DNA of 33,542 nt, taken from positions 1 to 33,542 of the forward strand of contig QHOX01000153.1 in NCBI GenBank assembly GCA_003219465.1. Direction: 5' to 3'. A program made the position numbers and the translations under genes. The notes under the pieces are model-generated. The model was not told the origin of the DNA. It was given only the letters and a program-made list of their open reading frames with translations, and did not search any database. Below, in pieces: positions 1-33,542 of this stretch. The first letter of the stretch is position 1. Each line of letters starts with the position of its first letter. Origin of the DNA: Verrucomicrobiota bacterium (lineage in GTDB: Bacteria; Verrucomicrobiota; Verrucomicrobiia; Chthoniobacterales; UBA10450).

Positions 1-819
<819 letters not shown>

Positions 820-827
820 AATCTGTA

Positions 828-847
828 GGCTCGGCAGCTGCCGAGCC
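828..847. repeat. perfect 20-bp palindrome in the 23S leader
   Basis: A perfect GC-rich palindrome (GGCTCGGCAG followed by its complement) lies about 9 nt upstream of the predicted 23S 5' end. As RNA it would form a 10-bp stem-loop or a dimer contact. A processing or antitermination role is inference. Confidence 0.7.
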
Positions 848-940
848 AAATTGTGATAACTGAAACTCTCTCGCCACCTTGCGGCGGCGCTTGATTTCAG
901 ACTCAGCTCTTAAAGTTGTATTTTCTTACTACCCTGTATG

Positions 941-960
941 TAGATGTCAAAGAACCAGTC
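941..960 (-). promoter_or_regulatory. boxA-like antitermination site of the 23S leader, possible overlapping -35 box
   Basis: On the minus strand the sequence is GGTTCTTTGACATCTA. It resembles the rRNA antitermination boxA (TGCTCTTTAACA in E. coli), which is bound by NusB/S10, and it sits about 125 nt upstream of the 23S 5' end. The embedded TTGACA could also be read as a -35 element, with TAAGAA 16 nt further on as a poor -10. The boxA reading is favoured. Confidence 0.55.
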
Positions 961-964
961 CTTC

Positions 965-1080
965 CGTACATTCGAGACGACAAAAAAAGCTCAATCTTGA
1001 TCGCTATGGACCGCTTTTGCTAAAGCTACAGCGGTTTAAGCGGGACAAAATTGAGCCAATTTGCAGTCCCCAAATGTACG
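965..1080 (-). other. nested inverted repeats with T-tract upstream of 23S (structured leader or attenuator-like element)
   Basis: Three nested inverted repeats are visible. The outer pair is CGTACATT 965-972 with AATGTACG 1073-1080. The middle pair is GCTCAAT 989-995 with ATTGAGC 1050-1056. The inner pair is ACCGCT 1010-1015 with AGCGGT 1030-1035. Read on the minus strand, the middle stem is followed at once by seven T residues (988-982). It therefore resembles an intrinsic terminator placed before boxA and the 23S gene. Whether it is an rRNA processing stem, an attenuator, or the end of a small RNA is unknown. Confidence 0.45.
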
Positions 1081-1275
1081 TAGAACGCACTCCAAAGTGA
1101 AGGAGTCCCGCTTCGCGCGGAACAATCACAATAGCAGAGAACGTATGCACGTCAACTCCGACTTTTTAAAATGCTTGGCAGGAAAAATTTGCGTTATATG
1201 ATGCTCGTCCAGCCGCACTTATCCGGATCGGAGCACGGATGCGCGTTCTGTAGTTTCGTGTTCGCGCGTACCGGC

Positions 1276-1281
1276 TATAAT
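1276..1281 (+). promoter_or_regulatory. TATAAT -10 box for the GNAT gene
   Basis: An exact TATAAT lies 21 nt before the ATG at 1303. No clear -35 box is seen. Its position argues that translation starts at 1303 and not at earlier in-frame codons. Confidence 0.4.
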
Positions 1282-1302
1282 AAAACACTGCTTCGGGATC
1301 GG

Positions 1303-1764
1303 ATGGACTACGTAATTCGCCAGCTTACAACCCAGGATGAACCCATTCTTTGGGAGATGTTGTATTACGGCTTGTCCTCCGCTGAAAAAAAGGAACCGCC
1401 GTCTCGCGATGTCGTACGCCGCCCAGAGATCGCCCGTTACGTGGAAGGCTGGGGGCGCGGCGGCGACACTGGATTCGTTGCGCACGACAAGAAAAATCGG
1501 GCTTTGCTGGGCGCAGCCTGGCTCCGACGACCGACGGACAAATCTGATGCATCGCCGGAGCTTGCATTAGCGGTGAAACCGGAGCACCGCAGGCATGGCG
1601 TCGGCACGGCCCTGCTGACGCAACTGGTGCGCGCAAATCCTGATCACTCGACGATCTCGGTGAGCTTCGTGGCTGGCAAACCAGTCTTGCGTCTGTACGA
1701 GCGATTTGGATTTAAGGTCGTTGAACAACGGCCAGACGCTGTCGTGATGCACAGACCGGCATAA
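1303..1764 (+). CDS. GNAT family N-acetyltransferase
   Basis: This 153-residue protein is typical in length for a single GNAT domain. Acetyl-CoA binding motif A is visible as VKPEHRRHGVGTALL (R-x-x-G-x-G/A type). The C-terminal LYERFGFKVVEQRPD matches the family's last beta-alpha-beta element (Y-E-x-x-G-F). The domain begins right after the chosen ATG (MDYVIRQLTTQDEPIL). The frame is open back to 1171, but that extension lacks family character and spans a TATAAT box. The acceptor substrate cannot be told; these proteins acetylate amines of small molecules, antibiotics or protein N-termini. The gene stands alone, divergent from the 23S gene and convergent with the antiporter gene. Confidence 0.85.
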   Translation: MDYVIRQLTTQDEPILWEMLYYGLSSAEKKEPPSRDVVRRPEIARYVEGWGRGGDTGFVAHDKKNRALLGAAWLRRPTDKSDASPELALAVKPEHRRHGVGTALLTQLVRANPDHSTISVSFVAGKPVLRLYERFGFKVVEQRPDAVVMHRPA

Positions 1765-1771
1765 GGATAGA

Positions 1772-1806
1772 CGCGGGTTCACTGCCCGCGAACAGGTTGT
1801 TTGTTT
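1772..1806 (+). terminator. putative terminator after the GNAT gene
   Basis: A 6-bp stem CGCGGG/CCCGCG (1772-1777 and 1785-1790) is followed by a T-rich run (TTGTTTGTTT, 1797-1806). It sits between two convergent genes. The spacing between stem and T-run is slightly long, so this is a moderate call. Confidence 0.45.
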
Positions 1807-2968
1807 AAGGCGCAAAAATTAGCAGCACGAAAACGGCGAAGAGTAGCAAATGAATACACCCCTGCAGCACGTTTGTTTTCCGGCTGGTGAACGTCACCAC
1901 GCTCACGGCCAACGTTAAGAGCAGCAGGGGTAGGTTGCCACCCTGTAGACCAAGGGCCACCGGCCGTTTTGTCAGCAGTCCGATCATCAGCACTGCCGGA
2001 ATCGTCAGCCCAATGGTGGCGAGTACTGAGCCGAATAATATGTTTATCGAACGCTGCAGTTGGTTGTGCAGACTGGCGGTGATTCCACCCAATCCTTCCG
2101 GAGAGAGCACCAGCGCCGCGATGATCGCGCCGCCAAATGCCTGAGGCATGTGAAATTGTTCGATGCTGTTGTCCAATGGAACGGCGAATTTCTCGGCCAG
2201 AAAAATAACGGAAGCCAGGTACAAAAGCAGCATCAGCGCATGAAAACCTGTCGATCGGACGCGAGCTAAATCATGCGGCGAGTGCCTGGTCTCGGTTTCG
2301 CCTAAATCCACAAAGTAGCCACGGTGTCGCAGCGTCTGAATGAGCAGAAAGATCGCGTAAAGCAATAGCGACACCGCCACGAAAAAGATTTCCTGTTCTG
2401 TGGAAAATGTTGGGCCGCTGGTCGAAGTGGTGAAATTTGGCAACACCAGACCGAGCACAGCGAGGGCCATGATCACATTGAGGTAGGCATTGACACCCTG
2501 GATATTATAATGCTGTTCGCGATATTGCAGACCGCCGAGCAGCAGAGAAAGACCCACAAGGCCGTTGAGCGCGATCATGATGACGGCAAAAGTTGCATCG
2601 CGCCCAAGCGTCGGATTGTTCGCGCCGTGTAACATCGCCGTAGAAATCATTACGACCTCGATGCTGATCGCAGAGAGCGTCAGGATCAGCGTTCCGTACG
2701 GTTCGCCCAGCTTGATCGCAAGACAGTCCGCATGCCGCACCACGCAGATGGCCGACCAAAGTATTACGACAAAAAGGCAGACAAACACTCCGACCAGGGG
2801 CAGGACCCGCGTAGTGAGTTCGTTCAAGCGGCTTCCAAGAACGAGGAAGATCGCCACCGTTACGAACCCGACGAGCAGCGGAAATTCAGCACGGATCGCG
2901 ATCCCAAATGGCTGGGTGTTTTTCGCCTGCTGAATTGCATCCGCTTTTGCAGACATGGGCCGGAGCAT
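1805..2968 (-). CDS. chaA: ChaA-type Ca2+(Na+)/H+ antiporter
   Basis: About 387 residues with around ten to eleven hydrophobic membrane segments in two halves, the plan of the Ca2+/cation antiporter superfamily. The first repeat has GEPYGTLILTLSAISIEVVM, the alpha-1 motif with its key Glu. The second has LSPEGLGGITASLHNQLQRS, the matching alpha-2 motif with Glu. E. coli ChaA is 366 residues, so the length fits. The family exports Ca2+ or Na+ in exchange for protons across the inner membrane and helps with salt and alkaline stress. ATG 2968 is chosen; ATG 2956 and TTG 2992 are alternatives with no strong ribosome-binding site. It lies 87 nt after the MoaD-like gene in the same direction and may share its transcript. 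Confidence 0.85.
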   Translation of the reverse strand: MLRPMSAKADAIQQAKNTQPFGIAIRAEFPLLVGFVTVAIFLVLGSRLNELTTRVLPLVGVFVCLFVVILWSAICVVRHADCLAIKLGEPYGTLILTLSAISIEVVMISTAMLHGANNPTLGRDATFAVIMIALNGLVGLSLLLGGLQYREQHYNIQGVNAYLNVIMALAVLGLVLPNFTTSTSGPTFSTEQEIFFVAVSLLLYAIFLLIQTLRHRGYFVDLGETETRHSPHDLARVRSTGFHALMLLLYLASVIFLAEKFAVPLDNSIEQFHMPQAFGGAIIAALVLSPEGLGGITASLHNQLQRSINILFGSVLATIGLTIPAVLMIGLLTKRPVALGLQGGNLPLLLLTLAVSVVTFTSRKTNVLQGCIHLLLFAVFVLLIFAP

Positions 2969-3055
2969 ATCGGTTGGGCGTGAGGCACGCAATCAAGCGA
3001 TGCGATCTTCGGAGACGCATCGAACAGAACCGCGCCGCAAAATGGAAACGTTTAT

Positions 3056-3352
3056 CTACCCGCCTGCAATGGCACCGATGATTAGGAATGGTTCCACCCC
3101 ATTCGCAATCGCATCGGGCAGCGGTGCATCGGGCGATTCATGAGACAAATCTTCGCCGCAGGCAAAAAATCGGACCATCGGCCGGCGAATCTGCGTCACA
3201 TGATCACGAATTGTCCCGCGCAGCATCGGATATTTCGATTCAACCGCATCGAGCAGCGAGCGCTGAGTTACCGTTCCGTTGAGCTCAAGTCCTACTTCAC
3301 CCTCGACGTGCGCCAGCGTACGCAGATTAGGCGGAAGAATAACGCGTATCAT
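3056..3352 (-). CDS. MoaD/ThiS-like ubiquitin-fold sulfur-carrier protein
   Basis: About 98 residues, beginning [20 protein letters not shown] and ending IGAIAGG. The beta-grasp pattern and the terminal Gly-Gly are hallmarks of MoaD/ThiS carriers, which are activated at that Gly by an E1-like enzyme and carry a thiocarboxylate. The start ATG overlaps the stop of the upstream BNR gene (ATGA), which fixes the start and suggests translational coupling. The open frame continues upstream to 3412 only inside that gene. No MoeB/ThiF-like E1, MoaE or thiamine gene is seen in the window, so the sulfur acceptor is unknown. Its constant partner here is the BNR-repeat protein. Confidence 0.75.
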
Positions 3353-4533
3353 GGCAATGTTTGCGTTTCTACCGAAAGCACCGCAGGCAGATCGCGCACG
3401 ATCGGTTTCCATTTATCGCCTGCGTCTACAGATGCGTAAACTTGGCCACCGGTGGTTCCGAAATAAACGCCACAAGGATCGAGCAAATCGACCGACATCG
3501 CGTCGCGTAACACGTTCACGTAACAATTCCGTTGCGGCAGACCTTTGGTTAGGGCCTCCCATTGGTTGCCGCCTGTGCGGCTCCGATACACGCGCAATCT
3601 GCCGCTGGGCGGGTAATGCTCCGAATCGCTCTTGATCGGTACGACATAAATCGTTTCCGGCTCATGCGCATGAACGTCGATCGGAAAACCGAAATCAGTC
3701 GGTAAATTTCCGCTTACCTCCGTCCACGAGTCACCGGAGTTGTCGCTGCGCATCACGTCCCAGTGCTTTTGCATGAACAATCTGTCCGGACGCGATGAGT
3801 GCATCGCGATCCGATGCACGCAGTGACCGACCTCCGCGTTCGAGTCCGGAATGTACTGCGAGTGGAGCCCGCGATTGATCGGCTTCCATGTTTTCCCGCC
3901 GTCTTCGGTGCGAAACGCGCCGGCCGCCGAGATTGCGCTGTAAATTCGCTGCGGATCTTTTGGATCGAGAAGGATTGTGTGCAGACACATGCCGCCGGCG
4001 CCCGGCTGCCATTTCGGTCCCGTATCGCTGCCGCGTAGACCAGCTAATTCCTGCCACGATTTGCCGCCGTCTTTCGATTCGAAGATCGCGGCATCTTCGA
4101 CACCGGCGTAAACGTGATCCGGATCGTGGAGCGACGGTTCCAAATGCCAGACGCGCTTGAATTCCCACGGATGTTGGGTGCCGTCGTACCATTGATGGGT
4201 CGTGAGTGGTTTCCCCGTTTCAGGCGAAGCATCGTAAACGAACATGTTACTTTCGCCCTTCGGCATCCCTTCCGGCGTCATCAAGTCCTCCGGCTTCGTG
4301 CCGGGTGGATTCCACGTTTTGCCGCCGTCGTCGGAACGCTGGATGATTTGCCCGAACCAAGCGCTCGTCTGCGACGCGTAGATCCGGTCGGGATCAACGG
4401 GCGACCCTTTCATATGATAAATTTCCCATCCCGCAAAATGCGGGCCGCTGACCTTCCATCGTTTGCGCGCACCATCTGATGTGAGGATGAACGCGCCTTT
4501 TCTTGTTCCGACCAAAACCCTGACTGTGCTCAT
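3349..4533 (-). CDS. BNR/Asp-box repeat protein (sialidase-fold beta-propeller)
   Basis: This 394-residue protein is made almost wholly of Asp-box repeats of the form S-x-D-x-G-x-x-W. Examples are RSDDGGKTW (about residues 66-74), [27 protein letters not shown], and weaker RSRTGGNQW and ASVDAGDKW. The spacing fits a six- or seven-bladed propeller like those of sialidases and VPS10/photosystem-assembly proteins. No signal peptide is seen ([19 protein letters not shown]), so it is probably cytoplasmic. Catalytic sialidase residues cannot be assigned, so enzymatic activity is not claimed. The start overlaps the stop of the DUF1801 gene and its own stop overlaps the MoaD-like start, so all three should be co-translated. 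Confidence 0.8.
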
Positions 4534-4871
4534 GATTTTCTCCTCTTTTTGTTTGCTCGATCGTTGTTCTCTTCGATTCGCGTTTTGACCAGCTTTTTCA
4601 CCAACGCCACCGGCAACGGTTTGTTCGGAGAGAAGCGAATCGTCCCTTTGCTGGTTTGAAAATTCCTAAGCTCGTTCCGAAAGTTTTTCAACGTGGCGGC
4701 GCTACCTGGATAAAACGCGCAATGATTAGCCCACGCGCCAAAGAAAACCAATAAACGTCCGTTGAAGCGAAACGCGGGAATTCCGTACCTGATGCATTCC
4801 TCGGCCTTCGGTGCGGCGGTCTGAATGGTTTGCCGGAGCTTTTGAAGTGTCTTACGGTTGTCAGGTTTCAC
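4530..4871 (-). CDS. DUF1801 (YdhG-like) family protein
   Basis: The body matches the DUF1801 pattern: a helical segment [20 protein letters not shown], then [20 protein letters not shown] and CAFYPG. A basic tail ends in KKRRKS. The family's function is not established. The only conventional start is GTG 4871. However, the family-like sequence continues upstream in frame (KKKPKTIDEYLAN) with no ATG, GTG or TTG before it. The real start may be a rare codon near 4925 (ATA), or translation may enter from the overlapping upstream gene. The stop overlaps the BNR start by 4 nt. Confidence 0.75.
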
Positions 4872-4938
4872 ATTCGCGAGGTACTCGTCAATTGTTTTGG
4901 GTTTCTTCTTTGCCGAGTCCGTTATCGCCCCAACAGAA

Positions 4939-5454
4939 TTATTTCCCGTCGTAAGCAGCCTTCAGTTTCGCCATGTCGATCTTTTTCATTTGAAGCATCG
5001 CGTGCATGACGCGTTCGGCTTTCTCGGCATCCTTATCGTGCAACATGTTAATCAGAACGATTGGAGTGACCTGCCACGACACGCCGAATTTGTCCTTTAG
5101 CCAGCCGCACGCGGATTCTTCCCCGCCACCCGCGCTAAGTTTCTCCCAATAATAGTCTACTTCTTTCTGGGTTTCGCAGTTCACAACGAACGAAACCGAT
5201 TCGTTGAACTGGAACTGCGGGCCGCCGTTCAAAGCGACGAATCTTTGGCCTTCGACCTCAAATTCAATTGTCAGCACGGATCCTACCGGCCGTCCACTTT
5301 CTGAAACTTTGGCTACTTCCTCGCCGTAGCGCAGGATTCTGCCGATCTTCGAGTCTTCGAAGATCGACGTGTAAAACTTGACGGCGTCCTCGGCTTGACC
5401 ATCGAACCACAGGAATGGAGTAATTTTTTGCATATTCTTTTTCGCTTTGTTCAT
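4939..5454 (-). CDS. VOC/PhnB-like glyoxalase-fold protein (3-demethylubiquinone methyltransferase-like domain)
   Basis: About 171 residues. The start QKITPFLWFDGQAEDAVKFY is the classic opening of the PF06983-type VOC family. FVALNGGPQFQFNESVSFVV, then YYWEKLSAGG, and CGWLKDKFGVSWQV follow in order. Members bind metals or small molecules; PhnB itself has no proven reaction, so no substrate is named. ATG 5454 was chosen; ATG 5433 (MQKITPF) is equally possible, since AAAGCGAAAAAG lies upstream of it. It is the first gene of the minus-strand run VOC, DUF1801, BNR, MoaD-like. The C-terminal helices (AMLQMKKIDMAKLKAAYDGK) are typical of this subgroup. Confidence 0.8.
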   Translation of the reverse strand: MNKAKKNMQKITPFLWFDGQAEDAVKFYTSIFEDSKIGRILRYGEEVAKVSESGRPVGSVLTIEFEVEGQRFVALNGGPQFQFNESVSFVVNCETQKEVDYYWEKLSAGGGEESACGWLKDKFGVSWQVTPIVLINMLHDKDAEKAERVMHAMLQMKKIDMAKLKAAYDGK

Positions 5455-5665
5455 GTTTCCGACGAACGAATGGAAGCGGTTCGGACAAGAATTTTCAACA
5501 AACAGACGAATTAACCAATGACTGTGAATCGCGCATCTGCAAAAGCGTGAATTCATCTACTTCGACGCGCCTGGGTCACTTTCGTCCGCACGAAAGTAGT
5601 TTTGCCGTGACTGAGGACGGCCCATGAAAATTTGGCGTTTCACGCAAACCCCCTACAATGATGCG

Positions 5666-5782
5666 ATGCTAATCGACACTCACGCACATCTGGATTCTCT
5701 GTCATGTCGAGCGAAGTCGAGACATCTCTGGATTGAATGTTCCCGAAGAGAATCGGAGGTTCCTGACCTCCGCTCGGAATGA
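5666..5782 (+). pseudogene. vestigial duplicate of the tatD 5' end, interrupted by a palindromic element
   Basis: Positions 5666-5696 repeat the first 31 nt of tatD (5788-5818) with a single mismatch. Reading on in frame gives MLIDTHAHLD and then element-encoded residues up to a TGA at 5780-5782, a 38-codon dead end. The original upstream region (5641-5665) therefore now faces the broken copy, while the intact gene lies 122 nt further on. Confidence 0.7.
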
Positions 5783-5784
5783 CA
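5700..5784. repeat. 85-bp palindromic dispersed element (TGTCAT...TGACA family)
   Basis: The left arm TGTCATGTCGAGCG and the inverted right arm TGTCATTCCGAGCG match in 12 of 14 positions. An inner hairpin GGAGGTTCCTGACCTCC is also present. A second member with the same arm consensus is found at 32752-32844. The element sits exactly between the two copies of the tatD 5' end. It has no coding capacity and is best seen as a REP/MITE-like unit. Confidence 0.65.
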
Positions 5785-5787
5785 AAA

Positions 5788-6651
5788 ATGCTAATCGACA
5801 CTCACGCACATCTCGATTTTCCCGATTTCGCAAACGATCTCGAGGATGTGCTCCGCCGCGCGGAGCAAGCTGATGTAAAACGTGTTATCACCATCGGCAC
5901 ATCAATCGAGAGCAGCCGGCGCGCAATCGAGCTCGCGGAGAATTATCCGTCTGTTTACGCGGCGATTGGCGTTCATCCAAGTCAGGTTGACGAGGCGGAG
6001 GAGGATGTGATTACGCCGCTGCGCGGCCTCGCGCAAAATCAGCGCGTCGTAGCGATTGGTGAGACCGGCCTGGATTATCACCACTTGCCCAGTGAAAAAG
6101 TGGCCAAGGAAGAGCAGGTGCAGGTCATGACTGCTCTGCGAAGTGAGACCGATGAAGAAATCGAAGCGCAAATTCGCGACGGCGCGTACAAGTCGAAACA
6201 GGCGAGTTTGTTCCAGCAGCAGCTCGACCTGGCGGTCGAGCTCGGACTGAACGTCGTAATTCATCAACGCGATGCGTGGGAGGACACGCTGGAAGTCCTG
6301 CGCGCTTATACCGGTAAGGTGCGTGGTGTTTTCCACTGCTTCGGCGGCTCACTAAAACAGGCGAATGAAGTTCTCGATCTTGACCACCTGATTTCGTTCA
6401 CGGGGATTGTTACCTTCAAAAACGGCGTAGCCGTACGACAGGTCGCAGCAGAAATCCCGCTCTGGAAATTCATGGTCGAAACAGATTGCCCATATCTGGC
6501 GCCGGCGCCTTTTCGCGGAAAGCGCTGTGAACCGGCGCATACGCGCATCGTAGCGGAAGCGATCGCGACGGCGCGAGGCGTTTCACTGGAAGAAATTGTT
6601 GAAGCGACGACCGAAACCGCAGAGAAGTTTTTCAGGTTTAATCGCGCATGA
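5788..6651 (+). CDS. tatD: TatD family metal-dependent hydrolase (DNase)
   Basis: The TatD plan is clear from the first residues. T-H-A-H with metal ligands His6 and His8 is followed by IGETGLDYHH (Glu92), VFHCFGG (His183), and VETDCPYLAPAPFRGKRCEP (Asp233). The family hydrolyses nucleic acid ends or D-aminoacyl bonds using two metal ions. The protein is about 287 residues against a usual 260. The excess is an insert of about 25 to 30 charged residues between the LDYHH motif and FQQQLDLAVEL. ATG 5788 is preferred because homology begins there; ATG 5779 comes from the end of the palindromic element. The stop overlaps the start of the L,D-transpeptidase gene (ATGA). Confidence 0.92.
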   Translation: MLIDTHAHLDFPDFANDLEDVLRRAEQADVKRVITIGTSIESSRRAIELAENYPSVYAAIGVHPSQVDEAEEDVITPLRGLAQNQRVVAIGETGLDYHHLPSEKVAKEEQVQVMTALRSETDEEIEAQIRDGAYKSKQASLFQQQLDLAVELGLNVVIHQRDAWEDTLEVLRAYTGKVRGVFHCFGGSLKQANEVLDLDHLISFTGIVTFKNGVAVRQVAAEIPLWKFMVETDCPYLAPAPFRGKRCEPAHTRIVAEAIATARGVSLEEIVEATTETAEKFFRFNRA

Positions 6652-7247
6652 GACTACGCAATTACCTTCTGCTTGCTGCTCTATTCCTTGCATCCTGTGC
6701 AGCGCCCGACACTCAGCATCACATCGTCATCAGCACGCGGGACCAAAAGTTAGCCGTCTTGGACCGCGGCACCCTCTTGACCACGTATCCGGTCTCGACT
6801 TCGAAGTTCGGGCTGGGTGATTACCTGCGAAGCAGTCGCACTCCGTTGGGCCAACTGGAGATCGCAAAAAAGATCGGCGATAATGCGCTGCTCGGCGCCG
6901 TGTTCAAGGATCGGATCCGAACCGGCGAAATTGTTGCGCCAAATTCTCCCGGTCGCGATCCGATTGTCACGCGCATTCTTTGGCTGCGAGGACGCGAAGC
7001 GCAAAATGCCAATGCATTTGGCCGGTACATCTACATTCACGGCACGCCGGAAGAACGGCTGATCGGAATGCCAGCGAGCTACGGATGTATTCGAATGCGC
7101 TCCAGCGACATCATTCAATTGTACAACATCGTAGGAGTCGGCGCAGCGGTGACGATCGTGGACACGCCGCTCATTAGCGCAGTTCCGGGCCTCGTGTCAG
7201 GTCATTCGATGGGGCCGGAAAACACGGCGCCGTTTGTGATGCGCTAG
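6648..7247 (+). CDS. L,D-transpeptidase (YkuD domain), probable lipoprotein
   Basis: This 199-residue protein has an N-terminal lipoprotein signal: basic MRLRN, a hydrophobic core, and a lipobox LASC. The C-terminal half carries the YkuD catalytic motif as YIHGT followed by ASYGCIRM, with the nucleophile Cys147 and the following Arg. The family forms 3-3 peptidoglycan cross-links or anchors proteins to the wall in the periplasm. Here a lipid anchor would hold it to a membrane. It is translationally coupled to tatD. A second, larger family member is encoded at 24404-25480. Confidence 0.88.
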   Translation: MRLRNYLLLAALFLASCAAPDTQHHIVISTRDQKLAVLDRGTLLTTYPVSTSKFGLGDYLRSSRTPLGQLEIAKKIGDNALLGAVFKDRIRTGEIVAPNSPGRDPIVTRILWLRGREAQNANAFGRYIYIHGTPEERLIGMPASYGCIRMRSSDIIQLYNIVGVGAAVTIVDTPLISAVPGLVSGHSMGPENTAPFVMR

Positions 7248-7258
7248 AATCGCCCTAG

Positions 7259-8272
7259 TTAAGGCAGCTTGCCGAGATGTTTTCTCACGGCGTTGCCGGA
7301 GAGTAAATCCATATCCGCGTCCACCATGATGCGAACCAGCTCGTGGAATCGCACTTTCGGTTCCCAACCGAGAATCTTCTTTGCTTTGGACGCGTCACCG
7401 AGCAGCAGATCGACCTCGGCCGGGCGTTCGTAGCGGGGGTCGTGTCTTACGAATTGCTTCCAATCCAGATCAGCGTGTGCGAATGCCGCTTCAACAAATT
7501 CGCGCACAGGGTGCGTTTCGCCGGTAGCCAGCACGAAGTCGTCACCTTCGCCGAGCTGCATAATTCGCCACACCCCTTCGACATACTCCGGCGCGTATCC
7601 CCAGTCGCGTTTTGCCTCCAGGTTGCCGAGGAATAATTCATTTTGCAATCCATGCTTAATCGCGGCGACGGCGCGCGAGATTTTGCGACTGACAAACGTT
7701 TCACCGCGTCGCGGGCTTTCATGGTTAAACATGATGCTGTTGCTCGCGCAGAGACCGTAGCTCTCGCGATAATTCACGGTTGCCCAATACGAAAAAACCT
7801 TGGCTACACCATAGGGGCTGCGCGGCCAGAACGGTGTCTTCTCGTTTTGCGGCACCTCCTGGGCCTTACCGAACATTTCGCTGCTGGATGCCTGAAGAAA
7901 ACGGGAACGCAATCCCGCTTCACGGATTGCTTCCAGGATCCGGATCGTGCCGACGCCGGTAACATCGGACGTATATTCGGGAATATCGAAGCTCACGCGC
8001 ACGTGAGTTTGCGCGCCCAAATGATAAATCTCGTCCGGTTTCAATTCATAAAGAAGCTTCACGAGATTGACGGAATCGCTGAGATCTCCGTAGTGCAGAA
8101 ACATTCGGACGTCGTTTACATGCGGGTCGGCGTAGAGATGATCAATGCGCGAAGTGTTGAACGTGCTGGCGCGACGAATGATCCCGTGGACTTCGTAGCC
8201 TTTCTCCAGCAGCAGATCAGCGAGGTAACTTCCGTCCTGGCCAGTGATACCGGTGATCAGCGCCCGTTTCAT
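7259..8272 (-). CDS. gmd: GDP-mannose 4,6-dehydratase
   Basis: This 337-residue extended short-chain dehydrogenase has the NAD(P)-binding loop [11 protein letters not shown] at residues 8-18. [15 protein letters not shown] matches the GMD cofactor and dimer region. SSSEMFG supplies the catalytic Thr/Ser-Glu segment, and [10 protein letters not shown] supplies Y-x-x-x-[17 protein letters not shown] and [14 protein letters not shown] are family signatures. It converts GDP-D-mannose to GDP-4-keto-6-deoxymannose, the precursor of fucose, rhamnose and perosamine units. No fcl or rmd partner is in the window. It sits beside the glycan locus but faces away from it. The start is fixed by homology (MKRALITG). 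Confidence 0.95.
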
Positions 8273-8284
8273 TTGGGCAAGTAT

Positions 8285-8351
8285 TGTAGGGCGTTTCTGT
8301 GAAACGCCAACGCTAGAACGTGGAGATGGCGTCTGACACAGACGCCCTACA
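8285..8351. repeat. TGTAG...CTACA palindromic repeat, copy 1
   Basis: The 67-bp element has outer arms TGTAGGGCGT (8285-8294) and ACGCCCTACA (8342-8351). Inside it has two hairpins, GGCGTTTCTGTGAAACGCC and GGCGTCTGACACAGACGCC. It matches copy 2 near 26194 closely (identical GGCGTTTCTGTGAAACGCC hairpin) and copy 3 near 31928 in architecture. Confidence 0.8.
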
Positions 8352-8448
8352 AATTATGCCCATCAATGCGATAGGCGCACAATCGAGAGGCCAAGTAGTA
8401 TGATTGTGATAACAATTGCAATGAGCATTGATATGTCTCTCGGAAAAT

Positions 8449-9198
8449 TCATGCTTCCGGCGGGGTCACCATGATCCGCGCCAAGACCGCACGCTGGGCG
8501 CCGATGAGCGCGCTGATGCCGTTGCGACCGAGCGCGAGCATTTCATCAAGTTGCGAGCCTGCAAAGGTTGCTTCTTCGCCCGAGCTTTGGACTTCTACGA
8601 ATTCGCCGTCTTCGGTTGCAACTAGATTGAAATCAACTGAAACCAGTTTGTCCTCTTCGTAATTAAGATCAACGATCGCCTGTCCATCTAGAATACCAGC
8701 ACTCACTGCGGCAACGAGCTTTTGCATGGGCGGTGAATCGAGCTTTTTTTCCCTCACGAATTTCCGGCAGGCGATGGCCAGCGCCAAGCTCGCGCCGGTG
8801 ATTGCAGTGGTGCGTGTCCCGCCATCGGCTTGCAGCACATCGCAATCCACCCAGATCGTGCGCGGTCCGAGTTTTTCCAGGTCCATGACTGCGCGCAACG
8901 ATCGGCCGATCAATCGTTGAATCTCGACACTGCGACCGTCGATGCGGCCTTTTGTTGTGTCGCGAGGTTTGCGCGGTTGCGTCGAGTACGGCAGCATCGA
9001 ATATTCCGCAGTCAACCAACCGCCGCTGACTGCCTGTTCTTTCATCCATCGTGGCACAGCTTCTTCGATCGTGACCGCGCAGATCAAACGCGTTTTACCC
9101 ATCGAGACGAGGACCGAACCGCTTGCATGTGGCGCCACGTTCAACTCAAAGTTGACCGGTCGGATCTCATCTGGTGCGCGGCCGTCATTTCGCTGCAT
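8449..9198 (-). CDS. rph: ribonuclease PH
   Basis: About 249 residues, the normal RNase PH length of around 240. It starts MQRNDGRAPDEIRPV as usual. It then shows SVLVSMGKTRLICAVTIEE, EYSMLPYSTQPRKPRD, GRSVEIQRLIGRSLRAV, and DCDVLQADGGTRTTAITGAS. The enzyme is a hexameric phosphorolytic 3'-5' exoribonuclease that trims tRNA precursors. ATG 9198 is chosen on homology; the frame is open to 9267 without family sequence. It is divergent from the sulfotransferase/glycosyltransferase gene with a spacer of about 110 nt. Confidence 0.95.
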   Translation of the reverse strand: MQRNDGRAPDEIRPVNFELNVAPHASGSVLVSMGKTRLICAVTIEEAVPRWMKEQAVSGGWLTAEYSMLPYSTQPRKPRDTTKGRIDGRSVEIQRLIGRSLRAVMDLEKLGPRTIWVDCDVLQADGGTRTTAITGASLALAIACRKFVREKKLDSPPMQKLVAAVSAGILDGQAIVDLNYEEDKLVSVDFNLVATEDGEFVEVQSSGEEATFAGSQLDEMLALGRNGISALIGAQRAVLARIMVTPPEA

Positions 9199-9312
9199 CG
9201 AAGTGGAACCTAAATCTGGAGCATGATTCGTGCGACGAGGATTTTGCAGCAACGCCCAGCGAAGCAATCGGCTTGACGCGTCCGGAGGAGCGTCGTTCTA
9301 TAAAGCCTTTGC

Positions 9313-12300
9313 GTGAAAAGTATCGCTGAAACCCAGACGGCGATTTGCATTGCCGGCGCGCACCGTTCAGGCACCAGCATGGTGACGCGGCTCCTTCATT
9401 GCTGCGGGCTGGAGCTCGGGCCGCAATCGGAGTTGATGCCACCGCAGGCGGACAACCCCGAAGGTTTCTGGGAGCATTTGGGGTTTGTTGCATTAAACGA
9501 CCAATTGCTAAGCGAGCTTGGCGGCGCGTGGGACCTGCCGCCCAAGGCTGACGAGGACTTCATGAGTCCGCAGCTGGACCCCTTGCGCCTCAAAGCGCGG
9601 CTTCTCATCGAAAAATTCAATTCGGCAACGGTATGGGGCTGGAAAGATCCGCGCAACAGTTTGACGCTGCCGTTCTGGCAACAGCTGTTGCCTGGACTCA
9701 AGAGCGTCGTGGTTGTGCGCAACCCGCTAGAAGTAGTGCACTCGATGTGGGAACGAAATGGAACTTCGTATTCATTTGGTTTACGGCTGTGGGAAATCTA
9801 TAACCGGCGCTTGCTTGAAACAGCAAACGGGCAAGACCGACTGATCGCCAACTACGGTTTGTTTTTCCAAGAGCCGGAGTTGCAGTTGCGGCGAATCACG
9901 AATTTTATTGGTTTACCCGACGCAAAAACAAGTAGCGCCGCTGCTCTGATCGCGCCGCGAAAACGCCACACGCATTTTACAGTCGAGCACCTGATCGATG
10001 CTCGGGTCGCCCCGGAAGTGATTGATCTTTATCGTGCCTTGCTGGCCGAAGCGTCGCCGGGCGAAGCGAACAAAGGCTATGTGGCGAAAGTTTCGTCCAG
10101 CGATGACGATTTGCTTCCGGGTTCGATCAGCAGGTTGAACACTTTTGTTCCGGAACGGATCGCACAGGTTGAGCATCTTTACGGCGAGCTCCTCGCGCAA
10201 GCGGAAGCTCGCCACGACCGGGAGACGAAAAAACTCAGCGCTCATTTGGTTCAAACCGAAGCGCGTTTGGAGGAGGTAAACGAATTTCTTCGAGACAAAA
10301 GCATTAGGCTGGCGGAAAGTGAAGCGCGGCAAGACCAGCTGCGAAAGCGTTTGCGTTTGCAACTGAAGGCTGCCGAGAAGCTTTGCGGGTTCCTAGCCGA
10401 AGTTGATGACGCGGCGGGACGGTTGTGCTCTTCAGCGCGGTGGCAAATTGCAAATCCGGTCGCAGCATTAAAGGCAAAACTCTCGCGTAGAAAATCGCGA
10501 CCATTGCTGGGCTACGGGCATTTGGAAAGGATCGTCTCCGCGTATAAGAGGTGGCGAGCCAGTCATCCGGAAGTTGCTGCGATTGATCATCAAATCCAAG
10601 CGCTAATTTCAGGCGCGGTTTCTGTCCCAGCGCAAAGGTTGGCGCCTCTTGAGCCTCCCGTGACTGCCCATCCGATTGCATTTCCGGTGCATGAGGAGGT
10701 TGAAGTTTCAATCGTTATTCCGGTGTTCAACCAGTTTCAGTTCTCGCAGGCTTGCCTGGCCTCGCTGCAGGAAAATCAGGGCACTGAACGGTTTGAAGTC
10801 ATTGTGGTGGACGATGGCTCGACCGATACCACCACTGACGTTGTCCCGCGCATTCCGGGAATCGTTTATCTACGGAATGAAACCAACTCCGGCTTTATCG
10901 CCTCCTGCAACCTTGGCGCCGAAAAAGCGCGCGCCAGATATCTTGTTTTCCTCAACAACGACACACTCGTTCGGGCGGGCTGGTTGAGCGCCCTACTGAA
11001 CACTTTCGCTGAAGAGCCAAAGGCAGGCATTGTCGGCTCGAAACTGCTTTATCCAGACGGGCGGTTGCAGGAGGCGGGCGGAATTATATGGCAGGACGGT
11101 TCCGGATGGAATTTCGGCAAGTTCGATGACCCGCAAAAGCCTGAATACAATTATCTCCGCGAAGTAGATTATTGCTCAGCAGCTGCGTTGATGATTTCAA
11201 AAGCGCTATTCCAGAGCGTGAACGGTTTCGATTCCCGCTACGCACCGGCGTACTACGAGGATACCGACCTTGCGTTCAAGGTTCGCGGGGCGGGCTACAG
11301 AGTCTTATACCAGCCGCTAAGCGAAGTTATCCATTACGAAGGCGCAACCGGTGGGACCGATGTCTCAAGCGGTACAAAGCAATATCAAGATATTAACCGC
11401 TCAAGGTTTGCTGCAAGCTGGGCCGACGAACTGATAACCAGACCAGCAAACGGCGATCTTGCAGCTTTCAAAAAATCGCCGCAGGGTCACAAAAACATTC
11501 TGGTGATAGATCATTATGTTCCAACGCCGGATCGGGACTCGGGGTCGCTGCGAATGTTTCAAATCGTCAAGCTGCTTCACGCGCTTGCTCATCGTGTCAC
11601 TTTCATTCCAGATAATCTTGCGAAAAGCGAGCCTTACACGGCTGAGCTACAGAAGCGCGGAGTTGAGGTGATTTATCATCCTTACGTCAAGAGAGTGCGC
11701 GACTACCTCACTTCACATGGTCGCGAATTCGACGCCGTGGTCCTGAGCCGCTGTGAGTTTGCACGCAAACACATTGCGGATGTGCGCCGGTACGCTCCTC
11801 AAAGCCGGATCATTTTTGATACAGTAGATCTTCATTTTGTTCGCGAGGCAGGTGAGGCACGCCTGACCGGCGACTCGGAAATCGAGCGGAAGGCAAAGGA
11901 AACGGAACAACTAGAGTATGAGTTAATCGAACAATCCGATGAGACTTGGATAGTCAGCAACAGTGAGCAGAGGCTGCTAAAGGAGAAATGGCCACACAAA
12001 TCCATTCAAGTGGTTTCAAACGTTGTGGATGTGCCCGGCTCGAACACGCCGTTCGCGCTTAGGCGCGATTGGCTGTTTATCGGTAGTTTTCAACACAGGC
12101 CCAACGTCGATGGGGTTCTGTTTTTTGTGCAGCAAATTTTCCCGTTGGTCAGCCCGCGACTTCGTGATGCTAAATTCTACATCATCGGCGATAACGCGCC
12201 GCCGGAGATCGTTGCTCTGGCGAATGAGAAAATCGTTGTTACAGGATTGCAACGGGATGCGCGTCCATTTTTCGATAGCGTGAAATTATCCGTCGCGCCG

Positions 12301-12642
12301 TTACGATTTGGTGCCGGAGTCAAAGGCAAAATCAACCAAAGCATGGGTTTTGGTGTGCCTGTGGTGGCCACGTCAGTCGCTGTCGATGGAACAGAGCTCA
12401 GGGCTCATGAAGAGATCCTTGTAGCAGACGAGCCGCGAGAGTTCGCACAGGCATTGATCCGGCTCTACGAATCGGAGGAACTTTGGAACCGGCTTTCAGA
12501 AAACGGCGTCAGGAAAACACGTGAACTGTATTCTGTTGAGGCGGCACGCGAGAAACTGGAATTTCTTTTTAGTGACGAGCACCTGAACTGCCTCGAGCTG
12601 TCGCCGCGAATTGCAGAGCAGGAGCTGGTTGTCACACATTGA
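9313..12642 (+). CDS. trifunctional sulfotransferase / GT2 / GT4-type glycosyltransferase fusion
   Basis: This 1109-residue protein has four parts. Residues 10-205 form a sulfotransferase domain with the PAPS 5'-phosphosulfate loop AGAHRSGTS and a 3'-phosphate-type segment VVVRNPLEVVHSMWERNG. Residues 285-360 are a Glu/Lys/Arg-rich coiled coil. Residues 371-433 form a linker ending RWRASHPEVAAID. Residues 463-700 are a GT2 domain with VSIVIPVFNQ, VVDDGSTD, FLNNDT (about 547) and YYEDTD (about 648). Residues 725-1090 are a GT-B/GT4-like domain with DHYVPTPDRDSGS, IFDTVDLHF and GAGVKGKINQSMGFGVPVVA. It probably assembles and sulfates a surface glycan at the cytoplasmic face. The start is GTG 9313, with no strong ribosome-binding site. 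It is first in a co-directional run. Confidence 0.85.
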   Translation: MKSIAETQTAICIAGAHRSGTSMVTRLLHCCGLELGPQSELMPPQADNPEGFWEHLGFVALNDQLLSELGGAWDLPPKADEDFMSPQLDPLRLKARLLIEKFNSATVWGWKDPRNSLTLPFWQQLLPGLKSVVVVRNPLEVVHSMWERNGTSYSFGLRLWEIYNRRLLETANGQDRLIANYGLFFQEPELQLRRITNFIGLPDAKTSSAAALIAPRKRHTHFTVEHLIDARVAPEVIDLYRALLAEASPGEANKGYVAKVSSSDDDLLPGSISRLNTFVPERIAQVEHLYGELLAQAEARHDRETKKLSAHLVQTEARLEEVNEFLRDKSIRLAESEARQDQLRKRLRLQLKAAEKLCGFLAEVDDAAGRLCSSARWQIANPVAALKAKLSRRKSRPLLGYGHLERIVSAYKRWRASHPEVAAIDHQIQALISGAVSVPAQRLAPLEPPVTAHPIAFPVHEEVEVSIVIPVFNQFQFSQACLASLQENQGTERFEVIVVDDGSTDTTTDVVPRIPGIVYLRNETNSGFIASCNLGAEKARARYLVFLNNDTLVRAGWLSALLNTFAEEPKAGIVGSKLLYPDGRLQEAGGIIWQDGSGWNFGKFDDPQKPEYNYLREVDYCSAAALMISKALFQSVNGFDSRYAPAYYEDTDLAFKVRGAGYRVLYQPLSEVIHYEGATGGTDVSSGTKQYQDINRSRFAASWADELITRPANGDLAAFKKSPQGHKNILVIDHYVPTPDRDSGSLRMFQIVKLLHALAHRVTFIPDNLAKSEPYTAELQKRGVEVIYHPYVKRVRDYLTSHGREFDAVVLSRCEFARKHIADVRRYAPQSRIIFDTVDLHFVREAGEARLTGDSEIERKAKETEQLEYELIEQSDETWIVSNSEQRLLKEKWPHKSIQVVSNVVDVPGSNTPFALRRDWLFIGSFQHRPNVDGVLFFVQQIFPLVSPRLRDAKFYIIGDNAPPEIVALANEKIVVTGLQRDARPFFDSVKLSVAPLRFGAGVKGKINQSMGFGVPVVATSVAVDGTELRAHEEILVADEPREFAQALIRLYESEELWNRLSENGVRKTRELYSVEAAREKLEFLFSDEHLNCLELSPRIAEQELVVTH

Positions 12643-12655
12643 ACTTTGACTGCCA

Positions 12656-13939
12656 GTGACGAAGACGGAAGTAACCGGACAGATTACCGGAAGGATAATT
12701 GTAACCCCGAATCCCGTCTGTTTCGGACAACGCTGTGTCGTTTCGTGGGACACGAATGATCCTGCCGGTGCGGAGGTGCGAGTTTCAACTGGCGCAAATG
12801 ACGAGAAGCTCGTCGCAAAAGGAGGAAAATCTGGCCAGGTGGAAATTCCCTGGATTGCCGACTCGACCGTATATGAATTTCGTCTTTATCCCCGCAGTGG
12901 GCCAGCGGTAGCGATTGATTCGGTCAAAGCGCGGCGCGAAATCGACTCCGCACCTGCTGCGCTCCGCGAAATTGCGGAGGAAGTTACACGGGGAAACGTT
13001 GATGTGACGGCGCTTTCCAGGTTCATCGTTGCGGTAATGCCCATTTGCCTCAGGAGTCCGCAGTTCCGAGAACTGTTCCGGGACTGGGAGCAACATGGGT
13101 TTCATGTGACGCCGGTCCATTTTAACCAACCGATTCCTGACACCCGATCCTTGCCTGAAACGCTCTGGAGCCGACCCAGCGAGCTGGTAGGCATTGACAT
13201 GAATGAGCCGAGACAACGCGAGTTGCTTCGCAGCTTTTCAAGGTTCCGCGATGAATATCAGCGCTTTCCGACCGGACCAACTAAGGAGCAGAATCGATTT
13301 TATCTTGGAAACCGCCTCTTTGATGGCGTTGACGCGCTGGTGGCCTACTGCATGGTTCGTCATTTCCAGCCGCGCTTGATTATCGAAGTGGGCAGCGGTT
13401 TTTCTTCACTCGCATTGGGTGAAGCCGCATCGAAAAATGGCTGCACGCCGATCATTTGTATTGAGCCATTTCCACGCGACTTTCTTCGCAAAGGATTTCC
13501 CGGTTTACAAACTTTGATCGAGAAGAACGTTCAGGAAATCAATCTGGAATTCTTCTCGCAACTGCAATCGGGCGACATCTTGTTTATCGACAGCTCACAT
13601 ACCGTCAAAGTTGGCGGCGACGTCAATTATTTGTTCCTGGAAGTGCTGCCGCGCCTCAAGCCGGGAGTCATTGTACATGTCCACGATATCTTTTTGCCGT
13701 TCGAGTACCGGCGCGACTGGGTAGTGGATGAATTTCGCTTTTGGAGCGAACAATACCTGTTGCAAGCCTTCTTGAGTTTTAATCTGGAGTTCGAGGTCCT
13801 GATGGCGAATCGATACCTTGCGCACAAATACCGGGACGACCTCAAAGTCACGTTCGCGAATTTGGCAAATCTCGAAGCTGTTCGTCCCTCTTCATTAGGG
13901 TGGGTCGGAGGAAGTTTCTGGATGCGCCGAAAGCTTTAG
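12656..13939 (+). CDS. class I SAM methyltransferase with N-terminal beta-rich accessory domain
   Basis: This 427-residue protein starts at GTG 12656, 13 nt after the fusion gene. Residues 14-95 form a beta-rich domain (TPNPVCFGQ, VVSWDT, TVYEFRLYP) also found at the C-termini of the proteins at 18742 and 20094. The C-terminal half is a Methyltransf_24-like fold. It has the SAM motif IIEVGSGFSSLALGEAA, the acidic strand IICIEPFPRDF, ILFIDSSHTVKVGGDVNYLF, and VHVHDIFLPFEYRRDW. The central segment KEQNRFYLGNRLFDGVDALV is typical of glycan-cluster methyltransferases. The likely role is O-methylation of a sugar in the product of this locus; the acceptor is unknown. Confidence 0.8.
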   Translation: MTKTEVTGQITGRIIVTPNPVCFGQRCVVSWDTNDPAGAEVRVSTGANDEKLVAKGGKSGQVEIPWIADSTVYEFRLYPRSGPAVAIDSVKARREIDSAPAALREIAEEVTRGNVDVTALSRFIVAVMPICLRSPQFRELFRDWEQHGFHVTPVHFNQPIPDTRSLPETLWSRPSELVGIDMNEPRQRELLRSFSRFRDEYQRFPTGPTKEQNRFYLGNRLFDGVDALVAYCMVRHFQPRLIIEVGSGFSSLALGEAASKNGCTPIICIEPFPRDFLRKGFPGLQTLIEKNVQEINLEFFSQLQSGDILFIDSSHTVKVGGDVNYLFLEVLPRLKPGVIVHVHDIFLPFEYRRDWVVDEFRFWSEQYLLQAFLSFNLEFEVLMANRYLAHKYRDDLKVTFANLANLEAVRPSSLGWVGGSFWMRRKL

Positions 13940-13965
13940 CCAACGAACATCTGAGTTAAGGCACA

Positions 13966-15042
13966 GTGGAACCCATACCAGCTAAACCTATCTTCATCGT
14001 GGGATCCCCAAGATCGGGAACCAGCATTCTCACCTGGTGCCTTGGTCAACACCCGAATATTATCCCACTGGACGAGTCCACTGGCCTGGGAAACCTGACA
14101 ATTGCCCTGGCTATTTGTTATCAGACGAAAATGGGACTCGGCGGGAAATCGTTGTGGACTGCACTGAATGTGCAAAAAGGCGAATTTTTTTCCGGCTTCG
14201 GGCAAACCATCAATGAACTCATCTTGCGCCACAACGTTGATCTGGAAAGGCGGCGATGGCAAGAGGCTGCCGGTCCAAGTGTTTCGCCCGAAAGGTTCGT
14301 AACAGAACAGTCGGCAAAGGCGCGATGGGTAGATGGGACACCAGAATACTCGTTTCACATCTATGGTCTTCGTCAGCTATTTCCCGACGCGCGCTTCATT
14401 CATATCGTACGCGACGTTACTTCGGTCGTGCAATCGATGCTTAACTTTCATCGACTTGCCGGTGTGAAGCTGGTCGCGAACGAGCAGGAAGCCTACGATT
14501 ATTGGTACCGCGCCGTTTCTGCCTCCCTCTTAGCTGAACGAGCTTACGGTCCGCGGGTCGTCCTGCGATTGCGATATTCTGAGCTTGTGAATCGAAGCGA
14601 GGCTTCGCTGCGAGCGGTGCTTCATTTCCTCGGCGAACCATACGCTGCTGAATGCCTGATCCCGCTCGGGGAAAGGATCAATAGTTCCAATGTCCCTGCC
14701 GATTTCAGACTTGGCGATCTGGGCACCGCCCCAGAAGTCATCGACCGCGCTATGCGGCTCAGCGCAGAACTCGAAACGTCTCCACAGCCAGGTGAGGGCT
14801 CAATCAGCGCAGCCCAGCAATTAGAGACAGAGTTTAACCAACGTGTGCAATATGTGGCGGCGTTAGATAGCGCTTATGTCAAAGCTCATTCTGAATACGT
14901 CAAGGCTCGTGCTCGGGCAAAAAGACTCGCAAAAGAGGTTGAGAATAAGAGAGCTACAATCCGGGATCTTAGAACTCGACGTCAGCGTCACAAATTGCGG
15001 GGTTTGCTTTTACCACACGGCACTAATGAGGAAACAACATAG
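13966..15042 (+). CDS. sulfotransferase family protein (paralogue 1)
   Basis: This 358-residue protein starts at GTG 13966. The PAPS-binding loop VGSPRSGTS lies at residues 12-20, and the 3'-phosphate motif RDVTSVVQSMLNFHR begins at residue 149. RWVDGTPEYSFHIYGLRQLF between them is the conserved core of this subfamily. ERINSSNVPADF marks the end of the catalytic domain. A charged, probably coiled-coil tail (RARAKRLAKEVENKRATIRD) follows and ends in a basic stretch. It would transfer sulfate from PAPS to a glycan hydroxyl. It is closely similar to the next gene and to the remnant at 16356, so the three arose by tandem duplication. Confidence 0.82.
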   Translation: MEPIPAKPIFIVGSPRSGTSILTWCLGQHPNIIPLDESTGLGNLTIALAICYQTKMGLGGKSLWTALNVQKGEFFSGFGQTINELILRHNVDLERRRWQEAAGPSVSPERFVTEQSAKARWVDGTPEYSFHIYGLRQLFPDARFIHIVRDVTSVVQSMLNFHRLAGVKLVANEQEAYDYWYRAVSASLLAERAYGPRVVLRLRYSELVNRSEASLRAVLHFLGEPYAAECLIPLGERINSSNVPADFRLGDLGTAPEVIDRAMRLSAELETSPQPGEGSISAAQQLETEFNQRVQYVAALDSAYVKAHSEYVKARARAKRLAKEVENKRATIRDLRTRRQRHKLRGLLLPHGTNEETT

Positions 15043-15086
15043 CAAGTGAATGCTCTTGCTCATGCGTGCCAAGAACAAACGCTGCA

Positions 15087-16304
15087 ATGAATGATGAGAT
15101 AAACAAGCCCATTTTTGTAGTTGGATCGCCGCGTTCGGGAACCAGTATTCTGACCTGGTGCCTTGGTTATCACCCCAACATTTTTCCCGTGCCTGAATCA
15201 AATTGGATGGGTGAGTTAGCGGCTAGCCTTGGAATTGCATACCAAGTTGGTGCGGCGCGTGGTGATTATTCTGCCTTGAGCGCGATGGACATTTCGCCAG
15301 ATGAATTTTTCGCGGCTTTTGGCCAGCGTATCAACGAACTGATACTACACCACCGTGACCGCCTAGAAACAAAACGCAAAACCAGGTGTATCGAACTGAA
15401 GCTCGACCGCCGTTGGCTTGAGGCCAGTAGCACAGCGACCGGACCGAAGAGGCGCTGGGTCGATGGGACACCAGAGTATTCCTTTCACATTTATGGTCTG
15501 CGCAAGCTGTTCCCGGAAGCTCTGTTCATTCACCTCGTCCGCGATGTCACCGCCGTGGTGCGCTCGCTGCTAAATTTCCACCGGGTTTCGGGAGTTCATC
15601 TGGTGGCTAGCGAAGAAGATGCTTATCGGTATTGGCTGCGCACAGTTAAGGCCTGCCTTAAAGCTGAGGAAGCCTACGGCCCACGCGTGATTCATCGGTT
15701 GTTATATTCGTCGCTGATCAATAACCCTGAATCGGCAATGCGATCGCTGTTGGATTTTGTCCGCGAGTCTTATGACGCCCGGTGTTTGGAACCGCTCGCA
15801 GAGCGAATTAACAGCTCTAACGTGCCGGCTGAATTTACGTCGGAAGATCCTGCCACCGAAGTAACTTTTGTGGACGAGGCGCGGCGACTCTCGGAGGAGC
15901 TGGAACGAACTGGACAACCCGATGAGCCATCCCCCGCGGTAGCCGACGAGCTTCAGAACGCATTCCACGAATCCTGCCTGAGAGCGATGAGCATCGAGGA
16001 GCAGTTAACGAAGGTGCGGCGCAAAAAGAGCAGAGATATACAAAAACTTGCCGCTATGCTCGATGAAGTTGCCGCTAATAACGCCAGGCTGCAGTCCTCG
16101 CGCTTGTGGCGATTCGTGAACAGGGCCGCTGCAATCGAAGCGAAATTGTTTCCGAACAAAGGATTCGTTCCGGATCGGCGGCTTCAGAAAATCATTGGCA
16201 ATTACTCGCGGTGGCGCGCTTCGCATCCGGACATCGCAAATCTCGATAAACCAATTCATCGCGCCGAATCGCCAGCCTCTGGGGACGACTCCGACACGGC
16301 TTAA
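15087..16304 (+). CDS. sulfotransferase family protein (paralogue 2) with fusion-type C-terminal module
   Basis: About 405 residues from ATG 15087; GTG 15066 is an alternative. It has the same core as paralogue 1: VGSPRSGTS at 12-20, RWVDGTPEYSFHIYGLRKLF, LVRDVTAVVRSLLNFHR, and ERINSSNVPAEF. After a coiled coil, residues 332-391 (SSRLWRFVN, AAIEAKLF, NYSRWRASHPDIANLD) match the linker of the 1109-residue fusion (SSARWQIAN, AALKAKLS, YKRWRASHPEVAAID). The protein thus looks like a sulfotransferase plus linker without the glycosyltransferase half. It may dock with glycosyltransferases, which is inference. No signal peptide is present; it is probably cytoplasmic or membrane-associated. Confidence 0.82.
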   Translation: MNDEINKPIFVVGSPRSGTSILTWCLGYHPNIFPVPESNWMGELAASLGIAYQVGAARGDYSALSAMDISPDEFFAAFGQRINELILHHRDRLETKRKTRCIELKLDRRWLEASSTATGPKRRWVDGTPEYSFHIYGLRKLFPEALFIHLVRDVTAVVRSLLNFHRVSGVHLVASEEDAYRYWLRTVKACLKAEEAYGPRVIHRLLYSSLINNPESAMRSLLDFVRESYDARCLEPLAERINSSNVPAEFTSEDPATEVTFVDEARRLSEELERTGQPDEPSPAVADELQNAFHESCLRAMSIEEQLTKVRRKKSRDIQKLAAMLDEVAANNARLQSSRLWRFVNRAAAIEAKLFPNKGFVPDRRLQKIIGNYSRWRASHPDIANLDKPIHRAESPASGDDSDTA

Positions 16305-16355
16305 GCGTTCAACGCCTGGGACTGCGAAGGTGTCAAAGACTCTGCGAAAACGTAA

Positions 16356-16844
16356 ATGCTGAACCCGCAAACACTAAAGCCATTAAGAAAGTGGCCGAAC
16401 GGTGGGGCGATCCGCAAAGCGAGCCTCCTGGCACGCAGTGGGTCGGAGTGCCAGGCGTTGCGGCGACATTCGGAACTCGTTGATGCACCGGAAGCCGCGC
16501 TACGATCGGTTTTTGGGTTCCTCGGCGAGTCTTACGCGCCCGAGTGTTTGGAGCCGCTGAAGCAACGGATTAATAGCTCGAATGTTGCCGATGATTTTGT
16601 CGCCAGCGATCCGGCCAGCGACTCCGCGCTGGTCGAGAAAGCAACGAACCTTTCGGCTGAATTAGAAACAACAGCCCAGTCGAGCGAACGATCAAATGCT
16701 GCCGCGGACGCGCTCGAAGCCCAGTTTCGGGAACGGACGCAATACGTAGCTGTCTTGGACAAGAGCCACGAAGAAGCTCAACGACTTATTCGGGCTCTCA
16801 AGAAGCAAAACCGCGACATGACTGAGGCGTTCGATCGCGCTTAA
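16356..16844 (+). pseudogene. truncated third sulfotransferase paralogue (C-terminal remnant)
   Basis: The open frame encodes 162 residues that align only with the last part of the two neighbouring sulfotransferases. Shared segments are HSELVDAPEAALRSVFGFLG, ESYAPECLEPLKQRINSSNV, and the coiled-coil tail RERTQYVAVLDKSHEEAQRL. The PAPS loop, the W-V-D-G-T-P-E-Y core and the 3'-phosphate motif are missing. The first 25 or so residues have no family character. It cannot be an active sulfotransferase as it stands. It may be translated as a small coiled-coil protein, but decay after tandem duplication is the simpler reading. Confidence 0.7.
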
Positions 16845-16869
16845 ATTTCTGATTAGTCTTGACCTAGCT

Positions 16870-18013
16870 GTGTGCTCTGAGTTAACCAAATTGCCAACGA
16901 AGACGGCTCCGCGCCGGATTGAACTTCGTAAGATCAGAATCAACGTAGCGAACCTTTCTCGCGTCTTAGCGGGTTGGAAGGTACTGCTAACCACGTGTCT
17001 GTTTCTCGTCGGGGTCATAGGATATGCCGATTATCAGACTGGATACGACCGCCCGCTGCTTCTCTTTTACCTTTTACCCATTTCTTTAGCCGCCTGGTTT
17101 GGCAGCTTCCTTGGAGGCCTAGGAATCGCTGTTGTGAGCATTGCAGTATCGATGCTGTCAGATGTTGCGGCCGGGAGTCCTGCTCCCGGCTTCTGGAATT
17201 CGGGAATGGCCTTTGTATCCTATGCGCTGTTCGCTGGAGTGTTATCCAAGCTGCGGACACTGGTGGGGGAATTGGATCGGCGGGTTGAGGAACGGACGGC
17301 AGCTTTGCAGCGCGAGGTGGCTGAACGCCAGCGGCTCGATCGGGAAATCGCACAAGTGGCAGATCGTGAACGACGTCGCTTGGGACAGGATCTTCACGAC
17401 AGGCTCGGCCAGCACCTCACCGGCACCGCTTTGGCAGCTCAAGTGTTGAAGGACAAACTCGCCACAAAATCGGGACAAACTCGCCACAAAATCGGTGCCG
17501 GAGGCAAGCGAGGCAGAGAAGCTCGTGCGGTACGTCGAGGAAGGCATCGATCTTACCCGTAATTTGGCACGCGGTTTCTTTTCGCCAGAACTCGAAGCAG
17601 AAGGGTTAAGCGTAGCCTTGGAAGGTCTTGCCGAGAACATTAGCGAGCGATTCGCAATTAACTGTATTTTTCACGGAGAAGAGTCAATTCCAGTGCGCGA
17701 TTCTGCGGTTGCTACGCAACTCTACCGGATTGCTCAGGAGGCGGCCACGAACGCCGCCAAGCACGCTGCCGCGGAGAATATCGATATTCGCGTTACTGTG
17801 AATGGTTCCGAACTTGTTCTCGCAATCAGTGATAATGGAGTTGGGATCCCAGACAAGCTCTCAGATTCAAAAGGGCTTGGGCTTCGCTTGATGCGCCATG
17901 GCGCGGCACTAATTGGCGCAACGTTGAGCGTTCAACGAAATCGCGGGCGCGGAACGGTTGCGACATGTAAGTTAAGGATTCCAAATCACAGCGAATCAAG
18001 TATCGCAATATGA
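16870..18013 (+). pseudogene. NarL-type sensor histidine kinase, frame broken by a 22-bp tandem duplication
   Basis: The first frame (16870-17562, GTG start) gives three or four membrane helices at about residues 40-125. A coiled coil EERTAALQREVAERQRLDRE follows, then the HisKA_3 box ERRRLGQDLHDRLGQHLTG with phospho-acceptor His176. It leaves frame after LKDKLATKS. The second frame (17495-18013) encodes the rest: PEASEAEKLVRYVEEGIDL, LYRIAQEAATNAAKHA (N box), ISDNGVGIP and GLGLRLMRHGA (G boxes). Removing one copy of the duplicated 22 bp (17452-17473 or 17474-17495) joins the halves in frame. GTG 17495 could start a soluble 172-residue ATPase fragment. The stop overlaps the regulator start by 4 nt, so this was an intact two-component operon. 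Confidence 0.85.
17452..17495 (+). repeat. exact 22-bp tandem duplication inside the kinase gene
   Basis: Two adjacent identical copies lie at 17452-17473 and 17474-17495, each running from GACAAACTCG to ACAAAATCGG. Twenty-two is not a multiple of three, so the second copy shifts the frame by one. Confidence 0.95.
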
Positions 18014-18699
18014 ATATGAACTCGGACCCTCCCATCAATGGCATGCGCAAACGCCGGATTTTTATCGTTGACGATCACCCGCTTGTCCGCGAAGGACTCA
18101 CCAATCTTATCAATGGGCAAAGCGATCTGATAGTCTGCGGTGAGGCGGAAGATTCGGCCGGCGCTATCGCTGGTATTGCAAAAGCTCGGCCGGATGTCGC
18201 GCTTATCGATATCTCCCTCAAAAACGAATCGGGATTGGAACTAGTCAAAATTCTGGACAATCAATTCCCGCTGGTTGCACTAATCGTTCTCTCGATGCAC
18301 GACGAAGCGTTGTATGCCGAGCGCGCTCTGCGCGCTGGCGCGCGGGGTTACGTCATGAAACGTGAGACCTCCAGGAGCGTCCTGGCTTGCATTCGCCGTG
18401 TGCTTGAGGGCGGAGTTTACTTAAGCGAGAGGGTCGTCAACAGCATGGCGCGCCGACTCAGCACCTCGCGCAAGACCGCGGAGGCTTCTCCTGTGGAACG
18501 GTTAAGCGATCGCGAATTGGAAATATTTCGCCTCCTAGGCCAGGGGCGGACTACTTCCGAGATCGCGGAGGACTTGCACCTCAGTCTAAAAACTGTGCAA
18601 GCCTACTGTGCGCGCGCAAAAGAGAAATTCGGCGTCAGCTCCCTGGGCGAGCTGCTCCGCGCAGCCATTCGTTGGGACGATGCTACGAATGTAAAATGA
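18010..18699 (+). CDS. NarL/FixJ family response regulator
   Basis: This 229-residue protein has a receiver domain with the acidic pair in IFIVDDHPLVREGL, phospho-acceptor Asp67 in ALIDISLKNESG, and the Lys in GYVMKRETS. The C-terminal LuxR-type helix-turn-helix begins LSDRELEIFRLLGQGRTTSE and continues IAEDLHLSLKTVQAY. Phosphorylation by the cognate kinase would control DNA binding. The start overlaps the kinase stop (ATGA). The pair is embedded in the glycan locus, so control of that locus is a reasonable guess, but no binding site was identified. With the kinase broken, it may run unphosphorylated or be served by other donors. Confidence 0.92.
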   Translation: MNMNSDPPINGMRKRRIFIVDDHPLVREGLTNLINGQSDLIVCGEAEDSAGAIAGIAKARPDVALIDISLKNESGLELVKILDNQFPLVALIVLSMHDEALYAERALRAGARGYVMKRETSRSVLACIRRVLEGGVYLSERVVNSMARRLSTSRKTAEASPVERLSDRELEIFRLLGQGRTTSEIAEDLHLSLKTVQAYCARAKEKFGVSSLGELLRAAIRWDDATNVK

Positions 18700-18741
18700 C
18701 CATTCACATCCGGCGTTAAATACAACCGCATCTTGTAGGGT

Positions 18742-19977
18742 TTGGCACTACAAGAACATTCGGCTACATCCATCTGTCCCTGGCCCTTCGCTGCACCAGA
18801 TTATGGCGTGACACCAAAGCAGCTTCTCGCCGCCGGGGATAGCAGCACCTCAGGAACAACGCTGTCGGAAGCATTGCGCCAACTTTCTAATTGGTTTCCG
18901 CGCGCGGTCGGTAATCGCATAGAACGTGGCCCTGCCGCCTTTCAAGAACCAAAGCGCGAGCAAAAGACTTCTGAACACACTAAGTATCCCCTTCGACAGC
19001 TCGCCACAACAACCGAGCGGAATTTTTGGGAACTCAAATTGGCCGAACAGCCCAAGTCCTTCTGGTATCCCTACTCGACGTTGCACAATGTCGCAGTCTT
19101 GGAAGAGCTCTGCTCTAAGGCGCATGTCGATCTTTTGGAGCTCTGCCGAGGCACACACGGAAAAGTGGCAGACATTGGAGCCGCTGATGGAGACCTCGCG
19201 TTTTTCCTGGAGAAACTCGGCCTGTCGGTGGTGGCGATCGATAATGAATACACAAACTTCAACCGTTTGGAGGGCGCACGAACTCTCAAGAAGGCCCTAA
19301 ACTCGTCCGTACCCATTCAATCAGTCGATTTGGATTCCCAATTCACACTCGCTGCGCAAAAATACGATGTAATTTTTTTCCTGGGAACCCTTTATCATTT
19401 AAAGAACCCCTTCTTTCTTTTGGAAAGCTTGGCGCGAATCACGAAATATTGCTTTTTGAGCACGCGCATTGCCAGGCAGACTGCGGACGGTTCGCCTCTG
19501 GCGTCGCACCCTGTAGCGTATCTGCTCGAACCACGAGAATGCAACAATGACGACACGAACTTCTGGATCTTCTCAGATCAGGGTCTAAAGAGATTAATCG
19601 ATCGAACGGGATGGGATCTTCGCTCGTATCTTACGATTGGTGATACAACGGGATCTACTCCGGCTGATCCTGAAAGAGACGAGCGTGCGTTTTGCCTTCT
19701 GAAAAAACGGCCACCTTCGTTCACCGCCAACCCGAATCCCGTGCCGGCTGGCGAAGGGCCTGGCAAAACTACAGTTTCCTGGGACACCGTCGATGGGAGC
19801 ATCGGAAGGATCTATGTCTCTGTGAACCGCGGCCAGGAACTGCTTTTTGCAGACGGCCGCCGCAGCTCTGCTTCGGCGCATTGGATCGAGACAGGTTCCA
19901 AGTATGAGTTTCGCCTCTACAACTGGGATCACACAGAATTGCTGGCGAATGTGACCGTTACAAGAAAAACGCAGTAA
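18742..19977 (+). CDS. class I SAM methyltransferase with C-terminal beta-rich accessory domain
   Basis: Up to 411 residues. The methyltransferase lies at about residues 95-325. It has SFWYPYSTLHNVAVLEEL, the SAM motif ADIGAADGDLAFFLEKLG, the acidic strand VVAIDNEYTNF, and DVIFFLGTLYHLKNPF. That arrangement recalls DUF1698/CmoB-type methyltransferases. Residues 327-411 are the accessory domain (PNPVPAG, TTVSWDT, RIYVSVN, ELLFADG, HWIETGSKYEFRLY) shared with the proteins at 12656 and 20094. There is no ATG before the domain; TTG 18742 is taken as start and GTG 18808 is an alternative. The likely role is methylation of a glycan or lipid-linked sugar; the substrate is not known. It lies 42 nt after the response regulator. 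Confidence 0.78.
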   Translation: MALQEHSATSICPWPFAAPDYGVTPKQLLAAGDSSTSGTTLSEALRQLSNWFPRAVGNRIERGPAAFQEPKREQKTSEHTKYPLRQLATTTERNFWELKLAEQPKSFWYPYSTLHNVAVLEELCSKAHVDLLELCRGTHGKVADIGAADGDLAFFLEKLGLSVVAIDNEYTNFNRLEGARTLKKALNSSVPIQSVDLDSQFTLAAQKYDVIFFLGTLYHLKNPFFLLESLARITKYCFLSTRIARQTADGSPLASHPVAYLLEPRECNNDDTNFWIFSDQGLKRLIDRTGWDLRSYLTIGDTTGSTPADPERDERAFCLLKKRPPSFTANPNPVPAGEGPGKTTVSWDTVDGSIGRIYVSVNRGQELLFADGRRSSASAHWIETGSKYEFRLYNWDHTELLANVTVTRKTQ

Positions 19978-19980
19978 TCC

Positions 19981-20029
19981 GCGTTGCAGGAACTTTAAAG
20001 CAGTGTCTCATTTTCATGGCTTGCAACGC
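19981..20029. terminator. inverted repeat between convergent genes, weak terminator candidate
   Basis: GCGTTGCA (19981-19988) pairs with TGCAACGC (20022-20029) across a 33-nt loop, just after the methyltransferase stop. No T-run follows directly. Position, not sequence strength, supports the call. Confidence 0.25.
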
Positions 20030-20093
20030 CAATCAAAGTGTTGTGGGTGGGCTGTCTTTTTGAGGAATCGAGCGGATTTACGCCGTCGCGATT

Positions 20094-21377
20094 TCATGAG
20101 ATGACCGAGCCAACCGGAGGCCGCGTCACGTAGATTTGCGCAACCCGTGTGTTACGATTGCGATTAGTGTAGAGACTAAACTCGTATGTTGCACCTGTCT
20201 CAATAAAGGACGCCTCTTTCGATCCGCACGCACCACCCGCGAAAAGAGCTTCTTCAAGGCCACCGCCTGACACATAGATTGCAGCATCCGGGGTGGCATG
20301 AGAGGACCAACTGATAATGGTTTTGCCTGGGCCAATGCCGGGCGGCAGTGGGTTTGGCGAAGCGTACAGCTTGGAGGATGTCACTGGAAGCCCCGAGAAG
20401 TAGTTGCGCAAGAAAAGACCCATGATGTGCCTAACGATCTCTCCCTTTACATGCCTCATGTCTTCCTCCCAAGTCAGGCTCCGATCCGAGTTCTGAACGA
20501 TCTCGTAGCTTGGAAAATAATGCACATTTTTATGCGCGGCAGCCCATTCCTGCGCTACGGTGCGGAGCAGAGATTTCGAATAAGTGTTGGCAATTACAAC
20601 ATCTTCCCCAGAAAAGGTTGCCTGTAGCGGCACGGGCGACACCGTCACTACGATCTGTACGTCCTCGTGACCGAATTGGCTGAGCAGCCCGTGAAGCCGT
20701 TCAAGATTCGAAAGGTTTTCGACAAAATTAGTGAGGTGAAGCTCGTAACGATCTGGATAACTTCTAAGCATATCGGGAATCAGCCGATTAATGAAAACAT
20801 TCGCGATGTTATCGCGCCACACTTCAACCAGGCCCAGAGTAATTATTACGACCCGGCACTGCGAAATTCGGCGGGTGACCATCTGCATTATCTCACGCCG
20901 ACGAATCGTCTCTTCGAAGCCGGCTAGCTGGAGTGCCGGATTAGTATGCGGATCATAGAAAATGCCATTTCCAAGATCAACAAGGCTCTGACGAGGGAAT
21001 TCTGCCGCCGGGTCCAGTGCCCAGCGCAGCTCATTATAGATTGAGAACGTGTTGTATTTGTTGGTGAAGCCCAACGCCAGCTCGCCATTCATTGCCGGGA
21101 ATGAATCAAACTCAGCAGTTTTGCTTAACACGTCCATTTTCTGGCCAATTAGCGCGAGCTCAACACCGCGGGCAAAACACGAGCCAATAGCGAAAATTTT
21201 ATCTTCGCGCTGCATTTTGAATCCCGGCGAGATCGCTGGCGCAAAAAGCGGTTCACGCAGCCGCTGGCACGCAAGCGTACCGTTTAGCTCACTGGGCAAC
21301 GCGTCTTTTTGGTGCCAACGGCTATACGGGCTGACGAAGTTCCGCTTGGCTTGCGTCGGTGTAATAGGACTGAGCAT
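20094..21377 (-). CDS. GSCFA domain protein with C-terminal beta-rich accessory domain
   Basis: About 427 residues from ATG 21377; TTG 21395 is less likely. The signature IGSCFARG lies at residues 64-71. GFTNKYNTFSIYNELRWALD, VVIITLGLVEVWRD, VVTVSPVPLQATF and VIANTYSKSLLRTVA follow, as expected for GSCFA, a family related to SGNH-type esterases. The last 85 residues form the accessory domain (PNPLPPG, TIISWSS, AIYVSGG, EALFAGG, SFIETGATYEFSLY). The family often sits in polysaccharide loci and may act on acyl groups, which is inference. It is the only gene of the locus on the minus strand and converges with the methyltransferase gene. Confidence 0.85.
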   Translation of the reverse strand: MLSPITPTQAKRNFVSPYSRWHQKDALPSELNGTLACQRLREPLFAPAISPGFKMQREDKIFAIGSCFARGVELALIGQKMDVLSKTAEFDSFPAMNGELALGFTNKYNTFSIYNELRWALDPAAEFPRQSLVDLGNGIFYDPHTNPALQLAGFEETIRRREIMQMVTRRISQCRVVIITLGLVEVWRDNIANVFINRLIPDMLRSYPDRYELHLTNFVENLSNLERLHGLLSQFGHEDVQIVVTVSPVPLQATFSGEDVVIANTYSKSLLRTVAQEWAAAHKNVHYFPSYEIVQNSDRSLTWEEDMRHVKGEIVRHIMGLFLRNYFSGLPVTSSKLYASPNPLPPGIGPGKTIISWSSHATPDAAIYVSGGGLEEALFAGGACGSKEASFIETGATYEFSLYTNRNRNTRVAQIYVTRPPVGSVIS

Positions 21378-21798
21378 TTGAATCCAGCCGGTCAAGCCTC
21401 GGCAATCACGAAAATTCTAGACACTAGGTACAACGGAACTGTTGCCGTAGCTGCCTCCTGTGTTCCACACATACAACATAGCCATGACACGCTGTTAGGC
21501 AAAGTTGCTTCTGCCCAAATCGCAACTCAAAATCGTCCGATGTAATTATTCCTGCTCTCGCTTGAAGGGGGCGCAGAAGACTCGACGAGTCGTCGATTTC
21601 GCTGCGACGGTTCTTCACCTTATCAGTCCGGTCGCCTCGGTAACATTTCGCGATATTGTTGCGTCACTTCGGGATTGTTTCACATTAACTACGAGACGTG
21701 AGTACGCCCAGATCGGTGGCGATATTTGTTTAGCGTGCCTACATTGATGGAGAAAAAGCGAACCTACGCGCGCATTTTTCAATTTGAACACAGCTGAT
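21378..21798. other. divergent intergenic region, with one 15-bp palindrome
   Basis: This spacer of about 420 nt separates the divergent GSCFA and aminotransferase genes and should hold promoters for both. The one clear structure is the palindrome TCGACGA-G-TCGTCGA at 21582-21596, a possible operator. No convincing -35/-10 pairs and no credible gene were found. Confidence 0.4.
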
Positions 21799-22905
21799 AT
21801 GGACCGCGTGCCGTACTTGGATCTTCAAGCCCAATACGACAGCATTCGCACCGAGGTCTTGACGGCATTGGAAGATATTTGCGAGTCGACGAGATTCGCT
21901 CAGGGGCCGGCGAGTTCGGACTTCGAGGCGAAATTTGCAGCGTATTGCGGAGTGGATCATTGTGTGAGCCTGAACAGCGGCACGAGCGCGCTGCATGTGG
22001 CCCTGCGCTGCCTCAATCTTGGTCCAGGAGACGAAATTGTCACGGTCTCGATGACTTTCATAGCGACCGCATGGGCCATCAGTTACGTCGGAGCTACGCC
22101 AGTTTTTGTCGATGTCGATCCTGTCCGTCGAACGATGGATCCAGTCAAACTCGAAGCCGCTATCACGCCGCGGACGAAAGCAATTATCCCAGTGCACCTG
22201 TACGGGATGTCCGCGGAGATGGACCGCATCATGGCGATTGCTGAGCGGCACGGGCTGCCGGTGATCGAAGATGCGGCGCAGGCCCACGGAGCAAAGTACC
22301 GCGGCAAGCGGGTTGGTCAGTTTGGGCAAATCGCGTGTTTTAGTTTTTATCCGAGCAAAAACCTTGGGGCGTACGGCGAAGGAGGCGCGTTAATCACGAA
22401 TGATACAAGGATAGCGCAGCGCGCCCGTTCGCTGCGTGATCACGGGCAAAGCCAGAGATATTTGCACGACGAAATCGGGTATAACTACCGGATGGACAGC
22501 TTTCAGGCCGCTGTGCTCTCCATAAAACTAAAGCACCTCGACGTCTGGAATGCGGCTCGTATTGATCGGGCGCGATACTACACGGATTTACTCAAAGACT
22601 CCTCATACAGGCTCCCGGCGCATATTTCCGATTCAGAGTGCGTCTGGCATTGCTACGTGATTGAAGCGCCAGAGCGTGATCGCGTCCGCTCTGCCTTGCA
22701 GGATGTCGGGATCCAGAGTGCCGTTCATTATCCTGTGCCGATTCATCTCCAAAAAGCTTACGTGCACCTTGGGTATCGGTCAGGCGATCTGCCGGTGACG
22801 GAAGCACTGTGCGAACACTGTCTCTCACTTCCTATTTATCCCGAACTCTCGAAAGAGAAAATTTCCCGTGTCGCGTGCGTTCTCCTCGATCTGGAGAATC
22901 GCTGA
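21799..22905 (+). CDS. DegT/DnrJ/EryC1/StrS family PLP-dependent sugar aminotransferase
   Basis: About 368 residues. The family pattern is complete. VPYLDLQAQYDSIRTEV opens the protein, and SLNSGTSALHVALRCLNLGP is the PLP phosphate region. VTVSMTFIATAWAISYVGA and VFVDVD follow, then VIEDAAQAHGAKYRGKRVG. FSFYPSKNLGAYGEGGA holds the PLP Lys187. GYNYRMDSFQAAVLSIKL is the usual substrate region, and HYPVPIHLQKAY lies near the end. These enzymes transfer an amino group to a keto sugar nucleotide, making 3- or 4-amino sugars. Together with gmd this fits a perosamine-like or other amino-deoxysugar route, which is inference. ATG 21799 is chosen over TTG 21784. Confidence 0.93.
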   Translation: MDRVPYLDLQAQYDSIRTEVLTALEDICESTRFAQGPASSDFEAKFAAYCGVDHCVSLNSGTSALHVALRCLNLGPGDEIVTVSMTFIATAWAISYVGATPVFVDVDPVRRTMDPVKLEAAITPRTKAIIPVHLYGMSAEMDRIMAIAERHGLPVIEDAAQAHGAKYRGKRVGQFGQIACFSFYPSKNLGAYGEGGALITNDTRIAQRARSLRDHGQSQRYLHDEIGYNYRMDSFQAAVLSIKLKHLDVWNAARIDRARYYTDLLKDSSYRLPAHISDSECVWHCYVIEAPERDRVRSALQDVGIQSAVHYPVPIHLQKAYVHLGYRSGDLPVTEALCEHCLSLPIYPELSKEKISRVACVLLDLENR

Positions 22906-22980
22906 CGCATCAGACACAGTTTGGACTGCCCGACGACAAAATCGCGTTTGTAATCTGGCGTTGATCAGTGACGATCAGGA

Positions 22981-23796
22981 ATGGCAACGGAGGGTGATTA
23001 TCTCCTCGGCACGCATGAGGAGGAATTAGCCAGACTCGGCCTGCAACATCGTGTCTGGCGACCTGTTGCTTTGGATTGCTGGCAACGAACCGGTATCACC
23101 GTTGGCAAACGCGTGCTCGACGTCGGGGCTGGTCCCGGCTACGCGGCTATTGATCTGGCTGAGATCGTCGGGCCCACCGGTGAAGTGGTGGCGCTGGAAC
23201 GTTCGCAAAACTTCATTCGTGCGATGGAAACAACCTGCCGCGCACGCTCGCTTACGAACCTGAAGATCCACGAAGTGGATTTGATGCAGGATGAATTGCC
23301 AAAGGGTGACTACGATTTCCTCTGGTGCCGCTGGGTGGTCTCGTTCATTGATGATCCGCCGCAACTGATCAAAAAACTCGGCGGTGTTATGCCAAAAGGC
23401 AGCGTCGCGATTTTTCACGAATACGGGCACTACGAGACGTGGCGATTCTTGCCGCGGCTGCCGATGCACGAACGTTTCCGCGAGCATGTGATCGCGACAT
23501 GGCGAGAGTCTGGCGGCGAACCCGACGGCGCCGCCCAACTACCTGGATTGCTCGCGGAGAATGGCTTTGTGATTCGCTCCGCAACGCCACACATATTTTG
23601 CCTCCGGCCGAGCGATTACATGTGGCTATGGCCTGCCACATTCATCGAGACTTATCTTGAACGCCTGATCCAAATGGGACGAATCGATCACAAGTTTGCC
23701 GAGCAAGTCCGCACTGCTGTCGGAAGTGCACAAAAAAATCCGAATGTCAGGATGCTCACACCCCTCGTGCTGGAAATCATCGCGGAAAAACTGTAA
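22981..23796 (+). CDS. class I SAM-dependent methyltransferase
   Basis: This 271-residue protein starts at ATG 22981, 75 nt after the aminotransferase gene and in the same direction. SAM-binding motif I is VLDVGAGPGYAAIDLAEIVG, motif II is VVALERSQNF, and YDFLWCRWVVSFIDDP is the motif IV region. GGVMPKGSVAIFHEYGHYET covers the next conserved strand. The layout matches UbiE/COQ5-type (Methyltransf_11/25) enzymes. The C-terminal third (WLWPATFIETYLERL, MLTPLVLEIIAEKL) is typical of stand-alone small-molecule methyltransferases. It lacks the accessory domain carried by the other two methyltransferases, so its link to the glycan locus rests on position only. Confidence 0.85.
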   Translation: MATEGDYLLGTHEEELARLGLQHRVWRPVALDCWQRTGITVGKRVLDVGAGPGYAAIDLAEIVGPTGEVVALERSQNFIRAMETTCRARSLTNLKIHEVDLMQDELPKGDYDFLWCRWVVSFIDDPPQLIKKLGGVMPKGSVAIFHEYGHYETWRFLPRLPMHERFREHVIATWRESGGEPDGAAQLPGLLAENGFVIRSATPHIFCLRPSDYMWLWPATFIETYLERLIQMGRIDHKFAEQVRTAVGSAQKNPNVRMLTPLVLEIIAEKL

Positions 23797-23809
23797 GCCG
23801 CCGGTTCCG

Positions 23810-24397
23810 CTATGAGGCTCCGATGAGGCCCAGTCGCCCTGCATCACCTTTCAGCGCGGCAATGACTTGCGCGATGACATCGTCGAGTGGCATTCCGACT
23901 TCTTCTGCGCCGCGGATGATGTCCTCGCGGTTCACGGCGCGGGCGAATGCTTTGTCTTTCATTTTCTTTTTCACCGCGCGGACATCGACGTCGTGAATGC
24001 TTTTTGTCGGCCGCACGAGGGCAACGGCAACGACAAAGCTGCTGAGTTCGTCCACGGCGTAGAGAGTTTTCTCGAGCGGCGTTCCCCGGGAAACGCCTGA
24101 ATAGTCCGCGTGCGAGAGAATCGCGTGGCAGACTTCTTCGCTCCAGCCGTTCTCACGTAACCACGCAACACCGACAAATGGATGGCCATCGGTGGGGCTG
24201 CGTTCGAGATTCGGATGCCGCTCGTAATCCATGTCGTGCAACAATCCGACGGCCTCCCACAGATCGGTGTCTTCGCCCCGCAATTGCGCAAAATGCTTCA
24301 TCGAATCGGCGACGGCATAGCAGTGTTTTCGCAGACTTTCAGATTGGACCCAGTCGTGCAAAGTAGCTTGGGCGCGCGCGGCGAGCGTTTCACTCAT
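23810..24397 (-). CDS. HD domain phosphohydrolase-like protein
   Basis: This 195-residue protein has the HD superfamily metal site. His25 lies in SLRKHCYAV, His54-Asp55 in GLLHDMDYERHP, His72 in TDGHPFVG, His96 in ILSHADYSG, and a late Asp in YAVDELSSFV. This matches small HDIG-type predicted hydrolases that act on nucleotides or phosphate esters, with no substrate established. The start lies 7 nt after the stop of the L,D-transpeptidase gene, so the two are probably co-transcribed. The C-terminus (EEVGMPLDDVIAQVIAALKG) is helical. It converges with the methyltransferase gene, with only 13 nt between the stops. Confidence 0.82.
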   Translation of the reverse strand: MSETLAARAQATLHDWVQSESLRKHCYAVADSMKHFAQLRGEDTDLWEAVGLLHDMDYERHPNLERSPTDGHPFVGVAWLRENGWSEEVCHAILSHADYSGVSRGTPLEKTLYAVDELSSFVVAVALVRPTKSIHDVDVRAVKKKMKDKAFARAVNREDIIRGAEEVGMPLDDVIAQVIAALKGDAGRLGLIGAS

Positions 24398-24403
24398 GTC
24401 AAT

Positions 24404-25480
24404 TCAGTGAATTGAGACGTTATCGCCCGGTTTGATTTTTGTGGCAAGCCGGACCACGTCCCAATTCGCCAACCGAATGCAGCCGTGGCTCACAGCGTGT
24501 CCGATCGAACCAGGATCGTTTGTCCCGTGAATGCCAATGCCTTTTTTGTTAAGCGCAATCCACATCACGCCTACCGGATTCCGTGGTCCGGGTGGGAGCA
24601 TGTAGAAATTGCCGCTGCGTTGGCCATGCTCGAGCATCTCCTTGTCGTAGCGAAACCTGGGCAACTTGGCGACGCCTCGCACCTTCCAGTCACCGATTGG
24701 TGAGGCGGTGTGCGCAGAGCCGACCGTGACTGGATATGCGGCGATCAGCTTCTCGTTTTCAAACACGCCGAGCATGTTCGTTTTCGTGTCCACTTTTGTG
24801 GAGACATTTCTCGGTGCTCCATTTTCACCAGGAGTTGACGCTTGGGTTTCAGGTTGATCTTCAACTTCGTTCGCCGCTTGCGAGGCAGTTTCGCTGCCGG
24901 GCTGAATGTCTTTCACCGACGCGAGCTCGAATGGCTCGACATTCGGCACCTTCAGCTGATCGCCTACTTTAAGCCTCTTCAATTTGCCCGGATTAAGTTG
25001 TTCAAGAAAATGAATGTCGCAGTGAAATTTCTCGGCAATGGCGTCAGCGGGATCCCGGTAGGGCAGAAACTTCAGCTTTGCCTTCGCGGCTACGTTGCCC
25101 GGCAAGCGTCCAACCGTTTGCAGATCTGCTTCGGTAAGGGTGTAGGGAATGAACGCCGACTCTATGCTGCCCAAGTCGAGTCCGTTGACGTCCGGCGCAA
25201 GAGTCTGTCGTGCCTGGCGGTGTGACGGCGGGGCTTGCGGTTGTTCCCCTCGCGATTCGCGGTAAAGCGCAAGTGCCATCCAAGTAAAATCGTTGTAGCG
25301 GCCGTCGATCCTGCCCGGGCTAAAGTTTGCGCGATCGAGGAAAACCTGGAGCCGCGTGGCCGCCTCGATCTGAGCCTTGTTTGAAGCTGGCTTTGGCGAG
25401 GTCTTCTTCTTCGCGGATGCTGGGACAATGCCGCTCGAGATCAACAATGCGACCACTGCCAAACGATGCACAGCGTTCAC
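24404..25480 (-). CDS. L,D-transpeptidase with LysM-like domain (ErfK/YbiS type)
   Basis: This 358-residue protein starts at GTG 25480. A signal peptide runs to about residue 23 (LAVVALLISSGIVPASA). A peptidoglycan-binding-like segment follows (TRLQVFLDRANFSPGRIDGR). Next comes a LysM-like stretch (YRDPADAIAEKFH, LEQLNPGKLKRLKVGDQLKV). The C-terminal YkuD domain has GIHGTNDP and SHGCIRLANWD with catalytic Cys334. It would make 3-3 cross-links or attach proteins to peptidoglycan in the periplasm. A Pro/Glu/Ala-rich linker separates the LysM-like and catalytic parts. The window also encodes a lipoprotein family member and a class A PBP. Confidence 0.9.
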   Translation of the reverse strand: MNAVHRLAVVALLISSGIVPASAKKKTSPKPASNKAQIEAATRLQVFLDRANFSPGRIDGRYNDFTWMALALYRESRGEQPQAPPSHRQARQTLAPDVNGLDLGSIESAFIPYTLTEADLQTVGRLPGNVAAKAKLKFLPYRDPADAIAEKFHCDIHFLEQLNPGKLKRLKVGDQLKVPNVEPFELASVKDIQPGSETASQAANEVEDQPETQASTPGENGAPRNVSTKVDTKTNMLGVFENEKLIAAYPVTVGSAHTASPIGDWKVRGVAKLPRFRYDKEMLEHGQRSGNFYMLPPGPRNPVGVMWIALNKKGIGIHGTNDPGSIGHAVSHGCIRLANWDVVRLATKIKPGDNVSIH

Positions 25481-25853
25481 TCCAATGCATCGTGCTACTC
25501 GACAATTATGGCTGTGCTGCGCGGCCGATCTCGTCCACCGTTACGATTGCAATTCTGTAAGTACCCAAAGCTAACACGTTCAAAGCTGTTGCCGTGGAAC
25601 GGTTTGGTTGCACAATTTTCAAGGTAAGATTTCGATGGATCAAAAGTGGCGTTTGAACCTTTCCGGTCGGATTGCGCGCAACCTGCTTTGGCTCATGGTG
25701 CTCCCTGATCGTGGTTATTATCGTTCTCGTGTTGCGCTCCTGTACCGGATAAGGATGATGCGCTAACGTTTTGGAGGGCGGCGCCGGATCGCTTTGGATT
25801 TTTCCGATGCGCGACCGAGATTACAACTCGTAAACTTGTGATATATTCTGCCG
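25481..25853. other. intergenic region with a possible 43-codon ORF
   Basis: About 370 nt lie between the divergent L,D-transpeptidase and glutaredoxin genes. A small plus-strand frame at 25635-25766 begins MDQKWRLNLSGRIARNLLWL after AAGGTAAG, a fair ribosome-binding site, and ends RIRMMR. From about 25700 a different frame reads a hydrophobic helix (SLIVVIIVLVLRSC). This could mean a frameshifted small membrane protein. Neither version is recognised, and both may be chance. Confidence 0.25.
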
Positions 25854-26189
25854 ATGCAAACGCCAGAAATCACCGCATATTTGAAGACCTATTGTGGCTG
25901 GAGCGCCGGTATCCGCGCCGTTCTGGCCAAATACAATCTGCCCTACACCGAAAAGGACATCATTCAGAACCCGGCGTTTCGCTGGGAAATGGAAACCAAA
26001 AGTGGACAGCCGCTCTCGCCGTGCCTGGAAATCAATGGCCGCATGCTGGCCGACGTCAGCGGCGAAGAGGTCGAACATTACCTCATTGAGCACAAGCTCG
26101 TCGAAGCGAGCGATGCGGCCACCGACGTTCCGACCAACGCGCCGTGCGCGAATGAGCAACACGAGGGCGTGGTAAAGCTCAATCTGTAG
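25854..26189 (+). CDS. glutaredoxin-like protein (monothiol-type CGWS site)
   Basis: This 111-residue thioredoxin-fold protein begins TPEITAYLKTYCGWSAGIRA. The redox site is C-G-W-S (Cys14, Ser17), so only one cysteine of the usual C-x-x-C is present. LPYTEKDIIQNPAFRWEMET and QPLSPCLEINGRMLADVSGE hold the cis-Pro and glutathione-binding region, with Ser-Pro in place of Val-Pro. The C-terminal 25 residues (DAATDVPTNAPCANEQHEG) extend beyond the fold and hold a further Cys. Monothiol glutaredoxins handle glutathione mixed disulfides or iron-sulfur clusters. The gene stands alone and is followed by a palindromic repeat. Confidence 0.82.
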   Translation: MQTPEITAYLKTYCGWSAGIRAVLAKYNLPYTEKDIIQNPAFRWEMETKSGQPLSPCLEINGRMLADVSGEEVEHYLIEHKLVEASDAATDVPTNAPCANEQHEGVVKLNL

Positions 26190-26193
26190 ATGT

Positions 26194-26243
26194 TGCAGGG
26201 CGTTTCTGTGAAACGCCAGGGCGTCTGACCATGGACGCCTACA
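26194..26243. repeat. TGTAG...CTACA palindromic repeat, copy 2
   Basis: The hairpins GGCGTTTCTGTGAAACGCC (26199-26217) and GGCGTCTGACCATGGACGCC (26220-26239) abut. They run from TGCAG to CTACA. The first hairpin is identical to that of copy 1 at 8289-8308. It lies 5 nt after the glutaredoxin stop and may also act as its terminator. Confidence 0.75.
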
Positions 26244-26323
26244 GTTCCTTTTCAGGTAGGCGAGCGTTTTCGTTTTCTTTCGCGCAACGCGATGTCCGAC
26301 TAGATTGTCTCGTTTCATAGCCG

Positions 26324-28495
26324 ATGAAACTTTTCGCTCGCCTTCGACGCCCAAAGAAAGTGCGCGGAAACATTCTCTTTCGCTACGGCTGGAAGATCAC
26401 GCTTTTTCTTTTGTTGGCGGGCGCGGTGTTCGCCGTTTTTCTTTTTTACGGCACCTGGGCCCAAACGTTCGACATGAAAAACGTCGGCGAAATGCCCGAA
26501 CGAAGCACCGTTTACGATGTCGATGGAAAAATTTACAGCCGCTTGGCGGGGGCCAATCGTCTCAAAGTCTCGCTGAGCGAAATCTCGCCATACTTCATCA
26601 CCGCAGTGCTGGCGCGCGAGGACACCCGGTTCTATGAGCACAAAGGCATCGATTGGCGCGGAGTTCTGCGCGCATTGACGCGGGACGTTCTCAGCATGTC
26701 CGCAAGGGAAGGCGCGAGCAGTCTCACAATGCAACTGGCGCGCAACAGTCTTCCGCTCGGTGGCCGCACATTCAGCCGAAAATTGCTGGAAGCAATGGTC
26801 GCCCTGCGCATCGAACGCGAATTTACGAAACAACAGATTCTCGAGCTTTACATAAACCGCATTTATTTCGGCTCTGGTTGTTATGGAGTGGAGACTGCTT
26901 CACAAGCTTATTTTGGGAAGAACGCCTCAAAGCTGAATCTTTCCGAGGCCGCGTTGCTGGCCGGATTGATTCGCAGCCCGAATCGGTTCTCGCCGTTGAA
27001 AAATCCCGAAGTCGCAGCGATCCAGCGCGACGCGGTTCTGGATCGGATGGTTGCATTAAAAAAAATCACGGCGGCGCAGGCCGAGGAAGCAAAAAAGGCA
27101 AAGATCGTCACGCATCCGAAGCGAATGCCACAGGTGCAGGAGAATTATGCGATGGACGCTGTGCAGCGCGCCTTAAGCCTGATCCTGACTCAAGACCAGA
27201 TGGATGACGGCGGACTGTCGATTTACACCACGCTCGATCCGTCCGTGCAAAACAGCGCCCAGGATGCGCTCGAGGCGCAACTGAGCAAGATTGAACGGCA
27301 ATCGAATTTCCGTCATCCGCCGAAGGCGGAATACAAGCCGCCAGAGAACGGGGAAGGCGACGCCGCCATGCCGTACCTCGAAGGCGCGGTGGTTGTGATC
27401 GATAATGCCAGCGGTGGCATTCGCGCACTCGTGGGCGGCCGTGATTACGCGCAAAGCAAATTCAATCGCGCCCTCGCTCCAGCGAATCGGCAGGTGGGGT
27501 CAGCGTTCAAGCCCTTCGTTTATGCGGTCGCTTTTAGCCACGGACTATTGCCGGGCGCCGCGATCAGCGACGGCCCGATTCAGCCGGGCGAAATCGACGG
27601 CGCAGGAAATTGGTCTCCGGCGAATTCTGACGGCAGTTACGGGGGCATCGAGCCTTGCTCGTACGGTCTGGTCCATTCGCGCAACACCATGAGTGTGCGG
27701 GTGGGACAATTCGCCGGACTCGATGCGGTGCAAAAAGTCGCGAACAATCTCGGCATCGCTCAAAATATTCCGCCCGGTCCCGCTACCTACATCGGTTCGT
27801 TCGAGACGAACCTGAAAGATTTGACCGCTGCTTACACTGTTTTTCCCAATGGCGGCATGCGTAGGCAGGCGTACATCATCGAACGAATCGACGATCAGCA
27901 ACACAAACCAATTTATCTCGCCGCGCACATCAGTTCGCAGGCGCTCGACCCCGGTGCGGCGTGGATGACTTCGCAAGTAATGGAGGATGTCTTGACTGAA
28001 GGCACCGCCGCCAGTGCGCGCTCGCTCGGTTTCAAACTACCGGCGGCAGGCAAGACCGGCACCACCAATGATTACAAGGACGCCTGGTTTGTAGGTTATA
28101 CCAGCACACTTACCTGCGGCGTCTGGGTCGGATTCGATCAGCCCGCTACGATTGTCGCGCGCGGTTACGGCGCTGCTCTGGCGTTGCCGGTCTGGACTCA
28201 GGTGATGAACAAAGCGTCACGGCATTATCCGGCCGAGCCGCTGCAATCTACGATGCCCACCCAGCGCGCGAGTGTCTGCTCGATCTCCAATCAGCTTGCC
28301 ACCACGGGGTGCATGTCGGCCGGCACCGCTTACGACATCGATTTGCCCGTCGACAAAATACCAACTGTTGCCTGCCAGGTGCATGGCGGGGCGCAATGGC
28401 CGTTCGCACAACAGGCGCCGGGTCTGCCCGAAAAAGCAGCAACTTTCCCGGGTCGTGTGTTCCGATCGTTCAGGAGACTTTTCGGCGGAAGATAA
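26324..28495 (+). CDS. class A penicillin-binding protein (PBP1A-type transglycosylase/transpeptidase)
   Basis: This 723-residue protein has a basic N-terminus and one membrane helix at about residues 25-44. The GT51 glycosyltransferase domain (about 60-240) has the catalytic Glu in REDTRFYEHKGIDWRG, then GASSLTMQLARNS, RKLLEAMVALRIEREFTKQQ, ILELYINRIYFGSGCYGVE, and EAALLAGLIRSPNRFSP. The transpeptidase domain has S-x-x-K at Ser393-Lys396 (GSAFKPF), S-x-N at 452-454 (SRN) and K-T-G at 577 (KTGTT). It polymerises and cross-links peptidoglycan at the outer face of the inner membrane. The C-terminus is Cys-containing and basic (FRSFRRLFGGR). It appears to be monocistronic. Confidence 0.95.
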   Translation: MKLFARLRRPKKVRGNILFRYGWKITLFLLLAGAVFAVFLFYGTWAQTFDMKNVGEMPERSTVYDVDGKIYSRLAGANRLKVSLSEISPYFITAVLAREDTRFYEHKGIDWRGVLRALTRDVLSMSAREGASSLTMQLARNSLPLGGRTFSRKLLEAMVALRIEREFTKQQILELYINRIYFGSGCYGVETASQAYFGKNASKLNLSEAALLAGLIRSPNRFSPLKNPEVAAIQRDAVLDRMVALKKITAAQAEEAKKAKIVTHPKRMPQVQENYAMDAVQRALSLILTQDQMDDGGLSIYTTLDPSVQNSAQDALEAQLSKIERQSNFRHPPKAEYKPPENGEGDAAMPYLEGAVVVIDNASGGIRALVGGRDYAQSKFNRALAPANRQVGSAFKPFVYAVAFSHGLLPGAAISDGPIQPGEIDGAGNWSPANSDGSYGGIEPCSYGLVHSRNTMSVRVGQFAGLDAVQKVANNLGIAQNIPPGPATYIGSFETNLKDLTAAYTVFPNGGMRRQAYIIERIDDQQHKPIYLAAHISSQALDPGAAWMTSQVMEDVLTEGTAASARSLGFKLPAAGKTGTTNDYKDAWFVGYTSTLTCGVWVGFDQPATIVARGYGAALALPVWTQVMNKASRHYPAEPLQSTMPTQRASVCSISNQLATTGCMSAGTAYDIDLPVDKIPTVACQVHGGAQWPFAQQAPGLPEKAATFPGRVFRSFRRLFGGR

Positions 28496-28964
28496 AAAAT
28501 TTCGCACAAAGATCGCAAAGCGTCTCAAGGAAGGGATTTCGGTTGCAGCCTTTGCATCCTGTCCGTTCGTTCTGCGAGCTGGAAGAAATCCTCGCTGCGA
28601 CCAAGGCGAAGCGCAGGCGGAGCACTGCGCCAAAGTCGCTGGCGACTTGCTGCCGCGTGATCTGGTGCACGGCGGAAAGACCTTTACACAACTCTTTCGA
28701 TCACACGGCAAAGGCGGAAAGGTTGTGATGCTGGAAAACAGCCTGCCGGCCGCGCCAGCGGCCATCGGTTTGTGGTCTTCAAGATCGAAATCGAAAACGG
28801 TCGCGAACAACTCGGTGAAGAAATCGCAAGCCCTCACACGTTGGAGAGGGCAATTGAAATTGCGGCGCAATCATGAACCTCCCGGCGGAAACGCCGGGAG
28901 GGTGCGAACCAAAAGATTTGTAACGCACCAAAGAGATCGTCGCGTCGTGAGTCGTCGGATATAA
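28496..28964. other. intergenic region between convergent genes, with a possible degraded ORF
   Basis: About 470 nt. A short plus-strand frame ending at the TGA at 28874-28876 reads protein-like toward its end (RFVVFKIEIENGREQLGEEI, then ASPHTLERAIEIAAQS). It lacks an ATG and is preceded by stops, so it may be the tail of a decayed gene. The fragment SFCELEEILAATKAKRRRST in another frame of the same strand may be its upstream part. No family was recognised. Confidence 0.3.
28878..28901. terminator. strong hairpin with GNRA tetraloop between convergent genes
   Basis: A perfect 10-bp stem CCTCCCGGCG/CGCCGGGAGG closes a GAAA tetraloop. No T-run follows on either strand, so intrinsic termination is not certain. 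Its place between convergent genes fits a terminator or mRNA 3'-end stabiliser. Confidence 0.45.
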
Positions 28965-29699
28965 CTAGTTTATCAGTTCGTACGTCAGGATATCAGTCCC
29001 CTCCATATCGATGACTCTTTGTCGAACATTAGCGATGTGCTCAGGGTGCTGAGCTTTCGTCACTGCTTCATATTCCGCGTTTGGTAGTCGATTGTAAATG
29101 ATGTAATTGTGCCAGCCGCCGGGCACGGTAAGCGAAACAATCACATACCGTCTCGCCAACAGTTCATCGTCGACAATAGAAAACAGTTCCTCAAGCGGGA
29201 ATCCGCCGCCGCGAACCGGGGGAGTATAATTCGATCTGAACCTGACCCCATAGAGAATTTGTCCGTTAAACACACGGAAGTCATTGAACTCGAGGGCACC
29301 GCCGGAACGGTTAATCCAATCTTGTTGCAGGGCAAAAAAGTTTGGCGGAACTCTTCCGAGAAGCTTTAGGACAAACTCAACCGCCATTGGAACACAAGAT
29401 AAATCTCCGATCTGGGTGTGGACGGCTAAAACGTTTGGGTCAAGAGGCAACGCGGTAAAGTGACGAGCCAGAAGCTCGCCGTGAAATGACAAACGGCCCT
29501 CAAACACTTTTTTTTCGAATATCTTTGGCGTGACAATGTGGTTTCCAATAACGCTTACGAGCCAGACCAAAAGGCGGGCCCAAAACGGAAAAGGCAGAAA
29601 GAGTTCGAGTACGCCTAATACGAGGTCGATGATCCAAAGCGAATAATGGAACCACCGCGACCTCGGCAACGCTGTTCGCCACTTCTCGATTCCGAGCAT
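28965..29699 (-). CDS. membrane-anchored C39-like cysteine peptidase family protein
   Basis: This 244-residue protein starts at ATG 29699. Two hydrophobic stretches near the N-terminus (LWIIDLVLGVLELFLPFPFW and ARLLVWLVSVIG, about residues 21-52) anchor it. The soluble part has a papain-like pattern: Cys102 at the head of a helix in GDLSCVPMAVEFVLKLLGRV, and His197 in VPGGWHNYIIYNRL with an Asn next to it. LLARRYVIVSLTVPGG fits the strand before the His in Peptidase_C39-like folds. This is pattern reading, not a confirmed family match. No ABC transporter or leader peptide gene lies nearby, so bacteriocin processing is not supported. Confidence 0.5.
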   Translation of the reverse strand: MLGIEKWRTALPRSRWFHYSLWIIDLVLGVLELFLPFPFWARLLVWLVSVIGNHIVTPKIFEKKVFEGRLSFHGELLARHFTALPLDPNVLAVHTQIGDLSCVPMAVEFVLKLLGRVPPNFFALQQDWINRSGGALEFNDFRVFNGQILYGVRFRSNYTPPVRGGGFPLEELFSIVDDELLARRYVIVSLTVPGGWHNYIIYNRLPNAEYEAVTKAQHPEHIANVRQRVIDMEGTDILTYELIN

Positions 29700-29855
29700 A
29701 TCCTCACCATTCTTTGAAACGGAAACAATGGGCTTCGTTGGAGCTTAGGATAATCTGCATTTCAATCGCAAGCCGGATTCCACGTTGAATTTGCGACCGC
29801 ACACGGCTAAAAGCTGGAAAGGCCCAATTCTTCGCGCTATTCTCGACTCGCGTCG

Positions 29856-29889
29856 GTAGCCACGCGCCTGTGGCGCGACCCGTGGCTGC
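29856..29889. repeat. 34-bp palindrome just upstream of tRNA-Ser
   Basis: GTAGCCACG pairs with CGTGGCTGC, one mismatch at the outer edge. An inner GCGCC/GGCGC stem lies between them. It ends 7 nt before the tRNA. It resembles the TGTAG family in plan but is shorter and is kept separate. Confidence 0.55.
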
Positions 29890-29896
29890 AAATTTT

Positions 29897-29984
29897 GGTG
29901 AGGTGGCTGAGTGGTTGAAAGCAGCGCTTTGCTAAAGCGCCGTAGCCCAAAAGGCTACCGAGGGTTCGAATCCCTCCCTCACCG
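29897..29984 (+). tRNA. tRNA-Ser (anticodon GCU)
   Basis: The acceptor stem GGTGAGG/CCTCACC (29897-29903 and 29977-29983) encloses a D arm GGCTGAGTGGTTGAAAGC. The anticodon stem-loop has GCT at 29931-29933. A long variable arm GTAGCC...GGCTAC typical of class II tRNAs follows, then the T arm GGGTTCGAATCCC. G29984 is the discriminator base. CCA is not encoded. Confidence 0.97.
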
Positions 29985-30171
29985 CGCTCCATCGTTCCCG
30001 TGGACATCGAGCCATTCGCAAGGCCAAACAATTGTGACAGGCGGTTGTGTTGCAGACGCGGCACTGCAGGCAAGCGCAATCGCAGCTGTGAACGTCGCCC
30101 GGATCATCGCGACCGCTCATATCATTTTGTCGTTGCGATGTGGAGAGCAAACAAGACAGAATCCCGCGCAT

Positions 30172-31206
30172 ATGAAAACGAAAACTTCACTCACAAGAAA
30201 TTCGATGAACCGCTCGCCTTTGCGCATGTTCCTTCTAATTCCATTCGCCCTCGCCTGCTTTACGCTTTCGCCTCAAGCGCGAGCGGATTGTCAAGAAGGC
30301 TGCGACACCAACAACAATACATTCCTGGGCGATGATGCCCTCATTAGTAATACAACCGGTGTTGACAGCACGGCAATTGGTTTTGATGCGCTCTTCAGCA
30401 ACACGACCGGCAGCGCCAACACGGCCACGGGTTTTGAAGCGCTCGAAAACAACACAACCGGCAATGATAATACGGCCGACGGTGGTAATGCGCTCTTTAG
30501 CAATACCACTGGCGGGAGCAACACGGCCAGCGGTGTTGGTGCGCTCAATTTCAACACGACCGGCTTCTTCAACACGGCCATCGGTGATGGTGCGCTCTTC
30601 AACAACACAACGGGCAGCGGCAACATTGCATTGGGCCTTTCAGCCGGCGTAAATCTCACTACGGGCAATAACAATATCGATATTGGCAACGAAGGAGTGG
30701 CTGGCGAGGCCAAACACATTCGTGTTGGCACAAAAGGAACTCACACGCATACGTTTATCGCCGGGATCAGTGGGGCAACCGTTGCTGGAGGCGTAGGGGT
30801 AATCATCGACACCAACGGTCATCTTGGCACGGTCGTTTCCTCTGAGCGGTTCAAAGACGAGGTCAAGCCGATGGATAAGGCCAGTGAAGTTATCCGCGCG
30901 CTCCGACCGGTCACGTTCCGTTACAAACACGAGCTTGATCCTGCTGGCATCCCGCAATTCGGGCTCGTCGCCGAGGATGTTGAAAAGGTAAATCCCGACC
31001 TGGTCGCTCGCGACGATCAAGGCAAACCCTACAGCGTGCGCTATGAAGCGGTAAACGCGATGTTGCTCAACGAGTTTCTCAAAGAGCACCGCAAAGTCGA
31101 GCAGTTGGAGAAACAAGTCGAAGCGTTGACTGCGGGCCTACAGAAAGTGAGCGCACAACTTGAAGTGAACAAACCCGCGTCGCAAACGGTCTTGAACAAC
31201 CACTAG
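30172..31206 (+). CDS. repeat adhesin-like protein with C-terminal S74 chaperone domain
   Basis: About 344 residues from ATG 30172. The frame is open back into tRNA-Ser, but that part is not coding. A signal peptide (MFLLIPFALACFTLSPQARA) precedes the mature part. Seven 17-residue repeats of the form L-x-x-N-T-T-G-x-x-N-T-A-x-G-x-x-A resemble the stacked beta repeats of trimeric YadA-like adhesins. The C-terminal domain has SSERFKDEVKPMDKASEVIR, LRPVTFRYK, and FGLVAEDVEKVNPDLVARD, the Peptidase_S74 intramolecular chaperone known from phage tail spikes, which cleaves itself off after trimerisation. A closing coiled coil (EHRKVEQLEKQVEALTAGLQ) supports a trimer. It is probably a secreted or surface trimer. 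There are no phage genes around it. Confidence 0.8.
   Translation: MKTKTSLTRNSMNRSPLRMFLLIPFALACFTLSPQARADCQEGCDTNNNTFLGDDALISNTTGVDSTAIGFDALFSNTTGSANTATGFEALENNTTGNDNTADGGNALFSNTTGGSNTASGVGALNFNTTGFFNTAIGDGALFNNTTGSGNIALGLSAGVNLTTGNNNIDIGNEGVAGEAKHIRVGTKGTHTHTFIAGISGATVAGGVGVIIDTNGHLGTVVSSERFKDEVKPMDKASEVIRALRPVTFRYKHELDPAGIPQFGLVAEDVEKVNPDLVARDDQGKPYSVRYEAVNAMLLNEFLKEHRKVEQLEKQVEALTAGLQKVSAQLEVNKPASQTVLNNH
30340..30696 (+). repeat. seven tandem 51-bp coding repeats
   Basis: Units start at 30340, 30391, 30442, 30493, 30544, 30595 and 30646. Each encodes 17 residues with a conserved N-T-T-G (L-T-T-G in the last). Copy number can change without breaking the frame. Confidence 0.9.
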
Positions 31207-31771
31207 ATATCGCTGGCATTGAAGCACTGGGAAATTATCGCCGATAATCTCAAGAAAGCCGGTTGGAGCTTAGGCTACGTCTCCGTAGGGTTTGCCAATG
31301 GGCTTTGGTGTGCCAGTACTTTGAAACTGCACTATTGGTTTCTCTCCCACATTTGCTTGTTGCGGATGGCATTAGCGGATAGATAAAGCATCTAATGAAT
31401 CACTCCAGGTGCGATACTTGTCCACTCCAAGAGCTTCGCGGCATCTTAAGTGGGAAGGATTTTGCTTCTTCTTTCTGTGCATTAACACAGCAAATCTTAA
31501 AGCGTCCTAAGCGCATCTTTTCTTCCTTCAGCCATTTTTCAATTGTCATGGTCATTTTGTAATCAAGAATTTGAAATAGATTTATTTGACATATCAAAAG
31601 CCATCTTGGTGCATTGCACTCACCGCTTATTGTCAAAGTTGGCCCCTTAGTCCTGCCCGACCGCCCAAAACACGTTCAAAAGAACGTAAAACTGGCCGGA
31701 CTTCGGTGGATGTGTTATGACTTATGCGTTATGACCAAGCGGTGGTTTGCGTAGCACACTCCTATGAAATG
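31207..31771. other. AT-richer intergenic region without a recognisable gene
   Basis: About 565 nt between the adhesin-like gene and tRNA-Gly, visibly richer in A/T than its surroundings. One minus-strand frame from ATG 31555 to 31400 encodes about 51 residues (MTMTIEKWLKEEKMRLGRFK at its start). It resembles nothing known to me and has no clear ribosome-binding site. I see no repeat or RNA gene here. Confidence 0.3.
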
Positions 31772-31842
31772 AGCGGGTGAAGGGAATCGAACCCTCGTGT
31801 GCAGCTTGGGAAGCTGCCGTTCTGCCATTGAACTACACCCGC
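31772..31842 (-). tRNA. tRNA-Gly (anticodon CCC)
   Basis: On the minus strand the acceptor GCGGGTG/CACCCGC encloses a D arm TAGTTCAATGGCAGAAC. The anticodon arm GCAGC-TTCCCAA-GCTGC has anticodon CCC, and the T arm is GAGGGTTCGATTCCCTT. The discriminator is T at 31772. CCA is not encoded. Confidence 0.95.
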
Positions 31843-31908
31843 AAGGAGATTTTCGATTTTAGATTTTCGAGTGCCGATTGCAACCGAAACAAATTGTCAG
31901 TGTAAATC

Positions 31909-32000
31909 GCCGGTTCACGTGAACGGCTGTAGTGTGCGCTGTCCTCAGCGCATCGGGATCAACGCGTAAGTGTTTGTCCGCTGAGACAGCGGACGCTACA
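31909..32000. repeat. TGTAG...CTACA palindromic repeat, copy 3, with an adjoining hairpin
   Basis: The core lies at 31928-32000, starting TGTAGTGTGCGCTG and ending CAGCGGACGCTACA. Its inner hairpins are TGCGCTGTCCTCAGCGCA and GTCCGCTGAGACAGCGGAC. A further hairpin CCGGTTCACGTGAACGG lies just before it (from 31909). The plan matches copies 1 and 2, with different stem sequences. Confidence 0.7.
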
Positions 32001-32018
32001 GCACTCCGTTCTCGCAAA

Positions 32019-32654
32019 TTACTGCCACGAAATCACGTCGTCGGCCGCGGTACCAGCATTCTTGTCGGCTGATCCCACTCCGCCCAGTTGATCTGCGCCC
32101 AAAGATAGTGCGATAACACCTAACGCGAGCGGATTCGCTCCAGCATTCATCGCGTAAGGATTGGCTACTTGATTGTTATAGTCGCCATCAATTCGAATGA
32201 CGTAGTTGCTGCCCCACGGACCAAAATATTGCCCTTTGTTGGCGACAGCTGTTCCGATTCCGGATCGCGGGTTTGCAGAATCCTTGACGTCGGGTGGCGA
32301 AATGTAAACAATTTGGCGCGTGTTGAGGGTAGCGGCAGATGCACATGACCCCGTTGGTGGGTTCGGGCATGCGCGAAGCTCTCTAAGAAGATTTTCGTTG
32401 TCGGTTGGACTTCCCCCTGGTCCGAAAGTTGTGTCAACGGTTCCCGATATGGGATACTTTCCGTAATCCGTATAAAACGCATTCACTGCGTTCACGATTT
32501 GGGTGAGATCGTTTTTTGCCTGTGTGCTCCTGGCCTGGTTTTGGACGGCTTTGAACGCGGGAAACAGCAGGCCAACCAGGATCGCGATGATCGCAATGAC
32601 TACCAGCAGCTCGATAAGGGTAAAGGCGCGGGCGTTTGTGGCAGGGGGACGCAT
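32019..32654 (-). CDS. type II secretion/type IV pilus pseudopilin-like protein (GspG type)
   Basis: About 211 residues from ATG 32654. The N-terminus MRPPATNARA is followed by FTLIELLVVIAIIAIL, the prepilin helix with Glu at +5. Cleavage would fall after Ala rather than the usual Gly. The globular part starts ARSTQAKNDLTQIVNAVNAF and YTDYGKYP, the GspG-like helix and loop. Later residues are rich in Gly, Ala, Asn and Asp (SLGADQLGGVGSADKNAGTA), as in verrucomicrobial pseudopilins. It would be processed at the inner membrane and built into a pilus-like fibre. No prepilin peptidase or assembly ATPase is in the window, so it is an orphan. The frame is open upstream to 32840, but that part lies over a repeat. 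Confidence 0.85.
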   Translation of the reverse strand: MRPPATNARAFTLIELLVVIAIIAILVGLLFPAFKAVQNQARSTQAKNDLTQIVNAVNAFYTDYGKYPISGTVDTTFGPGGSPTDNENLLRELRACPNPPTGSCASAATLNTRQIVYISPPDVKDSANPRSGIGTAVANKGQYFGPWGSNYVIRIDGDYNNQVANPYAMNAGANPLALGVIALSLGADQLGGVGSADKNAGTAADDVISWQ

Positions 32655-32751
32655 GGGGCGAATGCTAAACGGAACCTGACCAGTGTGCACGCAAAATGTT
32701 TGGAGAGCTGAAGGGTCAAAAGAGTTGAAGCGGTTACGCCAGAACCGACAT

Positions 32752-32844
32752 TGTCGTTCTGATCGAAGCGAAGAATCTCTGAATAGCTCTCTTCTGCAGC
32801 GTGAAGGCCACAGCCAGAGATGTTTCGCTCCACTCAACATGACA
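32752..32844. repeat. TGTCAT...TGACA palindromic element, second member
   Basis: The left arm TGTCGTTCTGATCGAAGCGA and the inverted right arm TGTCATGTTGAGTGGAGCGA share one consensus, both continuing to ATCTCT. The arms match those of the element at 5700-5784. It occupies the space between the DUF2851 and pseudopilin genes. Confidence 0.65.
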
Positions 32845-32873
32845 GGCCAAAAACCTTTCGCCCCTGCAACCCA

Positions 32874-33542
32874 TTACACCCACTTCGCCATCTGTTCCGG
32901 GAACGGGCATTGCGCGCAATCGGAACTGTCCTGCATGCAAAAATCTTCGTAGATCTGTAGCAAACCCTGTTGGTGCGCGACGGTGCGCAACAGTTCTTTC
33001 CGGCGCGGATCATTTCCAAACAGACGTGTAGCAGCGGTCTCGAGTCGGCGGTTCGATAGTTGCGTCGGCAGCTTTGCGTATTCGGTCCAAAGCTGTGTGC
33101 TCGGCGAGGCGGGAGCTTCGATGTCATGCGCCGCCCAAAAAGGAAACAGCACGTTGGCCAGGATGTCAGCGACACGCGCCTCGCCGATCAGCGCCATCTC
33201 CTTCGGCGACGCTTCAGAGGTCAGGGTGTAATGGAAGTTCCAAAAGGGATGTTCAAGCGTTTGAAAGAAATCGTCAGCCGCAGCGACGCTGCTTTTACCC
33301 GACGCTCGCTGAAGACGCGACCATTCACGCGCGAGAACTGCCAATGCCGCAAGGCGGCGTTGCGGATGATTTACCGGCCGCGTGCCACTGATGTGCCAGG
33401 CTTTAGCTGGCAAAATCAATCGCTGCAGATCGTCGCGATGTGGCCACCAACGGTCCCACAGTTGCCGCACGTACTCGCGCGCGGATTTTTTGTAGATGTC
33501 GAGATCGGGTGTCTCAAGGAAACCGGCTGTGCCGAAGAGCAA
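32874..33542 (-). CDS. DUF2851 family protein, C-terminal part (cut by window edge)
   Basis: 222 residues of a longer protein; the true N-terminus lies beyond the right edge. LLFGTAGFLE, LWDRWWPHRDDLQRLILPA, WHISGTRPVNHPQRRLAALA, and the end GLLQIYEDFCMQDSSDCAQC-PFPE are characteristic of DUF2851. The clustered Cys residues near the end (FC, DC, QC) could bind a metal; this is inference. The family is common in Bacteroidetes and Verrucomicrobia and has no assigned function. The stop (TAA) is at 32874-32876. Confidence 0.85.
   Translation of the reverse strand: MLFGTAGFLETPDLDIYKKSAREYVRQLWDRWWPHRDDLQRLILPAKAWHISGTRPVNHPQRRLAALAVLAREWSRLQRASGKSSVAAADDFFQTLEHPFWNFHYTLTSEASPKEMALIGEARVADILANVLFPFWAAHDIEAPASPSTQLWTEYAKLPTQLSNRRLETAATRLFGNDPRRKELLRTVAHQQGLLQIYEDFCMQDSSDCAQCPFPEQMAKWV

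Follow-up and report, generated by a model that had tools for sequence, protein, structure and literature searches.

The locus studied here raises the question of whether a histidine kinase gene that is divided between two reading frames at an exact 22-bp tandem duplication is being switched on and off by that duplication, has recently been knocked out by it, or was broken only in the assembly. A preliminary description of the sequence had left these three readings side by side. The gene lies in the window, by which we mean the whole 33,542-nucleotide stretch that was analysed (contig C316; GenBank QHOX01000153.1), from a Verrucomicrobiota genome of 4.19 Mb in 413 contigs whose completeness is 88.8% and contamination 5.5%. 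The closest relatives with a name are Verrucomicrobia from soil that have not been cultured ('AV' isolates and others labelled Spartobacteria or Chthoniobacterales).

The duplication was characterised by TRF, which reported a period of 22, 2.0 copies, 100% match and a score of 90 at positions 17451–17495 (plus strand). Self-comparison of the sequence at a lag of 22 gave an uninterrupted match of 23 bases from 17451 on, corresponding to two perfect copies plus one base. Two phasings are possible, 17451–17472/17473–17494 and 17452–17473/17474–17495, the latter being that of the preliminary description. This run of 23 was the longest self-match at lags 10–60 in the whole window, while in 100 windows simulated with a first-order Markov model the longest run averaged 10.5 and reached at most 13, which places the repeat far beyond chance. 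The 22-mer is itself composed of two imperfect 11-mers, identical at 8 of 11 positions. The copies are perfect and adjacent, they lie inside an open reading frame and their length is not a multiple of 3, as in a frameshifting duplication; division of 22 by 3 leaves 1, the same offset as that between the frames of the N-terminal and C-terminal kinase pieces.

The N-terminal fragment (16870–17562, plus strand) starts with GTG and encodes 230 residues comprising a membrane segment, His176 and the first helix of the dimerisation domain, with a HisKA_3 (PF07730) score of 36.6 bits against a cut-off of 24. It consists of about 201 native residues followed by 29 out-of-frame residues and ends with the TAA at 17560–17562. 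The C-terminal fragment (17495–18013, plus strand; GTG start, 172 residues) carries the second dimerisation helix and the ATP-binding domain, and its HATPase_c domain (PF02518) scored 57.4 bits on the translation from 17450. HisKA_3 and HATPase_c, found in one protein in DesK-type kinases, are hence in different frames in the window. Together, these results agree with the preliminary description as to the exact duplication, the two kinase halves that meet there in different frames and the position of His176. An intact response regulator gene (18010–18699, plus strand), of the NarL/LuxR type and with receiver and LuxR/GerE helix-turn-helix domains (Response_reg 84.2 bits, GerE 52.8 bits), directly follows, its start overlapping the kinase stop codon (ATGA). 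The adjacency of the two genes suggests that kinase and regulator are partners. With HisKA_3, HATPase_c and a GerE regulator the pair resembles DesK-type (HisKA_3) kinases with NarL/LuxR-type regulators, from which the window copy differs in being split.

Glycosyltransferase, methyltransferase, sulfotransferase, GSCFA and DegT-type aminotransferase genes surround the kinase, and because of these neighbours the label "glycan locus" given to the region earlier is a fair one. Upstream lie two sulfotransferase genes, at 13966–15042 and 15066–16304 (both plus strand; Sulfotransfer_3, 108 and 100 bits), and downstream of the pair a methyltransferase gene at 18742–19977 (plus strand; Methyltransf_23, 36.8 bits). 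The methyltransferase has near-full-length matches in L022 (82%), L023 (66%), L024 (63%) and L026 (63%), and the order sulfotransferase, kinase, regulator, methyltransferase is common to L022, L024, L025, L026 and L033. Directly 5' of the kinase, a truncated reading frame at 16356–16844 (plus strand), without any Pfam match, corresponds to residues 197–321 of the L024 sulfotransferase (62%); it is the C-terminal end of such an enzyme, the N-terminal part of which is missing.

The site was compared among 14 named relatives that align across it (L022–L035); L036 starts beyond the site, and the more distant L037–L101 lay outside the repeat comparison. Thirteen of the 14 have one copy of the unit and an open kinase frame, in which tblastn and translation (not Pfam) place the HisKA_3 and HATPase_c regions together. 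The fourteenth, L029, also has one copy, but its frame is split by a separate 8-bp deletion. No relative among the 14 has two copies, so the comparison that had been proposed earlier confirms that the single-copy form is the intact kinase. The statement that all other family motifs are intact has to be amended at one conserved position: the codon directly 3' of the second copy is GTG, encoding Val, while all 13 aligned intact relatives have Ala (A212) at this invariant position. This change may have arisen with the duplication or by chance; the same GTG is also a possible start codon for the C-terminal piece.

The pair was then followed through the 35 genomes of the genus, the window's genome (G000) included. 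At E ≤ 1e-40 the C-terminal piece gave 16 matches in 14 genomes, and an open frame of at least 337 residues was present in 14 of these 16 copies (one of them, G031:C343, with a run of N upstream), the exceptions being the window and G031:C498. The regulator was detected at E ≤ 1e-60 in 13 genomes, which are the kinase-bearing ones minus G031, and the N-terminal piece at E ≤ 1e-30 in 15, the fifteenth being G029. Kinase and regulator are inherited together and patchy in the genus, the patchiness being partly due to the incompleteness of the genomes (59–96% complete). Three further candidate breaks were dropped: in L102, the second kinase of G031, a run of N (scaffold gap) lies between the two frames; the G029 kinase (L118) is cut by the contig end; and a TGA in G027 was taken as upstream of the start of a 351-residue open frame.

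The other split kinase is L029 of AV59, also numbered L009 in G031; compared with its closest relative, L025, it is shorter by a deletion of 8 bp. A short direct repeat marks the place of this deletion, which is in the linker that also contains the window's duplication, about 20 bp or less past the latter, and has the same net effect on the frame. In the AV59 regulator (L029:2550–3080), 265 bp are missing compared with L025 and the rest is out of frame; a short sequence shared by the deletion ends was seen by eye. Both genes of the pair look dead in AV59, judging from these sequences. In trees of the N-terminal and of the C-terminal piece, L029 pairs with the intact L025, while the window groups elsewhere (with L024 in the former and L022 in the latter), indicating that the two breaks are independent. 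Hence the split is not a feature conserved across lineages, 14 of the 16 genus copies being in a single frame at the site. We read the AV59 breaks as pointing to dispensability of the pair in some lineages; the contig of AV59 is heavily broken, however, and the breaks could also be assembly errors. Between L029 and L025, dN/dS was 0.277 for the kinase C-terminal piece, 0.269 for the regulator remnant and 0.122 for the N-terminal piece, values that cannot tell decay from constraint because the methyltransferase, which has no break, gave 0.261.

Several observations bear on the age of the window's duplication. The copies are identical at 22 of 22 positions, neither kinase piece contains an internal stop, and dN/dS is ordinary. 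For the C-terminal piece it ranged from 0.113 to 0.163 between the window and seven intact relatives (L022–L028), compared with 0.068–0.189 among those relatives (21 pairs); for the N-terminal piece the ranges were 0.116–0.266 (6 of 7 pairs computable) and 0.051–0.329 (19 of 21 pairs). These values are rough, dS being near or above 1 in many pairs, and those of the C-terminal piece suggest that there has been little time for decay. All three lines support the earlier proposal that the event is recent.

The duplication has very probably switched the kinase gene off, and these data are best explained by a mutation that arose spontaneously and inactivated one member of a dispensable two-component pair in the glycan locus, a reading that we regard as likely. 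Replication slippage or template switching would have produced the tandem copy, which shifts the frame of the kinase of this accessory pair. Translation would then end at 17562, giving a membrane piece that has His176 and the first dimerisation helix but to which no ATPase is covalently joined; kinase function would be lost and the regulator left without its partner. Such a loss would be tolerated if the pair is dispensable, as suggested by its patchiness in the genus and by its being broken by another route in AV59. It is probably an ordinary frameshift with loss of function, a further example of a mutation type already known. In Streptococcus pyogenes, the mutations that inactivate covS include an 11-bp insertion duplicating the sequence next to it, insertions of 31 nt resembling the sequence around them, and deletions; the authors of that study suggested slipped-strand mispairing (PMC4072638). 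As here, a sensor kinase gene is inactivated by an adjacent-repeat insertion; the covS alleles are many and came from infected mice, whereas a single allele of a soil bacterium is at issue here. By analogy with the covS duplications and with those of pneumococcal capsule genes, the window's mutation would in principle be revertible, and rare back-mutation is possible as for any short perfect tandem duplication. Under the loss-of-function reading, the window shows a regulatory gene shortly after it was lost in a soil lineage that has not been cultured, and the findings suggest two or more breaks of this accessory two-component pair within a single genus.

A selected, reversible switch, in which cells change between a two-copy (off) and a one-copy (on) state and so adjust the glycan locus, would fit with the location of the gene and with the breakage of the pair in two lineages. 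It also has a precedent in the pneumococcus, in which spontaneous duplications inactivate capsule genes (type 3 locus, cap8E and tts; Waite et al. 2001, 2003) and, in papers that cite that work, are described as reversible (PMC4022640, PMC4243769). These too are short tandem duplications within a reading frame of a polysaccharide locus whose one-copy form is intact and whose function is lost on duplication, but they affect capsule genes and show reversible phase variation, whereas the present case is a sensor kinase seen in one assembly with no reversion observed. One of these sources gives reversion at about 1e-5 or less for insertions of up to 9 bp, which are shorter than the present 22 bp (PMC4022640). 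At a phase-variable locus the tract would be conserved or variable among relatives; none of the 14 aligned relatives has a tract, and two copies are the minimum of any duplication. The second broken copy is a deletion, accompanied by deletion in its regulator, and would not revert. These observations fit gene loss better than contingency, so the on/off switch that had been envisaged was not borne out; selection maintaining the duplication as a switch is unsupported, and we consider this explanation quite improbable. If reads showed both states coexisting, this would be evidence for duplication-based phase variation in soil Verrucomicrobia. Among the papers that full-text searches on phase-variable histidine kinases and on tandem-duplicated sensor kinases brought up, none concerned Verrucomicrobia by its title. 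An artefact of assembly or consensus, in which a single copy in the cells became two because an assembler or gap-filler left overlapping ends unmerged on joining them, is likewise unlikely, if slightly less so. The fragmentation, incompleteness and contamination of the genome speak for it, as does the state of the AV59 contig. It is disfavoured because the sampled sequence of this genome contains few such duplications and because nine neighbouring genes match relatives' reading frames in single frames over the matched parts (the tenth, at 16356–16844, being truncated). Specifically, 264,072 bases of the genome's own sequence (the window and 20 further stretches totalling about 230 kb, with 4,600 N) contained two perfect tandems of period 10–300, of which the kinase repeat is the only one of period at least 10 in the window; 129,497 bases from the loci of 15 relatives also contained two, both of 11 bp. 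The other tandem of the genome, a 17-bp unit (L123:241–274), lies on another contig, by eye outside genes, in the leader just before a minus-strand reading frame, and includes a stretch that by eye resembles a Shine-Dalgarno sequence. Moreover, k-mers across the copy junction should not be derivable from single-copy reads. Many of the relatives seem, from the style of their record names, to come from grassland soil assemblies, which were made with IDBA-UD at k values of 30 or higher (PMC6784897); the window's assembly method may differ.

The position of the break bears on another possibility, namely that both pieces are translated and reassemble into a functional split kinase whose break lies between the two dimerisation helices. 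In an AlphaFold2 model of the intact L023 kinase, of moderate quality (mean pLDDT 71.6, about 65 around the loop; pTM 0.40), residues 118–209 form a helix, 210–213 a loop and 214–238 a second helix. The best PDB match of L023 was DesK (3gig, E 3.4e-10), the sensor region falling outside the match. The duplication ends at the predicted alpha1–alpha2 loop, so the His helix would be on one piece and the second helix with the ATPase on the other. This would suit a two-piece kinase, as would the GTG at 17495 in place of the Ala codon of the intact relatives and the AV59 break, which falls in this loop too and leaves an identical net frame. That a single hairpin loop has been hit twice, each time with this outcome, is mildly above chance expectation and, against the loss-of-function reading, could hint at a special site. 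In a gene of about 1.1 kb, the probability of two breaks only a few tens of bp apart is roughly estimated at several percent, and at half that if the frame must also agree, which is not convincing after the fact. The candidate in-frame starts of the C-terminal piece are GTG 17495, GTG 17525 and TTG 17564; by eye, no strong Shine-Dalgarno sequence precedes any of them, and a purine-rich stretch precedes GTG 17525. Split kinases are known: CheA3/CheA4 and Hik36–Hik43 have phospho-acceptor and ATPase in separate reading frames, as here, but in these the division falls between domains and the parts function or associate with each other, whereas the window's kinase has a recent mutation inside the dimerisation hairpin (PMC7656254, PMC3591291). 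In AV59, where the regulator is destroyed, a split kinase would have no adjacent partner. A functional split kinase is thus, in our estimation, very unlikely. Still more speculative is the idea that the loop is a permissive break point, that both lineages converged on a two-piece kinase and that the repeat toggles between fused and split proteins, possibly giving a phosphatase-biased or bistable form; the membrane piece would then carry the His and what we take to be a phosphatase-type motif beside it, and the second piece helix 2 and the ATPase. Ribosomal or transcriptional frameshifting could also be imagined to restore a full-length kinase despite the second copy, since each copy contains four consecutive A. 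Such a run is short, however, and the reading frame would have to move by +1 or −2; inspection by eye showed no known +1 signal, and the open relatives need no recoding. Programmed frameshifting was consequently rejected as having almost no chance of being correct.

The different tree partners noted above show that the two halves of the window's kinase have different nearest relatives. Windowed identities placed no recombination point at the window's duplication; the clear sensor swap is in L022. In the AV36 kinase (L022:5242–6540), the N-terminal half is 57–78% identical to the window at the DNA level in 8 of 9 blocks with data and 93% identical in the short last block, and it groups with L033 in the N-half tree, while the C-terminal half is 85–95% identical in 7 of 9 blocks. 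From this sequence comparison the L022 kinase looks like a sensor-module swap with its break near the His helix or the loop.

Some further features of the contigs were recorded. The 5' part of a 23S rRNA gene occupies the end of the window (1–819, minus strand). In L023, L025, L026, L028, L029 and L033, 23S-matching sequence is found downstream of the pair, where the contig ends, which means that the gene order around the rRNA operon differs in these six relatives from that of the window. Finally, 51-bp (102-bp) repeats about 70% alike were found at 30369–30625, within the gene of a protein with a Peptidase_S74 chaperone domain (29911–31206).
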